Source of the DNA: Pseudosulfitobacter pseudonitzschiae
GTDB lineage: Bacteria; Pseudomonadota; Alphaproteobacteria; Rhodobacterales; Rhodobacteraceae
Reading direction: 5' to 3'
DNA length: 64,000 nucleotides
Assembly (NCBI RefSeq): GCF_002222635.1
Contig: NZ_CP022420.1
Span: 62,001 to 126,000 of the forward strand
Numbering within the stretch: the first letter of the stretch is position 1; each line of letters begins with the position of its first letter. Positions 1 to 64,000 of this stretch are shown piece by piece. Made by a program: the position numbers and the translations under genes. The notes below the pieces were generated by a model that searched no databases, had not been told where the DNA came from, and worked only from the letters and a program-made list of their open reading frames with translations.

Positions 1-120
1 ATGCAGAAATGGGCCGATTTGGTGGCCGATGTTGACACGAATAATGAAGACGCCCTGACTGATCTTGCGATGCGGGAAATTTTTAGCAAGGTTGATGCGA
101 CAACCTACGGCGTAAATTGA
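1..120 (+). CDS. dctP: TRAP transporter substrate-binding protein, 3' end only
   Basis: An open frame enters from the left edge and stops with TGA at 118-120, giving about 39 C-terminal residues with a charged amphipathic helix (KWADLVADVDTNNED). It lies just upstream of dctQ and dctM in the same direction. That is the usual order of TRAP operons, where DctP is the periplasmic solute-binding subunit. The assignment rests on context and on the helical tail; the ligand cannot be judged from this fragment. The ATG at position 1 is probably internal. Confidence 0.6.
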   Translation: MQKWADLVADVDTNNEDALTDLAMREIFSKVDATTYGVN

Positions 121-184
121 CCGCCTGCGGGCCTGCGTGCGTCGCAGGCCCACTTTATCCTTACAAGAAAGGCTTGGTTGCAAG

Positions 185-679
185 ATGAATTTGGTTCCTG
201 GGACCATCCGTTGGCTAAACATTGGCACCGCCGTTGCAGCCTGTGTTGCTATGGTGCTGATGATGCTGCACATCACGCTTGACGTAGGAGTGCGATATTT
301 TTTCAACGGGCAGATTGTCGGCACGCTGGAATGGGTTTCGTTCTACTATATGGTAGCGCTCGTTTTCCTTGGGTTCGGCTATGTAGAATACAAGAATGAG
401 AACATTCGCGTCGACCTGTTTGCCCAGTTGATGCCAAAGCGAGTGCAGTTTGGCCTCTACATATTTGCTTGCCTGCTTGGCATGATCTTCTTTGGGATGC
501 TTTTCTGGCGGACTTTGCTTGATGCCATCAGTGCAACCCAGCGCAGCGAAGAAGCGATGAGCAATTTTCGATTCCTAATTTGGCCTGCGCGTTGGACGCT
601 TCCCATTGGCTTTGGGGGCACTTTTTTGGCCGTATTTGCAAACTTTCTGCGCGCGATTGTGCGCCGAGAGGCCCTTTGA
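185..679 (+). CDS. dctQ: TRAP transporter small permease, DctQ family
   Basis: A 164-residue protein with four hydrophobic segments and the DctQ signature region (VGTLEWVSFYYMVALVFLGFGY). DctQ is the small inner-membrane subunit that pairs with DctM in sodium-driven TRAP uptake of organic acids and similar solutes. The frame is open upstream to 137, but the ATG at 185 follows an AAGAAAGG stretch and gives the usual N-terminus of one loop plus the first membrane helix. The gene ends 34 bp before dctM. The substrate is unknown. Confidence 0.88.
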   Translation: MNLVPGTIRWLNIGTAVAACVAMVLMMLHITLDVGVRYFFNGQIVGTLEWVSFYYMVALVFLGFGYVEYKNENIRVDLFAQLMPKRVQFGLYIFACLLGMIFFGMLFWRTLLDAISATQRSEEAMSNFRFLIWPARWTLPIGFGGTFLAVFANFLRAIVRREAL

Positions 680-713
680 TGCAGCCGACCACAAAACTTT
701 CAGAGGGCATGAA

Positions 714-2021
714 ATGAGCAACCTCGATATGGGGATCGCAGGAGTGGTTGCGGCACTTGTGTTAATCGCCATCCGCGTGCCAATCGGTCTGGCGCTTGGC
801 CTGGTGTCAATCGCGGGCGTTGCGGTAATGTTCAACATGAATGTGGCTTGGGGGATGATATCGACCACGCCCTTCGACTATGTGGGCCAGTGGGAACTGT
901 CGGCAGCGCCGATGTTCTTGCTGATGGGATTTATCTGCTCTTCCACAGACATGACACGCGGACTGTTTACCGCCCTTAGGCTATATCTTGCAAGATTACC
1001 CGGCGGTTTGGCGATCACCTCTGTGGCGGCCTGTGCCTTCTTTGCGGCAGCCTCGGGGTCATCGGTAGCGACCGCTGCTGCGATGTCTCGCATGGCTGTG
1101 CCGGAAATGCTTAACAACGGTTATGATAAGGGTTTGGCGACAGGAACGATTGCCGCATCGGGCACTTTGGGGTCCCTTATTCCGCCTTCGATCCTGCTTA
1201 TACTTTATGGGGTCTATGCGCAGGTGTCGGTAGGTCAACTGTTCATGGCGGGTTTTCTTCCGGGCCTTCTGTCGGCGTTTATCTACATCGCGATGATTTA
1301 CATCCGCGTGAAATTGAAACCAGAACTCGCTGGTACAGTGCAGATTGATACCACAGCACAAGAGCGGCGCGATGCGTTTCGCGACGTCTGGCCTTTGCCA
1401 ACATTGATCCTTGTTGTGCTGGGGGGAATCTTTTCTGGTGTTTTCTCACCCACTGAAGCGGGCGCACTGGGTGCATTCGCGGCCACCGTTATTGCAATCG
1501 TGCGACGAAAACTAACCTGGGCAGCCCTGGTCGATGCGGTTTCGCAGGCAATTGTATCTACAGCGTCAATCTTTATTATTTTGATTGGGTCGTTGTTTTT
1601 CACCAGGTTTTTGGCCCTGTCAGGATTTCCGCGGGCTTTTGCGGATGCAATTTTGTCGGTTAGCACGGAAACTTGGTGGATTTTGCTGGCTGTGACGTTG
1701 ATCTTTCTAGTTCTAGGAATGTTGATCGACAGTATCGGCCTGCTTTTATTGACGCTGCCAATCCTTGTGCCACTGGTGAATGAGGCCGATATCAATCCAG
1801 TTTGGTTTGGGATCATCATCATCAAGTTGCTTGAGATTGGATTGATTACCCCGCCGATCGGGCTAAATGTCTATGTAATAAACGGGGCGCTAAACAATCG
1901 CGTAACTTTGCCTGAAATTTTCCGCGGTATCACTTGGTTTGTCGCGATGGATATACTGACCTTGGTCATTCTGATCTCATTTCCGATCATTTCACTTTGG
2001 CTTCCCTCGCTTGCCTTTTGA
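714..2021 (+). CDS. dctM: TRAP transporter large permease, DctM family
   Basis: A 435-residue polytopic membrane protein with 11-12 hydrophobic segments and the DctM-typical stretch PLTLILVV / GGIFSGVFSPTEAGALGAF in the middle. DctM is the ion-coupled translocation subunit of TRAP transporters. The open frame begins at 606 inside dctQ, but the ATG at 714 is preceded by AGAGGG and gives the standard start MSNLDMGIAGV. It forms an operon with the dctP end and dctQ. The region after the stop is taken over by mobile elements, so any downstream operon genes may have been lost. Confidence 0.92.
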   Translation: MSNLDMGIAGVVAALVLIAIRVPIGLALGLVSIAGVAVMFNMNVAWGMISTTPFDYVGQWELSAAPMFLLMGFICSSTDMTRGLFTALRLYLARLPGGLAITSVAACAFFAAASGSSVATAAAMSRMAVPEMLNNGYDKGLATGTIAASGTLGSLIPPSILLILYGVYAQVSVGQLFMAGFLPGLLSAFIYIAMIYIRVKLKPELAGTVQIDTTAQERRDAFRDVWPLPTLILVVLGGIFSGVFSPTEAGALGAFAATVIAIVRRKLTWAALVDAVSQAIVSTASIFIILIGSLFFTRFLALSGFPRAFADAILSVSTETWWILLAVTLIFLVLGMLIDSIGLLLLTLPILVPLVNEADINPVWFGIIIIKLLEIGLITPPIGLNVYVINGALNNRVTLPEIFRGITWFVAMDILTLVILISFPIISLWLPSLAF

Positions 2022-2071
2022 GAACGGCCACTATCAAAGAAAGCCAGCTTAAGACGCAAATATGGCAGTAC

Positions 2072-2201
2072 GGTAGGGTTAGGACCCATTAATCGGACTG
2101 AGGATGTACGTCCCGCGTGAGTAAAATACCCGAACTGACGGGGGGTAAGTATGAGCAACCCTTTCTGGCAGACCGACGCGCAAAAGCAACTGGAGTGCAG
2201 A
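2072..2201 (+). mobile_element. IS5-type insertion sequence, left-end fragment
   Basis: About 130 bp carrying a terminal-repeat-like start (TAGGGTTAGGACCCATTAAT near 2074) and the first codons of a transposase at 2151 (MSNPFWQTDAQ). This resembles the N-terminus MSNPFWLTDEQM of many alphaproteobacterial IS5-family transposases. The frame is cut at 2202 by the terminal repeat of the adjoining Tn402/Tn7-like element, and the rest of the IS is not found on the far side. The boundaries are approximate and the family call comes from the short N-terminus only. Confidence 0.5.
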
Positions 2202-2230
2202 TGTCGCGTAGCCCTTAATTGTGAGATGAG
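2202..2230. repeat. Left terminal inverted repeat of the tni element
   Basis: The sequence starts TGTCGCGTAG and continues CCCTTAATTGTGAGAT. The 17 bases at 2211-2227 occur perfectly inverted at 5400-5416, and the outer 17-18 positions match the right end with two or three mismatches. TGT termini and tandem transposase-binding repeats are typical of Tn7/Tn402-type ends. Confidence 0.8.
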
Positions 2231-2251
2231 AAATCCAACGAAATCAACGGC

Positions 2252-3712
2252 GGGAGTGGACAAAACATGGGGGTCGTCGTCGGTGATCTGGCCTGTGCTA
2301 AGGTAAGCTCTTTGCGAGGGGGGCTGTCATGGACGTACGGATTACAATCGAAACTACCTTCGACAACGGGGAGAAGCGCACTCATCTGCTTGAAGGCATT
2401 TCTCGACCCTACCGGGTGACCTGTCCAGACGGGATCGGGCTGCGCCTTGAGGATGGGAAGAGGGTTGTCGAACAGATTCAGCGGGCAATTCTTTGCGATC
2501 AGGTTGAGGAAATCATCCGAGAAAGCCGCGTATGCCCGGATTGCGCCTCGGTTCGTGCCATTCATGACTATCGCACGCGCGATCTCGACACGCTCTTTGG
2601 CCGGGTTCGGGTCAAAGCCGCGCGCTTGCGCCGCTGTTCTTGTGATGCCAGGTCAGCGGCGGTGCCCGGCGGACCTATTTCTCCGCTGGCCTATTTCTTT
2701 CCAGACCGAGCTACCCCGGAGCTGCAGCGGCTACATGCGGAGCTTGGGTCCCGGCATTCCTTTCGCGAAGCCGCGCGGCTGATGAAAAGCTTCCTCCCCT
2801 GCCATCCGCCCCATCACACCACGGTACGTGACCGGTTGGGAAGAGTAGCCACTGGGCTCGAGAAAAGTCGAAGGGCATCAGGCGATCCCGTTGAAGCACC
2901 GCCCAAAGGTGGTTTGACGGTTTTTCTGGACGGTGCGCATATCCGCTGTCGACCGGAGTATCAGCAGCGACACCTCGATCTTGTGGTCGGTAAGATAGAA
3001 AGTCGCAATATGTGCCGACGATTTGGCTTGGTCGCCAATGCGACGGCATCGCCAGGCAGCCGTATGCGAGAAGAGCTGTCAGACTTTGGATGGAAGCCGG
3101 GCCGTCTGTTGACGGTAATCTCTGATGGCGAGATTGCTCTCCCGAACCTCATACGGAATGCCATGGGTGGCGACGGCCAGGTGAAGCATATCCTCGACTG
3201 GTGGCACATCTCGATGCGGATTCGACATGTCGAGGCCGCCGTTCAGGGTCTGGTCCAGATACCGGGGTTCACTGGAATTCCGGTGCTGTTCCAGCGCCCC
3301 GCGAAAAGCCTCCGCTGGTGGCTTTGGCATGGCAGAGCACGGGTCGCGGAAACTTATCTGAAGGGGCTCATGCACGATTGCACCCGCCTTGCGGAAGAAC
3401 CTCTGGCTGTTCGCACCGCTGCCGCTCGTTTGCAGGCCCGATGCGAGACACTGTACACCTATCTCGCGAACAACATGGAATCCCTTGTCGACTATGGCCG
3501 ACGGTACCGTAACGGGCTGCCCATCTCGTCATCTCGTGCCGAAGGATCAGTCGATGACATTGCCAATGCCCGCATGGGAAAGCGCAGAAGGATGCGTTGG
3601 TCGCCCAAAGGGGCTCACCGAGTAGCCGTCACAAGGGCCGCAGTTCTCGATGGTCGGCTGACCGTCGCAAACAGAAAACGCGCCGCATGACCCCCATCTT
3701 TTGTCCACTCCC
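2252..3712 (+). mobile_element. ISKra4-family insertion sequence
   Basis: A 1461-bp element is bounded by 24-bp inverted repeats (GGGAGTGGACAAAA, then ATGGGGGTC) at 2252-2275 and 3689-3712. They differ at a single base. It carries one transposase gene. It sits 22 bp inside the left end of the tni element and immediately before tniB, replacing tniA. No clear target duplication is visible, which fits an insertion followed by deletion. Confidence 0.8.
2329..3690 (+). CDS. ISKra4-family transposase
   Basis: A 453-residue transposase. Features are an N-terminal region with the CPDCAS zinc-finger-like pair, then TLFGRVRVKAARLRRCSC (a second Cys cluster), and a DDE-type core with LTVFLDGAHIRCRPEY and VISDGEIALPNLI as the likely first and second acidic positions. 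The overall pattern (long N-terminal Cys domain, PLAYFFPDRATPEL motif) is that of ISKra4 transposases. It is intact, starts at ATG 2329, and is bounded by the IS repeats. It should catalyse cut-and-paste movement of its own IS and is not related to TniA. Confidence 0.85.
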   Translation: MDVRITIETTFDNGEKRTHLLEGISRPYRVTCPDGIGLRLEDGKRVVEQIQRAILCDQVEEIIRESRVCPDCASVRAIHDYRTRDLDTLFGRVRVKAARLRRCSCDARSAAVPGGPISPLAYFFPDRATPELQRLHAELGSRHSFREAARLMKSFLPCHPPHHTTVRDRLGRVATGLEKSRRASGDPVEAPPKGGLTVFLDGAHIRCRPEYQQRHLDLVVGKIESRNMCRRFGLVANATASPGSRMREELSDFGWKPGRLLTVISDGEIALPNLIRNAMGGDGQVKHILDWWHISMRIRHVEAAVQGLVQIPGFTGIPVLFQRPAKSLRWWLWHGRARVAETYLKGLMHDCTRLAEEPLAVRTAAARLQARCETLYTYLANNMESLVDYGRRYRNGLPISSSRAEGSVDDIANARMGKRRRMRWSPKGAHRVAVTRAAVLDGRLTVANRKRAA

Positions 3713-3743
3713 CGCCCATTGTTCAAGGTGGAGAGATGGTGAA

Positions 3744-4625
3744 TTGAGGGCAAGGACAACAGAGGAAGACGGTCGGATCGCCCTCATTCAATCAGACATC
3801 TGGATCGGCTTTCCGCGGGCCGAACAGGTGTTGGACCGTTTGCAGGGTATGATCGAAGCGCCGAGGCAAACCCGTATGCCCGGGCTTCTTGTGCATGGCG
3901 CGTCCGGGATCGGCAAGACGATGATCGCCCGCAACCTGTCGCGCAGATATGCACCGGAATATGACCCAGCATCGGGAATTACGCGAACGCCGCTCTTGCT
4001 GTTACAAGCACCGCCGGCACCCGACGAACGGCGGTTCTATCTGCACATTCTGGCGTCCGTCGGGGCACCGGCCACGGCACTGAGCGCGCGCGCTCAAAAT
4101 GTGGCCTCCCTCGAAGTCCGTGTTGTTGCGCTTTTGCGCGACCTTGGCCTGCGGATGATCATGATCGACGAGGTCCACAACCTCTTGGCCGGGACCCACC
4201 GCGAACAGCGCCGCTTTCTCAATGTTCTTCGGTATCTCAGCAATGAACTCGAAGTGTCACTGGTCTGCCTGGGGGTCAGCGAGGCCGTCGATGCCATCCG
4301 TGGTGATATCCAGCTTGCCAGGCGGTTGGATGAACATCACCTGCCGAACTGGCGCGACGATGCCGAGTTCTCGGACATGATCCAAACACTCATTGCGGCA
4401 ATGCCCCTCGAGAAGAAATCCAATCTGAAGGTCAAGTCGCTCAAGCAGATACTTGCACTGACCGGTGGGGTGACCTCGCGCATCTTCGCCCTGATCAAGG
4501 ATCTTGCCATCGACGCCATTGTCACAGGTGAGGAATGCATCACCGATGACGCAATCGCAAAATGGACCCCGGTTTGGTCGCGCCATGCGAACGCCCATCG
4601 CCGGCTCGAGAAGTCCGGGGTTTGA
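3744..4625 (+). CDS. tniB: TniB-like AAA+ ATPase of a Tn402/Tn7-type element
   Basis: About 293 residues with SDIWIGFPRAEQVLDRL (the TniB family start), Walker A GASGIGKT (residues 52-59) and Walker B MIMIDEVHNLL. TniB/TnsC-type proteins assemble on target DNA and hand it to the transposase. The frame is open into the upstream IS, so the true start is unclear. TTG at 3744 follows a GGAGAG stretch; the only nearby ATG (3736) is out of frame. The N-terminus may have lost residues to the IS. It overlaps tniQ by 4 bp, as in intact operons. Confidence 0.85.
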   Translation: MRARTTEEDGRIALIQSDIWIGFPRAEQVLDRLQGMIEAPRQTRMPGLLVHGASGIGKTMIARNLSRRYAPEYDPASGITRTPLLLLQAPPAPDERRFYLHILASVGAPATALSARAQNVASLEVRVVALLRDLGLRMIMIDEVHNLLAGTHREQRRFLNVLRYLSNELEVSLVCLGVSEAVDAIRGDIQLARRLDEHHLPNWRDDAEFSDMIQTLIAAMPLEKKSNLKVKSLKQILALTGGVTSRIFALIKDLAIDAIVTGEECITDDAIAKWTPVWSRHANAHRRLEKSGV

Positions 4626-5413
4626 AACCGCGCCCGCTGCCCAAGACTGTCGCACCTCTGCCAGATGAGTTGTTGTCAGGTTGGTTGTCTCGGCTGGCTG
4701 CGGCCAACTACTGTGATGACGCGGAACTACTGGCCCATATCGAAATCGATACAACTCATGGCACGTCCTTGGACTTCAACATCGACGCGGCAGCGGCATA
4801 TAAAATTTCCGACGCCGCACGAACCGATCCCGATATCGTGCAGTCTTTGACCTTTCCAATAATGACGCCATTAGAGACCCTGCTGACGGCCCGCGTCCCG
4901 TTCCAATCTTGTCAGGAATGCTCTCGGCGGGGCCTTTCGCTCAAGCATTGGAGGCGAGCCTGGGCATTCGACTGCCAGGTTTGCGGGACGAGACTTGTGC
5001 CGACGCTCGGCAAGCCCAGTGGCGAACAGATGCCCGAAAAGCTGATAAATCGTGCGCGCAACGGCGCCGCGCGGCTTGAATACGCCGCGCGATTACGCAG
5101 CTCCAAGCAACTTCGGCGCGCAATGCGCGCGGTCACCTTTGCCATGTCATTAAAGGCCTTCCGCCGGGAACCGTTGTCCGCTCTTCAGAGCCATCGACAG
5201 GAAGTGAGGCTTTTTTGCCTTGCCGCCATTGATGCAGCCCGATCTCGTCCGCTGGTCAAAGCGGCCATCTCGAACTCCCGCATCGACGACTATGCAAGGG
5301 TTGCTCTCTTGCGCGCCTTCGAGACGGAGCCACGTCTGCTTGCTGCGGTTGATCTCATTGCGCAACGGCGCGTGAGACGCATAGGCCCGGTGGCTGTCGA
5401 ATCTCACAATTAA
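4622..5413 (+). CDS. tniQ: TniQ-family transposition protein
   Basis: 263 residues. The N-terminus PLPDELLSGWLSRLAA is the TniQ-domain start, and a zinc-finger-like CQEC...CQVC pair follows at about residues 99-120. TniQ/TnsD proteins select the target site or act as an adaptor between the target and TniB. The TTG at 4622 overlaps the tniB stop (TTGA), a coupled start. An ATG at 4562 would add 20 unlikely residues. It is short for the family (many are 350-450 residues). Its last codons run into the inner right-end repeat. Confidence 0.8.
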   Translation: MKPRPLPKTVAPLPDELLSGWLSRLAAANYCDDAELLAHIEIDTTHGTSLDFNIDAAAAYKISDAARTDPDIVQSLTFPIMTPLETLLTARVPFQSCQECSRRGLSLKHWRRAWAFDCQVCGTRLVPTLGKPSGEQMPEKLINRARNGAARLEYAARLRSSKQLRRAMRAVTFAMSLKAFRREPLSALQSHRQEVRLFCLAAIDAARSRPLVKAAISNSRIDDYARVALLRAFETEPRLLAAVDLIAQRRVRRIGPVAVESHN

Positions 5414-5467
5414 GGGCAAAAAATATCCCCGAACGCGTCGTGTCTCAGATTTAAGGGTAACGCGACA
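5400..5467. repeat. Right end of the tni element, two tandem binding repeats
   Basis: It holds an inner repeat (5400-5416, perfect inverse of 2211-2227) overlapping the end of tniQ, and an outer repeat (about 5439-5467) that ends in ACGCGACA, the inverse of the left terminus. Two repeats at one end and one at the other suggests asymmetric ends. Confidence 0.75.
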
Positions 5468-5468
5468 C

Positions 5469-5747
5469 ATGGAGGCCGCAGCTCTCACAGCAATGCGCCA
5501 CCTTGACGACATCGAGGCATGGTCCGCGCGGTCTGAAACGATAATGATGTCGCTGTCAGGCAAAACACCACCGGCCTTGCGCGCAGTGCTGACGGAATGG
5601 CCACTGGTATCGGCCCCGATGGCTGAAAAGCTGACAGGCGCCAGCAGAGCAGCGGTTCAGCGCAATCTCACCTGGATGGAACAGAAGGGCCTGATCCGTG
5701 AGCTGACCGGGCAGGGGCGGTTCAGGATGTGGCGCGCCCTGAACTGA
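5469..5747 (+). pseudogene. C-terminal fragment of a helix-turn-helix protein
   Basis: 92 codons directly abut the right end of the tni element. The tail PLVSAPMAEKLTGASRAAVQRNL...GLIRELTGQGRFRMWRAL is a winged-helix-type HTH like the C-terminus of DUF1612 / RHE_PE00001-type plasmid proteins. The frame is open leftward into the transposon end, and no N-terminal part is found beyond the left end. It is therefore probably a gene remnant truncated by the transposon. The family call is tentative. Confidence 0.5.
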
Positions 5748-6407
5748 AGGCCCTGAGCGCAGTGTCAGCCGTCAGGCAAAGGCAGGAGGTTCTGTCGCAA
5801 ACTTTGGCGTGATGGTCTATCAGGCAGCGTGATTTGTCGATGAGGTCCGTCAGATGGTGTCGTTCAAAGGTGCTCAGTTTCCGCAGGACGTGATCCTGCA
5901 TGCCGTTTTCTTCTACGTGCGGTACGGTGTGTCATACCGTGATCTCGAAGAAATCCTGGCGGAGCGCGGCGTGGTGGTCGACCACGCTACTCTGAACTGT
6001 TGGGTGGTCAGATACGCCTCGGGTTTGGCCACGGTGGCGCAACGCAGGAAAGCCGCGACGGCTCTGTCGTGGTGCCTAGACGAGACCTATGTGAAGGTCC
6101 GCGGCGAGTGGTGTTACCTCTATCGTGCGGTCGATCGAAACGGCCAAACCCTTGACTTCATGCTCTCTGAGCATCGCGATGAGGCGGCGGCGCTGAGTTT
6201 TCTGGCGCAAACGATTTCGTCGAACGGGCTCCCCCGGGCCTGTGCGATCGACAAGAGCGGGGCGAACACTGCCGGCCTGAAGGGGATGAACGCCGCGCTT
6301 CGAAAGGTCGGTTCCGATCGCTGAATAAGGGTCTATCGTTTCAAATATCTCACGGATGTATTTGACAAGAAGTTTTTGAAGTACGGAGCTCCTTTTTTTT
6401 GGTCGAC

Positions 6408-7625
6408 CTACTGATGTGAAACCGGATTGGCCATTGGCGACCTCTGCTTCCATTTTGTGACGAAGCGGCGGTATACTTCCTCCGCGTGACCGACAGCCTC
6501 TCTTTCCCGATCGCGCACCGATTTGAGGCTGTAGTCGGCTGCTGACCCTTTCGTCCTGCCACCCCGTTTAGAAGGGTACCCTGCGGCCAACTCCAGTTTT
6601 CTCAGCTTCCAGTCCAGGAGAGCAGGACGGCTCCAGATGTACTCTTCGCCCTTCGACAGCATGTGCCAGATGACCACCGTCAGCTTACGCGCTGTCGCGA
6701 CTGCTGCGACTTGGTTCCCGCGCTTTTCTTTGATCCGTTGAAAGAAGGCTCGCAGCGGGCCAGGTGTTCGGGACACCGACCAGGCTGCCTCCACCAGCAT
6801 CGCTCGCGCATGTGATCGACCCTGCTTGGTGATGCGCCCGTGATAGGCAGGCTTGTCACCAGATTGCCGTACCCGGGGATTGAGGCCGAAATAGCTGACA
6901 AGCTTCTCTGGCGATGAAAACCGTCCGATATCGCCAACGGCAGCCAGGACACTCAATGCGACGATCATGTTGACGCCGGTGATAGTCATCAGTTGCTTCA
7001 CCCGCGGTTCCTGGAGTGCTGCCTGTGCAAGATCCTCATCGATCTGCTTGAGGTCGTGACCGAGCCGATCAAGTTCGCTGGCATGGCGGAGGATGACGCG
7101 CTGCTGATCTTCGGCAACAGGTAGCGCCTCAAGCCAGGCCCTTCCGCGCTTTGAGAACAGAGAGCCGGAAAAGGGCGGGATCAGATTGGCATGCAAAACC
7201 GAATGGATCCGGTTTTTGAGACGGGTCATCTGGGAGACCAGTTGCACCCGCTCAGCCACGACGCGACGAAGCCGTTCTGTTTCCTCATCTGGCATCCAAA
7301 CCTCAGGCAGAAACCCACTGGCGTGTAGTTTCGCCAGAACCGACGCGTCGATCTTGTCGGTCTTGACTTTGGCCCAGGCAATAGCGCGCACTAAAAGAGG
7401 GTTGGAGATGACAACCCGGTTCACATGGGGCGACAGCAGTCGCACGATGGCTTTTGTGTTGACCGTCGCTTCCAGAACGATCTCGTCCTCCACATTTAGC
7501 CGCTTTGCAAATTTCAGGATATGCTCGCGCTCAAGCTCCAGGCGACCGGCATCCCTGATCTTGCCGTTCTCCAGGATCGCCACTTGTGCGAAGGTACGAT
7601 GCACATCGAGGGCAATGATCTTCAT
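6408..7625 (-). CDS. IS110-family transposase (DEDD serine recombinase type)
   Basis: 405 residues. The N-terminal RuvC-like DEDD domain starts MKIIALDVHRTFAQVAILE (first Asp at residue 7) and has KTDKIDASVLAKL for later acidic positions. The C-terminal Transposase_20 domain has MTITGVNMIVALSVLAAVGDIGRF and FGLNPRVRQSG, including a helix-hairpin-helix-like region. These enzymes insert circular intermediates at sequence-specific sites with a bridge RNA. The gene appears intact. It starts at ATG 7625 after AAAGGAGCC. Confidence 0.92.
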   Translation of the reverse strand: MKIIALDVHRTFAQVAILENGKIRDAGRLELEREHILKFAKRLNVEDEIVLEATVNTKAIVRLLSPHVNRVVISNPLLVRAIAWAKVKTDKIDASVLAKLHASGFLPEVWMPDEETERLRRVVAERVQLVSQMTRLKNRIHSVLHANLIPPFSGSLFSKRGRAWLEALPVAEDQQRVILRHASELDRLGHDLKQIDEDLAQAALQEPRVKQLMTITGVNMIVALSVLAAVGDIGRFSSPEKLVSYFGLNPRVRQSGDKPAYHGRITKQGRSHARAMLVEAAWSVSRTPGPLRAFFQRIKEKRGNQVAAVATARKLTVVIWHMLSKGEEYIWSRPALLDWKLRKLELAAGYPSKRGGRTKGSAADYSLKSVRDREREAVGHAEEVYRRFVTKWKQRSPMANPVSHQ

Positions 7626-7662
7626 GATTGGCTCCTTTCAATGTTCAAAAACAAGGGAGCCA

Positions 7663-7830
7663 GCGGGCCACACGACAACTACGGATCCGCGCTCGCAGCG
7701 CAACCGGGCAAGTCGAAGGGGCGGCCAGATAACAACTCGAGCTCTCAGCTCATGAGATACTTCGGCCTGCCCGCCATTCGTGCTCCCAACACCCCAATCC
7801 CGGTGGGTCAATTCTAACCCACATCGAGGT
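7663..7830 (-). ncRNA. Putative IS110 bridge RNA
   Basis: This noncoding DNA lies upstream of the transposase, read leftward. A TATAAT (7836-7831) precedes a 5' stem-loop (GTGGGT/ACCCAC, 7822-7803). A first internal loop follows, with outer stem 7772-7764 / 7726-7719, inner hairpin GAGCU-GAG-AGCUC at 7751-7739, and loop strands at 7762-7753 and 7738-7727. A second loop has inner hairpin GCGCU-GCG-AGCGC at 7701-7689. The first loop's strands match the two insertion-site flanks, and the second loop's strands resemble the element's own termini. This is the target-loop/donor-loop layout of bridge RNAs. Exact ends are unknown. Confidence 0.7.
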
Positions 7831-8152
7831 ATTATAAACCTCCGATTGGGGTGCCGAGATCATTCATGCCGGATAACAACATCGTTGAGCAGGATCACCG
7901 AGGCGTAAAACGGCGGATCAGGCCGATGTTGGGCTTCAAGTCATTCAGATCAGCAACTGCAACTTTGGACGGTATAGAAACGGCACACATGATCAGGAAA
8001 GGAGAGTTGGGAAGTGGTTGCCCCTTCGAGATCTATGCCAGTCTTGCCGCGTGACGCGCAACCGAGGAAGCGTCTTTCTTGGCCACACTGAACTTTGCGA
8101 CGGAACCCCCTCTGTGACTAGCGCGTCGATCCAATCTATCCGGGTAGGGTCG

Positions 8153-9019
8153 TCAGTCGGACTCAAGTAGAAACTTGAAAAGCCGGGCCGCTGGGCCGGT
8201 CTCGGCGCTTGATGTGATTTGCGCGATGAAAAACTGCTTTCTCAAAGGCATTCCTTCGAGCCTTGCTCGTGCCAGCGAGCCCGAAGCAATTTCGCCTCGC
8301 ACCGCCGTCTCCAGCACGATGGACGCGCCCAGACCGGCGGCCACGCTGCGCTTAACTGCCTCGGTCGAGCCCACATTGCCGATGGTGTCGACATCTTCTG
8401 CTTGGGGCCCTAGTGCTTCTGTCAGAAGGGTGCCGGTCCCGCTGCCGCGCTCGCCGCCCAGCATCTTGAGCGTCTTGAGTTCGGCAAAGCTGATCTCTTC
8501 GCGCGTGGCAAGTGGATGATCGCTTGGCAGGATGACGATCATTTCATCGCTGAGCCAAGGAGCCACCGTTACGGCGGGGTGGGAAATTGGCCACTCCATC
8601 GCGGCGATGTCGATCTCTTCGGCCAGCAACATCTGCGCAACGCGAGGGTTTGGGGCTGAGATGACCTCCCATCGCATCTGCGATGATGTCTGTTTGAGAA
8701 AGGATGCCAGCGCATCCGGCATGAAGTATGATGCGATGTTGCCGCTGCACCCGATCTTGAGCGACTCGGATAAAACGGCGGCCTGTGCCCTTTGAGTGGA
8801 TGTAAGAATCTGCTGTGCATGTGGCAGGAGTCGCAGCCCGGCGTCGGTCAGGCGGCTGCCGCTATGGCTGCGCTGGATCAAGGGCGCGCCTAAGTCCTCC
8901 TCCAATTTCTTGATATGTTGCGACAGGGTAGGCTGCGCGATGCCGATCCGGACGGCGGCAGTCTGGAAGCTGCCGAGTTCGGCCAGCGCGACGAAGCTTT
9001 TGAGAACAGTCGGGTTCAC
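8153..9019 (-). CDS. ptxE: LysR-family regulator, probable phosphite regulator (PtxE-like)
   Basis: 288 residues. N-terminal winged HTH (LKSFVALAELGSFQTAAVRIGIAQPTLSQHIKKLE), then a LysR effector-binding domain. Its start overlaps the ptxD stop by 4 bp (ATGA), so the two are co-transcribed. In characterised phosphite clusters a LysR gene (ptxE) follows ptxD, and the position here is the same. It probably binds the divergent ptxD/ptxA control region, where inverted CGCAATAT repeats are seen. The symbol is based on context; the ligand is unproven. Confidence 0.78.
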   Translation of the reverse strand: MNPTVLKSFVALAELGSFQTAAVRIGIAQPTLSQHIKKLEEDLGAPLIQRSHSGSRLTDAGLRLLPHAQQILTSTQRAQAAVLSESLKIGCSGNIASYFMPDALASFLKQTSSQMRWEVISAPNPRVAQMLLAEEIDIAAMEWPISHPAVTVAPWLSDEMIVILPSDHPLATREEISFAELKTLKMLGGERGSGTGTLLTEALGPQAEDVDTIGNVGSTEAVKRSVAAGLGASIVLETAVRGEIASGSLARARLEGMPLRKQFFIAQITSSAETGPAARLFKFLLESD

Positions 9020-10011
9020 GTCTCGAGCACCTCGGGATTGACGGCGTGGCGCGGCCGCTTGCCAGAAAGAAAGGCGATGATCTCATCGGCGGCCTCGGCT
9101 GCAATCTGGCGGCGCACCTCGCTGACTGCCGATCCGATATGCGGTGTCAGAACCGTTTGGTCACAGGCGAGGAGCGCTGGATGAACTTGCCTTGGCCGAT
9201 CCGGGCGATGCCAATCCTCCATCTCGAACGTGTCCGCGGCATAGCCGGCAAGGCGGCCTGTGTTCAGCGCCTCCACGACGGCGGCCTCATCCACCAACGA
9301 TCCGCGCGCGGGATTGACCAGATAAGTCCCTTGTTTCATCGCTGCTAGAAAAGATACATTCACGATGTGCTTGGTCTGGTCCGTCAATGGCAGCGCAAGG
9401 ATGATGAAGTCAGACAGGCGGGTGAGATCATCGAGCGGAGCGTACTGCGCATCGAGAGCTTTTTCCGTCGTGGGGTCGAGGCGATTTTCGTCGAAGTAGA
9501 TGCGCCGGCCTCGAAAACCCGAAAGGAGCCGCATTGTCTCGCGGCCCACTGCACCGCCGCCGATGATGCCCACGGTCGCGCCTTGCAGGCTGCCACCATA
9601 AAAATTGGGCCGCCACCCGGCGAACGTTCCTGACCGTAGATGCGCGTCTCCCGCACGCATGTTCCGTGCGAGCGCAATGCTGAGGCCAATGGCCAACTCG
9701 GCCGTCGGCTCGGTCAAAAGGTTCGGAACATAGGTCAACAGCACCCTGGCATCTGTGCAGGCCCGCTGATCAAGATTATCGAAGCCTTTCAATGCGCCGG
9801 CAATAATCTTCAATTTGGGGCAGGCGTCCAGAAATGGGCGGTCGACGCACTCGGTCATGAAGGCCATCAACGCCGATGCATCCGCGCAAGCCGCACGCAA
9901 TTCGTCGTCGGCGAGTGGATCGCGCCCCTCGCTGGTCACGACATCCCCGTGCGCTGAAAGGCGTGCCAGCGTCTCATCTTCGATCCAGTTGGGCACTACA
10001 ATTTTGACCAT
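9016..10011 (-). CDS. ptxD: Phosphite (phosphonate) dehydrogenase
   Basis: 331 residues, D-2-hydroxyacid dehydrogenase fold. It matches PtxD closely in its diagnostic stretches: MAFMTECVDRPFLDACP, GALKGFDNLD, VPNLLTEPTAELAIGL, the substrate loop GWRPNFYGG, and GYAADTFEMEDWHRPDRPR. The Rossmann motif is GGGAVG (151-156), with acidic DEN at 174-176 favouring NAD+. Catalytic Arg236 (NPARG), the acid in FEMED (263-265) and His291 (TPHIGSA) are all present. It oxidises phosphite to phosphate with NAD+ in the cytoplasm. It starts at ATG 10011, divergent from ptxABC, and is followed by the LysR gene. Confidence 0.94.
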   Translation of the reverse strand: MVKIVVPNWIEDETLARLSAHGDVVTSEGRDPLADDELRAACADASALMAFMTECVDRPFLDACPKLKIIAGALKGFDNLDQRACTDARVLLTYVPNLLTEPTAELAIGLSIALARNMRAGDAHLRSGTFAGWRPNFYGGSLQGATVGIIGGGAVGRETMRLLSGFRGRRIYFDENRLDPTTEKALDAQYAPLDDLTRLSDFIILALPLTDQTKHIVNVSFLAAMKQGTYLVNPARGSLVDEAAVVEALNTGRLAGYAADTFEMEDWHRPDRPRQVHPALLACDQTVLTPHIGSAVSEVRRQIAAEAADEIIAFLSGKRPRHAVNPEVLET

Positions 10012-10132
10012 TATCCAACATCCTTAGCTGCGATTTTCCAATCACTAACAGCAAGGAACATATATCGCAATATGTAATAAAACTGTCATATATATTGCGT
10101 ATCAAAGAACTAACAGAAGGAGAATCGGTGCG
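10012..10132. promoter_or_regulatory. Divergent ptxD / ptxA control region
   Basis: 121 AT-rich bases between the two divergent ptx units. CGCAATATG (10066-10074) and ATATTGCG (10092-10099) form an inverted pair, a plausible LysR operator. ACATAT at 10059-10064 and ATATGT at 10070-10075 form a second small palindrome. A Pho-box-like half site CTGTCAT lies at 10083-10089, but its partner half is poor. AAGGAG at 10117-10122 serves ptxA. Confidence 0.6.
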
Positions 10133-10912
10133 ATGGATGGGTCAATGAGTATTATGGGACGTGATATTCTGAGCGTCGACGATGTCGAAGTCGTGTACCC
10201 GAACGGCACACGCGCACTCAATAAGACCACCTGCCAATTCATGGACGGGGAAGTGACCGTCCTTCTTGGTCCGTCGGGCGCCGGTAAGTCTACGCTTCTT
10301 CGCACTCTCAACCTGCTGACCCAGCCAAGCGCAGGACATATCGTGACATCGGCGGGCCAGCAGTTGAAGTCGCGCCGCGATATCCGGTTTCATCGGCGCG
10401 ACACCGCCATGATCTTTCAGCAGCACCAACTGATCGGCCGCCTGAGCGCTCTGCGCAATGTCCTCATGGCGCGTCTCGGTCGCCATTCTGTCTGGAGCAG
10501 TTTGGCAGGCTTTTCGCGCGCCGAGAAACACCTTGCGCTGGAATCTCTCAGCCGCGTGGGCCTCTTTGACAAGGCGCTGACACGCTGTGACAGCCTTTCG
10601 GGTGGCCAGCAGCAGCGCGTCGGCATTGCGCGCGCGCTCACGCAGGAGCCAAAGCTGATCCTCGCGGACGAGCCTATCGCATCGCTCGATCCAGCATCTT
10701 CGGACCGGGTGATGAAAATCCTCCGCGACGTATGCCGCGAAGACCGAATTCCCGTCATTGTCAGCCTTCACCAACTCGATTTTGCCAAGGCCTATGCCGA
10801 TCGCATCATCGGCCTCTGTGATGGTGACATCGTTTTTGACGGACCGCCCTCGGCACTGGATAACGCCGCGCTGTCGCGCATCTACGGCGCGCCGGCCGAT
10901 ACGACCAACTGA
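10133..10912 (+). CDS. ptxA: Phosphite ABC transporter ATP-binding protein
   Basis: 259 residues, PhnC-type ATPase: Walker [10 protein letters not shown] near residue 46, Q-loop, signature LSGGQQQR, Walker B LILADEP, and the switch His in VSLHQLD. It powers import by PtxBC at the inner membrane. ATG 10133 has AAGGAG ten bases upstream. The downstream spacing to ptxB is 23 bp. The assignment to phosphite rather than phosphonate rests on the adjacent ptxD and on the order ATPase, binding protein, permease seen in ptxABCD loci. Confidence 0.9.
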
Positions 10913-10935
10913 TCTTTCAACTCTTGGAGACTGCC

Positions 10936-11811
10936 ATGAAGAATATCGCAACTCTCACCGCCATGCTGCTGGCCTCAACAGCCGCATTCGCAGCAGGCGA
11001 TTATGATCCGGACACTTTGCGCGTCGCGCTGCTTCCTGATGAAAACGCCTCGACCGTGATCCAGGATAACAAGCCGCTGGCCGCGTATCTTGAAGAGAAG
11101 CTCGGCAAGGATATCGAACTGATCGTCACGACCGATTACTCTTCGATGATCGAGGCGATGCGCTTTGGCCGCGTGGATGTCGCGTATTTTGGGCCGGCCT
11201 CCTACACCATCGCCAAGGCCAAGATGGCGGATGGCGATCTGGACATCGAGCCGTTCGCCGCGCGCGTGACGGATGGAAGCACCACCTACCAGTCTGTCCT
11301 CATTGCCAATGTCGAAAGCGGTATCGACTCGATCGACGATATCGAAGGGTCGGGCATCGATGTGGCTTTTGGCGATCAGGCATCCACCTCGAGCCACTTC
11401 GCGCCGAAATACACGATGATGCTCGAAGGCGTGACGGAGGGCGATGACTATACCCAGAACTTCACGGGCGCGCACGACGCGGTGGCGCGCAACGTCGAGC
11501 TGGGCAATGCCGCTGTCGGCGGTCTGAGCCGTCCGATCTACGAGAGCCTGCTGGCCAAGGGGTCGGTTGATGCATCGAAGCTGATTGTCATCGGTTACTC
11601 CGCCGATATCCCACAATATCCTTGGGTTATGCGCACCGACATGACCGAGGCGCTTGAAGACTCAATCAAGGACGCCTTCCTGACGCTGGAGCCAGGGACC
11701 GACGCGGGCGATGCAGTCCTGACGCCGTTCAAGGCCGACGGGTTCGCAGCAATCACGGATGCCGACTACGACATCATCCGTGACATCCGCAAGAACCTGC
11801 AAGCCGACTGA
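10936..11811 (+). CDS. ptxB: Phosphite-binding periplasmic protein
   Basis: 291 residues of the PhnD/PtxB family. Signal peptide MKNIATLTAMLLASTAAFAA; then LRVALLPDENASTVIQDNKPLAAYLEEKLG; ligand-loop motifs YFGPASYTIAK, and FGDQASTSSHFAPKYTM, which supplies the Ser/Thr-rich oxyanion-binding turn. YSADIPQYPW near the C-terminus resembles PtxB proteins. A TTG at 10926 is in frame, but the ATG at 10936 has GGAG at proper distance. It captures phosphite for PtxAC. Confidence 0.9.
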   Translation: MKNIATLTAMLLASTAAFAAGDYDPDTLRVALLPDENASTVIQDNKPLAAYLEEKLGKDIELIVTTDYSSMIEAMRFGRVDVAYFGPASYTIAKAKMADGDLDIEPFAARVTDGSTTYQSVLIANVESGIDSIDDIEGSGIDVAFGDQASTSSHFAPKYTMMLEGVTEGDDYTQNFTGAHDAVARNVELGNAAVGGLSRPIYESLLAKGSVDASKLIVIGYSADIPQYPWVMRTDMTEALEDSIKDAFLTLEPGTDAGDAVLTPFKADGFAAITDADYDIIRDIRKNLQAD

Positions 11812-11835
11812 GAATGCCCGAACTAGGAGACCGCC

Positions 11836-12660
11836 ATGACCCGCCTCTTGACTGCCCAGCCTGCGCTGACCAACGCTGAAGATGTGCTGGCCGAGGACAG
11901 CAAGGGGCGGCGAAAGCTGCTCCTTCAAATCGCCGTAGTCGCCGCGATCGTCATTGTATCGCTATGGATGACCGGGATGCTAGATCGGAGCCGGTTGACC
12001 AGCGGCTTGCCGGCTATCGGTATCCTCGGCACTGAGATGTTCCCGCCGGATTTCGGCCGTTGGCGCGACTGGGTAGGACCCCTTGTCGAGACGCTGGCTA
12101 TGTCTATCGCCGGCACGGCGCTGGCGGTCGCTCTCTCTTTGCCACTGGGCTTCTTGGCCGCACGGAACACATCGCCCAACAAGGTTATCTACCAAGTCTC
12201 GCGGGTCGTCCTGAATACGCTTCGCTCGATCCCAGAATTGATCATGGGTATAATTTTCGTTGCAGCTGTAGGGTTTGGCATGTTGCCTGGTGTTTTGGCC
12301 CTTGGCCTCCATTCGGTTGGAATGGTCGGAAAATTCTTTGCGGAGGCCATCGAGCACGCGCATCCTGCACCGATTGAAGCGACCGAGGCGTCAGGAGCCA
12401 CGTCAATGCAAGTCATCCTGCATGGCGTCCTGCCTCAAGTCTTTCCGCAATTCGCAGATGTGAGCATGTATCGCTGGGAATATAATTTTCGAGCCTCGAC
12501 CGTCATGGGTATGGTTGGTGCAGGCGGTATCGGCACTGAGCTCGTCGGCTCGCTCCGCCTTCTGGACTACCCACAGGTGTCAGCGGTTTTGCTGGTCATC
12601 CTCGCCTGTGTGACCGTTGTGGATATACTCAGCAATATGCTCCGTGCGAAGTTCCGGTGA
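11836..12660 (+). CDS. ptxC: Phosphite ABC transporter permease
   Basis: 274 residues, PhnE-type permease with about six membrane helices and the BPD_transp EAA-like loop (EATEASGATSMQVILHGVLPQVFPQF). A GGAGA ribosome-binding site precedes ATG 11836. It forms the membrane channel for the PtxA/PtxB pair. It is last in the ptxABC unit and is followed by a hairpin at 12676-12707. Confidence 0.9.
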   Translation: MTRLLTAQPALTNAEDVLAEDSKGRRKLLLQIAVVAAIVIVSLWMTGMLDRSRLTSGLPAIGILGTEMFPPDFGRWRDWVGPLVETLAMSIAGTALAVALSLPLGFLAARNTSPNKVIYQVSRVVLNTLRSIPELIMGIIFVAAVGFGMLPGVLALGLHSVGMVGKFFAEAIEHAHPAPIEATEASGATSMQVILHGVLPQVFPQFADVSMYRWEYNFRASTVMGMVGAGGIGTELVGSLRLLDYPQVSAVLLVILACVTVVDILSNMLRAKFR

Positions 12661-12675
12661 TTTAAGCAGATGCCA

Positions 12676-12707
12676 AGGTGATTTGCTCGAACAATGAGCC
12701 ATCACCT
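12676..12707 (+). terminator. Probable terminator hairpin after ptxC
   Basis: AGGTGAT pairs with ATCACCT, and GCTC with GAGC, around a 7-base loop. A short T-rich tract follows only about 10 bases later (CAGTTTTCTTT), so efficiency is uncertain. Confidence 0.5.
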
Positions 12708-12731
12708 CAACGGTTCAGTTTTCTTTCATGC

Positions 12732-13740
12732 CAGCTTGTTGCATGGGTCAAAATATGGGTGCAGGCGCCCCTTTCCCCGAACGACTATGCGGCACGTTTG
12801 AAGACCGCATGACCGAGGCGGGTCATGCGGTTGAGGGTCTTTGTGGCGCCCGATCTGGGCTTCGACGAGGGCTCTGCGATTGTATCCCGTTGCTGACTAC
12901 CCTGCCATTCGGCCATGCTCGGCGATATGCTCTATGTGAGCGTTGCGCCCATCGCGTAGGCCGGGAACAGCGGTAATTAGTGGCGGGATGGTGATCTCGA
13001 CATCGGGTCAGAACTTTTGGGTCAAGCAATCGGAAACTACGGTGCCATCATAAGCGGCGTCCGCCAGAACGCGGGTCACCTGGCTTGCGATCCCCACGAT
13101 GAGGTCGGGCAAGGCGGTTTCGTCGCCGATCTGGTCTGTGGTCAACAGTGAGGCGACGATCTCACCGCTGTCCGGGTCATACCCGATGTGCAGTTGACGC
13201 CAGGATTTGCGGGTCTTTCACGTGCCATGCTTTTCGTCCTGCCAGCCCGAACCGCGATGGATCTTCAGGCCTGTGCTATCCACGATCAGCGTGGTGGGGC
13301 CACTGGATTGTGGCCTTTCGTCCACGACCGAGAGGTCAATCGCCCGCCGCGATAAGGTCGAGAAGTCTGGAACCGGCAACTCCACGCCCATCAGTCCAAG
13401 TAGCGACCGGACGAACTCTTGGGTCTGATGCAACGGCTGGTGAAAGATCAGCCCCCGCGTCAGACACGTCTCAATCGCGAAGTCCGAATATTTTGGCTGA
13501 CCACCGCGACCCTTTCGCTTCGGCGCTGACCATCGCCCGGCAGCCCCGGCCTCAAGCCAGATCGTAACGTCTCCGCGACGGCGCAGAGCCTCGTTGAAAT
13601 CCGACCAATTCGTCACCGTGTATTTCGCCTTGGAAAACTTATCGCGTCGACCAGCGTTGAATATATGCGGCATAGGGCGCTACCTTGAGGATATCAGAAC
13701 CGGCGTCTTCGCCAAAATCCGCGACCCATGCAACAAGCTG
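12732..13740 (-). mobile_element. Decayed IS5-family element
   Basis: About 1 kb between perfect 18-bp inverted repeats (CAGCTTGTTGCATGGGTC at 12732-12749, inverse at 13723-13740). It contains a broken transposase gene. The right end touches the stop codon of the neighbouring TIM-barrel gene at 13741, so that gene's tail may have been redefined by the insertion. No target duplication is recognised. Confidence 0.75.
12785..13673 (-). pseudogene. IS5-family transposase, degenerate
   Basis: The N-terminal half (TVTNWSDFNEALRRRGDVTIWLE, then PVPDFSTLSRRAIDL and LIVDSTGLKIH) matches the IS903-group DDE transposase found intact at 20157-21089. It ends at an in-frame TGA (13220-13218). The frame continues as KTRKSWRQLHIGYD to a second stop near 13013. 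The final C-terminal piece (GHAVFKRAA, stop 12787-12785) is one base out of phase. Two nonsense codons plus a frameshift make it non-functional. Confidence 0.8.
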
Positions 13741-14556
13741 TCAAATCACCACACCAAGATCACTCAGCGCGCGAAATCCCTTCGGAATGTCCGCATTATC
13801 ACGCAGTTCCAGCACGAGGTGCGGGTCGCTTTCGCAAGCAGCCAAGGCACGGAAGACAGCTGTCCATTCGATTTCCCCTTCCCCCGGGGCCCAGTGGCGG
13901 TCGGCATGGCCATCGACGTCTTGCAGGTGGACATGGGCAAGCTGCGCACCGGCATCAGTGATAAAGTCAGCGACGGGTGGGGCGCCAGACATGCGACGGG
14001 CTAACTGAGCGTGCCCGGTGTCGATGGAAAGTGCGATTGCTTGTGAGCCAAAGCCATCCACCATCGCGCGACGTGTTTCTGGGCGAACGTCCTGAATGTT
14101 TTCGATCACAAGAGTGATGCCCATGTTTTCGGCTGCGCGCACGACGGGGTCTAGAATTTGATGGATGCGGCCAATCTTGCTTTCGGCGTAGCCCGGAAAG
14201 CTGAAGAAGTTGTTCTGATACCAAGCCGTGTAAGGGGAATGCAGGACCATCTGGCGCGCGCCGATCCGATCCGCGGCCTCGAGAGCTTTGAGGAACCGCG
14301 CAGTAATGATCGGGCGCAGTTCCGAGTCTTTGTTGTCGATATCCAGACCTTCAAAGGGCCCATGAATGCCAAGGCGTCCAGTATGCCCATCAAGCGCCGT
14401 CTTGGCGGCGGCAATGCGATCGTCGAATCCGGTGGTTAGCGCGACATGGGACATGAAATCCTGTAGTTCGATATCGCGGGCGGCATCAAACAGCCAATCG
14501 CGGTGGTCTGCAATCTCAGATGTTTTCAGGCAGGCGCCTATTTTGAGCGGGGTCAT
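13741..14556 (-). CDS. Sugar phosphate isomerase/epimerase-like TIM-barrel protein
   Basis: 271 residues of the AP-endonuclease-2 / xylose-isomerase-like TIM-barrel superfamily. Strand motifs include LGIHGPFEGLDI, MVLHSPYT, LVIENIQDVRP (likely metal Glu), ALSIDTGHAQLA, LAHVHLQDVDGHADRHWAPGEGEI and LVLELRD. Such proteins bind a divalent metal and act on phosphosugars, polyols or phosphoester substrates; the actual reaction is not known. ATG 14556 lies 41 bp inside the MFS gene and gives the normal N-terminus MTPLKIGACL. It is last in the seven-gene operon, and its stop abuts the decayed IS, so a few terminal residues may not be native. Confidence 0.75.
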   Translation of the reverse strand: MTPLKIGACLKTSEIADHRDWLFDAARDIELQDFMSHVALTTGFDDRIAAAKTALDGHTGRLGIHGPFEGLDIDNKDSELRPIITARFLKALEAADRIGARQMVLHSPYTAWYQNNFFSFPGYAESKIGRIHQILDPVVRAAENMGITLVIENIQDVRPETRRAMVDGFGSQAIALSIDTGHAQLARRMSGAPPVADFITDAGAQLAHVHLQDVDGHADRHWAPGEGEIEWTAVFRALAACESDPHLVLELRDNADIPKGFRALSDLGVVI

Positions 14557-15754
14557 GTCTGTGGGTCCTTGGGTCGGGAATAAACATATAGGTAGCGATG
14601 GCACAGCAAAGACACAGGGCCATGACAGCAAAAGACCACCAGCCGCCGTAGGTTTGTGTGGTCCATGCAAAAGCAAAAGGGGCGGAGGCGTTGATCCCCA
14701 TTTGCACGAAGGAGATCCACCCCAGTCGTGCACCGTAACCTTTGGTACCGAATAGCGCCAAAGGCAGGGTACCGCGCGCGATGGTTTTGATCCCGTCGCC
14801 CATTCCGTAAAGTGCGGCCGCAAGCAGTAGTCCAGTTAACGTAAATCCGAAGATCAACAGGACGACAAAGCCAGAAAACATCAGGCCGAGGCTAAGCGCA
14901 TAGGTCACCAATGGGTACATGCTGCGACTGACCAACATCTCAAAAAACCGGCCCACGGTTTTGAACGGGCCGATGACGGCACCGGCGAAGGCTGCCATGG
15001 CTGCCGTATGGCCCAAGTCCTGAACATTGGTCACCCAAAGTGTCATAACAGCGCCCATCAGGTAGCCTGAAAAAACGAAAGAAACGACCATCCACAACAT
15101 TGCCTGCTTGCGCAGGTGCCCGGTCAGTTCGGGCCAGTCCGGCGCATTGTCAGGTTTGGGTGCATCGGCCTCGCGTTCAGGCCCGCGCAAGACAAAGAAG
15201 TGGATCGGTGTGCATATCAGCAAGGCACTGAAGCCGAGGATCACCCATGTTGTTTCCCAACCGTACCAATTAAACAGCGCGAGAGTCAGCGGCCAGAAAA
15301 TAGTCGAGGCGACCCCGCCAAACAGCGTGATGACAGAAATCGAGCGTTGCGGCGGAACGCCTAGATCCAGTCGCGCCACACTGGCAAAGGCTACATTATA
15401 CAGCACGAACATGCCCGCGCCTTCGGCCACCAGGATCAGCACAAATAACCCGATCCGCCCTTCAATTTGGCTCATCGCCATCAGCGCAAGGCTGGCCACG
15501 ATCGAGCCCAGTGTCATCACCCAGCGACCGCCACAGTGGTCCACCAGTTTTCCGGCAATGGGTGAGACCAGGCCGCCAAAGAAAAGGCCCAGCGACAGAA
15601 TACCGAATACCTCTGACAGGGTCAGTCCAAGATCCCTTGCCATTTCTGGTAAGAGCACCGCATAGGCGTACATCAACGTCCCGTACCCCATGATCTGGGT
15701 TACGCCGAGTCCAATGGCAGGAATATAATCGCGGTTCGGTCTTGGCAGGTTCAT
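14516..15754 (-). CDS. MFS transporter
   Basis: 412 residues with about 12 hydrophobic segments and the MFS loop 2-3 pattern GLVSPIAGKLVDHCGGRWVM. It resembles the oxalate/formate-antiporter-like and OFA-like branches in general form, but the substrate is not recognisable. Its ATG (15754) overlaps the phnM-like stop by 4 bp, so translation is coupled. In this operon it could import an organic substrate or export a product made by the methyltransferase and amidohydrolase. Confidence 0.8.
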   Translation of the reverse strand: MNLPRPNRDYIPAIGLGVTQIMGYGTLMYAYAVLLPEMARDLGLTLSEVFGILSLGLFFGGLVSPIAGKLVDHCGGRWVMTLGSIVASLALMAMSQIEGRIGLFVLILVAEGAGMFVLYNVAFASVARLDLGVPPQRSISVITLFGGVASTIFWPLTLALFNWYGWETTWVILGFSALLICTPIHFFVLRGPEREADAPKPDNAPDWPELTGHLRKQAMLWMVVSFVFSGYLMGAVMTLWVTNVQDLGHTAAMAAFAGAVIGPFKTVGRFFEMLVSRSMYPLVTYALSLGLMFSGFVVLLIFGFTLTGLLLAAALYGMGDGIKTIARGTLPLALFGTKGYGARLGWISFVQMGINASAPFAFAWTTQTYGGWWSFAVMALCLCCAIATYMFIPDPRTHRHDPAQNRRLPENI

Positions 15755-16956
15755 CCAGCCGGTATACCGCGATAGGCGCAACGGCCCGCAACCCATGTCC
15801 CCTGAATGGCTGGGACAGAGCCGTCGGGCCAATCCACCAGAACAAGGTCTGCGCGCTTACCAACAGTGATGTCGCCCCGGTCGGGCAAACCCATTGCGCG
15901 TGCGGGGCCAGATGAGACGAGCGACCAAAGCGCAAGGCGATCCGCGCGGCGCTCTGCGTCAAGCTTGGCAATTGCGGCCAGCATGGCGGGGTAGAAATAA
16001 TCCGAAGCTAGCGCATCGCACAGACCGGCCTCCACCATGTCACCCGCACCAAGCGAGCCTATATGGCTCCCTCCACGGGCGGCATTCGGCGCGCCAAAGA
16101 CTATCGGATCACCACCTTTGCGGGCCGCTTCTGCTGCCTCCATCACCATCGGAAATTCCGCCACTCCTGCGCCAAGCTCGCGGAAATAGGCGCGGGTTTC
16201 CGCCCGTGTATCATCGTGGCTTAGCATGGGCGCTCCTGCTGTACGGGCCATCTGTGCAACCGATGCGATCGCGTCGGGCACCTCGCTGCGCCGATCCCAG
16301 ACGTGGCCCAGGAGCGCGATATAGTCTTCCTCGCTCAGCCCTGCGCGATGGGCTTTGGAAGCGGTGCGCTTTTTCATTCGCGCGTCGTCTAAAGAGGCGA
16401 TTGAAAAATCCGGGGACAGCTCAAAAGCGCGGTCCTGAATTGGGACGTCATAGGCCCTCATGGTCATGGACGTGTGGTCATTGAATGCCACGGAAGGCAA
16501 TAGTGGCCCCGCAAGCGCCCATTCGATCACGTCCAAAGCCTCGAACGCGAAGGTTTCCCACCGAAGCTGCACCCGGTTTTCCACGGTCAGCCGCGCGGCC
16601 AGATCGCGCATGGCTTGCATGAGTTCGCGGCCGCGTGCCACATCGCGCAACCCCGGCTCCCATCCCAGCGTTATGGCGTGATAAGCGGTGGCAATCCCGT
16701 TGGTTGCAAGTTGACGGTCAGTGTCGATGAGCGCCGTTTCGGTTGGGAAGAAAACCCCTGGACGGGGCATCAGCTGGCGTTCGAACGCATCGCCATGTAC
16801 GTCGATCAGGGCAGGGGCCAATATCAATCCACGTGCGTCGATCACCTCGCCTTGCGCGCGGCCACCTAATTCGACGATCTTGCCATTGCTAATGGCAACA
16901 GTCGTCTCAGTGATCTCGCCGGGCAGGTAGACTTGTGCGCCTTCAAAGGTAATCAT
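15751..16956 (-). CDS. phnM: PhnM-family amidohydrolase
   Basis: 401 residues. It aligns by eye with PhnM (alpha-D-ribose 1-methylphosphonate 5-triphosphate diphosphatase). Matching motifs are LILAPALIDVHGDAFERQLMPRPGVFFP (metal His/Asp), SVAFNDHTS, MLSHDDTRAE, VAEFPMVMEAAEAARKGG, GAPNAARGGSHIG, ASDYFYPAML, and the C-terminal GDITVGKRADLVLVDW. In the C-P lyase pathway PhnM removes pyrophosphate from the ribosyl triphosphate intermediate. No PhnGHIJKL is in the window, so this copy may act on a related substrate in a different route. It begins immediately after the methyltransferase stop. Confidence 0.85.
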   Translation of the reverse strand: MITFEGAQVYLPGEITETTVAISNGKIVELGGRAQGEVIDARGLILAPALIDVHGDAFERQLMPRPGVFFPTETALIDTDRQLATNGIATAYHAITLGWEPGLRDVARGRELMQAMRDLAARLTVENRVQLRWETFAFEALDVIEWALAGPLLPSVAFNDHTSMTMRAYDVPIQDRAFELSPDFSIASLDDARMKKRTASKAHRAGLSEEDYIALLGHVWDRRSEVPDAIASVAQMARTAGAPMLSHDDTRAETRAYFRELGAGVAEFPMVMEAAEAARKGGDPIVFGAPNAARGGSHIGSLGAGDMVEAGLCDALASDYFYPAMLAAIAKLDAERRADRLALWSLVSSGPARAMGLPDRGDITVGKRADLVLVDWPDGSVPAIQGTWVAGRCAYRGIPAG

Positions 16957-17601
16957 TCAAAGTCTTTCCATTGTCAGATGCCAGTGGAAAGACCCCGGCT
17001 TTTCGTGTTCACGGTCGTCAAGCTTCAGGCATTCAAAGCCCGAAAACAGGGCCAACAGATCTGCCGCCGCGCAAAAGTAATGCGGGTGCATTTTGTCCGT
17101 ACCGGGCGCATCAAAAACCCATGCGTTGCGGCTGATTTCACGACCTGCGTATTTTGCCTGCTCATGCGGCAGGCGACGTTTGGACAACATAGTCCCCATA
17201 AAACTGCCGCCGGGCTTCAGCACGCGACGAATTTCGGCAATTGTGCGCAGCAGGATATCTTCGTCGCCATGGTAGATCACGTTCCAGCTGAGCACGTGGT
17301 CAAAGGCGTGATCCTTGAACGGCAGCGCATCCATGCGGGCCAGAACTGTTTCTACGCCACCGGCCTTTTCAATCTCTGCCAACCCGTCGGGCGCGGCATC
17401 CAACGCGATCATGTCAAAGCCCTGGGATGCCAGCCAAAGTGCGTGACGCCCCACGCCCGCCCCCAGATCAAGAATGCGTGCGCCTTGTGCCAGACCAGCC
17501 GCCCATTCTTGCACGTCCTTCTCTGGCGTCAGCCACTTGCTATCTTCTTCGATGGATTTCCATTGGTCATTCCAATGCTGGTCAGCTGTATCCGATTTCA
17601 C
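16957..17601 (-). CDS. Class I SAM-dependent methyltransferase
   Basis: 214 residues. Rossmann-fold methyltransferase with motif I ILDLGAGVGRHALWLAS, an acidic end to strand 2 (MIALDAAPDG), motif IV-like VLSWNVIYHGDED and LRRVLKPGGSFMGTML. These are the features of TehB/UbiE-type small-molecule methyltransferases. It is translationally coupled to the upstream permease (4-bp overlap) and directly followed by phnM. A role modifying an imported phosphorus or other oxyanion compound is inferred from position only. Confidence 0.8.
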   Translation of the reverse strand: MKSDTADQHWNDQWKSIEEDSKWLTPEKDVQEWAAGLAQGARILDLGAGVGRHALWLASQGFDMIALDAAPDGLAEIEKAGGVETVLARMDALPFKDHAFDHVLSWNVIYHGDEDILLRTIAEIRRVLKPGGSFMGTMLSKRRLPHEQAKYAGREISRNAWVFDAPGTDKMHPHYFCAAADLLALFSGFECLKLDDREHEKPGSFHWHLTMERL

Positions 17602-18416
17602 CGTTGTTCTCCAATAATTTTAGTGCGGGCCCAGCCGCTGACGAGCTCGATCCCGATCACAACAACTGCGATCATCAAGATCACGGTCATCGCTGTGGGG
17701 TAATCGAAAAGGTCAAAACCAACTTTAAGCTCGATCCCAATCCCACCCGCACCGACAAGGCCAAGGATAGTCGACGACCGGACGGCTTTCTCCAAGGCAA
17801 AGAGAGAGGTGGAAATAAAAGCGGGCAGGCTGCCGGGAATCGTGGCACAGGCCACAACATCGAGTTTTCGCGCGCCAGTGGCTGTTAGGCTCTCGGCGGG
17901 GCCTTTGTCGGTTGCTTCCATGTCGTCGGCGAAAAAGCGTCCGCAAAAGCCGATTGTGTCGATCACGATGGCCAGCATGCCGGCAAAGGGACCAAGGCCC
18001 ACGGCCACAACGAAAACCAGTGCCCAGGCGATGTCCGGCACAGCACGGATGAAACTCAGCCCGGTGCGCACAATTTGGTTCACCCATGGGCCGGCGATCA
18101 GCCCCTTTGCCGCCAAGAGGGCGACAGGAACAGATATGATTACCCCGATCACAGCACCGGCAACAGCGATTTGCAGTGTCTCGACCATTTTCCAGCCCAG
18201 CCGCGTGAGGACTTGTGGGTCAAGGTTCGGCGGGAAGGCCCGCGCGGCGAAATCGGCAAAGCGGGGTGGGGAGCTGGCTACTTTTTCAAGCGAGAAGCCG
18301 GCACCGGCGAGGCACCAGAAGATAATAACAAGTCCAAGCGCATAGCCCAAAAAACTGATGGCAGAGGGCCGCTCAAACCGCGCCAGTTCAAATCGCGAGG
18401 GGGTGGTATCAGTCAT
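17598..18416 (-). CDS. phnE: PhnE-like ABC transporter permease
   Basis: 272 residues, about six membrane helices. It contains the EAA-like loop of PhnE permeases (ESLTATGARKLDVVACATIPGSLPAF) and the C-terminal GLVGAGGIGIELKVGFDLFDYPTAM. It overlaps the ATPase gene by 8 bp and the methyltransferase by 4 bp. It forms the channel for the second phosphonate/phosphite-type importer of the window. It is clearly distinct from ptxC, so the two systems probably prefer different ligands. Confidence 0.88.
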   Translation of the reverse strand: MTDTTPSRFELARFERPSAISFLGYALGLVIIFWCLAGAGFSLEKVASSPPRFADFAARAFPPNLDPQVLTRLGWKMVETLQIAVAGAVIGVIISVPVALLAAKGLIAGPWVNQIVRTGLSFIRAVPDIAWALVFVVAVGLGPFAGMLAIVIDTIGFCGRFFADDMEATDKGPAESLTATGARKLDVVACATIPGSLPAFISTSLFALEKAVRSSTILGLVGAGGIGIELKVGFDLFDYPTAMTVILMIAVVVIGIELVSGWARTKIIGEQR

Positions 18417-19227
18417 AAAGACCTCTCAGATCGGCGGAACTCAGCGAGGCTGCTGTCGCATCAAGCTGAATGCGCCCCTGCGCAAGGCCAAGCACGCGGT
18501 CGCCGTATTTCAATGCATGTTCAACGTTGTGCGAGGTAAAGACGACCGTCACATTCTCGTCGCGGACAAGCCGGAAGAACAGCTCCATCACGTCTTCGCC
18601 TGCACTTGGATCAAGTGACGCGCAAGGTTCATCCGCAAAGAGAACCTTGGGCGCGCCGACGATGGCGCGGGCAATGGCCACGCGTTGCGACTGCCCGCCC
18701 GATAGCCGATCCGCGCGCCGGTGCGCGAAATCAGCAAGGCCCACGCGTTCCAACGCCTGCATGGCAGTTTCCCGAGAAGACTGGGGGGCTAGCGGATGGC
18801 TCCAATGGCGTATGCCGGGATGCTTGCCTAGAAGACCGTGCAAGACATTTGAAAGCACAGACAGTCGGGGCACCAGATTGTGCTTCTGAGAGACCAACCC
18901 GACCTGCGCGCGAATGTTGCGCATCTGGCGCCTGGTTGCTTCATCTGTCTGCTGTCCCAGCAAATGCACGCTGCCACCTGAGGTTGGGATTAACCCCATC
19001 AGGCAGCGCAGCAGGGTCGATTTCCCAGTGCCGTTGGCACCAACAAGTGCTGTCGCCTCTCCGCGGGCGAGGCGGAAACTCACGTCGGAAAAGATCGGCG
19101 TCGCCCCAAAGGTTTTGGAAACGGCGCGGGCTTCAATTTCAACGGGCGAAACCGGGGCGAAGGCCGCCCCGGTTTGCTCAGTCAGCACATCCGGGGCCAC
19201 CGGACGTCTCAGTAGAAGATCAGTCAC
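18409..19227 (-). CDS. phnC: PhnC-like ABC transporter ATP-binding protein
   Basis: 272 residues from GTG 19227, which overlaps the stop of the binding-protein gene by 8 bp. The frame is open upstream, but those residues are antisense shadow of phnD. Walker A is VGANGTGKST, signature LSGGQSQR, Walker B VLFADEP, and the switch region has FTSHNVEHALKYGDRV. Walker A carries Asn-Gly-Thr-Gly rather than the common Ser-Gly-x-Gly. It energises import with the neighbouring phnD and phnE. Confidence 0.88.
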   Translation of the reverse strand: MTDLLLRRPVAPDVLTEQTGAAFAPVSPVEIEARAVSKTFGATPIFSDVSFRLARGEATALVGANGTGKSTLLRCLMGLIPTSGGSVHLLGQQTDEATRRQMRNIRAQVGLVSQKHNLVPRLSVLSNVLHGLLGKHPGIRHWSHPLAPQSSRETAMQALERVGLADFAHRRADRLSGGQSQRVAIARAIVGAPKVLFADEPCASLDPSAGEDVMELFFRLVRDENVTVVFTSHNVEHALKYGDRVLGLAQGRIQLDATAASLSSADLRGLYD

Positions 19228-20089
19228 CGATGAAATCGTCGAACTGAGGGTATCCCGCATTCGAATACATCGAGCGGACGTAGTCATATGCGCTGTCTTC
19301 AATCGCAACGAGGTCCATGCCGACATATTTGTCGTTTTCTTCGTGGGCCGTGATGCCTGCGATGACCTGCGCCTTGTTCCCAAGGACCGCGTCTCGCAGT
19401 GCTTCGGCAGCCTTGGTTGGCACATGTGCACCCACCATGATCATGTCATTGGGCAGGTCGCCCGAGCGCGCAATCATCTTGTAAAAACCGTAAGGCAGCT
19501 CCGTTTGGCCATTGCGGACGCCGATGAAAGTGCCTGCATTCATGCCAAGCGCGTCGATATCGCCGTTGTTCAACGCCTCAAAGGCGATGTTGCGCGAGGT
19601 GTGGATTTTCTCAATGTCATTAACCGGATCGACGCCGTAGTCTGCGAGTACCTGCATCGGGCAAAGCATGTTTGAAGTCGAACCGATATCGCCAAATGCG
19701 ACTGATTTGCCTACCAGATCAGCAGGTACGTTGATGCCGCTGTCAGCACGCACGATAATGGCACAGTGATAATCGGGGCGACCGAGGCCGATCAGCGGCG
19801 TGGCATTGGTCAGCTTGTTGAAAACCACATATTCTGCAGGTCCAGAGACTACAAAATCCACGGTCTCACCGCGCAGCGCCTCGGCTGCAGCCGTGCGCGA
19901 GTTTACGGCAAAGAATTCGAATGTGTCGCCGGTGGCCACTTCAAGCGCCTCCTTGAAGGGACCCCATTCCAGTTGCAGGCGTTCCATGCCTTCGACATCT
20001 GTGACGGCAAGTTTCCAGATTTCTGCTGTCGCTGCAAAGGCAGACACAGCAGCAAGGCTTACACCCAGCAAAAGAGATTTCAGTTTCAT
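19220..20089 (-). CDS. phnD: PhnD-like periplasmic binding protein
   Basis: 289 residues. Signal peptide MKLKSLLLGVSLAAVSAFAATA; then EIWKLAVTDVEGMERLQLEWGPFKEALE; ligand motifs VDFVVSGPAEYVVFNKL and VAFGDIGSTSNMLCPMQVLADYG, which provide the Ser/Thr oxyanion-binding loop of the PhnD/PtxB family. It differs strongly from ptxB (291 residues, different pocket sequence). It is the first gene of the seven-gene leftward operon. Its GAGGG ribosome-binding site lies within the target duplication of the IS903-group element inserted at 20103. Confidence 0.87.
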   Translation of the reverse strand: MKLKSLLLGVSLAAVSAFAATAEIWKLAVTDVEGMERLQLEWGPFKEALEVATGDTFEFFAVNSRTAAAEALRGETVDFVVSGPAEYVVFNKLTNATPLIGLGRPDYHCAIIVRADSGINVPADLVGKSVAFGDIGSTSNMLCPMQVLADYGVDPVNDIEKIHTSRNIAFEALNNGDIDALGMNAGTFIGVRNGQTELPYGFYKMIARSGDLPNDMIMVGAHVPTKAAEALRDAVLGNKAQVIAGITAHEENDKYVGMDLVAIEDSAYDYVRSMYSNAGYPQFDDFIGD

Positions 20090-20102
20090 AGCACCCTCTA
20101 GG

Positions 20103-21153
20103 GGCTCTGTTGCACAAATCGGCTGAGGGTCGAGGTTCCCCTTCCCCCGGACAGACTCATCCCACGGCTTCAGTGACGGGTATGCCGAGTGCGGTGAAGC
20201 CGTTCAGGACGACCACACGGATCTGAAACTCGGCAACCTGACGGTCGAAGTCCCTGGCAGTCAGGCGTTGGCCCAGCAGCTTCACACAATGCATCTTCGT
20301 TTCGACGCGGCTCCGGCGGTGATAGCCGCTCCATCGTCGCCAGATGTTTCGCCCGAAGCGACGTGACGCGCGCAGGGCTTCGTTGCGCGCGATTGCTCCG
20401 GGAGTGTCGGGCTTCCATGGCCTGGCATTTTTGCGTGGCGGTATGACTGCGGCGGCACCTCGGGCGGCGATGGCATCGTGGCACTTGCGGGTGTCAAAGG
20501 CACCATCAGCGGTGACGCTTGCAACCTCGTGATCTGGCGGGATCTGGTCCAGAAGCTCTGGCAGCATGGGCGCGTCACCGACATCACTGGTGGTGAACTC
20601 GGCCGCGCGTATTTCCAGCGTTTGCTCGTCAATTCCGATGTGGATCTTGCGCCAGACCCGGCGCTTGGTGCCACCATGCTTGCGGGCGTTCCACTCCCCT
20701 TCGCCCTCGACCTTGATGCCGGTGCTGTCGATCAGCAGGTGCAACGGGCCGCCGGATCCACGGTAGGGAATATTGATCTTCAGGGACTTCTGGCGCCGCG
20801 ACAGCGTGCTGAAGTTGGGCACGGTCCAGTCCAGGCCGGTCAGGCGCAGCAGGCTCTCAACGAAGCCCGTCGTCTGCCTGAGCGCCATGCCAAACAGCAC
20901 CTTCATCGTCAGGCAGGTCTGTATGGCTGCGTCACTATAGTCAGGCTGTCGGCCACGTTTGCCTGTTGGCCTGGCCTCCCAGGTCATCTCGGGATCGAAC
21001 CAGATCGTCAGCGAGCCACGACGCTTCAGAGCTTCGTTATAGGCGGGCCAATTCCTGGTCTTGTAGGCGGGGGGGCTGGGTCGGCTCATGCGCCCCCAGC
21101 TACCACGCTGGATTCACAAGATGAATCCCTCACGCGATTTGTGCAACAGAGCC
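20103..21153 (-). mobile_element. IS903-group (IS5 family) element with intact 9-bp target duplication
   Basis: A 1051-bp element bounded by inverted repeats starting GGCTCTGTTGCACAAATCG (20103) with the perfect inverse ending at 21153. It is flanked by identical 9-bp duplications CCCTCTAGG at 20094-20102 and 21154-21162. The duplication contains the Shine-Dalgarno of phnD (read leftward, CCTAGAGGG). The insertion therefore separates the phnD operon from its upstream promoter but keeps the ribosome-binding site. The perfect duplication argues for a recent event. Confidence 0.93.
20157..21089 (-). CDS. IS5-family (IS903 group) transposase
   Basis: 310 residues. DDE transposase with TRNWPAYNEALKRRGSLTIWFD, VPNFSTLSRR, LLIDSTGIKVEGEGEWNARKHG (first Asp), ASVTADGAFDTRKCHDAIAARG (second Asp) and the C-terminal YHRRSRVETKMHCVKLLG carrying the catalytic Glu in the Y-R-E arrangement. 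It appears intact and sits within perfect terminal repeats, so it should be active. Confidence 0.92.
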   Translation of the reverse strand: MSRPSPPAYKTRNWPAYNEALKRRGSLTIWFDPEMTWEARPTGKRGRQPDYSDAAIQTCLTMKVLFGMALRQTTGFVESLLRLTGLDWTVPNFSTLSRRQKSLKINIPYRGSGGPLHLLIDSTGIKVEGEGEWNARKHGGTKRRVWRKIHIGIDEQTLEIRAAEFTTSDVGDAPMLPELLDQIPPDHEVASVTADGAFDTRKCHDAIAARGAAAVIPPRKNARPWKPDTPGAIARNEALRASRRFGRNIWRRWSGYHRRSRVETKMHCVKLLGQRLTARDFDRQVAEFQIRVVVLNGFTALGIPVTEAVG

Positions 21154-21162
21154 CCCTCTAGG

Positions 21163-21290
21163 TTTATTCATTCGGATGAATAGTGGGACTGCGTATCAAT
21201 GGCGCTACAGTTTCATGAAACCTTTGTGACGTATGCGGCCGAGACGGCGCGGATGGGAAGTACTAAGTTTATTTACCATAAACTTCATTA
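21163..21290 (-). promoter_or_regulatory. Displaced promoter/operator region of the phnD operon
   Basis: This segment lay directly upstream of phnD before the IS insertion. It holds a 7-bp palindrome TATTCAT-tcgg-ATGAATA at 21165-21182. A second palindrome AAGTTTA/TAAACTT is at 21265-21285. Read leftward, CGTCACA-AAGG-TTTCATG near 21212-21229 has the 7-4-7 spacing of a Pho box but only partial consensus. Any of these may be operators; none is proven. Confidence 0.4.
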
Positions 21291-21339
21291 CCAGAATTCT
21301 AGCCCGTTTTTGGGCACATTCAGTTGCGGGTTGGAAACT

Positions 21340-22497
21340 TTACCTCACCCTATTGCGCCGTTTTTGCAGAGCCGTAACGCTTGCATCAAAGTCCAGCCTT
21401 CCTGCCTTGGCTCGACGGATCAGTTCGCGCATCAAACCGCCCGGATTGCGCACTGGATATCTCGGGTGATCTCGTTGCGCATCAACCAATAGGAGGCAGA
21501 AAGCCAACCCGTGGTCGCCCAAGGTGCTCTGGCCCTCGTACCAAACTGAAGCATGGATATCGAGCATCGGCAGCAACGCCCAGGCCGCCTCGATGATGTC
21601 GCGCTCTTTGAGAGGTCGGTTCTGATCTCGGCTCGCGTCAAGCATCATGCGTAGGCCGTCGCCGGCAATGCGATATAGATTCTCTGGCGTCAGAGCGGGT
21701 GGCGCGGGGCAGGGAATTGATGATGGCGATTCAGTCTGTGCGATTTCCGCGTGTCTTCCATAGTTATCCACAGCGGGCGGCGTCTTTACAGTTTGAGTTT
21801 CTTCTCTGGTGTTTTGTGTAAAGGGCCGGAAGTTTTCCGCTGGTTGGTCGGAAGAAAGCCCATGTTTTTCAAGCCAGTCATCAAGGTTGTTGCACAGATC
21901 GGAACTGGCCTTCAAATGGGCGTTGAGCCGCTCCAGACCGAGACGGCTTAAAGCATCGCTGCGTGGCCATTTATCGAAACTGGCGAGAATCTTGACGATC
22001 TCAGGATCTTTGATAGCCGAGAAGGGCAGGGCGGCGATGCACCGTTTCATGTGACGCAAACGAAGGGACCGAAGATCCTTCAAAGCGCGCAAATGCCTCC
22101 GTTCCGCACGGAGCCGATCGCGAAGGGCTATGAACTCTTCCAGTCGCGCGATCAGCGGAGTCAGTATCAAGCCTAGGCCAGCGCGACCATAGCGGGCCCC
22201 ATTCGCCGCGACACGTTTCACGATCAGCCCAAGCTTGGCCAGCGCGGCCTCATCCGTTCGCAACTGGCGTGACGTCTTGCCAAGTTCGACCGCTGCGAGG
22301 TCTTGCGCGCCAAAAAACACCGGTTCACGCTGGGGTGAGGTCCAGTCGGATGCGCGGGTGCGCCCGATGATGTAGTTCAGAACTGCGAGGCGTGCCGGGC
22401 GCAAGCCTATATGCGGGGCAATCTCTGAAATTAGCGCCATTACAGCACCTTTGGTCCAGCCTTCCGGCAGGATGGGATAGGTTTGGAGCTCGTTCAT
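21340..22497 (-). CDS. repC: Plasmid replication initiator RepC
   Basis: 385 residues. The N-terminal domain is RepC-like (ISEIAPHIGLRPARLAVLNYIIGRTRASDW, then VFFGAQDLAAVELGKTSRQLRTDEAALAKLGLI, a winged-HTH, then YGRAGLGLILTPLIARLEEF). A linker and a C-terminal helical domain (ERDIIEAAWALLPML, NPGGLMRELIRRAKAGRLD) follow. RepC proteins of repABC-type and solo-RepC plasmids bind the origin located within their own gene. No repA or repB is seen next to it, so it is either a solo RepC or its partners lie outside the window. A hairpin resembling a countertranscript terminator lies just upstream. Confidence 0.88.
   Translation of the reverse strand: MNELQTYPILPEGWTKGAVMALISEIAPHIGLRPARLAVLNYIIGRTRASDWTSPQREPVFFGAQDLAAVELGKTSRQLRTDEAALAKLGLIVKRVAANGARYGRAGLGLILTPLIARLEEFIALRDRLRAERRHLRALKDLRSLRLRHMKRCIAALPFSAIKDPEIVKILASFDKWPRSDALSRLGLERLNAHLKASSDLCNNLDDWLEKHGLSSDQPAENFRPFTQNTREETQTVKTPPAVDNYGRHAEIAQTESPSSIPCPAPPALTPENLYRIAGDGLRMMLDASRDQNRPLKERDIIEAAWALLPMLDIHASVWYEGQSTLGDHGLAFCLLLVDAQRDHPRYPVRNPGGLMRELIRRAKAGRLDFDASVTALQKRRNRVR
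21730..21850. other. oriV: Putative replication origin inside repC
   Basis: This stretch in the middle of repC, the linker between its two domains, is lower in GC than its surroundings. It contains a perfect DnaA box TTATCCACA at 21764-21772. RepABC-family origins are known to lie in an AT-rich part within repC. The exact limits are a guess. Confidence 0.55.
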
Positions 22498-22499
22498 TG

Positions 22500-22567
22500 T
22501 CTAGTCCTTGTGAATTGGGACAAGGCTGCAACAGGGCATCCGTGTCCCATCTCGGGACACGTTTTTT
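22500..22567 (+). ncRNA. Candidate antisense countertranscript RNA controlling repC
   Basis: Read rightward, opposite to repC, a perfect hairpin CGTGTCCC-ATCTC-GGGACACG (22541-22561) is followed by six T (22562-22567): a textbook intrinsic terminator. It sits about 45-70 bp upstream of the repC start. That is where repABC plasmids encode a short antisense RNA that represses repC. No clear promoter was found, so the 5' end near 22500 is estimated. Confidence 0.55.
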
Positions 22568-22718
22568 CATTGCCTTGACTGTCGGGACTGCTAAAACGAG
22601 ATCACAGTTTGATTTGACCTGTCGGAACGCCAATTCCGTTGTTCTTTGAGCCCCTCGCTTGGTTGCCGCCTTGCGGGGGTTTCTTCTTTAACTATCGTTA
22701 CCCTGTGATTGATTGAGA

Positions 22719-23372
22719 TCAGTAGTTGACCTGTTCGAAGCCATAGGTGCCTTCATAGTCTTCCCAATCCACGAACACGGCGCGGACCCAGATTGATGGG
22801 CAATTCTGACCGTACCCTTCTGTCCCGCGGAATGCCGGAGGAAGCGCGCTTACGGAGCTGTTCTTCCACCGAAACTGACCGTGTCGGTCATACGTGCCAC
22901 GCCGCACGGAAGCATATCTGTTGCAATCGTCGCGGCCATTATTCTGCTGTGCCGTAACCTGGAAGACGTCGATGGAGCGGATGAAATCAAACGCTCGGTC
23001 GGTCACGTCAATATCGGCACCGCGACCGACAGCTTGGGCGAGCTGGAGCGTTTCTCGCTCTCGGGGCAGGGAGAGTGCTGGACCAGGATTGAACCCCGCC
23101 AACCTGTAAAGGCGCTCAATCGGGTCCGGCGCTTCGAAATTAGCACGCATCGGACAACGCCAGATCTGCAGCGGTGGTTCGACCGGCCAGGGTGTGATCC
23201 GGCGGATGAACTCCGCGCGCGCCCGGGCACATGGGACCGAAGGCGGCCAACCGCCCGCGAGGCACAGGAGGATCGCACAATCGATCTGGTAGCCTTGTGC
23301 GGCGGCAGGTTTGGCAGCAAGCGGTGTAAACCCGATCGCGATGATCGCGGCAGTTGACACAAGCCGCCTCAT
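22719..23372 (-). CDS. Exported protein of unknown function
   Basis: 217 residues with a signal peptide (MRRLVSTAAIIAIGFTPLAAKPAAA). The mature part is Cys-containing (DCAILLCLAGGWPPSVPCARARAEFIRRITPWPVEPPLQIWRC) and ends WEDYEGTYGFEQVNY. I do not recognise a named family. A periplasmic protein placed between repC and the virB operon suggests a conjugation accessory role, but it is transcribed away from virB. Start ATG 23372 follows directly from the signal peptide. Confidence 0.65.
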   Translation of the reverse strand: MRRLVSTAAIIAIGFTPLAAKPAAAQGYQIDCAILLCLAGGWPPSVPCARARAEFIRRITPWPVEPPLQIWRCPMRANFEAPDPIERLYRLAGFNPGPALSLPRERETLQLAQAVGRGADIDVTDRAFDFIRSIDVFQVTAQQNNGRDDCNRYASVRRGTYDRHGQFRWKNSSVSALPPAFRGTEGYGQNCPSIWVRAVFVDWEDYEGTYGFEQVNY

Positions 23373-23457
23373 GACAGATCGCCGCCGCTAACCCGCTGGC
23401 ATATAAGCATACTTATGTTAATTGCGTCATAATTGCTGACATATTTTGCGCGTCGTT

Positions 23458-23727
23458 TCATTGGAACATCTCCTGGTAAGCGTCAAGCACAAGACGAACT
23501 TCGGCCTGCGCGGAAGCTGATGCTGCGGCGAGGCAATTCAGATAGGTTTGTGCCTCATCGAAGTAGGTGTTGAATTCGGCTCTGATGTCGTCGCCGTACT
23601 CGTTCAGGAGCGCAGGCGAGGCCGCCAGCTCCGGCCGCAACGGCAACACGCAGTCCATCGCCAGCGTCTCGGCGTTTGCTGGGATCGTTAGGGCGATGAA
23701 TGTGCTACATGCCAGCAACCGCGACAT
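23458..23727 (-). CDS. Small exported protein of unknown function
   Basis: 89 residues from ATG 23727: signal peptide MSRLLACSTFIALTIPANA, then an acidic helical mature part (ETLAMDCVLPLRPELAAS...FDEAQTYLNCLAAASASA). The frame extends upstream to 23793, but that segment lacks signal-peptide character. No family recognised. It is leftward like the preceding exported gene and may share its promoter, divergent from the virB operon. Confidence 0.55.
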   Translation of the reverse strand: MSRLLACSTFIALTIPANAETLAMDCVLPLRPELAASPALLNEYGDDIRAEFNTYFDEAQTYLNCLAAASASAQAEVRLVLDAYQEMFQ

Positions 23728-23924
23728 CTGGTGGTCTCCCGACAATCTGGGGGCGAATCGTGTGCCGGACCTACCACCGAAAAAATATCGCAATCAATCA
23801 AAAGATATCTATTGACCATCTAAAGTGTTTTCCGCTACGTCGCCGCATATCTTGTGACATGCACTGTTTGAAGCGGTGCAAAAGCAGGTTACTTCCGTAG
23901 GAACTTCTTTCCTTCGGAGGCAAA

Positions 23925-24266
23925 ATGGCAGGAACAAAATACCCCGTGATCCTAACATCGCACATGCAAGAGGCGATCGAGGGTGGGGCATGGATCGAGG
24001 TGGAATGCGTTGAGGCCCCGGAAAAGGGCGGCAATACGCATAGGGGTGGCTGGACGGTTTTCGTCTGCTCCAATGACGGTCAAGGCGGTGTGCACCGGTC
24101 GGTCTATGTGACCAACCGGGATCTGAAACCACGCGTCTTCAAGACCGCAGCAGGGCTTATGAGCTTCTGCCTGGAGCTCGACGCAAAGGTATTCAGCTGC
24201 CCTCTCCGAGAAGGTGAGAGAGGCACGTGGGAGTTTGAGACGACAAGGTATCCTACCAGCGGCTAG
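23925..24266 (+). CDS. Hypothetical protein at the head of the virB operon
   Basis: 113 residues, soluble, with [30 protein letters not shown] and [52 protein letters not shown] precedes the ATG at good spacing, so it is probably translated. No family recognised. It overlaps the transglycosylase gene by 53 bp and shares its direction, hence operon membership is likely. Confidence 0.6.
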
Positions 24267-24897
24267 CCTCGTTCTCTGGGGGCTTTCAGGCCCTTCCACT
24301 CATGCACAATCCGTTATCGATCTCGATGCTCCAGACCGTGTTGGTCGACTGACCAGTAGCGTTCTCGACTTTGCAAGACCCCAACCCGAGCAAAGCGACG
24401 TTGTCGCACGCTCTGAGGTCGTCCCTCTTAATTCACCACGCCGTTCTCCGCCGCGGGTCCCATCGGGCCGCACTGCGATCGAGACTATGATCCTTGATGT
24501 GGGGTCGGTCTACGCTGACCACCCGGCCCTGCGCAGGGCCGGGATGTCCACTCGCGACTGGCTCGCATTCTTTCGCGCCAACATCGCCATAGAAAGCGCA
24601 TTTGATCCAAGCGCGCGATCGCATGTTGGCGCAATCGGGCTTGGGCAGTTGATGCCGGACACTGCACGCGTGCTTGGCGTCGATCCGCATGATCCTGAGC
24701 AAAACCTGCATGGATCCGCCCGCTACTTGCTGACACAACTTGATCGTTTCGGCACGCCGCAGCTTGCGCTCGCGGCCTACAACGCCGGCCCCGAAGCCGT
24801 GGCGCGCCATGGCGGGATTCCCCCCTACCGCGAAACACAAGGCCATGTCCGCAAGGTCATGGCCGTCTATGCCCAATCCATCGGAGACCAGATATGA
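24214..24897 (+). CDS. virB1: VirB1-like lytic transglycosylase
   Basis: 227 residues from GTG 24214. It has a hydrophobic export segment ([19 protein letters not shown]), a linker, then a C-terminal SLT domain: [28 protein letters not shown] with catalytic Glu127, followed by [17 protein letters not shown] and [18 protein letters not shown]. VirB1 enzymes open peptidoglycan for assembly of the mating apparatus. The gene overlaps virB2 by 4 bp. A second SLT protein is encoded further down in the same operon. Confidence 0.85.
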
Positions 24898-25178
24898 AAC
24901 CAATTGACTATACCCGGGCGGCATTGGCCGCGTTGCTGATGTTGGCCGCAGCCCCGGCGCTCGCACAGGACCTTAGCCCGGTCTCTGACATGATCGACAA
25001 CATTATCGACGCGGTGACGGGTCCGATCGGTCGTGGCCTCGGCGTGCTCGCGCTCGTGGGATCCGGTGTCATGATGTTTTTCGGGCGCCTCAACTGGCCG
25101 ATCTTCGTGGCCGTTTTTGTCGGCGTGGTGCTGATCTTTTCGGCCGAGACCATCATCGACGGCTTTGCGGCTCCCTGA
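24894..25178 (+). CDS. virB2: VirB2-like pilin
   Basis: 94 residues: long signal sequence ([18 protein letters not shown]), then [33 protein letters not shown] and a second hydrophobic segment [22 protein letters not shown]. This is the two-helix TrbC/VirB2 pilin layout. It is the major subunit of the conjugative pilus. It overlaps virB1 by 4 bp and precedes virB3. Confidence 0.9.
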
Positions 25179-25201
25179 TCTGACCAACCGCAGAGACCTC
25201 C

Positions 25202-25477
25202 ATGCGTAACACACCACTCTTTCTGGGGCTGACCAAGCCGCCACGGATATTCGGTCTCCCGATCGGATATTTCGTGGCGCTGGTCTTCGCATCCGTTATC
25301 CCTTTCATTCTGGTTGACGACATGCGGTTCCTGCTGGTGTTCCTCGCGGGCTACCCACTGCTTTGGCTGGTCGCAGACCGCAATCCACATCTGTTTCAGA
25401 TTTTGAACGTGGTGATGTCGCGCACACCGCGAACGAGTGTGCGATCCTGTGATGGGGGCGATCTCTATGTCGCGTGA
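25202..25477 (+). CDS. virB3: VirB3-like inner-membrane protein
   Basis: 91 residues with the VirB3 start (TPLFLGLTKPPRIFGLPIGYF) and two close hydrophobic helices. VirB3 associates with the VirB4 ATPase in the inner membrane. A GAGACC sequence precedes ATG 25202. The 3' end overlaps virB4 by 11 bp. Confidence 0.9.
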   Translation: MRNTPLFLGLTKPPRIFGLPIGYFVALVFASVIPFILVDDMRFLLVFLAGYPLLWLVADRNPHLFQILNVVMSRTPRTSVRSCDGGDLYVA

Positions 25478-27836
25478 GTTTCGGGGGTTGATTGCCAGCA
25501 GCGCTGTTCGGGATGCACTTGGGGACAAGGTTTTGAAAACCGAGCGCCTTGGGCGGCACCTACCTTACATCGCTGCAGTGCGAGACAATGTCATCCTGAC
25601 GCGGCAGGGTGATCTGATGGCGTCGGTCACGCTTGGCGGGATCGACAGCTTCACCAGCGATGACGCCCGGATCGATGAGATCAGTGAAGGCTTTGCCCGG
25701 ATCGTCAGTCAGTTGGGCGAGCGTTTCGGTTTCCACATCAACAAGGTATCACGCCCGGATGTCGCGGACCTTGCTGCACCTGACGGTGTGCCTTTTGCAA
25801 ATGCGGTAGACGCGGCGTGGCAGAGAAGCCTGCGAGCACGTGACCTGAAAGCCCGCACCTTGATGCTGACAGTATTGATGCGTCCGTCAATGCCGCAGGC
25901 ATTCTCGAAGGTTCTGGGCGCCCTTGGCGGCGGTCGCGATTTCCAGAAAGACATCGATACGAGAATTGCTGCCCTGGAAGAGGCCATGACCCTGCTCATG
26001 GCGATGTATTCCGACGCAGGTGTAGCGCGCCTGACAGTCTCGAGCGGGGACTGGCTTGCAATGTTGGCCGCGGTTCACGGACAGAGCTATGGCAAGATCA
26101 TCGCGGCCCCCGGGCAACTGTTGGCTGACACGATGAGCAATTTCGATGTCAGCTTTCATGGCAAAACCATGCGGCTGGAATGCGGCGACAGCACAAGATA
26201 CGGCGCGATTTTTGGGATGAAGTCCTATCCCAGTCGCACCTGGCCAACCATGCTTGACGCGCTGGAACTGCCCTATGACATCACGATCACCAACTCTTTT
26301 ACGCCGCGGCGCGCCAATGAGATGATTGAGCGCATTCAACGCACCTTTCGCCAGCGGGGTGCTTCTGAGGATGCTGGTGTCAGCCTGACAGAGCAATTGA
26401 TCGAAGCCGCCGACGCCGTGGCATCCGGCCGGTCGACCTTTGGGACACATCACGCCTCCGTGCAGGTCTTCTGTGACAGCGCCGAGGAACTGGAACAGGC
26501 AGCTTCCGAGATCTGGCGCGCGGGGCAAGAGACCGGTGCCGTTCTGGTAAGGGAATCCTGGGCCGCAAAGGCGCTCTATTTTGCGCAAGCGCCCGGAAAC
26601 TGGGCCTACCGGATCCGTGACGGGATCGTTTCGTCGCACAATTTCGCGGAACTGGCGGCGTTTCACAAGACAAGGCCGGGACGCGGACCTGAGGCTAGCC
26701 CATGGGGCGCGACGATCACGGCCTTCCCGACCGTGACCTCCAGCCTCTACCGGTTCAACTTTCACGAAGCGGGGCGCCGGACCGATGAGCCAAGCGTCGG
26801 GCACACGCTTGTTCTGGGTCGCACCGGGTCCGGCAAGACACTCGGCACGGCTTTTCTCATGGCGCAGGCCCGCAGAGTAGGCGCGCGGGTTATCGTTTTC
26901 GACAAGGATCAGGGGTTGGAGATGGCGATCCGCGCTTTGGGTGGCAGCTACAGCGAAATCAAGGTGGGCCAGCCCACCGGCTTTAATCCGATGACCACGG
27001 AGACCGATGCGCGGGGGGCCGCCTGGCTGACAGATTGGCTCGGCGACATTCTGGCCCGTCACCGTCCACTCGAAACGGTCCAGACTGTCGCGCTGAATGA
27101 GGCGGTTCGTCAGATCGCCGCCGCGGAGCCAGGCCTTAGAACCTTCGACGGTTTGGCAAGTCTCGTGGCTTCTACCGATGATGATGGCGACCTGGTGTCC
27201 CGCGTGCGGGAATGGACAGAAGTCGGCCGGTACGGTTGGCTTTTCTCAAGGCCCACTGCCCAGTCGATCGCCATTGGCGAGGATGTCCTTGGTCTCGACA
27301 TGACCGAACTTCTGGACCAGGACGCAGAACGCTCCGCCCTGCTCGCCTATCTCTTCCGCCGTATCGAGCGCGTGATCGAGGATCGCAGACCAACGATCAT
27401 TGTGATCGACGAGGCCTGGAAGATGTTGGCTGACGATATCTTCGTCAAGCGCCTCCATGACTGGCTGGTTACCATGCGCAAGCGCAACTGCGTGGTGATG
27501 ATGTTGACCCAAACACCGGGCCATCTGGACCAAAGTTCGGTCGGCCAGATCATCGCGGAAAGTGTGGCAACCCAGATCCTGTTTCCGAATCCACGGGCAA
27601 ATCCGGAGGATTACAGCATCCTGCGCCTGAATGCGCGCGAGGCGGATTTTCTGTCCAGCCCGACAGCCGGGTTGCGGCTGGCATTGATCCGTTCCGGAGC
27701 CGACAGCGTGTTCGTCAATACCGATCTCGCAGGCTTGGGCGGCCTGGTTACTGTTCTTGGTGGCGGTAAGACCGGCGAGGAAAAGGCGCCTGCCGATTGG
27801 CGCAAGAAAGAAGAATTCTGGAAGGACATGATGTGA
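25467..27836 (+). CDS. virB4: VirB4-like conjugation ATPase
   Basis: 789 residues from ATG 25467 (the frame opens 30 bp earlier). N-terminal CagE/TrbE/VirB domain; Walker A LGRTGSGKTLGTAF at about residues 449-462; Walker B TIIVIDEAWKML near 643-654; further RecA-like motifs MLTQTPGHLDQ and NPRANPEDY. VirB4 energises pilus biogenesis and substrate passage at the cytoplasmic face. The stop overlaps the next start (GTGA). Confidence 0.95.
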   Translation: MSREFRGLIASSAVRDALGDKVLKTERLGRHLPYIAAVRDNVILTRQGDLMASVTLGGIDSFTSDDARIDEISEGFARIVSQLGERFGFHINKVSRPDVADLAAPDGVPFANAVDAAWQRSLRARDLKARTLMLTVLMRPSMPQAFSKVLGALGGGRDFQKDIDTRIAALEEAMTLLMAMYSDAGVARLTVSSGDWLAMLAAVHGQSYGKIIAAPGQLLADTMSNFDVSFHGKTMRLECGDSTRYGAIFGMKSYPSRTWPTMLDALELPYDITITNSFTPRRANEMIERIQRTFRQRGASEDAGVSLTEQLIEAADAVASGRSTFGTHHASVQVFCDSAEELEQAASEIWRAGQETGAVLVRESWAAKALYFAQAPGNWAYRIRDGIVSSHNFAELAAFHKTRPGRGPEASPWGATITAFPTVTSSLYRFNFHEAGRRTDEPSVGHTLVLGRTGSGKTLGTAFLMAQARRVGARVIVFDKDQGLEMAIRALGGSYSEIKVGQPTGFNPMTTETDARGAAWLTDWLGDILARHRPLETVQTVALNEAVRQIAAAEPGLRTFDGLASLVASTDDDGDLVSRVREWTEVGRYGWLFSRPTAQSIAIGEDVLGLDMTELLDQDAERSALLAYLFRRIERVIEDRRPTIIVIDEAWKMLADDIFVKRLHDWLVTMRKRNCVVMMLTQTPGHLDQSSVGQIIAESVATQILFPNPRANPEDYSILRLNAREADFLSSPTAGLRLALIRSGADSVFVNTDLAGLGGLVTVLGGGKTGEEKAPADWRKKEEFWKDMM

Positions 27837-28000
27837 AAGCACGATTTTTTCTGTTGGTCGCCATGGCGGCCCTGAGCGCTTGCGAAGGTGCATCAACAGG
27901 CGTGCGATCGCCCTGTTTTGAGCGGCCCGTTATGGCGTTCTCGGCCCCTGCTCCCGACCTTGTTTCACGGAATGCGCATTGTGATTTCCAGAGCTTCTAG
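27833..28000 (+). CDS. virB7: Small lipoprotein, VirB7-like
   Basis: 55 residues from GTG 27833, which overlaps the virB4 stop by 4 bp. Signal peptide KARFFLLVAMAALSAC with a lipobox (LSAC) gives a predicted lipid-anchored Cys, followed by a short tail ending APDLVSRNAHCDFQSF. VirB7 proteins are short outer-membrane lipoproteins that stabilise VirB9. Position and size fit, but VirB7 sequences are too variable to be sure. Confidence 0.6.
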   Translation: MKARFFLLVAMAALSACEGASTGVRSPCFERPVMAFSAPAPDLVSRNAHCDFQSF

Positions 28001-29090
28001 AATGGCGGTTCCGTTGGCCTTGGGTCTCGGCTCGCTTGCCTCCGCGCAGGGCGTGCCAGTGATCGATGGCTCCAACCTTGCCCGCGCTGTGTCTCGCATC
28101 GAAGAGCTTGCACGCGACGCCTTGCGGCAGGGCCAGAAGCGCGACGCCCGCCAGGAACAAGCGGATATCTATCAAGAGCAGCTTGAAGCCTATGAGCGTT
28201 TCCTTGCGGAGACCACCGGTGTCACCGACCTGAGTGGGTTCGAGGCTGGTGGGCCCGGCTGGGCGAGCGCTGCAGAGACTTACCCAGCACAGGAAGATCA
28301 TCCTGATGCCGATCGCCTCTTCGGTGAGCCAAGCGACGTGGAGCGCATGATCATCACAGTGGCGCGGCGCTATGAGGGTCATCCCGGTGTTGCGGCCGCC
28401 GGTCTGACGCCACTGACGTGGCGTATCCTGTTTCAGTCACTGATCAAGCAGGAAAGTCGTTTCAACAATGCAGCCGTCTCCCACGTGGGTGCGCGCGGTT
28501 TTTGCCAGCTGATGCCGGGCACAGCATCGGATCTCGGTGTGAACCCATATGATCCTTGGGAAAACCTGGACGGTGGCGCACGCTACATTCTCACGCAACT
28601 GAACCGCTTCGGTCGGATCGATCACGCTCTGGCGGCCTATAATGCAGGCCCCGGTCGTGTTCTCGAGTATGGTGGTTTGCCTCCTTTCGAAGAAACCCAG
28701 ACCTATGTCCGGCGCATCAACGGCTATTACAACGACTATCTTGGCACCATCACCGGCGTCGACATGACGGGGTCTCTGGCGGGCTTCGATGGCGCCTCGG
28801 CCGCCTGGGGCAACTGGGCGGATGCCTCGGTCGGCTATGGCGCCTACATGGGCACCCAGATCGATCAGGCCATGACGAGGATCGCGGCGCTTTTGCGTGA
28901 AGATCCGCCCGATAACGCAAAAGAGGCGCTGGACCGCTCCACCTATATGCTTGCTGAACGGGCGCGGCTTATGGCGCTGACGCTGCGTCTGCGCGCGGCC
29001 CACGTGAAAGTCGAAGCGGCACAAGGTTTGACCGAGGCCGCCGATCACTTAGAGCAATCCACTTTCTGGAGGTATTCCGATGAGGGCTGA
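27972..29090 (+). CDS. VirB5-like N-terminus fused to a lytic transglycosylase
   Basis: 372 residues from ATG 27972: signal peptide, then mature start QGVPVIDGSNLARAVSRIEELARDAL, nearly the same as the VirB5-like protein encoded next. A coiled-coil-prone segment follows, then an SLT domain (LIKQESRFNNAAVSHVGARGFCQLMPGTA, catalytic Glu161; [21 protein letters not shown]). The C-terminal 90 residues are again VirB5-like helices (LTLRLRAAHVKVEAAQGLTEAADH). It looks like an SLT domain inserted into a VirB5-type scaffold, which would couple wall opening to the pilus tip. It overlaps the lipoprotein gene and virB5. Confidence 0.75.
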   Translation: MRIVISRASRMAVPLALGLGSLASAQGVPVIDGSNLARAVSRIEELARDALRQGQKRDARQEQADIYQEQLEAYERFLAETTGVTDLSGFEAGGPGWASAAETYPAQEDHPDADRLFGEPSDVERMIITVARRYEGHPGVAAAGLTPLTWRILFQSLIKQESRFNNAAVSHVGARGFCQLMPGTASDLGVNPYDPWENLDGGARYILTQLNRFGRIDHALAAYNAGPGRVLEYGGLPPFEETQTYVRRINGYYNDYLGTITGVDMTGSLAGFDGASAAWGNWADASVGYGAYMGTQIDQAMTRIAALLREDPPDNAKEALDRSTYMLAERARLMALTLRLRAAHVKVEAAQGLTEAADHLEQSTFWRYSDEG

Positions 29091-29889
29091 CACCCGCATT
29101 GCCGCAATTATTGTCGCGGGCACGCTCATGGCGGCACACCCGCCCCCAGCCTTCGCTCAGGGCGTGCCAGTGATCGATGGATCGAACCTCGCGCAGAATA
29201 TCGAGCAGCTGCAGGCTGCGCTGCGCGATGCGGAAAACCAGCTCCAGCAAATCGAGGAATTGCGCACCCAGATCGAGCGCCTCACTGATATTCAGGGCCT
29301 TCTTGATGACGTCCTGGGTTCAATTACCGGCCTGAATGAAATCGCAGCCCTTTACAACGATGTGGAGGACCTGCGCGCTCGCGCCCGGAAGATCACCGAT
29401 CTATCGGGTTTCATGGACAACCTGTCGCTCGGGGATTTTGACAGCCTGCTGGACGATCTGCTCGATGGCGACGTCACCATGGGAGAGCGCCGCGCCGCTG
29501 ATGCCATGCGCGAGACGATGGCCAGTGCGGGGTTCACCTCGGAAAAACTCACCGAGCTGAACGACGCCGGGAACCCGCAAGGCGCGGCCATTGCCGATCT
29601 GGCGGCTGCCAATGCCATGGTCATCGGGCAAGCACAGATTTCCTACGAGGAAGCCGCCCAGAGCATCGAGCGTATCGATGGGCTGGTGGAAGCGATTGGC
29701 GATCAGGAAACGCTCAAGGAATCGATCGATCTCAACACGCGTATGGCCGCGGAGACGAATTTCATGTTGGGCCAAATGTGGCGCCTGAATGCCGCCCAAG
29801 GCTTGGCGCAAGGTCAAAATGGCATCGATTTCGCGGCCGAGCAGGCCCGCACACGCTCCTTCTTTGATTTTTCCGGCGCTGAGGACTGA
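29080..29889 (+). CDS. virB5: VirB5/TrbJ-like minor pilin component
   Basis: 269 residues: signal peptide (MRADTRIAAIIVAGTLMAAH), mature start QGVPVIDGSNLAQNIEQLQAALRDAENQLQQIEEL, then long amphipathic helices with predicted coiled coils and NFMLGQMWRLNAAQGLAQGQNG near the end. This is the all-helical VirB5/TrbJ form; these proteins cap the pilus. It overlaps the preceding gene by 11 bp. Confidence 0.82.
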   Translation: MRADTRIAAIIVAGTLMAAHPPPAFAQGVPVIDGSNLAQNIEQLQAALRDAENQLQQIEELRTQIERLTDIQGLLDDVLGSITGLNEIAALYNDVEDLRARARKITDLSGFMDNLSLGDFDSLLDDLLDGDVTMGERRAADAMRETMASAGFTSEKLTELNDAGNPQGAAIADLAAANAMVIGQAQISYEEAAQSIERIDGLVEAIGDQETLKESIDLNTRMAAETNFMLGQMWRLNAAQGLAQGQNGIDFAAEQARTRSFFDFSGAED

Positions 29890-29892
29890 CCC

Positions 29893-30381
29893 TTGTATAA
29901 ATCATTCAAAGCAATTGCAGTTTTCATCACCCTAGCAGGCAGTGCCTGGGCGGAAGACTTGCAAAACCTGCCAGACGATACGTTGCTCGGGGAGGTCGTC
30001 ACTGCCACCGAAAACGGGGAGGAAGAACGCCTCCTCGACCTGATGCGCGAGGTACAGGCAAGGGGGCTTTTGATGTTCCCGAAGCCGCAAACCTGCACCT
30101 TCAGCTATCCGGACACCAAGTTTTTCCGAAACGAGATTTTCCGTGGAGCGGTTCGATGGGGCTTCAGCACCGACCTGAGAGAGCTTGCAATGTCTCAGGG
30201 CTTCTGCGGCTGCATCTATGAGCTTGGATCGCTCGATGCGTTTACGCAGGAACGGATTGGCAAAGCGGCGCAGGATGCAACTACCAGCGATTTCAGCGTC
30301 TTTCGCAAATACCGTCGTAGCGATTGGTCAGATGTAAACGAGCGCTATCAGAACTTCCAATTGGAGCGGTGTGGTAGTTAA
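29893..30381 (+). CDS. Exported protein of unknown function in the virB operon
   Basis: 162 residues from TTG 29893. Signal peptide (YKSFKAIAVFITLAGSAWA), acidic region, then a Cys-containing domain (FPKPQTCTFSYPDTKFFRNEIFRGAV, SQGFCGCIYELGSLDAF). It sits between virB5 and virB6 with only 2-3 bp spacing on both sides, so it is co-expressed with the secretion system. No family recognised. The four Cys residues could form disulphides in the periplasm. Confidence 0.65.
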   Translation: MYKSFKAIAVFITLAGSAWAEDLQNLPDDTLLGEVVTATENGEEERLLDLMREVQARGLLMFPKPQTCTFSYPDTKFFRNEIFRGAVRWGFSTDLRELAMSQGFCGCIYELGSLDAFTQERIGKAAQDATTSDFSVFRKYRRSDWSDVNERYQNFQLERCGS

Positions 30382-30383
30382 GG

Positions 30384-31385
30384 ATGGCCATAATCGCTGA
30401 GGTTCTGGCATTGGTAGATGCCACTGTCGCGGGCGTGGCAGCTGACACGTATGCTGATACGGTTGCCGCAGTACGCCCGGTTGTACAGACCGCATCTGTG
30501 TTGGTGGTCGTTCTTGTAGGCGCAAATGTGGGTCTGCAAGCCGTGCCGCTCTCGGTTTCCACAATCGTGTCGGTAGGGCTGCGCATTGTGCTGGTCAATG
30601 TGTTTTTGATCTACGCAAACCTTTCTGTTCCGTACGAAGCGCTGACAAATGCTCCTGCCGAACTTGGTGCAGGTATTCTCAACTCCCTCTCAGGTGGTGA
30701 TGTCACAAACCTTTATGACGGCATAGACGATCTCTACTCCCAAGCCCTGAATGTCGGACAGGCGATCAGCCAGAATGGCGGCTGGCTGGCCGGTGCCATG
30801 ACCAGCGTGGTCATGTTTCTTGTGGCCGCCGCCATGGCGACGATCACCATCATCGTTCTGTCGGCTGCCAAGATCATGTTGGCGGTATTGATCGCCATTG
30901 CACCAGTGGCCGTGGCCTGCACATTGTTCAAACAATCAGCGCCGCTGTTCGAGGCTTGGGTCAAACTCGCCATCGGTTTTTCCTTTGTGCCGCTTTTCGT
31001 GGCTGCCATGGCTGGCTTCACCATAGCGACGGGTGAAGCCGTCGCACCTGATAGCCTGGACAGCGTCGAAACACTCGGGGACGCGATCTCGTTCGTCGTG
31101 GTGATGATGATCGGCGCCGGCCTGATGTTGCTCGTGCCAACTTTCGCGCAAGGGCTCGCCGCCACGAACATCGGCCTCGCCTCGATCGGTGCAAATGCCG
31201 CGCGGATGCCCGGGAACGCGTGGCGCAATACCGGTGCCGCGATCCGGGGTGGCGATGACATGCGACGGGGCTTCAACGCAGGACTTCAGGGACAAGGCGT
31301 CTCCGACCGATCGTCCAGCGCGGCCCGTGCAGGGAGCTATGCGGGCGGTGCAGTCAAGCTGGCCGGAAAGATGAAGAAGGGATAG
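30384..31385 (+). CDS. virB6: VirB6/TrbL-like inner-membrane channel protein
   Basis: 333 residues with about six hydrophobic helices, the TrbL/VirB6 central loop and the conserved motif LIAIAPVAVACTLFKQSAPLFEAWVK. It ends with a basic glycine-rich cytoplasmic tail (MPGNAWRNTGAAIRGGDDMRRGFN). VirB6 forms part of the inner-membrane translocation pore. It is followed 2 bp later by virB8. Confidence 0.88.
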   Translation: MAIIAEVLALVDATVAGVAADTYADTVAAVRPVVQTASVLVVVLVGANVGLQAVPLSVSTIVSVGLRIVLVNVFLIYANLSVPYEALTNAPAELGAGILNSLSGGDVTNLYDGIDDLYSQALNVGQAISQNGGWLAGAMTSVVMFLVAAAMATITIIVLSAAKIMLAVLIAIAPVAVACTLFKQSAPLFEAWVKLAIGFSFVPLFVAAMAGFTIATGEAVAPDSLDSVETLGDAISFVVVMMIGAGLMLLVPTFAQGLAATNIGLASIGANAARMPGNAWRNTGAAIRGGDDMRRGFNAGLQGQGVSDRSSSAARAGSYAGGAVKLAGKMKKG

Positions 31386-31387
31386 TC

Positions 31388-32032
31388 ATGAGTGATTTCG
31401 ATATCGATTTGGTGATGGGTCCGCGCCGGGCAGCGCGCGCCGCATGGATCGTTGCGGGCTGTTCCTGCGCCGTATCCGTGCTGTTGGCCTTGACCATTAC
31501 GGTTATGTTGCCCCTGCGCGAAACCGAAGTGTTTACGGTCCTCGTCGATAGCACGTCAGGTGCAGCAGAGCGCATCTACCAGGTTCAGCCGACCGGTATC
31601 ACCGATGAGGAAGCGATCAAGGAATCCCTGCTTGTCAGCTATATCAGCGACCGTGAAAGCTATTTCAGGAATGGTATTCAAGAACGGCTCGAAAGTGTCC
31701 AGCGGCGCTCCAGCGGGCCAGCCCGCGCCTCGCTGATAGAACTCTGGACCACGGGGTCCGAGAATTATCCACCGCGCAGCTACGGCGCGAATGCGCAGGT
31801 CGATGTCCGCGTGCGGGCGATCACCTTCCTTCAGGACGAAGTGGCCCAGATCCGGTTCGACAAGCGCCTCACCCGACCCAACCAGACACCGGTCACGCAA
31901 ACATTCATCGCCACCGTAGGGTTTGAGTTTGCCCCCCGCCGCGAACGCTCCCTGACACGCGTTTGGGAAAATCCCCTTGGCTTCTCGGTGACCGCTTACC
32001 GGGTCGATGCCGAAACACTGACACGAGAATAA
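31388..32032 (+). CDS. virB8: VirB8-like bitopic membrane protein
   Basis: 214 residues: short cytoplasmic N-terminus, one membrane helix (AAWIVAGCSCAVSVLLALTITVMLPL), and the NTF2-like periplasmic domain with ETEVFTVLVDSTSG, YISDRESYF, RAITFLQDEVAQIRFDKR and NPLGFSVTAYRVDAETL. VirB8 is an inner-membrane assembly factor linking the arches to the core complex. The N-terminal RRAARAAW stretch is typical. Confidence 0.92.
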   Translation: MSDFDIDLVMGPRRAARAAWIVAGCSCAVSVLLALTITVMLPLRETEVFTVLVDSTSGAAERIYQVQPTGITDEEAIKESLLVSYISDRESYFRNGIQERLESVQRRSSGPARASLIELWTTGSENYPPRSYGANAQVDVRVRAITFLQDEVAQIRFDKRLTRPNQTPVTQTFIATVGFEFAPRRERSLTRVWENPLGFSVTAYRVDAETLTRE

Positions 32033-32035
32033 TTC

Positions 32036-32767
32036 ATGAAAATCTTTCTAATTGCCATCGCAACGGTCGGCGGGTTGCTCGGGACGCCCGCCTTGGCCGA
32101 GCGCGCGCCGGTCACCATGGGACAGGACGCCCGCGTTCGCCACGTGACCTTCAACCCTACGGATGTGATCCGGATCGACACCCACCTTCGGGTAAACACG
32201 TCAATCGAACTCGGTCCCGGCGAACGGATCAATCAAGTCCTGATCGGTGACTCCGCGTCCTATGAAGTGGAGGTTCTGTCGAACCGCAATACGATCTCGA
32301 TCAAGCCTGTCGAGGCACGGGCCGCGACAAACCTGACGATCTTTACCAACCGCCGCGCTGTCGCCTTCTATCTGACAGAGGGACGCTCGCGGACACAGTC
32401 TTTCCGGGTCGTCGTAAACTTTCCCGACGAGCGACCCGCCGGGCGCCAGCTTGCGGCTGGAGGCCGAGATACCGGCTATCAGTTCGCGGGCAGCGGTGCG
32501 ATCCGCCCGGTGCGGGTCTGGAATGATGGGCGCTCGACCTTCTTTGAATTCCGGCCCGGCGTGCGGCCCTCGATCTTCGGCTTGAACGCCCAAGGCTACG
32601 AGATCACCCAGAACAGCCAGACGCAAGGTGCGGTCGTGCGGGTCACCGGCGTGCGGGACGCCTACACGATCCGCATGGGCGACGATCATATCTGCATTAC
32701 CCGTGAAACTGGTGGGTTCACGACCGAGGCTGCTGCCGTGGCCGCCCTGCGTGGACGGGAGTTCTGA
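32036..32767 (+). CDS. virB9: VirB9-like outer-membrane core component
   Basis: 243 residues: signal peptide MKIFLIAIATVGGLLGTPALA, N-terminal domain with VRHVTFNPTDVIRIDTHLRVNTSIEL and SIKPVEARAATNLTIFTNRR. The C-terminal beta-sandwich (RPVRVWNDGRSTFFEF, then DDHICITRETGG) docks with VirB10 and VirB7. Spacing to virB8 and virB10 is 2-3 bp. Confidence 0.93.
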   Translation: MKIFLIAIATVGGLLGTPALAERAPVTMGQDARVRHVTFNPTDVIRIDTHLRVNTSIELGPGERINQVLIGDSASYEVEVLSNRNTISIKPVEARAATNLTIFTNRRAVAFYLTEGRSRTQSFRVVVNFPDERPAGRQLAAGGRDTGYQFAGSGAIRPVRVWNDGRSTFFEFRPGVRPSIFGLNAQGYEITQNSQTQGAVVRVTGVRDAYTIRMGDDHICITRETGGFTTEAAAVAALRGREF

Positions 32768-32769
32768 TC

Positions 32770-34227
32770 ATGAGCGACGAGAAAACCGGGGAAAAGGAAT
32801 ACAGCTTCGCACCCAAGCGGCGCGCATCTCTCGGGCTCAGGCTTGGTTTGGGTGCATTGCTTCTGGCAGGGACCGCCATCATTGCCTACCCGCTTGTGCA
32901 AGGCAGCGGCATCACTTCTGCCGTTGAAACATCGAAAGCCGACGACTTTCAGGATCAGGTCGACGGTGACGGGTTTGGCCGCATGACAGCCGACACTGAA
33001 CCGACCGAACAAAGATCGGAGCCGAGGTTCGATCCCGGACCAATCGAGGATGAACTCGCGGCGCAGCGCCAAGCCCTCGAGGAACAGAACGCCAAGCTTG
33101 CGAGCGACGTGGTCGCCCTACAAGCCCAGTTGGCAAGACTGGCCGAGGCCCCTGCCCCCGACAATTCCGCCGAGCTGGCCGAAGCGCTGCGCTCGGTCCA
33201 GGAACAGAACACGGCGCTCATCGCCCAGATGCAAAGCGAGATGGACACCCGGTTGGCAGAAGCCGATCTTGAAGCGCAAAAGCGTATCGCTGATGAGGTT
33301 GCCGCACGCGCGCGTGTTGCCGATGGCCGGATGGAGCAGTTGATGGAGCAAATGCTCGGACTGCAGCGCCAGAACGACGCCCTGCAACAGCAGATCGATG
33401 ACGGTATGAGTGACGCTCTACGCGCGCAAACCGAGAGGGATCAGCTCGCCGCCGAGGAAGCCGCGCGGCGGGCTGAACTGGACCGTCGGCGTGCCGAGGC
33501 GGCGGCGCTGCGCGACACACAAATCCGGTCCGAAGGGGTGATCTTTGATGCGGGCGGACAGACGGGCAGTCCGGCATCCGACCCCGAGAGGGGGCCCGCG
33601 GTCGGAGATGCGGCGGCGCGCGCCTTCGTGTTGGACGGTGCCCAGTCCGTTCAAGTCGCGACAGCGGAGGTTATCGCCAATCCTTCCAATACGGTGCTGC
33701 AGGGCACGCTCATTCAAGCGTCACTGGAAACCGCCATCGAATCCACATTGCCCGGACAGATTACTGCCATCGTGAACTACCCGATCTGGAGTTTCGATCA
33801 GTCCCGCGTTCTCATTCCCGAAGGCTCCCGCCTCTTCGGGACCTACAATTCGAATGTCTCTTTGGGCCAGGCCCGCATTCTGGTTGGCTGGTCACGCATC
33901 GTCACACCTGAGGGGCAATCGGTTCAGCTCGCCGCATTTGGCGCGGACGATCAGGGCCGCTCGGGCGTGACGGGCTCCGTGAACTCCCGCTTTGGGCTAC
34001 GCTTTGGCACAGCCGCATTGCTCTCGATCATCGGCGCAGGACCGGCAATCGCCGCATCCGAGGCCAGCTCCGAGACCGGATCAGAAATTGCCGAAGATGT
34101 TGCGGGCAGTTTTTCGCAGGCCACCAATGCGGTGATCGGCGAATATGCCACCCTGCCTCCGGTTATCTCGATCCAGCCAGGTGCTGCGATCAGTGTGATC
34201 GTCGACCGTGATCTCGAGTTCTATTGA
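32770..34227 (+). CDS. virB10: VirB10-like core channel protein
   Basis: 485 residues. Cytoplasmic N-terminus, membrane helix LGLRLGLGALLLAGTAIIAY (about 20-39), and a very long Glu/Ala/Gln-rich coiled coil (about 85-250) where many VirB10 proteins are proline-rich. The C-terminal TrbI domain has LIQASLETAIESTLPGQITAIVNY, IPEGSRLFGTYNSNVSLGQARILVGW, and the antenna and lever-arm region to VIVDRDLEFY. VirB10 spans both membranes and senses ATP use. A structured spacer follows before virB11. Confidence 0.92.
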   Translation: MSDEKTGEKEYSFAPKRRASLGLRLGLGALLLAGTAIIAYPLVQGSGITSAVETSKADDFQDQVDGDGFGRMTADTEPTEQRSEPRFDPGPIEDELAAQRQALEEQNAKLASDVVALQAQLARLAEAPAPDNSAELAEALRSVQEQNTALIAQMQSEMDTRLAEADLEAQKRIADEVAARARVADGRMEQLMEQMLGLQRQNDALQQQIDDGMSDALRAQTERDQLAAEEAARRAELDRRRAEAAALRDTQIRSEGVIFDAGGQTGSPASDPERGPAVGDAAARAFVLDGAQSVQVATAEVIANPSNTVLQGTLIQASLETAIESTLPGQITAIVNYPIWSFDQSRVLIPEGSRLFGTYNSNVSLGQARILVGWSRIVTPEGQSVQLAAFGADDQGRSGVTGSVNSRFGLRFGTAALLSIIGAGPAIAASEASSETGSEIAEDVAGSFSQATNAVIGEYATLPPVISIQPGAAISVIVDRDLEFY

Positions 34228-34325
34228 GTGCGTTTCAGGTTCGACAAAATAATCATGTGCCGAAACACGCGTTCGACCGAAGGGAGAGGCCGCGTGTCTC
34301 AAAACAACACAAACCTGAAACGCAC
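34228..34325. repeat. Nested palindrome between virB10 and virB11
   Basis: Perfect 14-bp arms GTGCGTTTCAGGTT (34228-34241) and inverse (34312-34325) enclose a second pair ACACGCG (34265-34271) / CGCGTGT (34292-34298). The 98-bp structure directly follows the virB10 stop in an otherwise gap-free operon. It could be a small miniature element or an RNA structure tuning virB11 expression. Confidence 0.75.
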
Positions 34326-34337
34326 AGGCGGCCAGCC

Positions 34338-35348
34338 ATGAACCCGTCGACAGAAAAAACCAGTTTTCTTTCGACCTATCTAAAACCGCTGGCTGCACCG
34401 CTCTCCGATCCCTGCGTGGTCGAAATAGCCATCAATCCCGATGGAAAGGTCTGGGTAGAAACCCGGGGGGCTGAGCATATGGTTGGCCTCGAAGGTGTGT
34501 TTTACTCCCCTGCCCAAGCTCGGGACCTTGCAACGTCCATTGCCAGCGCCACCCACGGACAGATCAGCGAGAAAAAGCCGCTCGTCTCCGGCAAGATCGA
34601 GATGAATGGCAAGCCGATCCGGGCACAGGTCGTCTATCCACCGGTCGTGGATGGCGGGCCCTCGATCACCTTGCGCCGCTATAGTGAAGACCAACTCACC
34701 TTGGGCGACATCGGTCTGCTGCACGGTGCATTGATAGACCTGGACGCCGAACGACAGGCAAAAGCCGAACGGGTGATCGCACTGACCGAGGCGGGGGATA
34801 TTCGAGCCGCCATGAAACTCTGCATCGATGAGCGGTTGAACATCATGATAAGCGGCGGGACGTCCACGGGCAAAACGACTTTTGCTCGGGCGCTTCTCGC
34901 GCTGGTGACCAAGACGGAGCGTATCGTGACCATCGAGGACGCATTCGAGCTCTTTCCTCCGCAGCCCAATCGCGCGATGCTCAAGGCGGACCGTATCCCC
35001 TCAAGTGAACGCACGGCGGCCAAATTGCTGGAGACCTCTTTGCGCATGCGTCCTGACCGGATCATTCTTGGCGAATTGCGCGGCGATGAGTGCAAGACCT
35101 TCCTCGACGCGATCAACACCGGCCATTCCGGCTCTTTCACCACAATTCACGCCGATACCGCGCAGAAGGCGATCGACCGCCTTGCCCTCATGGTCATGTC
35201 GGTGGGCATCAATATGAGTTTTGAGGAGGTAAGGCGCTATGCCGCCTCCAGCATCGATGTCGTGGTGCAGCTTGGTCGGAAAGACGGAAGACGTGGGGTC
35301 GAACAGGTGTGGGTGCCTGGTATCTTAAAATCAGAAGTGACCAGCTGA
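34338..35348 (+). CDS. virB11: VirB11-like secretion ATPase
   Basis: 336 residues from ATG 34338 (an open frame runs back through the palindrome to 34224 but gives a low-complexity basic extension). Motifs: N-terminal domain LSDPCVVEIAINPDGKVWVETRG; Walker A SGGTSTGKTTFARALL near 171-186; Asp box IVTIEDAFEL; Walker B RMRPDRIILGELRG; His box SGSFTTIHAD. It is a hexameric AAA-type ATPase at the inner membrane and the last gene of the virB set. Confidence 0.93.
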   Translation: MNPSTEKTSFLSTYLKPLAAPLSDPCVVEIAINPDGKVWVETRGAEHMVGLEGVFYSPAQARDLATSIASATHGQISEKKPLVSGKIEMNGKPIRAQVVYPPVVDGGPSITLRRYSEDQLTLGDIGLLHGALIDLDAERQAKAERVIALTEAGDIRAAMKLCIDERLNIMISGGTSTGKTTFARALLALVTKTERIVTIEDAFELFPPQPNRAMLKADRIPSSERTAAKLLETSLRMRPDRIILGELRGDECKTFLDAINTGHSGSFTTIHADTAQKAIDRLALMVMSVGINMSFEEVRRYAASSIDVVVQLGRKDGRRGVEQVWVPGILKSEVTS

Positions 35349-35414
35349 GGGATGTTTGGAAGGGTGCGCATTGAGTACTTTCGGACGATAATCTATCCTG
35401 TCTTGCTACAACAT

Positions 35415-35430
35415 AAGCGCGTTTGCGCTT
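35415..35430. terminator. Short hairpin after the virB operon
   Basis: AAGCGC-gttt-GCGCTT is a 6-bp perfect stem 66 bp after virB11 and 45 bp before the antitoxin gene. It has no T tract, so it may equally be an operator for the toxin-antitoxin promoter. Confidence 0.35.
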
Positions 35431-35474
35431 GATTGCATTGATTTCGATGATTACACTCCTCTCAGGAGGATATC

Positions 35475-35723
35475 ATGGCAAGCATTACCATCCGAAACCT
35501 TGACGATGAGGTGAAGCGCCGCCTTCGCATCCGTGCGGCCGAGCATGGTCGTTCGATGGAAGAGGAGGCGCGTGAAATCTTGCGCCACGTCGTCGGCGAA
35601 GCAAAGCCATCCCACGATCTTGCCGCGGCGATCCGTGCGCGGGTCGCGCCCCTGGGTGGCGTTGATCTCGACCTTTCGCAGCGTGAAGCCATGCGTGAAC
35701 CGCCCGCATTCGACCAGGCCTGA
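35475..35723 (+). CDS. FitA/StbC-type ribbon-helix-helix antitoxin
   Basis: 82 residues. The N-terminus MASITIRNLDDEVKRRLRIRAAEHGRSMEEEAREIL is the FitA-like (VapB family) ribbon-helix-helix DNA-binding domain; the acidic tail binds the toxin. A strong AGGAGG precedes the ATG. It is 3 bp upstream of the PIN toxin. It probably autorepresses the operon with its partner. Confidence 0.92.
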   Translation: MASITIRNLDDEVKRRLRIRAAEHGRSMEEEAREILRHVVGEAKPSHDLAAAIRARVAPLGGVDLDLSQREAMREPPAFDQA

Positions 35724-35726
35724 CGC

Positions 35727-36149
35727 ATGATCATCCTCGACACGAATGTCATCTCCGAGCTGTTGCGCCCGGCCCCGGAGCCCAAGGTTGAACACTGGTT
35801 GTCGGCTCAGGACGGGCTCAACGTTTACCTGACCTCGATATCGGAGGCGGAACTGCGCTTTGGCCTCGCAATCATGGGGAACGGCAAGCGCCGCGCCGCG
35901 CTGGTTGACGCCGTGGACCGCATCCTGCGCGAAGACCTGGCCGGGCGCATTCTGCCCTTCGACAGCAACGCCGCGCAGTCCTTCGCTACCATAGCAGCGG
36001 CACGACGGTCCGCCGGGCGACCGATCGCTCAGGCCGATTGCCAGATTGCATCGATTGCCCACGCCTGCGGCGCCACCGTCGCCACGCGCAATACGCCTGA
36101 CTTCGAGGGTTGCGAGATCGACCTGATCAACCCTTGGACAGCCGCATGA
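35727..36149 (+). CDS. vapC: FitB/VapC-type PIN-domain toxin
   Basis: 140 residues: MIILDTNVISELLRP (first PIN Asp at 5), SISEAELRFG (Glu), RPIAQADCQIASIA (Asp) and ATRNTPDFEG (fourth acid). These complete the PIN ribonuclease site. VapC/FitB toxins cleave RNA when the antitoxin is degraded. The stop overlaps the start of the methyltransferase gene by 4 bp (ATGA), so the pair is translationally linked to the defence genes. Confidence 0.92.
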   Translation: MIILDTNVISELLRPAPEPKVEHWLSAQDGLNVYLTSISEAELRFGLAIMGNGKRRAALVDAVDRILREDLAGRILPFDSNAAQSFATIAAARRSAGRPIAQADCQIASIAHACGATVATRNTPDFEGCEIDLINPWTAA

Positions 36150-38872
36150 ACGCCGTTGAAATCGAACAAGCCGTTTCCGAACTTGCCGAGCAGCCCTTCG
36201 ACGCGGCCGAGTTCCCCTATGCCTTCCTCATGGCCTTCGGCAACAAGGACACGACCATCAAGCGGCTGCGTACCGGCGCGTCGAACAAGTCCGACGTCGG
36301 CGGCGTCCTGCAGACCAACAACATCCACCTTGCGACCTGCGCCCCGGGCGACATCGCGGCGACCCTGACCGCACTTCGCGACAGCCCCGCCACAACCCGC
36401 GCAAAGGCGAAGTTCATCCTTGCCACCGATGGCATCGACCTCGAGGCCGAGGATATCACCACCGGCGAGACCATCGCCTGCCGCTATACCGATTTCCCCG
36501 ACCATTTCGGCTTTTTCCTGCCGCTCGCCGGTATCTCCACCGTCAAGCAAATCCGCGAAAGTGCCTTTGACATCCGCGCGACCAGCCGCCTCAACCGGCT
36601 CTATGTCGAGCTGATCAAAGACAACCCCGATTGGGGCAGCGCCGAGAAACGCCACGACATGAACCATTTCATGGCGCGGCTGATCTTCTGCTTCTTCGCC
36701 GAAGACACCGACATCTTCGTCAGCGACAACCTGTTCACCGCCACTATCGACCAGATGGCGAACCGCGATGGATCGAACACGCACGAAGTCATCGGCGAGA
36801 TCTTCCGCGCGATGAACACCGCCATCCCCAAACGGGCCGAGGCCAAGCTGCCCCGCTGGGCCGACACCTTTCCCTATGTGAACGGCGGGCTCTTCTCGGG
36901 CAGCACCGATGTGCCGCGGTTTTCCAAGATCGCGCAGCGCTACCTGTCCCATATCGGCAGCCTCGACTGGACGCAGATCAACCCCGACATTTTCGGCTCC
37001 ATGATCCAGGCCGTCGCGGATGAAGAGGAACGCTCGGTCCTCGGCATGCACTACACCTCGGTGCCGAACATCCTGAAGGTGCTGAACCCGCTCTTCCTCG
37101 ATGATCTCCGGGCAGAGCTGGAGGCGGCGGGCGACAACGTGCGCAAGCTGGCCAATCTGCGCGCCCGCATGGCCAAGATCCGCGTGTTCGATCCCGCCTG
37201 CGGCTCGGGCAACTTCCTTGTCATCGCCTACAAGGAAATGCGCGCACTGGAGTATGAGATCAACAAGCGCCGGGGCGAGCCGCAGCGGCGCACCGACATT
37301 CCCCTGACCAACTATCGCGGGATCGAGCTGCGGGATTTCTCGGCCGAGATCGCGCGGCTGGCGCTGATCATCGCGGAATACCAATGCGACGTGACCTATC
37401 GCGGCCAGAAAGAGGCGCTGGCCGAATTCCTACCGCTGGACGCGCAGAACTGGATCACCTGCGGCAACGCCCTGCGGCTGGACTGGCTGTCGGTCTGCCC
37501 GCCCACGGGGACGGGGGTGAAGTTTCAGGCCGATGACCTGTTCATGTCGCCGCTGGACCAGGCTCAGATCGACTTCGCGAACGAAGGGGGCGAGACCTAT
37601 ATCTGTGGGAACCCGCCTTACAAGGGAAACGCCCGAAAGTCCGATGAACAGAAAGACGATATGAAAGCGCTACTCGATGGCCGTTTCGAAAAGTGGGGCC
37701 TTTTAGACTATGTCTGCGGATGGTTCGTGAAGGCTTTTGAATTTTCTAAGGTAACGCCCGCGAGGTTTGCGTTCGTTGCAACAAATAGTGTGGCCCAAGG
37801 TCAGCATGTCGCAAACTTCTGGCGGCCATTGTTTGATGATGGGCTCAGGTTCTTCTTCGGGATTCGTTCGTTCAAGTGGTCGAACCTCGCCGCTAATGAC
37901 GCTGGTGTCACTGTGGTCGTTGTTGGCGGAGCCTTGGACAAGGGAGAAGCAGAACTATTCGATGGTGACATCAAAACAAAAACACCGAACATCAATGGTT
38001 ATCTTCTTGCTCAACCTAACCATTGGGTAGCGAGCGCACGCAAACCAATTTCTGGACTGCCTCCAATGGTTAAGGGGAACTACTATGGCATGTCTGAACA
38101 CTTGTTGCTCAGCCGCGAGACGGCTGTCGCTTTAGTTGAGCAGGGATTATCACAAACAAATATCAGGAAGTTTTTCGGCTCAACAGAGGTCATCAACGCA
38201 AAGCACCGATACTGCCTTTGGTTTCCCGACGTTCCTGCCGAACATGCGTGTGACATACCCGAAATCGCTAAGCGTTTGAATGATGGTGTTGCGAACAGGC
38301 AGAAATCGAAAGATGCCGTTTCCAACGGCATGGTGAAACGTCCTCACCAGTTTCGAGAAATGAATGAACCAAAAAGTGAAATGCTGGTGATTCCAGTCGT
38401 TTCATCGGAGAACCGCGATTATCTTCCTGTGGCCCTCCTCCGAAATGATTCAGTTATTTCAAATAAGTGTTTCGCCCTCTATGACGCCCCGCTCTGGAAC
38501 ATGGCGCTGATCGCCTCGCGCCTGCATTGGGTCTGGATCGGCACGGTCTGCGTGCGGATGCGAACCGATTTCAGCTATTCCAACACCCTCGGATGGAACA
38601 CCTTCCCCGTCCCCAAACTGACTGAAAAGAACCGCGCCGACCTGACAGCGGCGGCGGAAGGCATCCTTCTGGCCCGCGAGGCGCATTTCCCCGCCACCAT
38701 CGCCGACCTCTACGACCCCGAGAAAATACCCGCCAACCTCCGCGCCGCCCATGACCACAACGACGAGGTTCTGGAACGCATCTACATCGGCCGCCGCTTC
38801 CGCAACGACACCGAACGGCTGGAAAAGCTGTTCGAGATGTACACGAAGATGACGACGAAGGTGAGCGCATGA
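36146..38872 (+). CDS. MmeI-like (type IIL-like) N6-adenine DNA methyltransferase
   Basis: 908 residues from ATG 36146. The layout follows MmeI/YeeA-type proteins: N-terminal domain (to about 140), helical spacer with RHDMNHFMARLIFCFFAEDTDIF, and methyltransferase core with SAM motif FDPACGSGNFL (about 348-358) and catalytic NPPY (489-492). A target-recognition region follows, then a C-terminal helical tail. No convincing PD-(D/E)xK nuclease motif is seen in the N-terminal domain, so it probably methylates only. From about 37630 to 38480 base composition falls sharply, covering the recognition region. It is coupled to the toxin gene upstream and overlaps the next gene by 4 bp. Confidence 0.88.
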   Translation: MNAVEIEQAVSELAEQPFDAAEFPYAFLMAFGNKDTTIKRLRTGASNKSDVGGVLQTNNIHLATCAPGDIAATLTALRDSPATTRAKAKFILATDGIDLEAEDITTGETIACRYTDFPDHFGFFLPLAGISTVKQIRESAFDIRATSRLNRLYVELIKDNPDWGSAEKRHDMNHFMARLIFCFFAEDTDIFVSDNLFTATIDQMANRDGSNTHEVIGEIFRAMNTAIPKRAEAKLPRWADTFPYVNGGLFSGSTDVPRFSKIAQRYLSHIGSLDWTQINPDIFGSMIQAVADEEERSVLGMHYTSVPNILKVLNPLFLDDLRAELEAAGDNVRKLANLRARMAKIRVFDPACGSGNFLVIAYKEMRALEYEINKRRGEPQRRTDIPLTNYRGIELRDFSAEIARLALIIAEYQCDVTYRGQKEALAEFLPLDAQNWITCGNALRLDWLSVCPPTGTGVKFQADDLFMSPLDQAQIDFANEGGETYICGNPPYKGNARKSDEQKDDMKALLDGRFEKWGLLDYVCGWFVKAFEFSKVTPARFAFVATNSVAQGQHVANFWRPLFDDGLRFFFGIRSFKWSNLAANDAGVTVVVVGGALDKGEAELFDGDIKTKTPNINGYLLAQPNHWVASARKPISGLPPMVKGNYYGMSEHLLLSRETAVALVEQGLSQTNIRKFFGSTEVINAKHRYCLWFPDVPAEHACDIPEIAKRLNDGVANRQKSKDAVSNGMVKRPHQFREMNEPKSEMLVIPVVSSENRDYLPVALLRNDSVISNKCFALYDAPLWNMALIASRLHWVWIGTVCVRMRTDFSYSNTLGWNTFPVPKLTEKNRADLTAAAEGILLAREAHFPATIADLYDPEKIPANLRAAHDHNDEVLERIYIGRRFRNDTERLEKLFEMYTKMTTKVSA

Positions 38873-39753
38873 GTGACTTTAACAGCATGACGCTGATGGC
38901 AGCGGGCGAGATGATTGTTGAAATGTCGACGCAAGCCGCGTTCTCGTCTCTTATTTTAGGGTGGGGTGTCGAGGAATTCTGTGGCTCTGGATCGGTCGCT
39001 TCGAAGGTCAATGATTTGGTTAGGTTCGCCAAAAGCAGTATGGGACGGCGTTCTGTTCCGACGGTCAATGGGAACTGCGACCTAAGCAGAGCCATGATTG
39101 AGCATGCAATTACGGCATCCGAGCAGAGCAAGCGCAACAAGCCAGATGTCTGGTTGCGTCTTGTTGCTGGTCTGAAAATGGATGGCTTCGAACTTTTGGA
39201 AGAGGAGGTTCCAGACCCAATGGGCAGATCTTCCATTTTCGATGACGCTCCAAGGGTCATTATACAGACTGTTCTCAGGCGGATGCTGCCTGAGGATGTA
39301 CCTGAGACAGATTTTCGAGAGGCGACCAGCGAAATTGAGGTCTTACTTGGTCGGCACGGGTTTGGCGTCGCCAAGGGGCATCTGGATCAAGCGGTTCAGA
39401 ACTTTTCGCAAGGAAACTGGTCTTCCGCCAACGCGATGATCAGAGATTTCTATCAGGAACTGCTGGACAAAATTGCGGAGTATTTTGGGTGTGATCCTAA
39501 GGTTAGTGATGACGCGAAGAGGCAATACCTTGCAGATAAAAAATCGGGACCGTTCCTACTTCACGAATACAATGAGTGGGAGAACGACAGAGGCAAACCC
39601 GCGTACGTATTGGGGTTGTGGGCAAGATTGCATCCGCACGGCAGCCATCCGGGTCTATCAGATGAAGAAGATTGTGCTTTTCGGTTTCAAATAATCCTGA
39701 TCACAGCCCGCATATTTTTAAGACGTTTTGATAAGCGAGTGAAAGGTCAATGA
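38869..39753 (+). CDS. Abi-like protein of unknown activity
   Basis: 294 residues. The N-terminal half is not recognised. The C-terminal half is reminiscent of abortive-infection C-terminal (Abi_C-like) domains: GNWSSANAMIRDFYQELLDKIAEYFG, then GLWARLHPHGSHPGLSDEEDCAFRFQIILITARIFLRRF. In those proteins the tail often carries a HEPN-like fold. It overlaps the methyltransferase by 4 bp, so it belongs to the same transcript. Its composition is clearly more AT-rich than the flanking helicase genes. The family call is tentative. Confidence 0.5.
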   Translation: MSDFNSMTLMAAGEMIVEMSTQAAFSSLILGWGVEEFCGSGSVASKVNDLVRFAKSSMGRRSVPTVNGNCDLSRAMIEHAITASEQSKRNKPDVWLRLVAGLKMDGFELLEEEVPDPMGRSSIFDDAPRVIIQTVLRRMLPEDVPETDFREATSEIEVLLGRHGFGVAKGHLDQAVQNFSQGNWSSANAMIRDFYQELLDKIAEYFGCDPKVSDDAKRQYLADKKSGPFLLHEYNEWENDRGKPAYVLGLWARLHPHGSHPGLSDEEDCAFRFQIILITARIFLRRFDKRVKGQ

Positions 39754-39895
39754 TCAAAGGTTTTCCCTCCATTTCGATTATTTATGCCACCAACGGTAGC
39801 CCGGCCAAGCCGAACGATCAGCGTCGGCGGGCAATACAGGAATGCGCCTACGAGAAACGCTGCCCAGGCGTGGTGGGTCAGAAAGTGGACACACT

Positions 39896-41368
39896 ATGAC
39901 CCTTGACCCTGTCATGAGCGCGGAACGCACCCGCAGGTTGGTGGACGATCTGCGTGCCAAACCAGCGGAAACCACATGGATCGAGTTCAAGGAAAACAAT
40001 GCCGACGGGCCGTTGATCGGCAAGCTGATCTCGGCCTTGTCCAATGCCGCACGTCTGGCCGATCAGCACTTTGCCTATGTGGTTTGGGGGGTGCGAGACG
40101 GTGATCATGCGGTTGTCGGCACGAGTTTCGAGCCGACCGTGAAAAAGGAGAAGGGGCAGCCGCTCGAACTGTGGGTGGCCAACCACCTCCAGCCGGGCAT
40201 CGAGTTCCGGTTCGAAGAGGTCGATCATGACGGGCAGCGCCTGATCCTGCTGACTATCCCCGCCGCCGCAACCGCTCCGGTAGAGTTTGACCGGACCGCC
40301 TATTTGCGCATCGGCAGTGCCACGCCGCGCCTGTCCGACCATCCGGAACGCCTGCGTGCCCTCTGGAGCAAGTTGCAGCCCTACGCTTGGGAGACAGGCG
40401 TCGCGGCGCAGTTCCTGTCCGGCGACGACGTTCTTGCGCGGCTGAATTACGCCAACTACTTCGATCTTACGGGCCAGCCCTTGCCGGATAACAGGCAGGG
40501 GATCTTCGACAAGCTATTGGCAGATCGTCTGATCCAGAAAGATGTAAGCGACCGCTGGAACATTACCAATCTGGGCGCAATCCTGTATGCCAAGAAACTT
40601 TCCGATTTCGGCCCCTCTGTAGAGCGCAAAGGGGTTCGTTTCGTGGCCTATGCTGGCACCGGACGTGCAGATGACGTGAGTCACCGCCAGGATGGCCAGC
40701 GCGGCTATGCAGCGGGTTTTCAGGGTTTGGTGGACTATATCGACGGTCTTCTGCCCCGCAACGAACTGATTGGTAAAGCGTTCCGCGAGGAGCGACCGCT
40801 TTACCCGTCGATAGCGATCCGCGAATTGATCGCCAACGCATTGATCCACCAAGACATGACAATCACCGGCGCAGGACCACTCATCGAGTTGTTCAGTGAT
40901 CGAATGGAGATCACGAACCCGGGCGCCCCCTTGGTTAGCCCCGACCGGTTTTTGGACTCGCCGCCGCGTTCCCGAAATGAAGCCCTTGCATCGTTGATGC
41001 GGCGGATGAAACTTTGCGAAGAACAAGGCACCGGCATCGACAAGGTGATCTCGGCGGTTGAGCTGCACCAGTTGCCCCCACCGGATTTCCGCATGGAGGG
41101 AGACGCCGTGCGCGTGGTTCTGTTTGCACCACGCCGATTTGCGGACATGACACCGGAAGAAGCCGTGCGAGCGTGTTACCAACATGCCGCGCTCAAATAC
41201 GTAGGCGGTCAAAAGATGACGAACGCGACACTTCGGGAGCGGCTTGGCATCGACGACCAGAACGCTGCGCAGGCATCGCGGGTTATTCGCGCAACGCTGG
41301 ATGCTGATCTGATCCGTCCTGCGGATGCTGAACGCCCTCGTGCCGGATATGTCCCCTCATGGGCGTGA
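39896..41368 (+). CDS. AlbA_2/Schlafen-type ATP-binding protein
   Basis: 490 residues from ATG 39896. N-terminal AlbA_2 domain (ETTWIEFKENNADGPLIGKLISALSNAARL, GVRDGDHAVVGT, YLRIGSATPRLSDHPER), a middle winged-helix region, and a GHKL-like ATPase domain of the HATPase_c_4 type (IAIRELIANALIHQDM, MEITNPGAPLV, CEEQGTGIDKVI). A C-terminal HTH-like tail closes it. Proteins of this class are common in defence islands, and some act as nucleases or regulators. It is 143 bp after the Abi-like gene, same direction. Confidence 0.8.
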   Translation: MTLDPVMSAERTRRLVDDLRAKPAETTWIEFKENNADGPLIGKLISALSNAARLADQHFAYVVWGVRDGDHAVVGTSFEPTVKKEKGQPLELWVANHLQPGIEFRFEEVDHDGQRLILLTIPAAATAPVEFDRTAYLRIGSATPRLSDHPERLRALWSKLQPYAWETGVAAQFLSGDDVLARLNYANYFDLTGQPLPDNRQGIFDKLLADRLIQKDVSDRWNITNLGAILYAKKLSDFGPSVERKGVRFVAYAGTGRADDVSHRQDGQRGYAAGFQGLVDYIDGLLPRNELIGKAFREERPLYPSIAIRELIANALIHQDMTITGAGPLIELFSDRMEITNPGAPLVSPDRFLDSPPRSRNEALASLMRRMKLCEEQGTGIDKVISAVELHQLPPPDFRMEGDAVRVVLFAPRRFADMTPEEAVRACYQHAALKYVGGQKMTNATLRERLGIDDQNAAQASRVIRATLDADLIRPADAERPRAGYVPSWA

Positions 41369-41380
41369 CAGGGACAACAT

Positions 41381-41497
41381 TTGATCGGGTTTTGATTGTG
41401 CGTATGTGGGCTAGAGGGCGTAAATTGGAAAACACATATAAATCATACTGTTACGATAGGCAGGGTGCGGTATCGCTACTTGATCGGGTTTTGATTG
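41381..41497. repeat. 18-bp direct repeat pair upstream of the helicase gene
   Basis: TTGATCGGGTTTTGATTG occurs identically at 41381-41398 and 41480-41497 (99 bp apart), in the 175-bp AT-rich gap between the AlbA gene and the helicase gene. This could be a tandem regulator site or the scar of a small duplication. It may mark a separate promoter for the helicase/nuclease pair. Confidence 0.75.
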
Positions 41498-41543
41498 CCT
41501 GCCCCAAAGCGAATGATTCCGCGCCCCTCAGAAGGAAAACATC

Positions 41544-43592
41544 ATGACACAGCAGGTTCCTTCCGTCTCTGTCAATTACGCGGCCAATGGAAGCTCGACC
41601 AAATCGAACGAGCTTGGCATGCGCGAAATGCAAGAGGGTGCCTATGAGAAGCGGGGCGAGCAATACCTGCTGATCAAGTCGCCCCCGGCCTCGGGCAAAT
41701 CGCGCGCGCTAATGTTCATCGCGCTCGACAAGCTGCACAATCAGGGCCTGCGTCAGGCCATCGTCGTGGTGCCAGAAAAATCCATCGGGTCCAGCTTCAA
41801 CGACGAGCCGCTGAGCAAGTACGGCTTCTGGGCAGACTGGACCGTGCAACCGCGATGGAACCTATGCAACGCTCCCGGCGGGGATGACGGCAAGGTCGGC
41901 GCTGTCGGCAAGTTTCTGGCGAGCGACGACAAGATTCTGGTCTGCACCCACGCGACCTTTCGGTTCGCCGTGGACAAGTTCGGGATTGAAGCGTTTGATG
42001 ATCGGCTCATCGCGGTAGACGAGTTTCACCACGTCTCTGCCAACCCTGATAACAAGCTGGGCACGCATCTGGGCGCACTGGTCGCGCGCGACAAGGTGCA
42101 TCTGGTTGCGATGACCGGGTCCTATTTCCGCGGCGATGCCGAAGCCGTTCTGTCGCCCGAAGATGAGGCAAAGTTCGATACCTTCACCTATACCTACTAT
42201 CAGCAGTTGAATGGTTACAAATACCTCAAGACGCTCGACATCGGGTATTTCTTCTATTCCGGGTCCTATGCGGACGACATCCTCAAGGTTTTGGATCCGA
42301 CCGAGAAGACAATCCTTCACATCCCGAACGTGAACTCGCGCGAAAGCACCAAGGACAAGCATCGCGAGGTCGAGCATATCATTGACGCCCTGGGCGATTG
42401 GCAGGGAGCGGATCCCATCACAGGCTTTCAGCTGGTCAAGACGCCCGACGAGCGAGTCTTACGCATCGCCGATCTGGTGGACGACGAGCCATCCAAGCGT
42501 GACAAGGTTTCCGCCGCGCTGAAAGACTCCACGCAGAAGAACAACCGCGATCATGTCGACATCATCATCGCCCTGGGTATGGCGAAAGAAGGGTTCGATT
42601 GGATCTGGTGCGAACACGCCCTGACGGTGGGTTATCGCGCCAGCCTGACGGAGATCGTGCAGATCATCGGCCGCGCCACCCGCGATGCCGAGGGCAAGAC
42701 CCGAGCGCGGTTCACCAACCTTATCGCGGAGCCCGACGCCGCGGCCGAAGCCGTGACCGAGGCAGTCAACGATACACTGAAGGCGATCGCTGCAAGCCTG
42801 CTGATGGAGCAGGTGCTGGCCCCACGTTTCAACTTCACGCCCAAGACCGTGAAAAGTGGCCCTGTCGAAGGGTTCGATTACGGCGAGGGCGGCTATGACC
42901 CCAACAAAGAGAACGTTGGCTTCAGCGAGGCCAGCGGGCAGTTCCAGATCGAAATCAAAGGTCTGGTCGAACCCAAGAGCAAGGAAGCCAAACGCATCTG
43001 CCAGGAGGACCTCAACGAAGTCATCACAGCTTTCGTTCAGGACAAGACCACGATCGAGCGCGGGCTCTTCGATGAGGAGCTGGTGCCGGAGGAACTGACG
43101 CAGGTCCGCATGGGCAAGATTGTCGGTGCCAGGTTCCCAGAGCTAGATGCAGAGGATCAGGAAGCGGTGCGCCAACACGCAGTTGCTGCGCTGAACCTGA
43201 CCCAGAAGGCGAAAGAGATCGCGCTGTCGAACCGCGATGACACAGAAACAACCGGCAATACCGCCTTGATCGACGGGGTGCGCAAATTCGCCATGGACGT
43301 GCGCGAACTCGACATCGATCTGATTGATCGCATCAACCCGTTCGGCGAAGCCTACTCGATTCTGGCAAAGACGATGAGCGAGGAAAGCCTTCTGCAGGTC
43401 CAGGCCGTCATCTCTGCGAAAAAGGTGCAACTGTCACCGGACGAGGCGCGAGATCTGGCGAAACGCGCCGTCAAGTTCAAGCAGGAGCGGGGCCGTCTGC
43501 CTTCCATCACATCGCCTGATCCGTGGGAGAAGAAAATGGCCGAAGGCGTCGCCTATCTCGCGCGCATGAAGCTGGAGGCTGCCAATGGCTAA
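41544..43592 (+). CDS. SF2 DEAH-like helicase of a restriction/defence system
   Basis: 682 residues. Helicase motif I PPASGKSRA (47-55), motif II DEFHH (159-163), motif III VAMTGSYF, and motif VI QIIGRATRD (373-381). It resembles the translocase subunit of type III-like or DISARM-like systems, but no nuclease domain is evident in the C-terminal 300 residues. GAAGGAAAA precedes the ATG. The 3' end overlaps the GIY-YIG gene by 8 bp, so the two work together. It would translocate on DNA and deliver it to the nuclease. Confidence 0.85.
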   Translation: MTQQVPSVSVNYAANGSSTKSNELGMREMQEGAYEKRGEQYLLIKSPPASGKSRALMFIALDKLHNQGLRQAIVVVPEKSIGSSFNDEPLSKYGFWADWTVQPRWNLCNAPGGDDGKVGAVGKFLASDDKILVCTHATFRFAVDKFGIEAFDDRLIAVDEFHHVSANPDNKLGTHLGALVARDKVHLVAMTGSYFRGDAEAVLSPEDEAKFDTFTYTYYQQLNGYKYLKTLDIGYFFYSGSYADDILKVLDPTEKTILHIPNVNSRESTKDKHREVEHIIDALGDWQGADPITGFQLVKTPDERVLRIADLVDDEPSKRDKVSAALKDSTQKNNRDHVDIIIALGMAKEGFDWIWCEHALTVGYRASLTEIVQIIGRATRDAEGKTRARFTNLIAEPDAAAEAVTEAVNDTLKAIAASLLMEQVLAPRFNFTPKTVKSGPVEGFDYGEGGYDPNKENVGFSEASGQFQIEIKGLVEPKSKEAKRICQEDLNEVITAFVQDKTTIERGLFDEELVPEELTQVRMGKIVGARFPELDAEDQEAVRQHAVAALNLTQKAKEIALSNRDDTETTGNTALIDGVRKFAMDVRELDIDLIDRINPFGEAYSILAKTMSEESLLQVQAVISAKKVQLSPDEARDLAKRAVKFKQERGRLPSITSPDPWEKKMAEGVAYLARMKLEAANG

Positions 43593-44775
43593 GGGTTTCA
43601 CCGACGACGACGACGCCCTTCTTGCTGAGCTTGGCGTCGAGGTCGAGGTCAAGAAGCAGCTCAGCCGCACACCACGCGAAGAACGCATCATCGCAGGTTT
43701 TGAGGAAATCTTGCGATTTGCAGATGAGCATGGCCGGCCTCCCCAGCACGGGGAGGATCGTGATATCTTTGAACGCCTCTACGCCGTGCGTCTTGATCGG
43801 ATCCGCGACTTGCAGGAATGCCGCGACCTCCTTGCCCCACTCGACGAGCAGGGTCTCCTAGCAAACACCCCTGCGCCCTCAGCATCAGACTCCGATGACC
43901 TCGATGACGATGCCCTCCTCGCCGAACTGGGTGTGGAAGTTGCTAAATCACCCCTCACGGAATTGAAGCATGTCCGGTCAACAGCCGAGAAAAAGGCCGC
44001 CGATGAAGTCGCAAACCGCGAGAAATGCGAGGATTTCGCGACGTTCAAACCCTTGTTCGAGCAGGTCCAGAAAGAACTGGATAGCGGCTTGCGCGAAACT
44101 CGCCCGTTCGAGATGAAAGCCGAGATCGAGAAGGGACGCTTCTTCATTGTCAGCGGTCAAAAGGCCTATGTCGCCGACAAGGGCGAGACCATCACCAACG
44201 AGCAAGGTCGCACGGATGCGCGTCTGCGGGTGATTTTCGACAACGGGACCGAGAGCAACATGCTGATGCGCTCGCTTCAGCGCGCGTTGAACAAGGACGA
44301 CGCCGGACGGCGGATCACCGATCCATCGGCAGGGCCACTTTTTTCCGATCAGACACTCGACGGTGATGAGGCGAGCGGGATCATTTATGTGCTTCGCAGC
44401 AAATCCGATCATCCACTTGTGGCCGAAAATCGCGACCTCGTACACAAGATCGGCGTCACCGATATGAGCGTTGAAAAGCGGATCGCTGGCGCACATCTGC
44501 AACCAACGTTTCTGATGGCGAACGTCGAGGTGGTTGCGACTTATGAACTCTACAACATCAATCGGACAAAACTGGAGAACCTGATCCATCGCATCTTCGA
44601 GCCCGCGCGGCTCGAGATCGAGATCATGGATCGCTTTGGTAGGCCCGTGATTCCGAGAGAGTGGTTTCTCGTGCCAATATTCGCGATAAAGGATGCAGTT
44701 GAACGGATCAAGGACGGGACGATTTCGGGCTATGTCTATGACCCGAAACAGGCGCGATTGGTATCTGTCTCATAG
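43585..44775 (+). CDS. GIY-YIG nuclease (T5orf172/Mug113 type)
   Basis: 396 residues. The N-terminus carries two copies of a short acidic motif, DDDDALLAELGVEVE (8-22) and DDDALLAELGVEVAK (about 106-120), each followed by helical sequence. The C-terminal nuclease domain begins GIIYVLRSKSDHP (about 265), has the Arg-containing helix HKIGVTDMSVEKRIAGAHLQPT and the Glu-bearing ENLIHRIFEPARLEIEI. This is the T5orf172 form of GIY-YIG. It overlaps the helicase by 8 bp. It is the likely DNA-cutting subunit of the island, with protection supplied by the methyltransferase. Confidence 0.87.
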   Translation: MAKGFTDDDDALLAELGVEVEVKKQLSRTPREERIIAGFEEILRFADEHGRPPQHGEDRDIFERLYAVRLDRIRDLQECRDLLAPLDEQGLLANTPAPSASDSDDLDDDALLAELGVEVAKSPLTELKHVRSTAEKKAADEVANREKCEDFATFKPLFEQVQKELDSGLRETRPFEMKAEIEKGRFFIVSGQKAYVADKGETITNEQGRTDARLRVIFDNGTESNMLMRSLQRALNKDDAGRRITDPSAGPLFSDQTLDGDEASGIIYVLRSKSDHPLVAENRDLVHKIGVTDMSVEKRIAGAHLQPTFLMANVEVVATYELYNINRTKLENLIHRIFEPARLEIEIMDRFGRPVIPREWFLVPIFAIKDAVERIKDGTISGYVYDPKQARLVSVS

Positions 44776-44817
44776 CTGGCGCATGGCAGAACAGCACAGC
44801 CACATTCGATTTCCAGA

Positions 44818-46749
44818 TCATCCCCTCGCCTTTGCGTCCGAAGAGCGCGCCCGACCACCAAAACGTGTTTTCTTTGGCTTTGCCCTCGCGGCTTCTGCGT
44901 ATCCCTGTAGCGCGCCTGTGTAGGTCTGCACCGCAGTCTCGAATTCCTTGTCGCCCATGGAGATCGCCGCGGGTGCTGCAGGTTCTGAATGCTCGAGGGT
45001 GATTTTCTTCGGCCTGTTCGAGACTGGCGCTGCAGCAGGAGGATAGGGCAAGGAATGCCCCTGCCGTGCTTTGTCGATCTCCTCAAAATGCCGGTCCGCA
45101 TAGTAGCGGATGTGATCCGCCTTGATTGGATATTGCCCCTCAGGCAGGACTAGGACCTTGTCGAGCGGGAAACGCAGCAATTCAGCGGGGGATACCAGCG
45201 CCCGTTCTTCCGAGCGACGGCTGATATTTGCACTTTCCGAGAGCTTGCGCACGGTTGCCTGTGATCTGGTCTTGCCCACGATCGTGCGCTTGCCGAGGGC
45301 TGCGGACAGCACGTCGGCGGTGCGATCATCCTGCGGGGTCATGTAGATCTGCACACCCGCACCGGCCTGCAGCGCGCGGCGGTCGGTTTCGCCATAGATG
45401 CCCTCAAGACCGGGGATCGACTGCGAGATGATAAAGAGCCGCCCGCCATAGGAGCGGATCGTCTTGATGCTCTGCAAGACCAGGGGTTGTTTGCCCAGTT
45501 GGTCGAATTCATCCATCAGGAACATGACGGGATGTGGCTCGTCCGGTCCGGGATGCGCGCGCTGCAGACATGCGATGGCATCGGCGAACAGGAGCCGGAT
45601 CAGGGGGGCCAGTGTTTTCAGGTGCTCCGGCTGCACGACAATATAGAGCGACTGTGGCTCTCGTCGGAACGTCCCGAAGTCGAAATCGCTTGCCTGTGTT
45701 GCCCGGTCCACCGCCGGATCGAGCCAGAGCTCCAATCCGGCGCCGCGGATCACACTGACATAGGAATCGAGAATCTTGTCCACTTCGTCGGCCATGCTCA
45801 GGAAAATCTCTGCCACCACCGGGTTTGCGGTCTGCATCGCGGCCCGTTTGTAGAATTCCTTTTTGTTGCCGCCGCCAGTCATGATCCGCAGCGCCTCACC
45901 GATCGTTGGCTTGCCGGTCTCGATGGCATAGAGGCAAGACGCCACGAACAGGCTGCGTCCGGCCTGGAAAAAGCTCTGCGCGTTCACGCTTTCGACGATG
46001 AGGAACAAGTCCGCCATGGTGTTGACGGCGGTGTATTGCTGCTCGGGGCTGGGCAGATCGGCAATGCGCTGGAGAGGATTGAACCGGTGCGTGCGGGTCA
46101 GGACGGGCCCGTTCTTGCCCTCGGGCTGAACGTAGTCATAGGGCGAAAAGTACCAGACCTGATTGTTCAGCGCCTTTTGGCGGTGGATGGATGTCTTCTC
46201 GAAATTCTCGCCCTTGACGTCGAGGATCACGGTGCTGCCCTGGAAGTGTAAAAGGTTCGGTAAAACGAAGCCTACCCCTTTGCCCCGGCCCGTTGGCGCG
46301 ATCATCATTGCGTGTGGGAAGCGATCTGGCGTGGCCGACACGAAAGGCGCACGGGACGCAGGTGACCCGAGCTTGCCGAACAGAAAGCCGTTCTGGGAAA
46401 GAGACGCAGACATACGGTTGCGGCGGAGCTCGGGACGCGACTGGAAATGCGCATCATCATAATCGGTGAGCGACCCGCGATGAACGGATGTCGCTCCTGT
46501 CGCCGCCAGAAGCAGGGCAGGAAGTGCCGTGATGAGCCACGCAGTATGTTCCACCGCAGGGTTTGCCTTGACCCGTGGATCAGACAGATTGAGCAGCCAA
46601 AGTTCGAAAATATCGAACCCACCCAGGTCTTCGCCAAATCGCGCCATCAGATAGAGCGTGGCGATCGCGGCACCGATCCAGGTGCCAATACCGAGACCGA
46701 GCAGGATGGCGATTGGATACCGCCAACGGCTTTCCATTGCATGCAGCAT
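44818..46749 (-). CDS. virD4: VirD4/TraG-type coupling protein
   Basis: 643 residues. Two N-terminal membrane segments (IAILLGLGIGTWIGAAIATLYL; TAWLITALPALLLAATGA), Walker A variant APTGRGKGVGFVLPNL, Walker B PVMFLMDEFDQLG, and ISQSIPGLEGIYG. These are the TraG/VirD4 motifs. It docks the relaxosome to the secretion channel and pumps DNA. AGAGG sits nine bases before ATG 46749. It is downstream of the relaxase in the mob operon and converges on the GIY-YIG gene. Confidence 0.94.
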   Translation of the reverse strand: MLHAMESRWRYPIAILLGLGIGTWIGAAIATLYLMARFGEDLGGFDIFELWLLNLSDPRVKANPAVEHTAWLITALPALLLAATGATSVHRGSLTDYDDAHFQSRPELRRNRMSASLSQNGFLFGKLGSPASRAPFVSATPDRFPHAMMIAPTGRGKGVGFVLPNLLHFQGSTVILDVKGENFEKTSIHRQKALNNQVWYFSPYDYVQPEGKNGPVLTRTHRFNPLQRIADLPSPEQQYTAVNTMADLFLIVESVNAQSFFQAGRSLFVASCLYAIETGKPTIGEALRIMTGGGNKKEFYKRAAMQTANPVVAEIFLSMADEVDKILDSYVSVIRGAGLELWLDPAVDRATQASDFDFGTFRREPQSLYIVVQPEHLKTLAPLIRLLFADAIACLQRAHPGPDEPHPVMFLMDEFDQLGKQPLVLQSIKTIRSYGGRLFIISQSIPGLEGIYGETDRRALQAGAGVQIYMTPQDDRTADVLSAALGKRTIVGKTRSQATVRKLSESANISRRSEERALVSPAELLRFPLDKVLVLPEGQYPIKADHIRYYADRHFEEIDKARQGHSLPYPPAAAPVSNRPKKITLEHSEPAAPAAISMGDKEFETAVQTYTGALQGYAEAARAKPKKTRFGGRARSSDAKARG

Positions 46750-46761
46750 GTTTTGAATCCT

Positions 46762-48636
46762 CTAGAGGCCGTAATCGCCACTGGTATCGTCCCGGTCGCG
46801 CCCCCGCTCCTCGGCGCGCTCGAAAGCCTCGATCCGGGTCCGGTAGGTGGCGGCTGGTTCGCTGTCGCGCCCGGTAATGTCATCACCCGCATCCACTGCG
46901 GCGATGGCCTTTAGCTCCGAGAACACGGCTTGTCGCAGACCGGGGTCTTCGATGCGGTCCATGAGCGGATCGATCCGGCCAGCGGCCAGCTGATCCATAT
47001 CCCCGTCGCGCAGGTCTTGCCGCACGTCGGAGATCAGCTTGTCCAGCGTGGCGATGTCGGCAAGGCGACTGCACTGCCCCGCGTCAAGAATATCCTGACG
47101 CGCCAGATCCGCCAAAAGATCACGATCCATGTGTAGCCCCGCAAAAACATCACGCGCGCGCGCCTGCAGGTCGCGTTCGAGCCCAAGCCAGTCCGAGCGC
47201 TCCTGGGCGTCCACTGGGCGTGAGGCTTCGAGTTGCGCCTCGCTGCGATGGGTTGCGGTGAAACGGGCAGCGACTTCTTCGATGCTGCTGCCCGCCTCCT
47301 CGAATCGTGCCTCCATCGGTGCCAGAACGCGCGCCAATTCCGCTCTGAAACGACCCAGTGCAGCATCGGCCTCAGCGACGAGCGGATTGCCCTCCTCTGC
47401 TGCCCGTGCGGCCAGCCCCGCAATCCCCTGAACTCTGTAGGGATCGCGCTCGGGCGACACCGATGAAGAATGATCCGCAAGAAAGTCGCGGCCCAGAAGC
47501 CTGCCCATTTCGCGGGCCTGCCCCGCAAAGAGCTGTTCCAGTTCGACCTTTTCGGCACCGGGAGCCATGTCCTGAATGGCGCTCCACGCGGTGTCGGCTT
47601 CCGCTTGCAATGTCTCGCGGGCGGCGATCAGACGACCGATCACATCCGCTCCGGCAGCGGGGATATCAACCCCTTCGGCAAACCCTTCTTTCACCGGCAT
47701 TCCTTTCATCAAGTTGGTGGCGGCAAGCTCTGCGCCCTCCGCGATGCGCCCCATCCATCCATCCGGAGGGGTGTCGGCCTCCAGGCCCATCCCCGCAAGT
47801 TGCGCCAGCTGCCGATACCCCTCGGCGTGTCTGCGTATCTCGGCCTCTCGCAGAGCGCGGCTTTCAGGATCCAGCGGGGCAACCACTGGCTCCCGTCCCT
47901 CCTTGCGGGCCGCCTGCAAATCAGTGTCCCGCGGGGCGTTTTCCATGATGCCTCGCGACAGACGGGAAGAGGCGTTCAGTACCAGCCCGTGCTCGCCCGC
48001 GATCTGCGCATGCAGCTCGCGCATCATGTCATAGCTGATCTCGGAATGGCGGCTGATCGAGAGGAACTTGCCGTCCTCCATCCCGACCTTGTCGACAAGA
48101 ACATGGGCATGCACATGGTCTGTGTTGCAATGGAGGGCCGCCACATACCGATATCGATCCCGGTAATCCCCGCCGAACACCTCCTGCGCCCATTCGCGCG
48201 AGATGGCTTCCGCCAATTCCGCCTCGGTTCCCTTGGGAAAAGACAGGATGATGTGATCGGTATGACCCCGTTTCGGCGCCCCGCACCAGGAAGCACTCCA
48301 ATCGGCAATGACATTTTCCATGCCGCGCTCGCCAAAGGCACGATCGATGCCGATCTGGTTCGACCAGGCTGCGACCCGCGCCTCGTCGCGCAGAATGTAT
48401 TTCATCTGTCGGCGTAACTCTTTTGGCGAATGACACCCGCCCGTGCCGACCCGCTTCACCACGCTTTGCGGCACCCGCAGCGCGTTCCAGGACATTACCG
48501 CAACTGCCCCGCCGGACGTGCCACGCCGACGGCCCGACGATACGCGCGCTTCGCCTGCCATGGCTGCAGACCGCCGCCCCACATGAGGCAGAATCTCGCC
48601 CAATACCGCCTGCTGGAGGGTGCGTGTTTCAGCCAT
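46762..48636 (-). CDS. VirD2-like relaxase (MobA/relaxase family)
   Basis: 624 residues from ATG 48636, which overlaps the mobC stop by 8 bp. The N-terminal relaxase domain has KELRRQMKYILR, DHIILSFPKGTEAELAEA and the metal-binding three-His motif HCNTDHVHAHVLVDK (about 168-182); an early Tyr (YILR or nearby) is the candidate nicking residue. The C-terminal 400 residues are a long charged helical region, perhaps for protein contacts. It nicks oriT and pilots the strand to the recipient. Confidence 0.9.
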   Translation of the reverse strand: MAETRTLQQAVLGEILPHVGRRSAAMAGEARVSSGRRRGTSGGAVAVMSWNALRVPQSVVKRVGTGGCHSPKELRRQMKYILRDEARVAAWSNQIGIDRAFGERGMENVIADWSASWCGAPKRGHTDHIILSFPKGTEAELAEAISREWAQEVFGGDYRDRYRYVAALHCNTDHVHAHVLVDKVGMEDGKFLSISRHSEISYDMMRELHAQIAGEHGLVLNASSRLSRGIMENAPRDTDLQAARKEGREPVVAPLDPESRALREAEIRRHAEGYRQLAQLAGMGLEADTPPDGWMGRIAEGAELAATNLMKGMPVKEGFAEGVDIPAAGADVIGRLIAARETLQAEADTAWSAIQDMAPGAEKVELEQLFAGQAREMGRLLGRDFLADHSSSVSPERDPYRVQGIAGLAARAAEEGNPLVAEADAALGRFRAELARVLAPMEARFEEAGSSIEEVAARFTATHRSEAQLEASRPVDAQERSDWLGLERDLQARARDVFAGLHMDRDLLADLARQDILDAGQCSRLADIATLDKLISDVRQDLRDGDMDQLAAGRIDPLMDRIEDPGLRQAVFSELKAIAAVDAGDDITGRDSEPAATYRTRIEAFERAEERGRDRDDTSGDYGL

Positions 48637-49177
48637 CGCGCTGCCCCTCCCCAACGTCCCGAAAATCGGACACCCGGACGAAGGACCCGCGCAGCGAGGC
48701 CGCGCGCAAAGCCTGCACGGCCCGGGCAACCTCTTCGGCCCGATCCGCAAGCCGACCGACCATTGCCGCGTCGCGCGCGTTCCACCGCAGCTTGCCCGCA
48801 TGGGCAAGCTTCAGCATCTGGACAAGATTGCGCGCCAAGGCATTGAGCTGATTGGCCGACGCCTTGAGCGCCGTGACCTCGTCCCGGCGAAACGCGACAA
48901 TGCCGGATGAGAGACGGATCATGTGCCGGAGCAAACCCGACGTGGTCATGCCAGTCTCAGCCACAAGCGCCTCGAATGCTTCGGCCTCACGGGCGGACAC
49001 CCGAACCTGCAGCACGCGGCCCTTTGTGGTTCGATCCGTCACCACACCGCGCGCCCGCACGCGGGCGACAGTGGGTCGGGAGCAGCCAACACGCACGGCG
49101 ATCTCCCCATCGCCAAGCCCTTGAGCGGCAAGCCGGAGAACCTCCTGTCGGGCTATGGTGGAGATGCGTTTCGACAT
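48629..49177 (-). CDS. mobC: MobC-like relaxosome accessory protein
   Basis: 182 residues from ATG 49177. N-terminal HTH (ARQEVLRLAAQGLGDGEIAVRVGCSRPTVARVRARG), then a MobC-like part with ribbon-helix-helix character (LQVRVSAREAEAFEALVAETGMTTSGLLRHMIRL) and the NQLNALARNLVQMLKLA motif common to MobC proteins. It binds oriT and assists the relaxase. A palindrome at 49193-49230 just upstream is a likely autoregulatory site. Confidence 0.82.
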   Translation of the reverse strand: MSKRISTIARQEVLRLAAQGLGDGEIAVRVGCSRPTVARVRARGVVTDRTTKGRVLQVRVSAREAEAFEALVAETGMTTSGLLRHMIRLSSGIVAFRRDEVTALKASANQLNALARNLVQMLKLAHAGKLRWNARDAAMVGRLADRAEEVARAVQALRAASLRGSFVRVSDFRDVGEGQRDG

Positions 49178-49192
49178 GGGCGGCAAGATTTA

Positions 49193-49230
49193 TCATTAGA
49201 TAGTTTTTGTAAACACGAAAACTCTAATGA
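49193..49230. promoter_or_regulatory. Palindromic operator candidate upstream of mobC
   Basis: TCATTAGA-ta-GTTTT and its inverse AAAAC-TCTAATGA form near-perfect 13-bp arms around an AT-rich centre, 16 bp before the mobC start. This suits binding by the HTH domain of MobC or by the nearby VirC2-like protein. Confidence 0.55.
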
Positions 49231-49274
49231 GTCGCCGCACAAGTTTTGTCATACACAATACCGTTCCTGTCAAC

Positions 49275-49372
49275 GTCCCTTCGGTCCGTTGTCGCACCTT
49301 CGGTGATCAGCAGGCAGGGTCTTGGCCATGCCTGCTGTAAACCCCACGCGACAACGAACAGACCGAAGGGAC
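49275..49372. other. oriT: Putative origin of transfer
   Basis: This is a nested inverted repeat in the gap between the leftward mob operon and the rightward parA/virC2 genes. Outer arms GTCCCTTCGGTC + CGTTGTCGC (49275-49295) pair with the inverse at 49348-49372, interrupted by four extra bases on the right. Inner perfect arms CAGCAGGCA (49308-49316) / TGCCTGCTG (49329-49337) form a hairpin. Position beside mobC and the relaxase and the palindromic form are typical of oriT. No nick sequence was identified. A further 8-bp palindrome GATCCGGG/CCCGGATC is at 49392-49414. The rest of 49373-49854 shows nothing coding. Confidence 0.65.
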
Positions 49373-49817
49373 ACCGCCTCCCCCGCGCCGCGATCCGGGA
49401 CCCCGGCCCGGATCCTGAACAGGCGCGGGAATGACGTCGGCGCAGCCGACACGATATCCCTTCATTGGCGTTGAATGCTCAAAGGGGTTCTCCCGGAAGG
49501 AGAAGAAGACCTTGTGGGATTGGAACGCCTGCGCAGCACCGTGCGTATTACGTCGGCGCTGATACGGATAGTCGATGGTCAGGTGACCCGACACCACGAA
49601 GGCTGATGGCAGCATTGGGAAATTGCCACAACGACGCGATGGCGAAAAGGATGGACGCTGCAATCACGGTCGGCGTGAGTGACCTGCTGACCAATTGACC
49701 GAACGCGTACGCAGATGATCGCCAAAACAGCACATCGCCTCAGCAGATACACATCTGTCTGACCCAAAGGTTGAACGTCTGTATCGCGCAAGGTCTGGAC
49801 GCCATCCCGAGGCATCG

Positions 49818-49845
49818 CCATAACGGCACAAAATATACGTTATGG
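49818..49845. promoter_or_regulatory. Inverted repeat operator upstream of the parA-like gene
   Basis: CCATAACG (49818-49825) and CGTTATGG (49838-49845) flank a 12-base AT-rich spacer and overlap the GGAG ribosome-binding site (49844-49847) of the ParA-like gene. It is a good candidate for autoregulation by the downstream ribbon-helix-helix protein. Confidence 0.55.
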
Positions 49846-49854
49846 AGACATTGA

Positions 49855-50646
49855 ATGCTTGTTGTGACGGCCATCTCCGCGAAGGGCGGTTCGGGAAAGA
49901 CAACTCTCATACAGATGCTTGCGTCCGCCATGCTGGCACGCGGCCGCCGTGTGCATGTCATGGATGCGGATGCTGACAAGCAGATCCTCGAATGGGAATC
50001 AAAAAGCGCGCGCGCCGACTTCGGTGATCTGCCACGCCTTCCATGGCCCACGGGCTTGACCGTGGCCGATGCCCCCGAGACCGTTGAAGGCCTTTACCAC
50101 GCGCTGGACAGCTTTGAGGCTGAAGGTGTTGATCTGGTTCTGATCGACACCCGCCCCGGCGAGCACCCCGACACCGAAACACTGGCGCTGGCCTGCGACA
50201 TGATCCTGGTGCCGGCCGTGCCGGTACAATCGGATTTCGTGGCGGCCCTGAAAACCCTGACATGGGCAATGCGCATGATCGAGACCCTCGGGCCGGATGA
50301 CCCCGCCCCGCTGTTTTCCGCGGTATTGATGAACGCGGACAAACGCGCGATCGATTTCGTGACCGCAGGCGATGACTTTGAGCGTGATGCGGCAAGACGC
50401 AGGGTTCACCGGCAGGACCTTGAGGTCTTCGAGGTGATTTCAACCCTGCCGCTCCTACCAACGCCGGTGCCCCATCTCACTGCGATCCAGCGCATGCCGC
50501 TGACCGGGCCGCTGGGATACGTGCGGGACATTTATGAACAGGATCTTCGTCATCGGTTGCAGGCGGGGCATCTTTCCTCAGCCCTGACACTGTGCGGCGA
50601 TGTCCTTTGCGACATCGAGGCCATGGTGGATGCTGCCAATGGCTAG
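49855..50646 (+). CDS. ParA/VirC1-like ATPase
   Basis: 263 residues. Deviant Walker A KGGSGKTT (residues 10-17) with the signature Lys, HVMDADADKQILEW, Walker B-like LVLIDTRPGEHPDTETLALACD. This is a ParA/MinD-type ATPase. Its place next to oriT, and the following VirC2-like gene, suggest a VirC1 role (recruiting the relaxosome to the pole) rather than plasmid partition, since no ParB is adjacent. GGAG lies seven bases before the ATG. Confidence 0.85.
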   Translation: MLVVTAISAKGGSGKTTLIQMLASAMLARGRRVHVMDADADKQILEWESKSARADFGDLPRLPWPTGLTVADAPETVEGLYHALDSFEAEGVDLVLIDTRPGEHPDTETLALACDMILVPAVPVQSDFVAALKTLTWAMRMIETLGPDDPAPLFSAVLMNADKRAIDFVTAGDDFERDAARRRVHRQDLEVFEVISTLPLLPTPVPHLTAIQRMPLTGPLGYVRDIYEQDLRHRLQAGHLSSALTLCGDVLCDIEAMVDAANG

Positions 50647-51328
50647 GAAGATTCCAAACCGGTCCGGGACCGCTGTCTCGAACGAAGACAGGCTGGCGCG
50701 GTCGCGGCAGTTCGCCACGAGCGCCACAAGATATGCCGCGTTCGATCAGAGTACGGCGGAAGCGGTCGCGACAGAAGGCCCAGCGGTAAATTCAGTGGAC
50801 AAGAAAGAACCCCGGAAAGGGGAAAAGGCAGCCGCGGCTGAAACGGCGCGCATCAACTCGGGGGTATCCACCCAGCCGGTGGCGGATGATGCTTGCAGCA
50901 CTCGCACCGAAGGGCAGTCTCGAACCTATTACGTGCGCATCGGAGCTGAGGACCAGGCACGGATTGAGGCGCTGGCAGAACGATCTGGCCTTGATCCGGA
51001 CTACGTTCGGCGTGCCTTGATCAAAGCGGTTCGCGCCCGCATGCAAAACCTGCGCGACACCGCGACCTGGCATGAGGTTGCCTCCGCTGCACGACCACGC
51101 CTGGCCGAGCCCAAAGGCACTGGTGCCCCCTTCATGAAATCGATGATCAGACTCGACGCCGCCCATATGGCGGCGTTGCAGACAGGCATTGATGACCCGC
51201 TCAACGTCTATGGGGTGACGCAGCTGTTATCCGCCTTCGGTAAGGCGCTGCTGCACTCCGAGATCGAAGAGCTCGCTCAAAAGATCAGCGGCATCGAAGC
51301 CCGGGCAGCGCGTCCTGATCCAGCGTAA
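50639..51328 (+). CDS. VirC2-like ribbon-helix-helix protein
   Basis: 229 residues from ATG 50639, overlapping the parA-like stop by 8 bp. A basic, disordered N-terminus of about 90 residues precedes RTYYVRIGAEDQARIEALAERSGLDPDYVRRALIKAVRARM, a ribbon-helix-helix-like unit. A second repeat follows (MIRLDAAHMAALQTGIDDPLNVYGVTQLLSAFGKAL). VirC2 proteins have a tandem ribbon-helix-helix fold and bind near the T-border overdrive, with VirC1 encoded just upstream. The name is inferred from order and fold, not from strong identity. Confidence 0.6.
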   Translation: MARKIPNRSGTAVSNEDRLARSRQFATSATRYAAFDQSTAEAVATEGPAVNSVDKKEPRKGEKAAAAETARINSGVSTQPVADDACSTRTEGQSRTYYVRIGAEDQARIEALAERSGLDPDYVRRALIKAVRARMQNLRDTATWHEVASAARPRLAEPKGTGAPFMKSMIRLDAAHMAALQTGIDDPLNVYGVTQLLSAFGKALLHSEIEELAQKISGIEARAARPDPA

Positions 51329-51737
51329 AGGCATCGCGTGCGGTCACGACAGCGATCTGACCGCCCGCCTCGATCATGTCGATGAGCTGTGCCCATTTGG
51401 CAGGATCAGCATCGCGTTGCGTTGCGATCCCGTCTTGCACAGAAAAGGCAGCCTGCTCTCCGGTCGCCGCGAGAAGAACAACTTGTTGCGGGAATTGGTC
51501 ATCGTCAAAACGCGACAAAAAGTACGCATGGCTCACGTTTGGGTTGTAGACACGGTCAGGATCGCAAACTAAGAGCAAAGTTCCGTCGTTTGCAGTCGCA
51601 GCATAGGTCTCCAGACCTCGCGACAAGCCGATCTCCCACTCGGCAGCGACAGCCGATGAAGCCGCGCCCAGAAAGAGCGCAATATGTAGAGGCCTGTAAA
51701 GCAAGTTTGTAAACTCCGTTTTGTGTTGGCCAAGCAT
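51285..51737 (-). CDS. Exported protein of unknown function
   Basis: About 150 residues. The N-terminus LLYRPLHIALFLGAASSAVAA is a signal peptide; mature part EWEIGLSRGLETYAATANDGTLLLVCDPDRVYNP is predicted beta-rich with little homology I can name. The start is uncertain among ATG 51737, GTG 51764 and an internal TTG just before the signal peptide. Its 3' end overlaps the VirC2-like gene tail to tail by 44 bp. Confidence 0.6.
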   Translation of the reverse strand: MLGQHKTEFTNLLYRPLHIALFLGAASSAVAAEWEIGLSRGLETYAATANDGTLLLVCDPDRVYNPNVSHAYFLSRFDDDQFPQQVVLLAATGEQAAFSVQDGIATQRDADPAKWAQLIDMIEAGGQIAVVTARDAFTLDQDALPGLRCR

Positions 51738-51807
51738 ATATAGGTACAGGCATATACCTGCCACCTGATAACTGCGGCTCCGACCAAATGGAGGTCAGGA
51801 GTTGAGC

Positions 51808-51987
51808 ATGAAGAATTATGCGGGTTACCCGGTCGAAGTCATTTGGGCGACGGTAAACGGTGAAGATGTCGAGGTTGGCGTCGTTTTCCAGTGGATCTGC
51901 GGCATGCGCCGTACAAGATGGTCCGATGACTTTGAGCCGTCGGACGGTGCGAACCTGAGGTACGAGCCCTATGAGGACGCAGGATAG
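51808..51987 (+). CDS. Small hypothetical protein
   Basis: 59 residues from ATG 51808 with AGGAG six bases upstream: MKNYAGYPVEVIWATVNGEDVEVGVVFQWICGMRRTRW. It is a compact beta-rich sequence of unknown family. The good ribosome-binding site and neighbouring small genes of similar type support it being real. Confidence 0.5.
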   Translation: MKNYAGYPVEVIWATVNGEDVEVGVVFQWICGMRRTRWSDDFEPSDGANLRYEPYEDAG

Positions 51988-52147
51988 ACCGCCTCCAGCC
52001 CTAAAATGCTCGCGAGCGACCGGAGCAGGACACGATTGTGATCCGGGGGCAATGACACCGAGAGAGAGAACACGCGGGGCAGAGATCGTTGCAAAGGCGA
52101 CGACGGCTTGCAACGCTACCAAAGAGAACCGATAGGAGACCCATGAG

Positions 52148-52417
52148 ATGAAAGAGATTTTCAACGTTGGCGAGACAATCTTGCTGGACGGCGCGCCGCT
52201 TGCACTGGTGACCCCCGATGGCGTCAAGGCCTGGATCGAAGACGGCGTTCAGCACAGCTTGCGCTATGACCAAGTGCGCGATCCGCTCAGCGGCCAGATG
52301 AAATACCGCTGTCTCTACGAGAAAGACGGGTCGGATATGCCGTTCGTGCTGGTAGGCAACCCTGACAGTCACGAAGGCGCGCACGTTATTCTGTTCGACC
52401 AGAAGCCAGACGCATAG
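52148..52417 (+). CDS. Small hypothetical protein
   Basis: 89 residues from ATG 52148, with GGAGA a few bases upstream. MKEIFNVGETILLDGAPLALVTPDGVKAWIEDGVQHSLRYDQVRDPLSG is a beta-rich acidic protein with no family I recognise. An inverted repeat CGTTGCAA (52087-52094) / TTGCAACG (52108-52115) lies in its leader and could be an operator. Confidence 0.55.
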   Translation: MKEIFNVGETILLDGAPLALVTPDGVKAWIEDGVQHSLRYDQVRDPLSGQMKYRCLYEKDGSDMPFVLVGNPDSHEGAHVILFDQKPDA

Positions 52418-53136
52418 CCCTTCGGAATCTTATGCCAGGTGGCGAACACTTGAGCCCCTCGGCTTCGCCCGGCGGCAGCGTCCACCTTGCAAGAGGGATG
52501 CAGACCCGTCAGGGCTGAAAGTGGATCGTGAAGGCGACCATGTGGCAAACGTCTTGGGATGGCTCAGGATGAGACAGGCCAAGACGTATTGGCACAGGAA
52601 TACAGCAAGGTCAGAATTCAGGGCGGAGCCTCAGCAGCCCGGCCCCGCTTACGGGGCTTGCCCATGTCGAAACCTTCACCATTGTAGACAGTCACGCACA
52701 TCGCAGCATAGAAGCCTCTTTCGCAGGTGCTGCATCGTGTTCGGCCCAGAGCGGTCGTTCATCGAGCCGCCTCGCGCCGCATTGCGGTATCTCTGAACCT
52801 GCCGTTCGTCGCCAGTCGCAGCATTCTTGACCGTCCAACATCAGGAACCGCTTTCCAACTTGAATGACCTGAAGCCTTCGGGCGAAGAGAGTGTCGCGAC
52901 GATCAGCATGGGAACTGCTCAGGCTCCGTTCCCAACAGCCCAGCCCGAAGGGTGCGCCCACCACACACACGTAAACCCCATGGCTGGCGTTGTTCAGGAG
53001 GCCTACCGAATCCACTTTCAGGTCATATGGGCAACAACATCTAGCGCTTGCACGGCACATATCATACCATAAACGAGAGACCTTGCCCAACCACTACGTA
53101 CCACTGGCTTGCGTTTATGGCCGCTTGGAATTCGAT
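52418..53136. other. Intergenic stretch without a recognisable gene
   Basis: About 720 bases. Several open frames exist on both strands, but none has a good start, ribosome-binding site or recognisable protein sequence. One small hairpin (CCCCG-ctta-CGGGG near 52643-52656) is present. The right part must hold the promoter of the large gene starting near 53137. It may be a gene graveyard left by integration. Confidence 0.5.
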
Positions 53137-56100
53137 ATGAACAATTTTCCCCGGCCCTCTGAAATCATGAGGCACAACAGACCCTATCTATTCTCGGACA
53201 GCAAAACTGAGGGCGTATACATATTGGCAAAATCCGAGCTGAGCCATCATTTGGAAAGCTTAACTCAGCGGAATCAGCACCAGGACTTTGAGATTTTTGC
53301 GCGCAAGCTGTGCGAGAGAGAGATTTGCCCGAACCTCCGTCCTCAGACCGGGCCGGAGGGCGGCGGCGACGGAAAAGTAGATACGGAGACTTACTCCGTT
53401 GCGCGCGAGATATCAGACCGCTGGTTTCAGGGACTGCCAGGCTCAGGTGCGGAAAGGTGGGGATTTGCTTTCAGCGCGAAGGAAAAATGGGCGCCGAAAG
53501 TTCGGAGCGACGTCCAGGGCATTGTTGATACAGGTCGTTCTTACGACAGAATTATATTCGTCACCAGCCGCGCGGCGCGATCCAAGGATCGCCTGCGGGT
53601 CGAGGACGAACTCGTCAAAAAGTTCAATGTTCCCGTCACGATTCATGACAGATCATGGATTATTGACCGGGTTTTTGAGCATGATCACAAAGACCTTGCA
53701 TATGAATATCTGAAGGCTGGTCAGTATGACGAGTCCAAAATGGTGGTCGGGCCGCGCGATTTTGAACGGAGGAAGACTCTAGACGCACTCGAAGAACGGA
53801 TCGCCAAGGGAGGACAAAACGGCGGAGAAATCACGCAGCGGGTCGTGGACGCTCTGGAAGCTGCGCAGTTGTCGAGAATGCTGGAAAGGCCGCGGATCGA
53901 AACAGTCGGTCGATTTGACCGGGCAATAAAACTGGCAAAGAAGCACGGAACTAGGCGGCAGAAAATGCAGGCCATCTATGAGGGCGCCTGGACCGATCTG
54001 TGGTGGTTCGATGAAATTGACGCCATCAATGAATCATACGAGGAGATTGAAGCGCTTGCGTTTGAGGAGAACCACGCGGACGACATATCCAAGTTGTCCA
54101 ACCTGTACACGGTTCTGACTGCGCGGGTTATGCAGGGTTGGGAAGGTGCTGAGGAACTTGAGATTGAGGCGCGCGGCGAACGTCTGCGAGTCAAGGTTCA
54201 GGAGATTAGCGCAGACGCGTCCCGGCCAAACAATGCGCTTTATGGAAAGGCGCTTGGCCACCTGCTGGAGCTATCGTCTGCATCCGTCAAGACAGATGTA
54301 GAAAGCCTGGATGCAGTCTGGAACGGCCTTTCCGATGTTATTGATCAAGCACATGGACTTGGAGAATTTCCTGCTGAGATGATCGATCAAGTGATCGATG
54401 CGCTACAGCCCTTTGCTCCTGCCAGCGATGCATTCGATGCTCTGGTGCTTAAGCTAGCTGAGTTTATGGGCGAAAGGGCCAAAGAAGGAAAAGCCGGAAA
54501 AATCCTCTTTCGAAGAGGCGAGCAGCGGCTCGAAGCCGAAGAGCCAATAGAGGCCATTCGCTGGCTTGGCAAAGCGTCGATTTATTTCATGAAGGAGGAA
54601 TACGCGGAAGAGCAGTTCGAAACGCTCTATTGTCTTTCTGTTGCCTATCGCGGCGCAGGCCTTCTGTGGGCAGCGCGCGCGACGTCGCTATCAGCGCTGG
54701 TCAGAATGGTCATTTTGTCAGATGGCACTGACGGCCCCAGGCCGGAGCTTGTTCCATCCGCAAGCCTCCTCGCCATGATATCCATACAGCTCGGACGGTT
54801 TGTCGATGCGCTGAATGTGATCCTCTGGCTGAACAGCCTGCATGAAGTTCTGCCCTTGTCCGATGAGGGCCGCGAAGGCCTCCGGAACAAGCTGCTTGAG
54901 TTTGACCGCCTTCTGATGTGTCAGATCGTCAACCTGGAAGCAGACGATCTCCGGGCGCTGTCCACTGTGCCCGACATGCTTGAGAAGCTGCGTTTGTTCT
55001 CGGCCCGCATGGCGTTGATACTCTTGCTGGGCCATGCCGAAAGCCTGGAGCAGGATGGCTCGATCCCTGAAGAGGGCTCGATAGATGAACTCAAAGAACT
55101 TGCAGAGCTGGCCGCTGTGCAGCCGGCGGCCCGAGACCTTCCCAAGCGCCTTCTAATGTACCAGAACCGCGAGTTTGAAGCCTCAGTGATCCTCCTGGGT
55201 GTAAAGGTGAAATTCACTGCGGACGCGTCGGTGTTCGGGCACTTGCTGTGCGAGGCCCATATCGGCGCGCTCGAAGGCTTCCTGGCAACATCTATTGAGA
55301 CGGGTATGCTCGCCCACGCCTCAGAATTGTCTGTGTCGGTAGAGATATGCGAAGACCTCGGTGAACCTGACATTATTTTTGATCCGGGCTCAATGATGCT
55401 GACGGTCAAGTGGCCTGTCGAACTGGATGTCAGAGATGTTGCCCACCATCAGACGCTTTGCGATCATCTTATAGACTTTTGCGCCCGGGTTATCGACGCA
55501 ATTGCTGTGGTGAATCCTGACAAGGACAACGGGTTCATGTCGCAGCTCGTAGACGAGTTTGTTATCCAGCGCAGTATCAGCTTCAGCAATGCTTGCATTG
55601 GCAATCATCGGCTTTTCGGTACGCACGCATCAACTATCGCGGGGCTGCAGTTCCTTTCCGAGAGGGAGTACCAGCTTAAGAGTGATGCGCCAACTGTGAT
55701 AAGGGGAGCGTTTCTTGATGAGCGTAGGGGAGAGGACGAGGGATTTACGGACCCGGAGAAGATTGTTCAAAGTCATCGGGGTTACGTCGTCGAGTCCATC
55801 ATTAACTTGCATCTCTGGGATAGGGCCGGATGGAACGGAATAATGTTTGCGGGTTATGGCCCTGCATATCCTCCCATGCTTGCGCTGATATTTCGTGATG
55901 AACAAACGGCATGTTCAATATTTTCCGGATGGCGAGATAAATTCGGGTCGCGGGATAAGGAGGATGCTATTCGGATTGCGCTCCTGAGAGGGGTTGATGC
56001 GCAGCATCCGTCACATTACCGCGCGTCGATCTCCAAGAATTTCGACCCCAAAAAGGATGGTCTGGACCCAAGCAAGAAGTTTATGCAAGCCTCGCGGATG

Positions 56101-56400
56101 CTAACCATGACCCCGCCAAACAGCAACAACCTGGATACGTTTCTATCTGACTTCGAGGAGAAGCAGTGTTTCATTCTGGCACCTGCGGTTCTTGGGCCTG
56201 AGGGTGAACCGCAGTTTTTCACTGACCTTTCGATTTTGAAGCGAATGCTCTATGTCCGGGAGGCGTGGGAGGTTGGCGTTCACGATCAAGACGGCATGGC
56301 ACTTCGCAGTGACGACAACATCCTGGTGCCGGATGGGATTGAAAACCCGCCATGCTTTGAATTGATGGAATTGAAGAAGCGCCTTCGGGAGGCGAGATAA
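53137..56400 (+). CDS. Large protein with Mrr-like nuclease N-terminus and helical-repeat tail
   Basis: 1087 residues from ATG 53137 (start uncertain; the frame is open to 52990). The N-terminal 200 residues look like a PD-(D/E)xK restriction-type nuclease: FEIFARKLCEREICPNLRPQTGPEGGGDGKVDTE (active-site Asp near 78), then RWGFAFSAKEKW (Lys 115 as part of a degenerate x-x-K), RIIFVTSRAARSKDRLRVEDELVKKFN and VTIHDRSWIIDRVFEHDHKDLA. The rest (about 250-1087) is predominantly helical, TPR-like in places (LFRRGEQRLEAEEPIEAIRWLGKASIYFMKEEYAEEQFETLY). GC is lower than in its neighbours. The form is that of a single-protein defence effector; no family name is claimed. Confidence 0.7.
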   Translation: MNNFPRPSEIMRHNRPYLFSDSKTEGVYILAKSELSHHLESLTQRNQHQDFEIFARKLCEREICPNLRPQTGPEGGGDGKVDTETYSVAREISDRWFQGLPGSGAERWGFAFSAKEKWAPKVRSDVQGIVDTGRSYDRIIFVTSRAARSKDRLRVEDELVKKFNVPVTIHDRSWIIDRVFEHDHKDLAYEYLKAGQYDESKMVVGPRDFERRKTLDALEERIAKGGQNGGEITQRVVDALEAAQLSRMLERPRIETVGRFDRAIKLAKKHGTRRQKMQAIYEGAWTDLWWFDEIDAINESYEEIEALAFEENHADDISKLSNLYTVLTARVMQGWEGAEELEIEARGERLRVKVQEISADASRPNNALYGKALGHLLELSSASVKTDVESLDAVWNGLSDVIDQAHGLGEFPAEMIDQVIDALQPFAPASDAFDALVLKLAEFMGERAKEGKAGKILFRRGEQRLEAEEPIEAIRWLGKASIYFMKEEYAEEQFETLYCLSVAYRGAGLLWAARATSLSALVRMVILSDGTDGPRPELVPSASLLAMISIQLGRFVDALNVILWLNSLHEVLPLSDEGREGLRNKLLEFDRLLMCQIVNLEADDLRALSTVPDMLEKLRLFSARMALILLLGHAESLEQDGSIPEEGSIDELKELAELAAVQPAARDLPKRLLMYQNREFEASVILLGVKVKFTADASVFGHLLCEAHIGALEGFLATSIETGMLAHASELSVSVEICEDLGEPDIIFDPGSMMLTVKWPVELDVRDVAHHQTLCDHLIDFCARVIDAIAVVNPDKDNGFMSQLVDEFVIQRSISFSNACIGNHRLFGTHASTIAGLQFLSEREYQLKSDAPTVIRGAFLDERRGEDEGFTDPEKIVQSHRGYVVESIINLHLWDRAGWNGIMFAGYGPAYPPMLALIFRDEQTACSIFSGWRDKFGSRDKEDAIRIALLRGVDAQHPSHYRASISKNFDPKKDGLDPSKKFMQASRMLTMTPPNSNNLDTFLSDFEEKQCFILAPAVLGPEGEPQFFTDLSILKRMLYVREAWEVGVHDQDGMALRSDDNILVPDGIENPPCFELMELKKRLREAR

Positions 56401-56517
56401 GACACTTGCGCCTACCATGCGATCACCTGATTCTGCCACTCAGACATCCGCTTCCGCGCAAGCAGGTCATTCGTGCGGCGCGCAGCGAACGACTGGAAGG
56501 TCCCGCAAAGCCGCCCG

Positions 56518-56748
56518 TCACTCAGCCTTGCTGAAATCCCGCGCGAGAATCTCCCGCGCATGCGCGACCCATTCTGGGGTCAGGCTCAGCGATTTCGCCT
56601 TGTTTTTGGGATCAAAAATCAGGCCGTTCTCGAAAAGCCGGTTGGTGATGGCCCAATCGACTCCCTTCCAGACCTGATCGCCGTAATGCAGCGTCAGGCT
56701 AAGGATCGCGAGAGCCGCATCATCAATCTTATCGATGTCGAGTGCCAT
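56518..56748 (-). CDS. DUF6429-like small protein
   Basis: 76 residues: MALDIDKIDDAALAILSLTLHYGDQVWKGVDWAITNRLFENGLIFDPKNKAKSL, matching from memory the DUF6429 pattern (IDD.. ALALL.L .. WKGFDW..M.RL...G.I.DP..KAKSV). Function unknown; such genes are common on alphaproteobacterial plasmids and beside IS elements. It ends convergent with the large nuclease gene. Confidence 0.7.
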   Translation of the reverse strand: MALDIDKIDDAALAILSLTLHYGDQVWKGVDWAITNRLFENGLIFDPKNKAKSLSLTPEWVAHAREILARDFSKAE

Positions 56749-56798
56749 CTCCCCCTCGTTTTCCTATGTCTGCCCGCTTTTCGAACCGCGGCCGCGCA

Positions 56799-57056
56799 TC
56801 ATGCATAACCCCGCCGCTTCTTTATCGCGGCAAGTTTCATCAGCGCGGTGACAGCGCGCCCTTCATCTGGATGCTGCTCAATCATCATCTGCCCGCGCGC
56901 GCCAATGCGGCCCCATTCGCGCACCAAGCTGGCGCCCCCAAAGAGATCGGGCTGAATGCTCATGCGGTAAAACCGCCGCATGTTGCAGGCTGGATCGATC
57001 CGCCGCATCTGCAGGTCGGTCGGGAACACCTCAAGTTGAGCGACAGAGTGAGACAT
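56799..57056 (-). CDS. WGR-domain protein
   Basis: 85 residues from ATG 57056. It is essentially one WGR domain: LEVFPTDLQMRRIDPACNMRRFYRMSIQPDLFGGASLVREWGRIGARGQMMIEQHPDEGRAVTALMKLA, with the namesake WGRIG. WGR domains bind nucleic acid. Stand-alone copies occur on many Rhizobiales/Rhodobacterales plasmids near DUF2493 genes, as here. An upstream ATG at 57083 is possible. Confidence 0.85.
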   Translation of the reverse strand: MSHSVAQLEVFPTDLQMRRIDPACNMRRFYRMSIQPDLFGGASLVREWGRIGARGQMMIEQHPDEGRAVTALMKLAAIKKRRGYA

Positions 57057-57089
57057 ATCGTGATCCAGCAGGCTTTCTTCCAAAATATC

Positions 57090-57151
57090 AGGTGGAAGCC
57101 TGCTCTTCCACCTCGATTTCCCCGCGAGGGGAAAAGGGGGCTCACGCCCCC
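57090..57151. terminator. Three tandem perfect hairpins downstream of the DUF2493 gene
   Basis: From right to left (gene direction): GGGGGC-tcac-GCCCCC (57136-57151) spans the stop codon and is followed leftward by TTTTCCCC. Next come TTTCCCC-gcga-GGGGAAA (57117-57134) and AGGTGGAAG / CTTCCACCT (57090-57113). The first has terminator form. Three adjacent perfect palindromes in 62 bases is unusual. Confidence 0.6.
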
Positions 57152-58074
57152 TTCTCGAACTTCATGACCGGGATGCCCAGCTTCTTGGCCTTGTCGGCGA
57201 GGTTCTCCTGGATGCCGGTGCCCGGGAAGACGAGAACACCCACCGGCAGCACCTCCAGCATGGCGTCGTTGCGCTTGAAGGGGGCAGCCTTGGCGTGCTT
57301 GGTCCAGTCGGGTTTGAAGGCGACCTGCGTCACGCCCCGAGCCTCGGCCCATTTGGCGGCAATGAGTTCTGCGCCCTTCGGGCTGCCACCGTGCAGAAGA
57401 ACCATGTCGGGATATTTGGTCCGGACCTGATCGAGCTTGCCCCAGATCAGGCGGTGATCGTTGAAGTCGGTCCCGCCAGTGAGGGCGACCTTGGGGCCTG
57501 CGGGCAGCATCACCTCGGTTTCCGCGCGGCGCTTGGCGGCCAGGAAGTCGCGGCTGTCGATCAGGGCGGCGGTCATGTGCTGGCGGTTCACCATCGAGCC
57601 GGTGCGGGGGCGCCAGGTGGATCCCGTGTGATGGACGAACTCGGTGGCTGCATGATCGCGCATCATGTCCATGCAGTTGCGCCGTTCGATCAGGGTCAGG
57701 CCTTCGGCCGTCAGGCGCTCGAGTTCGGTGGATTTCACCTCGGAGCCATCCTGCTCGCGCTGAAGGCGGCGCTGCGCCTGCTCGTTCTCATCGAGCGACC
57801 GCTCAACCCTCGCCGTGGCACGGTGGAAGAGGTTGACCTGGCCCCAGAGCACCTCTTCGAGGTCGGGTTCCATGCGGGTGTCTTCCAGGGTCGCGACGAG
57901 GGCATCGAAGATGTCGGCGACTGCGACCGCGAGGCGCTGCCCATCGGGCATCGGGCGCGGATCGGGCTCATCAAAGGGGCGGTAGCCATAAAGCTGCAGC
58001 TCGTCGAGCGCAAGGGCGGTCTGGGATGCGGTGTGGGCGGGTTCATACGTGTCGTCGTGAGTGTGGATCGTCAT
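57142..58074 (-). CDS. DUF2493 (SLOG-like) domain protein
   Basis: 310 residues. The N-terminal part is helical (DEPDPRPMPDGQRLAVAVADIFDAL). The C-terminal DUF2493/YspA-like Rossmann domain has VALTGGTDFNDHRLIWGKLDQVRTKYPDMVLLHGGSPKGAELIAAKWAEARGV, then RNDAMLEVLPVGVLVFPGTG. These are SLOG-superfamily nucleotide-binding motifs (GG...D, GGSPKGAE, PG-G). Its role on plasmids is unknown. SLOG proteins can sense or process nucleotides. Confidence 0.88.
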   Translation of the reverse strand: MTIHTHDDTYEPAHTASQTALALDELQLYGYRPFDEPDPRPMPDGQRLAVAVADIFDALVATLEDTRMEPDLEEVLWGQVNLFHRATARVERSLDENEQAQRRLQREQDGSEVKSTELERLTAEGLTLIERRNCMDMMRDHAATEFVHHTGSTWRPRTGSMVNRQHMTAALIDSRDFLAAKRRAETEVMLPAGPKVALTGGTDFNDHRLIWGKLDQVRTKYPDMVLLHGGSPKGAELIAAKWAEARGVTQVAFKPDWTKHAKAAPFKRNDAMLEVLPVGVLVFPGTGIQENLADKAKKLGIPVMKFEKGA

Positions 58075-58149
58075 CTGTTTCTTGCCTCCGGGCCTGTCTC
58101 ATCCGCGCGACAACCCGCGCGGCCTTCATGGGCTGCGAAAGCTGTCACT

Positions 58150-58292
58150 GGGGACGCCCCCTCACCCCGCCTTCGGGGCCGGAACGCATGTGGAGGAGGG
58201 CGGCAGGCAAGCTATTTGTTTCGCGATGCAAAGCGGGGGCTCGTCCCCCGCGGCGGAAATAGCTTGCCTGCCGCCCTTGATGGGGCGTCCCC
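58150..58292. repeat. Three-tier nested palindrome
   Basis: Outer 11-bp arms GGGGACGCCCC (58150-58160) / GGGGCGTCCCC (58282-58292) surround perfect 20-bp arms (58198-58217 and 58257-58276, beginning GGGCGGCAGGC). Within these lies GCGGGGG-ctcgt-CCCCCGC. The whole 143 bp could extrude as one cruciform. It fills the gap between the DUF2493 start and the toprim gene end. The remaining bases of 58075-58444 show nothing coding. Confidence 0.85.
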
Positions 58293-58444
58293 TTTGACGG
58301 CCGCCTGCCCATCTCTTGAAGGCCGCTCGGGTGTCGGGTGGATGAGATTTACCCGGGAAGAGGCAAAGGTGATGATCCAAACCCGCGACAGGACTGCAGG
58401 ACCCCTACTCCCTCAACCCCTGACCACCCTCTGCGCGATGCGGC

Positions 58445-59476
58445 TCAGCCCAACAGGCGTTGGCGATCCTCAAGCCCGATCTGCCCTGCCAGATGCTGGC
58501 GCAGCGCCTCTTTGCCGGTCGCCCGGAGATCATCGTTGAAATCCCCGAGTTGTGGCTCGAGCACATGGCACCCAATCCCGACCTCTGTGGCTCTGGCGCT
58601 CAACCTCTCTGCCGCGCGTTGCCCGGCCGGATCGCGGTCGATCGCGATGTAGAGGCGCTGCAATCCCTCTGGCAGCAGGACGGCCCCGAGGTGACCCGAC
58701 GACAGCGCCGCCCAGACGGGAAGGCCCGGCACTGCCTCGAACAGGGACAGCATGGTCTCAATGCCCTCGCCGATCACGAGGATGTCGTCATGCGGGGTCA
58801 GCCTGACAGCATTGCCGAGGAGGTGACCCATGGCACGCCGCTGCGTTTTGACCGCCGCCTTGCCCTTGCCGTCGTGCGCCAGCCAAGTCCGATGCACACC
58901 CTGCAGGGCCCCTGCCCCATCGGTGACCGCAGCGATCAATGCTGGTCGGGGAATGCTCTTGGTCTGGCCCTCATCCCGATGCCAGCACGTCGGGTGGAAG
59001 CGAAGGGCGCTCATCGTGCCGCCTTGGGTGATGCCCCGGGCGCGAAGGTAAGTGTCGGCAAGCGTGCCTGCGACTGGCATAGAGGCTGCAAAGAGCCGCG
59101 CCGCCGCGGCTCGTGTGCCACCGGGGGCTTTGGGCTTCTTCGGCACTGGCGTATTCGGGAGGACCGGCTGGGGACGGCCAAGATGCGCCCGGGCCTCAGC
59201 CAGAAGGTCGGGAAAGCGGGAGATCCCGGTTCGCTCGCGGATGATGTCGAGGAGATCGCCATGCAGTCCGACAGCCGCGTCCTGCCATTTGCCACGGGCG
59301 CCCGGTCCTGATGTGGGTCCAGTCAGCCGCACGAAGAGCGACCGGCCGGGGTTGTTCTGCAAATCGCCCACGATCCAGTAGGACCCTTCCCGCCGTCCGG
59401 CGGGAAGGTAGGCGCGACACACGCTCTCTGCGTTCTCCGCCAGAGCGCGGATCACATCTTCAGTCTCGGAATACAT
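58445..59476 (-). CDS. Toprim-domain primase-like protein (DUF7146 type)
   Basis: 343 residues. The N-terminus (SYWIVGDLQNNPGRSLFVRLTG) resembles the zinc-less front domain of plasmid primases. The toprim domain has ILVIGEGIETMLSLFEAVPGLPVWAALSSGHL (Glu) and LYIAIDRDPAGQRAAERLSARA (DxD). Such proteins act with the strawberry-notch helicase encoded next to them on many alphaproteobacterial plasmids, perhaps in plasmid DNA processing. It lies 3 bp after the strawberry-notch gene in the same operon. Confidence 0.85.
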   Translation of the reverse strand: MYSETEDVIRALAENAESVCRAYLPAGRREGSYWIVGDLQNNPGRSLFVRLTGPTSGPGARGKWQDAAVGLHGDLLDIIRERTGISRFPDLLAEARAHLGRPQPVLPNTPVPKKPKAPGGTRAAAARLFAASMPVAGTLADTYLRARGITQGGTMSALRFHPTCWHRDEGQTKSIPRPALIAAVTDGAGALQGVHRTWLAHDGKGKAAVKTQRRAMGHLLGNAVRLTPHDDILVIGEGIETMLSLFEAVPGLPVWAALSSGHLGAVLLPEGLQRLYIAIDRDPAGQRAAERLSARATEVGIGCHVLEPQLGDFNDDLRATGKEALRQHLAGQIGLEDRQRLLG

Positions 59477-59479
59477 GGC

Positions 59480-62400
59480 TCAGCACCCTCCACGCGCATG
59501 TAGTCCTGTCACGGGACAACGTGCAAGCAGACGATCAAGCACTGCGATGCCGCTCGAGTCCGCTGGGCAGAAGAGCCGCAGCTTCCAGGCGATGATCTCC
59601 GAGAAGAACCCATCTGCCTTGAGCCGGTCCTTGGCGGCACCCAAAAAGCCCGACAGCTCGATCCGGTTGACGCCCATAACGCGCGAGCGGTGCAGCTCCA
59701 TCCCTTCGGCCAAGCGCACGACCGTCTTGCCTTCCAGAACAAGGGCATGGACCTGCGCCGCCGTGAGCTTCGGAGCATCGGCGGCAAGTGTGGTCGCGAC
59801 CCACGACGGCGAAACGCGGCGACCGATGATGCGCTGACCGTCATCGGTCTGCAGCCGGTAGACGCGGGTTTCATCCTGGGGGAGCTGCTTCCAGATCGGC
59901 AGCAAGAGGCCCGCCACGATATGCAGGGTGGTTTCCGAGAACTCCGGCACTTCAGCCAGTTCTGCCCTCCAGGCTTCATTGAAGGCCGCGCGGTCGGCTT
60001 CGAGCCAATGGGTGTCGTCCATGATCTTGGCCGGAACCGTGCTCGCCTCCAGCGGGCGGATCAGCCGCAGGCGGGGTTCGATGGTGCCATCGTCCAGCAT
60101 CAGGCTGGTCGCGGGCACCTGCACGGCAGCCCGGCCCGAGCGGCTGTTGACCAGTAGCCGCGCCTTTGGGTCATCGAGCCAGTCGAGCGCATCCGCCAGT
60201 GACAGCGGTGTATTGCGCTGCTTTTGCGCGATGCTCAGCAGCTGGGTTTCCGCGCCGGAGCCGGGATGGGTGTAAATCACCCGCGCATCTGTGACGCGGA
60301 AGCTCTCGGCGCGCAGCGTCTCAAGCCCGAGGTCGTAGACCCCGGCGGCGATAGCGCCCTCGATCCGTTGGTCGAGGAGTTCCTCAAAGGCCGCGAAGAG
60401 TACAGCCTGCATGTCGATTGTGAGCGCCAGCAGGCGATTGAGGAAGGTGGTGATCGGCGGCAGGTCATCCTTCAGACCGTTGTCATCAGTCAGGCTGAGG
60501 CCGGTCGCATCCTCAAACGCCCCGAGCGAGCAGCCCGCAACATCACCGCGATAGAGGCGGCGGTAAAGCTGGCGCAGAGCGTCGCGGGCATAGGGGGACT
60601 CGAGATTGTCCTCGGGCCGGAACAGCCCCTGCCCGCCGGTTTGACGCTGGCCGCGCGTGATCGCCCCGAGCGTGTCGAGGCGACGCGCGATGGTGCTGAG
60701 GAAGCGTTTCTCTGCTTTCACATCGGTAGCAACGGGCCGGAACAGCGGTGGTTGCGCCTGGTTGGTGCGGTTGGTGCGGCCCAGTCCCTGAATGGCCGCA
60801 TCGGCCTTCCAGCCCGGTTCCAGGAGGTAGTGGACCCGCAGGCGCTGGTTCTTCGCCCCGAGATCGGCGTGATAGCTGCGCCCCGTGCCGCCGGCATCCG
60901 AGAAGATCAGGATGCGCTTCTGGTCATCCATGAAGGCGGCGGTTTCCGCGAGGTTGGCAGAGCCCGCCCGGCTTTCCACGACCAGGCGGGCGGCAGCACC
61001 CTCGCCCTTCCTCACAATGCGCCGCGAGCGTCCCGTGACCTCGGCCACGAGATCGGTGCCGAAGCGCTGGACGATCTGGTCAAGCGCGCCGGGCACAGGC
61101 GGCAGGCTTGCCAGATGCTCGATCAGCGCATCGCGCCTGCGCGCAGCTTCGCGACATTCCACCGGCTGGCCGTCGCGCGTGACAGGCCGCGAGGAGAGGT
61201 TGCCTTCGCTATCGGTGAAGGGCTCGTAGAGCTGCACCGGAAAGGAATGCTGCAGATAATCCAGGCAAGCCTCTCTTGGCGTGATGTCCACCCGCACATC
61301 GTTCCACTCGTCCGTGGGGATGTCCGACAGGCGGCGCTCCATCAGCGCCTCGCCCGTCGAGACAATCTGGATGACGGCCGCGTGGTCTGCGGCGAGATCG
61401 GCGTCGATGGCGGCGATCAGCGTGGGAGTTTTCATCGAGGTCAGCAGATGGCCGAAGAACCGTTGCTTGGCGGACTCGAAAGCCGAGCGGGCGGCGGACT
61501 TGGCCTGGCGGTTCAGCGTACCGCCGGATTCGCCAGTAATGTTGGCCGCTTCCAGCGCCGCGGACAAGTTCCGATGTATGACTCCGAAGGCGAGCGCATA
61601 TGCATCATAGATCCCGCGCTGCTCCGGCGTCAGCGCATGTTCCAGCATCTCGTATTCGACGCCGTCATAGGACAGCGAGCGCGCCGTGTAGAGGCCAAGC
61701 GACCGCAGATCGCGGGCCAGGACCTCCATCGCGGCAACGCCGCCAGCTTCGATAGCTTGCACAAATTCCGCCCGCGTCGAAAACGGAAAGTCTTCGCCCC
61801 CCCAAAGCCCAAGCCGCTGCGTATAGGCGAGGTTATGGACCGAGGTCGCCCCCGTGGCCGAAACATAGACCATGCGGGCATTCGGAAGTTTGTGCTGCAG
61901 GCGCAGACCCGCCCTGCCCTGCTGCGAGGCCGTGACATCGCCGCGCTCACCCTTGCTTCCTGCGGCATTCGCCATGGCATGGCTTTCGTCAAACAGGATC
62001 ACCCCGTCAAAATCCGCCCCAAGCCAGTCGACGATCTGATCGACGCGGGATTTCCTGGCGCCCCGCTCCTCGGAGCGCAGCGTGGCATAGGTGGTGAAGA
62101 GGATGCCTTCGGTCAGCGGGATGTCTTTGCCTTGCGCGAAGCGCGACAGCGGCGTCACCAGCAAGCGTTCCTGTCCGAGTGCGGACCAGTCGCGCTGCGC
62201 ATCCTCCAGCAGCTTGTCGCTTTTGGAGATCCAGAGCGCTTTGCGCCGACCCTGCGCCCAGTTGTCGAGCAGGATGCCGGCGGACTGGCGGCCCTTGCCC
62301 GCCCCGGTGCCATCGCCAAGGAAGAAGCCGCGGCGGAAACGGACGGCGTCAGCGGCATCGTCCGGCGCGGCCGAGACCATGTCGCCGGTCTCATCGACGG

Positions 62401-63862
62401 TCCAAGACCCCGCGAGATAAGCGCCATGCGCCTCGCCCGCGTAGATCACAGTCTCAAGCTGCGCGTCGGACAGAAGGCCATCGCGCAGGATGGCGGCTGG
62501 AAGCTTGGGCCGGTAGCTGGGTTTTGGGGGCGCGACCGAAGCCATGGCCGCAGATTGCACAAGCTTGGTCGGGTGCGGTTCCGCTCCGGGAATGTCGATC
62601 GCCTGCAGACGGAAGGTCTCATAAATAGCATCCGACAGGCGCGCGCTGGCCCCGTCCTCGGTTGCATCGCGCAGGGTATAGGCGAGGTCTGCGGCCTCGA
62701 TCTGCACCGCGGTGTTGGTGGGGGCTGTTGCAGGCGTGGCGCGCGTCGAGCTGATGCCTGTGCGCGTGGTGCGGGCAGGATTTCCCGGGAAGGGGGAAGT
62801 GGGGCCCTGCCCGGCTGGTGCGACCTGCGCCAGTTCGAGGCGCGGGGGGACATGGGTAGTGATCAGCGACAGCAGGCTGGCGACATCAGGCGAAATCGGG
62901 CGCGCCAGATCGGCTGTGATGCCGCCCGCCTCGCCACCGAGGCATTTGTCGAAGACCGAAATCCGCGTCTCGAAGCTGGTGCCGTGCTTGGCGAAGGCCG
63001 CACCCGACACAGCACCCGTAAAGACCAGATGCGCGGTCTGGGTCAGGCGACCGAAGGTCTCAGCCCAGGCGGGCGCATCGGGCGCGAAACTGGCACCGGT
63101 GATGGCGACCAACCGTCCGCCGGGGACCAGACGCGCAAGCGCCGAGCGCAGATGCCGGGCTGTCGCCTCGGTGGTGCGAGCGTCGACATTGGCCACCGCC
63201 GAGAAGGGCGGGTTCATCAGGATGACGCTCGGGCGCAGGTCCGCGTCGAGATGATCGTCGATCTGGGCTGCGTCGAAGCCCGTGACCGGAAGCCCCGGAA
63301 ACAGGCGGCGCAGAAGATCGGCGCGGGTGTCGGCCAACTCGTTCAGCGCGAGGCTGCCGCCCGCGATTTCTGCGAGGACCGCCAGAAGGCCCGTCCCAGC
63401 CGATGGCTCCAGCACCAGATCGCGCGCGGTGATCTGTGCTGCAGCCAGTGCCGCCAGCCCCATGGGCAGCGGTGTCGAGAATTGCTGGTACCGCTCCATC
63501 TCTTCAGACCGCCGCGTATGGGTCGGCAAAAGGCCGGACACCTTGGCAAGAATCGGCAGCAGAGCCGCGGGCGTGCCCGCCCGGGCCAGGAGCGCACGGC
63601 CGAACTTCCGCAGGAACAGGACCAGCGCTGCCTCGCCCGCTTCATAGGCCAGCTTCCAGTCCCAGGCGCCGGTCGCGTCAGAGCCGCCAAAGACGCGCTC
63701 CATCTCAACGCGCAGGCGAAGCGCGTCGATCTGGAAACCCTGCGCCAGATCGGGCTGCAGCGCCTCGGCCACGCTCAAGATCGCAGTGGCCGTATCGAGG
63801 GGCGGGATGGGGACAACAGGCGCAAGCGTGCGCTCGGACGCAAAAGGGGCGAGATGGGTCAT
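59480..63862 (-). CDS. Strawberry-notch-type helicase with N-terminal methyltransferase domain
   Basis: 1460 residues. The N-terminal part holds a class I methyltransferase domain (VLEPSAGTGLLAVLAEIAGG near 150 and VILMNPPFSAVANV near 210). The middle is the strawberry-notch SF2 helicase: Walker A FLGDGTGAGKGRQSAGILL (about 510-530), FDESHAMANAAG (about 625), YVSATGATS, and motif VI LGRTNRTNQ (about 1030). The C-terminal 400 residues form the SNO regulatory/helical domain. Fusion of SAM-binding and helicase domains is the rule for these very large plasmid proteins; their biochemical role is not established. It starts at ATG 63862. Confidence 0.9.
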   Translation of the reverse strand: MTHLAPFASERTLAPVVPIPPLDTATAILSVAEALQPDLAQGFQIDALRLRVEMERVFGGSDATGAWDWKLAYEAGEAALVLFLRKFGRALLARAGTPAALLPILAKVSGLLPTHTRRSEEMERYQQFSTPLPMGLAALAAAQITARDLVLEPSAGTGLLAVLAEIAGGSLALNELADTRADLLRRLFPGLPVTGFDAAQIDDHLDADLRPSVILMNPPFSAVANVDARTTEATARHLRSALARLVPGGRLVAITGASFAPDAPAWAETFGRLTQTAHLVFTGAVSGAAFAKHGTSFETRISVFDKCLGGEAGGITADLARPISPDVASLLSLITTHVPPRLELAQVAPAGQGPTSPFPGNPARTTRTGISSTRATPATAPTNTAVQIEAADLAYTLRDATEDGASARLSDAIYETFRLQAIDIPGAEPHPTKLVQSAAMASVAPPKPSYRPKLPAAILRDGLLSDAQLETVIYAGEAHGAYLAGSWTVDETGDMVSAAPDDAADAVRFRRGFFLGDGTGAGKGRQSAGILLDNWAQGRRKALWISKSDKLLEDAQRDWSALGQERLLVTPLSRFAQGKDIPLTEGILFTTYATLRSEERGARKSRVDQIVDWLGADFDGVILFDESHAMANAAGSKGERGDVTASQQGRAGLRLQHKLPNARMVYVSATGATSVHNLAYTQRLGLWGGEDFPFSTRAEFVQAIEAGGVAAMEVLARDLRSLGLYTARSLSYDGVEYEMLEHALTPEQRGIYDAYALAFGVIHRNLSAALEAANITGESGGTLNRQAKSAARSAFESAKQRFFGHLLTSMKTPTLIAAIDADLAADHAAVIQIVSTGEALMERRLSDIPTDEWNDVRVDITPREACLDYLQHSFPVQLYEPFTDSEGNLSSRPVTRDGQPVECREAARRRDALIEHLASLPPVPGALDQIVQRFGTDLVAEVTGRSRRIVRKGEGAAARLVVESRAGSANLAETAAFMDDQKRILIFSDAGGTGRSYHADLGAKNQRLRVHYLLEPGWKADAAIQGLGRTNRTNQAQPPLFRPVATDVKAEKRFLSTIARRLDTLGAITRGQRQTGGQGLFRPEDNLESPYARDALRQLYRRLYRGDVAGCSLGAFEDATGLSLTDDNGLKDDLPPITTFLNRLLALTIDMQAVLFAAFEELLDQRIEGAIAAGVYDLGLETLRAESFRVTDARVIYTHPGSGAETQLLSIAQKQRNTPLSLADALDWLDDPKARLLVNSRSGRAAVQVPATSLMLDDGTIEPRLRLIRPLEASTVPAKIMDDTHWLEADRAAFNEAWRAELAEVPEFSETTLHIVAGLLLPIWKQLPQDETRVYRLQTDDGQRIIGRRVSPSWVATTLAADAPKLTAAQVHALVLEGKTVVRLAEGMELHRSRVMGVNRIELSGFLGAAKDRLKADGFFSEIIAWKLRLFCPADSSGIAVLDRLLARCPVTGLHARGGC

Positions 63863-64000
63863 CGGGAAACTCCGGAAAGAGGAACAGGATCAGGCCCGGA
63901 CACCCTCTCTCGGGCACCCTCAGGCCTGATCTTCCCCGGCCCTCCTCTTCCTCTCAAACCCCATGATTTCCCCAGGCGGCTTGCTTTTGTTCCTGTTATG

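What the first reader, a model, noticed from the sequence alone, without database searches (positions are those of the whole stretch)
7663..7880. IS110 bridge RNA whose target guides can be matched to its own insertion site
The leader of the IS110 transposase folds into a 5' stem-loop and two internal loops, each with a 13-nt inner hairpin of the same form (GAGCU-GAG-AGCUC and GCGCU-GCG-AGCGC). In the first loop, one strand (read leftward AAGTATCTCA, 7762-7753) matches the left flank AAATATCTCA (6343-6352) in 9 of 10 bases. The other strand carries ATAACAAC (7729-7736), identical to the right flank at 7873-7880. In the second loop, ACGGAT (7681-7686) equals the IS left terminus (6352-6357), and CTTGCCCGGTT resembles the right terminus CATGCCGGAT. 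The same loop topology holds for target and donor. Bridge RNAs are known for IS110 elements; this instance can be decoded from one locus.
Basis: partly seen in the sequence, partly recalled or inferred. Interest (0 to 1): 0.8.

Follow-up and report, generated by a model that had tools for sequence, protein, structure and literature searches.

The report
RNA-guided transposon inside another transposon
A small RNA-guided mobile element (IS110 family) has inserted into the catalytic-site codons of another transposase, and about 30 relatives show its guide RNA changing along with the insertion site; such guide RNAs are already known, but the guide order and the habit of hitting catalytic-site codons look like a new variant.

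Summary
On the minus strand, upstream of a 405-aa IS110 recombinase (6408-7625), lies a bridge-RNA (seekRNA) scaffold with a target loop and a donor loop. An uninterrupted IS6 gene fixes the element at 6353-7875. It splits an IS6-family transposase at KYL|NNIVE, just before the presumed catalytic Glu.

The case rests on relatives, not on one locus. In 39 RNA variants the scaffold is conserved (96.5% of cells paired) while target guides vary. In 32 distinct guide/flank pairs the 5' guide matches its own far flank at 207/320 positions (139 permuted; 185 permuted within target family; 0 of 20,000 reach it). Changed guides sit at changed targets: IS6, IS66, IS256 and IS3 transposases, beside the same DDE Glu motif. 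One 50%-identical pair has another target.

A sigma70-like promoter spans the predicted circle junction in 28/28 loci. Bridge RNAs are known; this is a new variant. Expression and transposition are untested.

The parts
6353..7875 (-). IS110-family element, 1523 bp, net insertion
   Evidence: Join of 6352 and 7876 aligns in register with the uninterrupted IS6 gene L095
6408..7625 (-). IS110 DEDD recombinase (405 aa); D7, E52, D90, D93, S255 at the expected catalytic places
   Evidence: Pfam PF01548, PF02371; NCBIfam NF033542; alignment to IS621/ISCro4; residue numbers
7784..7859 (-). 5' stem-loop of the predicted bridge RNA
   Evidence: Single-strand fold
7719..7772 (-). Target-binding loop with outer stem GGGC-A-GGCC / GGCC-GCCC
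   Evidence: Conserved stem in 39 relatives
7753..7762 (-). 5' target guide AAGTATCTCA (reads K-Y-L-N codons); matches the far flank 6343-6352
   Evidence: 9/10, 10/10 with one G-T wobble
7739..7751 (-). Inner hairpin of target loop, GAGCT-GAG-AGCTC
   Evidence: Conserved, one compensatory pair
7728..7736 (-). 3' target guide GTTGT + core TA + TC; GTTGT reads near flank 7876-7880, TATC reads donor core and donor end (place of the IS621 handshake guide)
   Evidence: Sequence; 3' guide matches near flank in relatives
7673..7715 (-). Donor-binding loop: outer stem CGAC/GTCG, inner hairpin 7689-7701, left donor guide TTGCCCGGTT 7702-7711, right donor guide ATCCGTA 7680-7686
   Evidence: Near-invariant in 39 relatives; ATCCG equals the far end of the element
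6343..6352 (+). Target left half AAATATCT plus core CA, inside the IS6-family transposase gene
7876..8054 (+). Target right half and rest of the IS6 gene (NNIVEQDHRGVKRRIRPMLGFKSF..; frame starts at 7875)
   Evidence: Translation; 97% to L095
6363..6368 (-). -35-like TTGTCA at the far end; pairs across the circle junction with the -10-like element, 17-nt spacer
   Evidence: Same position in 28 of 28 loci
7863..7868 (-). -10-like CATGAA at the near end
   Evidence: Same position in 28 of 28 loci

Best explanation
This is an IS110-family insertion sequence that picks its target with a bridge RNA (seekRNA), encoded upstream of the recombinase and in the same direction. In the circular form the two ends abut and form a promoter that drives the RNA and then tnp. 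In the target loop the 5' guide (AAGTATCTCA, codons K-Y-L-N) would pair with one strand of one half-site and the 3' guide (GTTGT-TA) with the other strand of the other half-site; the donor loop reads the abutted ends; the recombinase exchanges strands at a 2-bp core (target CA, donor TA). The target is the codons just before the presumed catalytic Glu of an IS6-family DDE transposase. Shown by computation: ends, interrupted gene, scaffold, guide-to-flank matching across relatives, change of target with change of guide, and a guide order reversed relative to IS621. Inferred from IS621 and ISEc21: RNA expression, binding by the protein, circle formation and catalysis.
For: Element ends from an uninterrupted site. 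Recombinase family. Conserved scaffold, variable guides. 32 guide/flank pairs: 207/320 against 139 permuted and 185 permuted within family, 0 of 20,000 reach it. Order: 5' guide to far flank 6.96/10 against 4.36 for the IS621 order; 3' guide to near flank 6.6/8 against 4.16; IS621 control gives the opposite order. Junction promoter in 28 of 28 loci. Four DDE transposase families interrupted at the matching position.
Against: No expression or transposition data. The loops of the window copy alone do not fold better than shuffles. Some cognate pairs are poor (L069 2/10, L044 3/10), and the IS256 subset alone is not significant (841 of 20,000). Relatedness of the sequences is not corrected for. 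The -10 of the window copy is weak.
Confidence: 0.92

Rival explanations
1. The target is recognised by the protein. The conserved leader is a regulatory RNA or attenuator of tnp, and guide/flank likeness reflects shared descent of composite IS6::IS110 elements.
For: Many near-identical copies carry the same IS6 flank (L031, L032, L051-L055, L078-L080). The target-loop hairpin followed by U-rich sequence scores as terminator-like.
Against: Relatives sit in four unrelated transposase families with correspondingly changed guides. Within-family permutation still favours cognate pairs, at synonymous codon positions. IS621, ISEc21 and IS1111 members use such RNAs experimentally (PMC11208160, PMC11187229).
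Confidence: 0.05
2. The element is really an IS1111-type element whose RNA moved upstream, so its guide order is simply that of its family.
For: Guide order is that of IS1111 seekRNAs (PMC11187229; L020-L023 of this genome, by eye). A small tree puts the clade on the side of the genome's IS1111-like elements rather than with IS621, weakly (82/74, long branches). Siddiquee et al. note an IS1111 relative with an upstream NCR, ISMtsp17.
Against: 405 aa lies outside the 330-350 aa of IS1111 transposases and inside the 395-455 aa of the subgroup with IS110. Only a short imperfect sub-terminal repeat, CGG(N)ATG, not 7-17 bp.
Confidence: 0.3
3. The guide order is the IS621 order and I have assigned the RNA to the wrong strand.
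For: The hairpins are nearly palindromic, so strand cannot be read from them alone.
Against: Read on the plus strand the core would lie at the 5' end of each guide, whereas in IS621 it lies at the 3' end; the minus strand fits. The junction promoter also points to the minus strand, as does synteny with tnp.
Confidence: 0.04

Closest known systems
IS621 / ISCro4 bridge RNA systems (IS110 group; PMC11208160, PMC11208158)
   Same: RNA upstream of tnp, target and donor loops each with two guides around an inner hairpin, 2-bp core with variable first base, junction promoter, guide layout in the RNA (core at the 3' side of each guide, handshake bases after it).
   Different: Order relative to the element is reversed: here the 5' guide reads the flank at the 3' side of tnp, in IS621 the flank beside the RNA. 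Core ends in A (CA/GA target, TA donor), not T. Protein 405 aa against 328 aa.
ISEc21 seekRNA (IS110 family; PMC11187229)
   Same: Upstream RNA; targets a conserved catalytic codon stretch of another transposase family (second D of DDE in IS3 elements); natural redirection seen in its relative ISMch6.
   Different: Guide order opposite to this element's; this clade hits the Glu motif, and in four families.
IS1111 seekRNA elements (ISEc11, ISPa11, ISKpn4; PMC11187229)
   Same: Guide order: match complementary to the top strand lies 5' of the other.
   Different: RNA downstream of tnp, sub-terminal repeats of 7-17 bp, proteins of 330-350 aa.

Membership tests
IS110 family, RNA-guided DEDD transposase | DEDD (RuvC-like) domain plus Transposase_20 domain with SG motif | tested here: met
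   PF01548 60.6 bits, PF02371 86.3 bits; NF033542 246.8 bits against cut-off 140; GLNPRVRQSG
IS110 family, RNA-guided DEDD transposase | Insertion without target duplication other than the core | tested here: met
   Uninterrupted site L095 aligns in register
IS110 family, RNA-guided DEDD transposase | Junction of abutted ends forms a promoter | tested here: met
   TTGTC(A/G/C)-N17-(C/T)ATG.. in 28 of 28 loci; sequence only
Bridge RNA / seekRNA | Conserved two-loop RNA next to tnp with variable guides | tested here: met
   39 variants, 96.5% of cells paired, guides variable
Bridge RNA / seekRNA | Guides covary with flanks | tested here: met
   207/320 against 139 and 185 permuted, 0 of 20,000; relatedness not corrected
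Bridge RNA / seekRNA | RNA expressed, bound by the recombinase, needed for transposition | not testable with these tools
   Needs an experiment
IS621-type IS110 group | 5' guide reads the flank beside the RNA | tested here: not met
   4.36/10 for this order against 6.96/10 for the reverse; control IS621 meets it
IS110 group by position | Longer non-coding region upstream of tnp | tested here: met
   250 bp upstream (7626-7875), 55 bp downstream (6353-6407)
IS1111 group | Non-coding RNA region downstream of tnp | tested here: not met
   Only 55 bp downstream of tnp in this copy
IS1111 group | Sub-terminal inverted repeats of 7-17 bp | tested here: not met
   Only CGG(N)ATG, 6 bp with an offset, by eye
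IS1111 group | Top-strand match 5' of bottom-strand match | tested here: met
   definition from PMC11187229
IS1111 group | Protein phylogeny | tested here: inconclusive
   26-row tree, 82/74 support, long branches

The most novel reading that the evidence does not exclude
A third architecture of bridge-RNA elements: RNA upstream as in IS110 but target and donor guide order reversed as in IS1111, in a clade whose guides have been re-aimed between IS6, IS66, IS256 and IS3 transposases, nearly always at the codons before the DDE catalytic Glu. It would be a specialised parasite of other insertion sequences whose re-targeting is eased because the 3' guide reads the shared Asn codons and only the 5' guide has to change.
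Probability: 0.65. Interest if true: 0.62.

Novelty: new variant of a known kind. Interest (0 to 1): 0.52.

Why it matters
Published rules tie guide order to family and RNA position (IS110: upstream, one order; IS1111: downstream, the other). This clade breaks the link, so order and position can be separated, and anyone decoding targets with the IS621 rule would look at the wrong flank. The clade is also a natural reprogramming series: one conserved scaffold with guides reading the same structural motif in four target families, useful to learn mismatch and wobble tolerance and to choose new recombinases.

Tried and rejected
Rfam: no match. Viral contigs: no relatives by protein or DNA pattern. 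A class-wide pattern scan of 385 genomes gave only two hits, one of them the window. The first hand-written structure string was out of register and was replaced. The IS621 guide order was tested and rejected. Near-flank translations by longest open frame picked wrong frames for several loci, so Pfam was run on far halves and two near halves. Far ends of L036, L037, L043, L067, L076/L096, L081, L082 and L088 were not found (truncation, other insertions or contig ends), so these are not in the guide test. The search for the phylogenetic place of the clade gave no firm answer. No structure prediction was run: solved relatives exist and it would not bear on the question.

Full report
What is there. 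The minus strand of 6353-7875 is an IS110-family element of 1523 bp. Its only gene (6408-7625) encodes a 405-aa protein with DEDD_Tnp_IS110 and Transposase_20 domains, far above the cut-off of NCBIfam's 'IS110 family RNA-guided transposase' (246.8 against 140 bits). The nearest solved relatives by sequence are ISCro4 (9t56) and IS621 (8wt6). D7, E52, D90, D93 and S255 stand where the DEDD and serine residues are expected.

Ends and target. The flanks are two parts of an IS6-family transposase gene..FKYL before 6352 and NNIVEQDHRGVKRRIRPMLGFKSFRSA.. after it. An uninterrupted relative in Sulfitobacter indolifex (L095, about 92% identical over the left part) aligns across the join in the same register. 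The insert is therefore 6353-7875 and only a core dinucleotide can be shared: CA at 6351-6352 on one side, TA at 7874-7875 on the other. Top-strand exchange 3' of the core, as described for IS621 (PMC11208158), would leave target core on one side and donor core on the other, as seen.

The RNA. On the minus strand, 7859-7784 is a 5' stem-loop, 7772-7719 a target loop and 7715-7673 a donor loop. Folding the loops alone is unexceptional, but in 39 distinct relatives the stems are kept (96.5% of cells paired; 36-45% when partners are slid), with one compensatory pair, while the guide columns vary. Most stem pairs never vary, so covariation support is modest.

Do guides match flanks? For 32 distinct pairs of 5' guide and far flank, 207 of 320 positions agree, against 139 when flanks are permuted and 185 when permuted only within the same target family; none of 20,000 permutations reaches the observed value. 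With wobble allowed the within-family result is weaker (4 of 20,000). The IS6 subset carries the signal (1 of 20,000); the IS256 subset alone does not (841 of 20,000). Relatedness is not corrected for, so these are not exact probabilities. Clear cases: L068 guide AAATATCTGA, flank AAATATCTGA; L033 AAGTATTTGA, flank AAATATTTGA; L083 CGTATGCAGA, flank CCGATGCAGA. Poor cases: L069 (2/10; the guide would code the related residues I-D-N with other codons) and L044 (3/10).

Target families. Halves of interrupted genes hit PF13610 (IS6), PF03050 (IS66: far half ends at model position 254-255, near half starts at 256), PF00872 (IS256: 334 and 335) and rve (IS3). In each the join lies just before an Asn-containing motif followed by Glu: KYL|NNIVEQDH (window), LPVD|NNWIEN (L069), IVYT|TNAIES (L072), PMQ|N (L083), PTD|NAFIEAFNG (L061). 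That this Glu is the third catalytic residue of each family rests on established knowledge, not on a test here. Two 50%-identical relatives, L059 and L060, also have guides that match their flanks (by eye) but sit at a site with no evident transposase gene, so the preference is not universal.

Guide order. In the IS621 control (L063) the 5' guide equals the flank beside the RNA. Here the 5' guide matches the reverse complement of the opposite flank (6.96/10, best register) and not the near flank in the IS621 sense (4.36); the 3' guide matches the near flank (6.6/8 against 4.16). The donor loop is reversed likewise: its 3' guide ATCCG equals the far end of the element. Siddiquee et al. (PMC11187229) report this order for IS1111 seekRNAs, whose RNA is downstream of tnp, and the other order for the IS110-type ISEc21. 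The IS1111-type copies L020-L023 of this genome agree with that by eye. The window's element thus combines the IS110 position with the IS1111 order.

Expression. Joining the ends gives TTGTC(A/G/C)-N17-(C/T)ATG.. in all 28 loci with both ends, best in L087 (TTGTCA-N17-TATGAT). This is the expected junction promoter of IS110 circles; the -10 of the window copy is weak.

Judgement. That this is a bridge-RNA element whose target loop specified its site: 0.92. That the order is reversed relative to IS621: about 0.9. Whether the combination is unreported is uncertain, because figures and supplements of the founding papers could not be read; no text found mentions it. Bridge RNAs themselves, natural redirection and IS110 insertion into transposase genes are known, which limits the interest.

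Noticed in passing
own genome C2:48846-49823 (L030/L062); L051-L055; L078-L080: The same IS110 is split near codon 65-79 in many hosts: several loci keep only the first 65-78 codons with TniA/TniB/TniQ-type genes beside them, while the second own-genome copy keeps only codons 79-405 next to a 92% similar IS6 flank. This suggests one Tni-type transposon insertion that spread.
   Followed up: partly
L063 (E. coli NN5) 1801-2049: The IS621 copy used as control carries a partial duplication that begins exactly at its own left target guide (ATCGGGCCT|TGTATTATCC), as if the bridge-RNA gene itself had served as a target.
   Followed up: no
window 6322-6324: The interrupted IS6 gene also has an in-frame stop shortly before the insertion, so it is broken twice.
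   Followed up: no
own genome (G000), 34 places: The genome holds 34 matches to the IS110 transposase domain, including multi-copy IS1111-type elements with 12-bp sub-terminal repeats (L020-L023) whose guides can be read from their flanks.
   Followed up: partly
L059, L060 (50% identical relatives): Their guides match a site with a GC-rich terminator-like palindrome and no evident transposase gene: a target class outside the DDE Glu motif.
   Followed up: no
L035, L036, L039, L041, L043: The 5' guide in these Microvirga elements is shifted by one base against the inner hairpin; their matches to the flank are below average.
   Followed up: no

Follow-up and report, generated by a model that had tools for sequence, protein, structure and literature searches.

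Operon organization and gene families

Seven open reading frames, all leftward and with intact reading frames, occupy positions 13741-20089 of the window, the whole 64,000-nucleotide stretch of DNA that was analysed (Table 1). Adjacent ends overlap by 8 bp (D/C and C/E), 4 bp (E/MT and M/MFS) or 41 bp (MFS/TIM), with MT and M abutting, as claimed in the original prediction of a seven-gene operon, which is confirmed. The genes are labelled as phnD-, phnC- and phnE-like (D2, C2 and E2), methyltransferase (MT), PhnM-like (M2), MFS and TIM barrel (TIM); L- and G-numbers denote loci and genomes respectively, L019 being the Planktotalea copy of the operon. Simple pairwise counts against L019 give low ratios in six genes (dN/dS 0.03-0.22) and a ratio of 0.52 in TIM (9 synonymous and 15 non-synonymous changes). 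On this basis, the operon has more than chance structure.

Profile searches returned the same kinds of protein as originally assigned, but PhnD and PhnM are both divergent members, since they fail the curated equivalog cut-offs: D2 scores 75.5 bits against 261.1 (TIGR03431; it also falls under the TIGR01098 cut-off) and M2 scores 290.1 bits against 390.55 (TIGR02318). M2 passes the NCBIfam subfamily NF011987 (361 bits, cut-off 253). C2 falls below the PhnC equivalog TIGR02315 (241.2 bits, cut-off 266.1), and E2 passes the PhnE equivalog TIGR01097 (263.2 bits, cut-off 216.7). TIM is below the CbiR phosphodiesterase model NF041277 (33.9 bits, cut-off 105); its nearest solved structures, TTHB071 and MJ1311, are both named as uncharacterised.

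An IS5-family element separates the operon from its conserved promoter and putative operator in this plasmid, its end lying about 10 bp upstream of phnD; the original prediction does not mention it. Homology to L019 is broken by this element, the parts on either side (13741-20102 and 21150-21245) corresponding to adjoining stretches there. The displaced operator is the single exact TTCATYCGRATGAA palindrome in the 5.12-Mb genome.

Table 1. Coordinates of the operon, the inserted element and the displaced promoter region within the window.
Feature	Position	Strand	Basis
TIM, AP_endonuc_2 TIM-barrel protein, 271 aa	13741-14556	-	PF01261, 96.7 bits
MFS carrier, ArsK-like, 412 aa	14516-15754	-	MFS_1, 91.2 bits
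M2, PhnM-like amidohydrolase, 'FNDH' subgroup, 401 aa	15751-16956	-	NF011987, 361 bits
MT, class I SAM-dependent methyltransferase, 214 aa, GTG start	16957-17601	-	Methyltransf_25, 64.4 bits; Methyltransf_11
E2, phnE permease, 272 aa	17598-18416	-	TIGR01097, 263.2 bits
C2, phnC-like ABC ATPase, 272 aa, GTG start	18409-19227	-	ABC_tran; start from codon-usage caller
D2, phnD-like periplasmic binding protein, 289 aa	19220-20089	-	Pfam Phosphonate-bd, 129 bits
Direct repeat CTCTA flanking IS5	20096-20100, 21156-21160		Sequence
IS5-family element between operon and promoter	20101-21155		Sequence; L019 homology broken here
IS5 transposase ORF	20157-21089	-	Sequence
Operator palindrome TTCATTCGGATGAA, separated from the operon by the IS	21167-21180		Sequence comparison
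Native promoter with Pho-box-like direct repeats (11 bp), minus strand reads GTCACAAAGGTTTCATGAAACTGTAGC	21204-21231	-	Sequence

The importer and its ligand

The closest solved structure to D2 is that of PtxB, a weak homologue (E 4e-14). D2 thus shares a binding-protein family with the phosphite importers PtxABC and HtxBCDE, but differs from them in that its segment aligned to the PtxB tyrosine cap, as mapped by sequence alignment only, contains no aromatic residue. Because of this, phosphite is judged an unlikely ligand. A separate phosphite-type importer and dehydrogenase are encoded at 9016-12660, and the proposal that the operon's importer takes a ligand different from that of this neighbouring system is probably correct. 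GpxBCD is likewise a PhnT-family importer of Rhodobacterales, with glycerol-1-phosphate and no phosphonate as its ligand according to PMC12718374; neither a methyltransferase nor phnM, both present in the operon, appears in the main text of that paper. The lone organophosphate-type candidate among solved structures, 9lf9, is labelled only as a phosphonate-binding protein and matches D2 weakly (E 1e-4).

The PhnM-like amidohydrolase

M2 keeps the amidohydrolase motifs HxD, H161, SHDD and SDY; residues H54, D56, H161, H247, D248, D249 and D319 are invariant across an alignment of 38 sequences that includes canonical PhnM (A1). The H-x-PG-x-RQ loop common to 12 canonical PhnM is replaced by FNDHxS in M2 (87 sequences), with loss of PGQ. 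The AlphaFold model (pLDDT 94.5) was no help as a guide to substrate, as the structure matches listed are generic amidohydrolases at 12-17% identity; a search for a solved PhnM homologue found none at E 0.001. A quick tree, in which L119 and L017 are joined as two long branches, places M2 next to another extra PhnM, located beside a canonical cluster in L119. M2 itself sits between phnJ and phnM in L093. Passages of Martinez et al. 2013 (PMC3840354) on fosmid B3_TF_MPn_2 describe a Rhodobacteraceae C-P lyase cluster that contains an extra phnM1 of undefined role. Like M2, this phnM1 is a further PhnM-type hydrolase next to a functional C-P lyase cluster, but it is described with phnE2 and a hexapeptide transferase, and no methyltransferase is reported in those passages; phnM1 may be M2 or a member of the L119/L017 sister clade.

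Methyltransferase, MFS carrier and the arsenic alternative

Four MT residues (H111, H172, H174 and C177) are invariant across 34 sequences. The MT model (AlphaFold, pLDDT 90.0) gave no guidance on substrate, its structure matches being generic class I methyltransferase folds. Weak sequence matches of MT include phosphoethanolamine methyltransferases.

ArsK, an arsenite efflux MFS, is the nearest curated model for the MFS gene, and led to an arsenic reading being considered: D2C2E2 or the MFS would move an arsenical, MT would methylate it and the ArsK-like MFS would export it. The MFS scores 287.8 bits against the ArsK model NF033733 and MT weakly resembles TehB/ArsM-type enzymes. However, the former score is under the cut-off of 400, MT reaches only 25-28 bits against arsenite methyltransferase models with cut-offs of 240-575, and an MFS was called in just 25 of the best 80 of 193 M2 loci. 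The neighbouring genes are phosphonate genes with PhnF/Pho-type promoters and operators. An arsenic module, raised as an alternative in the original prediction, is hence very improbable and was rejected as the main reading.

Recurrence of the gene set and association with C-P lyase

The genes are conserved together and the set recurs, which bears out the proposed combination of import, methyl transfer and hydrolysis as a conserved set; no described pathway with D2C2E2-MT-M2-MFS-TIM was found in the literature searched, in line with the original prediction. In the best 80 of 193 M2 loci, M2 was called in 75, a complete D2C2E2 in 48, MT in 42, TIM in 35 and MFS in 25, and phnI, J or K was present as class c in 25 loci, class a in 12 and both in 3. 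These presence counts are lower bounds, because many loci run off the end of a contig and the gene caller, trained on the same families, missed AT-rich loci (e.g. L052, L054, L056, L057 and L117, recovered by tblastn).

The window contains no PhnGHIJKL, and to this extent the operon is indeed without C-P lyase, but two full clusters for C-P lyase are present in the genome, one of them about 30 kb away on the operon's own contig. Each of the two genomic PhnJ (C1:571963 and C6:40173) has phnM beside it (C1:568725 and C6:42579), so that neither cluster lacks a phnM of its own. With this and the joint conservation of its genes, the operon withstands both refuting conditions set in the original prediction. 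The premise that PhnM acts here without C-P lyase does not hold, given these clusters and a strong association across genomes. Among 296 Rhodobacteraceae genomes, one per genus, M2 is present in 35 and PhnJ in 151; PhnJ accompanies M2 in 34/35 genomes compared with 117/261 others (Fisher P = 4e-10, from co-occurrence counts read by eye from match tables). The remaining genome, G084, carries D2C2E2-MT-M2, and PhnJ was not found in its 480 contigs. MT is present in 23/296 genomes, 22 of them with M2. Parts of the operon are separable, since M2 occurs without detected MT in 13/35 genomes and G152 has D2C2E2-MT but no M2.

A shared operator and a cysteine-less phn operon

The M2 operon is often adjoined by a phn operon, here termed class c, in whose PhnJ only one of the four canonical cysteines (Cys241/244/266/272 in E. 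coli; PMC11978286; PMC7916636) remains. In an alignment of PhnJ sequences longer than 180 aa, in which some genomes appear twice (e.g. L114/L127 and L115/L128), cysteines 2-4 are missing and the first kept in 42/42 class c sequences, one being cut short at the fourth, whereas all four are kept in 13/13 class a and 1/1 class b sequences. Class c PhnJ is nonetheless under purifying selection (median dN/dS 0.086; pairs with dS 0.1-2, at most 16 sequences per gene), and class c PhnI keeps the histidines of HxKLPHY. Class c PhnJ occurs in 18/296 genomes, 13 of which also have M2, within approximately 11 kb in 11 of the 13. A wider set of 386 alphaproteobacterial genomes gave one clear class c match, in G186 (Rhodobacteraceae); 29 other matches (L138-L166, including the class b PhnJ of the window genome) keep the cysteine motif, with two further matches left out.

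The TTCATYCGRATGAA palindrome lies upstream of both operons. With at most one mismatch, it is found upstream of D2 in 28/48 regions, of class c phnC in 17/29 and of class c PhnF in 11/13 (one of these 13 probably being an unrelated GntR, L055:18128); it is present at 0/27 class a promoters. In a separate count of the palindrome, the expectation of 4.5 sites assumes equal base frequencies. Both class c regulator sequences tested pass the PhnF model. The operon appears to share a predicted switch with the class c phn operon. Upstream of phnD homologues, a Pho-like two-unit pattern was found in 24/48 regions, compared with 0.5 expected from shuffles. The window genome showed no class c copy of PhnJ or of PhnF, and a partner complex here would therefore be of class a or b.

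The common palindrome and adjoining operons, together with a conserved though cysteine-poor PhnJ and intact PhnI histidines, are consistent with the operon mainly serving the cysteine-less complex. Ribosylation would be followed by a heterolytic P-X break, the 2'-OH expelling X to give a cyclic ribose phosphate, with MT and M2 preparing or clearing the X side. G068 and G264, which have class c PhnJ and no class a, encode PhnN and a DUF1045 2H phosphoesterase, enzymes thought to act downstream of the cyclic phosphate, beside class c PhnJ; these could however be leftovers of a lost class a cluster. As 22/35 M2 genomes lack class c PhnJ and 5/18 class c genomes lack M2, this account is possible but unlikely. 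It is rather doubtful that the operon belongs to a regulon in which a cysteine-less C-P-lyase paralogue complex uses non-radical chemistry to assimilate a phosphonate-like compound, through PhnI ribosylation and heterolytic P-X cleavage to the cyclic ribose phosphate, with D2C2E2-MT-M2 providing import, methyl transfer and further hydrolysis. If true, such a regulon would be a new route to phosphorus from organic compounds, and the cysteine-less lyase complex, absent from the window genome, is the most novel lead. C-P lyase is credited with a large share of the methane that marine phosphonates give off, and phnJ or phnM serve as its survey markers (e.g. excerpts of PMC6852614; PMC9381506). Such counts would take PhnJ proteins that lack the radical-SAM cysteines, and likewise the additional PhnM clade, for C-P lyase, although both may do other chemistry.

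Proposed role of the operon

On the best reading (probability about 0.6), the operon is a satellite module, controlled by Pho and PhnF, of the C-P-lyase-type pathway for phosphonates in Rhodobacterales. Conservation, linkage, co-occurrence, the shared operator, Pho-like repeats and intact hydrolase motifs are the observations that back this. Homology and promoter motifs suggest that, upon phosphate shortage and release of a PhnF-type repressor, D2C2E2 would import a phosphonate-like compound other than phosphite. This compound would be ribosylated by PhnGHI. These proteins would come from a C-P lyase cluster at another site in the genome; many relatives could instead draw on the adjacent cysteine-less phn complex. 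M2, as a metal-dependent PhnM-superfamily hydrolase with an altered substrate loop, might then act on a ribosyl-phosphonate-type intermediate poorly handled by canonical PhnM, and MT may methylate the substrate or the leaving group. The optional MFS and TIM could mediate product transport and sugar-phosphate isomerisation or phosphoester cleavage, respectively. The canonical C-P lyase pathway (phnCDEFGHIJKLMNP), as covered in parts of PMC10574752, similarly combines a PhnCDE-type importer, a PhnM-type hydrolase and PhnF/Pho-type control, and both are linked to phnGHIJKLM; in contrast to it, the operon lacks phnG-L, has a PhnM without the PGQ loop and carries the methyltransferase, MFS and TIM barrel as extras. 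The D2C2E2-MT-M2 module and its shared operator provide a defined gene set for tracing a marine phosphorus substrate.

Status of the copy in this plasmid

Cut off from its promoter by IS5, the operon in this plasmid is probably unexpressed or else driven by the IS, and heading for loss. The same IS is found on three sister plasmids, where operon remnants of 933, 933 and 456 bp are retained; the insertion and these deletions argue that this copy is dispensable. It may accordingly be a passenger, i.e. a decaying fragment from a Planktotalea-like locus with no current role here, a reading that falls slightly short of even odds. The position of IS5 between operator and operon, the shortened sister copies and the elevated dN/dS of TIM all favour decay. 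Against this, the seven frames remain intact, six genes have low dN/dS (though their divergence may mostly predate the insertion) and an IS promoter could drive the operon. The passenger reading concerns this copy only, and is compatible with a satellite module in the family as a whole.

Operon genes and family assignment

As originally predicted, the sequence holds seven leftward genes with overlapping or abutting ends, and Pfam and NCBIfam concur in kind with the families named: PhnD-, PhnC- and PhnE-like importer components (D2, C2 and E2), a class I methyltransferase (MT), a PhnM-like amidohydrolase (M2), an MFS carrier and a TIM-barrel (TIM) protein. In profile searches of the operon proteins, curated cut-offs were passed for the PhnE model and the PhnM subfamily model and failed for the PhnD, PhnC and PhnM equivalog models. 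Relative to the closest copy (Planktotalea arctica, locus L019), six operon genes have dN/dS values of 0.03-0.22, and TIM has 0.52. Homology to Planktotalea stops at 13741, and the remnant of a second transposase lies at the operon's downstream edge.

In alignment, M2 has the amidohydrolase-superfamily metal-site motifs intact (predicted model pLDDT 94.5), but the PGQ loop seen in canonical PhnM has been lost. In the tree it groups with another extra PhnM, which adjoins a canonical cluster in a relative (L119). Martinez et al. 2013 (PMC3840354) describe an extra phnM1 of undefined role and propose particular marine phosphonates, and Lockwood et al. 2022 record second phnM copies outside the operon. 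Aligned with the phosphite-binding protein PtxB, D2 lacks the aromatic cap, making a ligand larger than phosphite likely. MT carries invariant histidines and one cysteine, and no substrate could be assigned to it from sequence or structure-model comparisons.

C-P lyase genes elsewhere in the genome

The absence of C-P lyase stated in the original prediction holds only within the window, which covers positions 62001-126000 of contig C6 (142 kb; whole genome 5.1 Mb). The genome encodes two PhnJ proteins, canonical (class a) on contig C1 and divergent (class b) on C6. Both genes sit in phnG-M clusters, and neither cluster lacks a phnM of its own; the absence is thus a window effect, and no C-P lyase lacking its own phnM, named beforehand as counter-evidence, was found. 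The C6 cluster ends ~30 kb from the operon, and its PhnJ shares 46% identity with the class a protein. In the stretch read, no recognised phn genes accompany a third PhnM-like gene (C1:2439202). The part of the prediction that stands is import and processing: the operon would take up a phosphonate-like compound and prepare it for a route of the C-P lyase type.

Conservation of the operon and its phn neighbours

The neighbourhood comparison that had been proposed shows that the gene set recurs. Scanning genome contigs with M2 yielded 193 relatives, and among the best 80 of these loci, called genes included M2 in 75, complete D2C2E2 in 48, MT in 42, TIM in 35 and MFS in 25; D2C2E2-MT-M2 thus forms the conserved core, to which MFS and TIM are optional additions. 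The core also occurs on three single-cell contigs (L054, L056 and L057; two labelled SAR116 or Rhodobacteraceae, one alphaproteobacterial), with 78-79% identity for M2 and 43-49% for the importer.

In relatives, the operon is flanked by phn clusters of two types. The canonical type, class a (phnGHIJKLN, DUF1045, phnM), is immediately upstream of it in L019, L020, L023 and L058, and in the vicinity at other loci. The second type, class c, comprises an entire phn operon (hexapeptide transferase, phnE, phnE, phnD, phnC, phnM, L, K, J, I, H, G and a PhnF-type regulator), usually divergent from the D2C2E2-MT-M2 operon. Within the best 80 of 193 loci, phnI, J or K belonged to class c in 25, to class a in 12 and to both in three; operon and both classes occur together in L058, and on one contig in genomes G283 and G073.

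A survey of the window's family with one genome per genus (296 in all) found the M2 clade (at least 53% identity, with a gap to the next match at 266 bits) in 35, of which 34 encode PhnJ, compared with 117 of the 261 others (Fisher p 4e-10). MT is present in 23 genomes, 22 of them with M2. Eighteen genomes carry class c PhnJ; 13 of these also have M2, at a distance of ~11 kb or less in 11. A search of one operon-bearing genome (G084) detected no PhnJ. In another, of 2.1 Mb (G152), D2C2E2-MT adjoins canonical phn genes, several kb downstream of the cluster, and M2 is absent.

A cysteine-less PhnJ in relatives

Two class c PhnJ proteins were tested against Pfam, and both pass its PhnJ model, at 383 and 387 bits; the one tested against NCBIfam matched no model. 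In all 42 class c sequences, of the four cysteines that align with Cys241/244/266/272, just the first is retained (one sequence ends short at the fourth), whereas all four are kept in class a (13/13) and class b (1/1). The accessible literature assigns three of these to the iron-sulfur cluster and Cys272 to catalysis (PMC7916636, PMC11978286). Purifying selection acts on the class c genes (median PhnJ dN/dS 0.086, versus 0.060 in class a), and class c PhnI retains the H-x-KLPHY histidines. Among 386 alphaproteobacterial genomes, the sole clear class c match came from the window's own family, and the motif is kept in 29/29 other matches read. G068 and G264 have class c and no class a PhnJ; next to class c, both encode PhnN (scoring above its cut-off) and a DUF1045/2H phosphoesterase, an arrangement suggesting, though not proving, that class c feeds cyclic ribose phosphate as well.

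In the literature accessible to us, which leaves most subscription journals out of scope, we found no published description of the operon or the cysteine-less PhnJ; the class c complex is the more novel lead.

Coordinates of the operon and associated features (window positions unless a locus or contig is named)
Feature	Position	Strand	Remarks
Seven-gene operon	13741-20089		leftward
IS5/IS1182-type transposase remnant	12790-13673		
Phosphite-type cluster	8153-12660		LysR gene, 2-hydroxyacid-dehydrogenase gene, second phnCDE-type importer
Palindrome	21167-21180		only exact copy in genome
Class b C-P lyase cluster	contig C6 ~36.9-47.6 kb (L014 12865-19999, L015 1-3566)		outside window; GntR regulator, phnGHIJKLM, different ABC importer
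Third PhnM-like gene	G000:C1:2439202-2440230 (L017 9154-10293)		long branch beside M2 in tree
Cysteine-less PhnJ family, Rhodobacteraceae phn operons	L046:19669-20634	(-)	3/4 conserved cysteines lost, purifying selection
Further cysteine-less PhnJ loci	L033, L059, L099-L116, L126-L128, L134-L136		
Canonical phn cluster and D2C2E2-MT, no M2	L117 (G152:C3:138000-157000)		

A predicted shared operator

Reading of upstream regions revealed a palindrome, TTCAT-YCGR-ATGAA, with 64 sites at no more than one mismatch in 2.06 Mb of loci (~4.5 expected, assuming equal base frequencies). Nearly all precede D2, class c phnC or the class c regulator: it occurs at 28/48 D2, 17/29 class c phnC and 11/13 class c PhnF promoters, and at none of 27 class a promoters. 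The two class c regulators tested pass the PhnF model, and we infer that class c PhnF binds the palindrome as its predicted operator. Neither class c PhnJ nor class c PhnF was found when the window genome was searched. Repeats of 11 bp, which we take to resemble the Pho box, lie upstream of D2 in 24/48 regions, versus 0.5 in shuffles.

An IS5 insertion and sister plasmids

In the window, an IS5 element (~1,055 bp) separates the palindrome from phnD. The same element occurs on three plasmids, where only the operon's 3' end is left: 933 bp in Thioclava nitratireducens, 933 bp in Sulfitobacter pontiacus and 456 bp in Sulfitobacter sp. These states are most simply explained by one insertion event, after which deletions next to the IS would have arisen; the window would represent the undeleted state. 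Phosphite-type genes are annotated beside the remnant in the Thioclava and Sulfitobacter sp. plasmids, the two annotations read. The window's own phosphite-type cluster, in which context marks the dehydrogenase gene as putatively ptxD-like, is retained on sister plasmids that lost the operon.

Follow-up and report, generated by a model that had tools for sequence, protein, structure and literature searches.

What purpose is served by a large palindrome that separates two plasmid genes in Pseudosulfitobacter pseudonitzschiae? The DNA analysed (the window, 64,000 nucleotides in all) belongs to a 142-kb contig (C6) of a 5.1-Mb genome. A first-pass annotation had reported three nested pairs of perfect arms, of 11, 20 and 7 bp, and had offered a miniature transposable element, a recombination or replication site, or a strong bidirectional terminator as explanations.

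Structure of the palindrome

The palindrome at positions 58150-58292 is real. Its 11-bp and 7-bp arms were as first described; the longest perfect arm is 21 bp and not 20 bp. An imperfect outermost arm pair (30 nt, 77%) widens the palindrome to approximately 220 bp (Table 1). Folded as a single strand, it reached -110.9 kcal/mol compared with -73.5 ± 4.0 kcal/mol for 200 dinucleotide shuffles (z = -9.4), none of which was as stable. Both flanking genes lie on the minus strand, so the palindrome occupies the 5' region of the gene at 57142-58074 and not a convergent gap. A translated product was considered and rejected: the plus-strand ORF at 57295-58539 runs antisense over the DUF2493 gene, and the stem sequence varies freely.

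Table 1. Coordinates of the element, its conserved parts and the surrounding genes in the window.
Feature	Position	Strand	Basis or remark
Whole element	58113..58332	+ (predicted transferred strand; template for the downstream gene)	Outer arms 58113-58142/58303-58332
11-bp arm, left, perfect	58150..58160	+	Pairs with 58282-58292; read from sequence
11-bp arm, right, perfect	58282..58292	+	Read from sequence
Stem P1, left arm, 21 bp, perfect	58197..58217	+	Sequence and covariation in 66 aligned sequences
Stem P1, right arm, 21 bp	58257..58277	+	Sequence and covariation
Apical hairpin P2, left arm, 7 bp, perfect	58233..58239	+	Sequence, covariation
Apical hairpin P2, right arm, 7 bp, perfect	58245..58251	+	Sequence, covariation
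Conserved box TTTCCGYCG	58251..58259	read on -	Aligned copies
Conserved box CTTTRCATCGCG	58222..58233	-	Its R covaries with the Y of the TTTCCGYCG box
Core matched by covariance model R1	58194..58283	-	81.4 bits; window copy is among the 66 model-building sequences
Gene served, DUF2493/YspA SLOG-family protein	57142..58074	-	
Upstream gene, DUF7146 + Toprim (primase-like) protein	58445..59476	-	
Strawberry-notch-type helicase protein	59480..63862	-	Same module
Relaxase (MobA/VirD2 type)	46762..48807	-	
MobC/NikA-like relaxosome protein	48629..49186	-	
Likely oriT region, 668 bp	49187..49854		Gap between the MobC-like gene and the divergent VirC1-like gene
VirC1-like gene	49855-50646	+	Divergent from the MobC-like gene

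Conservation and spread

The element was matched by BLAST in 39 plasmid records, over at least 80% of its length in 36 of them, which removes the concern over an assembly artefact. It was 98.8% identical to three Pseudosulfitobacter/Sulfitobacter plasmids; a 701-bp stretch including flanking coding DNA was 93.3-93.9% identical. Comparison with related plasmids, as the first-pass annotation had advised, confirmed conservation, the aligned spacers holding invariant boxes between variable, complementary arms. The copies elsewhere in the genome that it had thought worth seeking were not found by sequence similarity, which returned a single copy (a second row was its own inverted self-match). Two diverged extra copies in the same genome were picked up by the structural model alone. 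Both are on a second replicon, contig C7: one (L207:5905-5987) precedes a DUF736 gene near MobC/relaxase, and the other (L206:5241-5323) precedes a DUF736 gene that appears to have been split by a transposase.

A two-box pattern matched at least 120 stretches in the genome collection. Among the matches listed, nearly all were from Alphaproteobacteria, and three of those outside the class (L032, L054, L061) lacked the stem. Of the 385 genomes sampled from the class, 25 contained matches to covariance model R1. Model R2 gave matches in 34 of 398 genomes of the phylum, its scores being rough because all 48 rows of A5 went into the model, mirror matches and weak ones among them. Four of these 34 genomes were outside the class; in three of them the element precedes DUF736, and in the fourth it is 5' of an ArdC-like gene. 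Copies are found mainly in Alphaproteobacteria, on plasmids as well as chromosomal contigs. Phage records contained no match to the element; the five pattern matches in viral contigs comprised one true element (L149) and four without the stem. A weak match in the window at 29515-29597 on the minus strand (R1, 19.3 bits; R2, 31 bits), where the apparent transfer genes run on the other strand, is probably due to chance.

Loci in which the pattern had no visible stem (L032, L054, L061, L147, L148, L150, L151) were dropped before counting. L036 (no proper 3' arm) and L023 (interrupted) were left out of some counts. Duplicates of sites already counted (L001, L002, L014, L015) were removed, and L003, L010 and L016 were also removed from the count of 166 copies. 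For this count, 38 of 63 model rows were typed; the rest were already counted, were reverse-strand self-matches, or scored below 40 bits (for example window 29515, L212 and L207:4943).

Fold and covariation

Read in gene sense, the element consists of GCAAY, the long stem P1, TTTCCGYCG, the apical hairpin P2 of free sequence, CTTTRCATCGCGA, and the return of P1. In the 66 aligned sequences, 93.0% of cells were paired compared with 72.1% in shuffles. The covariation score was 0.455 compared with 0.122, with none of 500 shuffles as high, and 14 of the 19 pairs showed two-sided change. The Y and R of the junction boxes also covary: in 137 loci they were C/G 124 times, T/A 13 times and never mixed; three model-found copies (L202, L203, L211) have G/C instead. 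A second subtype, with boxes CTTTCTTCC ... TCGCGARRCAAGAAA, was found with the model. Both outer arms, GGCCTTC...GAAGGCC, were seen in 40 of 69 representatives, with no case of GGCCTTC lacking its partner. The remark that such a length is rarely tolerated unless used has therefore held up, in that the stems are maintained by compensatory change. The window palindrome is one member of a large conserved family of structured elements.

Position and genes served

Upstream of DUF2493 (103 copies), DUF736 (47) or an ArdC anti-restriction gene (3), and in the orientation of that gene, lie 153 of the 166 copies. The spacing from element to served gene was 71-143 nt in 152 of the 166 and 276 nt in one. 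Gene families were assigned with Pfam for pattern loci and by similarity to annotated plasmid genes for the 38 model-found copies. Among the 137 pattern loci, the principal families downstream on the sense strand were DUF2493 in 91 (97 of 97 ORFs in sense) and DUF736 in 34 (34 of 34 ORFs in sense). Clusters of at least two copies within 40 kb numbered 28, in 24 genomes, and had a single orientation in 27. In the remaining cluster, the deviating copy (L263:8998) lies ahead of a DUF736 gene that is inverted too.

Three of the 13 other copies have DUF2493 farther off, with an annotated IS110 transposase intervening in L023. The L207 copy precedes a diverged DUF736, and the L206 copy the DUF736 gene that appears split. 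Three more, at L205:5881, L194:5245 and L195:5846, precede related ORFs of approximately 80 residues with a 'DMSWDEY' stretch, possibly a fourth gene family served. The last five (L050, L089, L194:4380, L195:5032, L200:4850) fit none of these descriptions. In L024 (Rhodobacter capsulatus pRCB133), the C-terminal part of the DUF2493 gene diverges from the family, and no element was detectable upstream by BLAST.

A large inverted repeat in an intergenic gap is what a terminator, a miniature transposable element or an assembly artefact would present, and here such origins are scarcely credible given the fixed context (153 of 166), the compensatory change, the lack of a T tract and the 39 plasmid records. 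A search for intrinsic terminators (GC stem plus T run) gave no sites. The co-oriented flanking genes and the location of the element 5' of its gene also count against the bidirectional terminator first suggested. The fixed distance upstream of three gene families and the one copy by sequence in the genome count against the transposable element.

RNA or DNA

A position always in sense, 71-143 nt before the start codon in 152 of 166 copies, together with a multi-helix fold with invariant junction bases, would suit a leader RNA. The transcript of the toprim-DUF2493 operon would fold on the sense strand and regulate translation or termination of the downstream gene, in the manner of a riboswitch or through a bound protein. 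In a sense RNA, G-U pairs should outnumber A-C pairs; the opposite was seen, which argues against it. In the aligned columns read on the sense strand there were 14 G-U and 35 A-C among 1247 cells, although half of the A-C excess lay in two columns, without which the counts become 13 and 11. The small SRP RNA of the same class, used as a control (29 of 30 loci after a length filter; its consensus fold was weak), gave 50 G-U and 13 A-C among 400 cells. The G-U share was thus 1.1% compared with 12.5%, or approximately tenfold rarer. The 39 wider members had 3 G-U and 22 A-C. Of 435 positions in P2, 417 were Watson-Crick, 1 was G-U, 3 were A-C and 14 were other. Rfam 15 (radC, RF01754, included) gave a single chance-level match for 57000-60000 at E up to 5 (13.7 bits, cut-off 218), and at the gathering score only rRNA and tRNA were matched in five relatives. 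A sense-strand leader RNA is judged rather unlikely.

The wobble pattern fits a folded DNA strand, and any wobble would lie on the template strand. As it points to the window plus strand, where RNA or DNA could explain it, a structured antisense RNA made from that strand might instead control the downstream gene, or plasmid functions in trans. This is considered very unlikely: P2 is almost without wobble of either kind, and a search for sigma-70-type sites returned none on either strand of 58000-58500, an E. coli-type -35/-10 pair being absent.

Two further measures were discarded. In 69 of 72 representatives the template strand had the better folding energy, but 5.34 of the 6.2 kcal/mol was also obtained with shuffled cores; this edge is mostly base composition and was not counted as evidence. 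G-U fractions based on RNAfold failed to tell SRP RNA apart from its complement, with at least one locus mis-centred, and were replaced by the aligned columns.

Leading-region layout and probable oriT

Eight replicons were mapped (six annotated plasmids, the window and contig C7), and in all eight the module containing the element is directed toward MobC/relaxase. Its genes are ParB-like, SSB, DUF932, RadC, strawberry-notch helicase and Toprim, followed by the element and DUF2493/DUF736, the set varying by plasmid. In the six annotated plasmids the module is mostly co-oriented and faces a ParA/MobC-relaxase block. The order in the window is relaxase, MobC/NikA-like gene, 668-bp gap, VirC1-like gene and then the module; C7 has the same plan with its DUF736 copy. 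Judged by gene layout, the window gap is likely to be oriT. The relaxase is described as typically located in the lagging region (PMC11541004); with this layout, the module would be expected to be the first part to enter and to have the transferred strand as template.

Putative oriT positions were assigned in this way throughout, and NT26_p1, where the stretch examined contained no relaxase, was not counted. A strict nic-like consensus motif was found in four of the eight gaps, each time on the predicted transferred strand (summed chance expectation for both strands approximately 1.1). Three of the four read TATCCTGCCA, at a distance of 39-142 nt from the MobC side of the gap. The strict motif was absent from the other four gaps, including that of the window, where look-alikes only were seen by eye. 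The L156 counterpart of the window gap has a very strong fold (z = -9.0), and long inverted repeats are common to both.

Most neighbouring leading-region genes (SSB, DUF932, RadC) have no such element. A scan of the spacers before other genes in four plasmids gave a few with z below -4. L157 had them before ParB, hyp20107 and hyp24701, L156 had one before a RadC gene, and three plasmids had them in ParA-mobC gaps. Neither R1 nor R2 matched any of these. The L157 spacers at 14679-14838, before a ParB-type gene (z = -6.2), and at 19856-20015, before a hypothetical gene (z = -4.7), possibly represent other leading-region hairpin families.

The same layout would serve a priming site (ssi) on the transferred strand, at which the plasmid Toprim protein or a host primase would start second-strand synthesis, and in the DUF2493 type the gene next upstream is usually DUF7146/Toprim (65 of 137 loci). 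Copies linked to DUF736 and ArdC do not adjoin a Toprim gene, however, and gene control agrees better with the constant distance to the start codon across three gene families and with the one copy that is inverted along with its gene. We regard a priming site as improbable.

Discussion

Compensatory change conserves the fold, the copies keep a fixed position and orientation, and the genes are laid out as in a leading region. From these observations we infer, with confidence evenly divided, that the element is a regulatory hairpin of conjugative plasmids and ICE-like elements, formed by single-stranded DNA of the transferred strand, which acts in the recipient as an early promoter for establishment genes. 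During conjugation the transferred strand, here the window plus strand, would enter the recipient with the leading region first. While still single-stranded, the element would fold to a fixed shape of outer arms, P1, conserved junction and apical P2. A polymerase or plasmid factor would recognise the junction and start RNA at or near the hairpin, and this RNA would run into the gene approximately 70-145 nt downstream (DUF2493, DUF736 or ArdC). Establishment and anti-restriction proteins could thus be produced ahead of second-strand synthesis; once the DNA became duplex, the hairpin would melt and the burst would end. The recombination or replication site of the first-pass annotation comes close in spirit, since an element of single-stranded conjugative DNA is favoured, though as a promoter.

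The nearest parallel is provided by Frpo1/Frpo2 (ssi) of plasmid F. Frpo stem-loops are described as lying upstream of leading genes, approximately 5 kb apart, and as needed for early expression in the recipient, with activity shut off when the strand becomes duplex (PMC9849209). Like them, the present element is a strong stem-loop upstream of early genes in what gene layout indicates is a leading region, and its copies recur at intervals of a few kb (PMC9849209; PMC11541004). As fold, position, repetition and layout match the logic of Frpo, a single-strand promoter is favoured. Unlike Frpo, the stem-loop does not rebuild canonical -35/-10 boxes. It also differs in serving DUF2493, DUF736 and ArdC, in its conserved junction boxes and in its occurrence mainly in Alphaproteobacteria.

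Integron attC sites are folded single DNA strands with few conserved positions and a variable terminal hairpin. The element resembles them in these respects; unlike attC sites, it was seen in no cassette arrays and is fixed upstream of three gene families. STAXI and radC are motifs of Weinberg et al. 2010, radC being a structured motif of Proteobacteria (RF01754) and STAXI a structured motif near SSB, integrase, topoisomerase and anti-restriction genes, for which the authors thought action as single-stranded DNA possible (PMC2864571). STAXI, unlike this element, is a repeated pseudoknot. No description of the element was found in the literature searched, mostly outside subscription journals, and the family is apparently undescribed. 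Single-stranded promoters are reported from a few enterobacterial plasmids, and a large survey sought relatives of Frpo and E. coli-type boxes (PMC11541004).

More tentatively, and with somewhat greater doubt than assent, the elements may form a class of single-stranded-DNA promoter peculiar to alphaproteobacterial conjugative plasmids and ICE-like elements, unrelated to Frpo, lacking the usual boxes and read by dedicated or non-standard machinery. DUF736, DUF2493 and ArdC would then be switched on soon after entry, which would mark them as establishment or anti-defence factors. ArdC is reported to require expression in the recipient (PMC7213743), and in one Mesorhizobium survey DUF736 genes were described on all ICEs, often duplicated (PMC8627217).

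Were the element a leader RNA instead, it would still represent a structured family absent from the catalogues, with members in 25 of the 385 genomes sampled from the class. If the promoter reading is true, the element is a sequence tag for leading regions, for the direction of transfer and for candidate anti-defence genes (DUF736, DUF2493 and the 'DMSWDEY' proteins). If it does the same job as Frpo, early expression from the incoming strand would have an independent and widespread solution in a class that includes the rhizobia.
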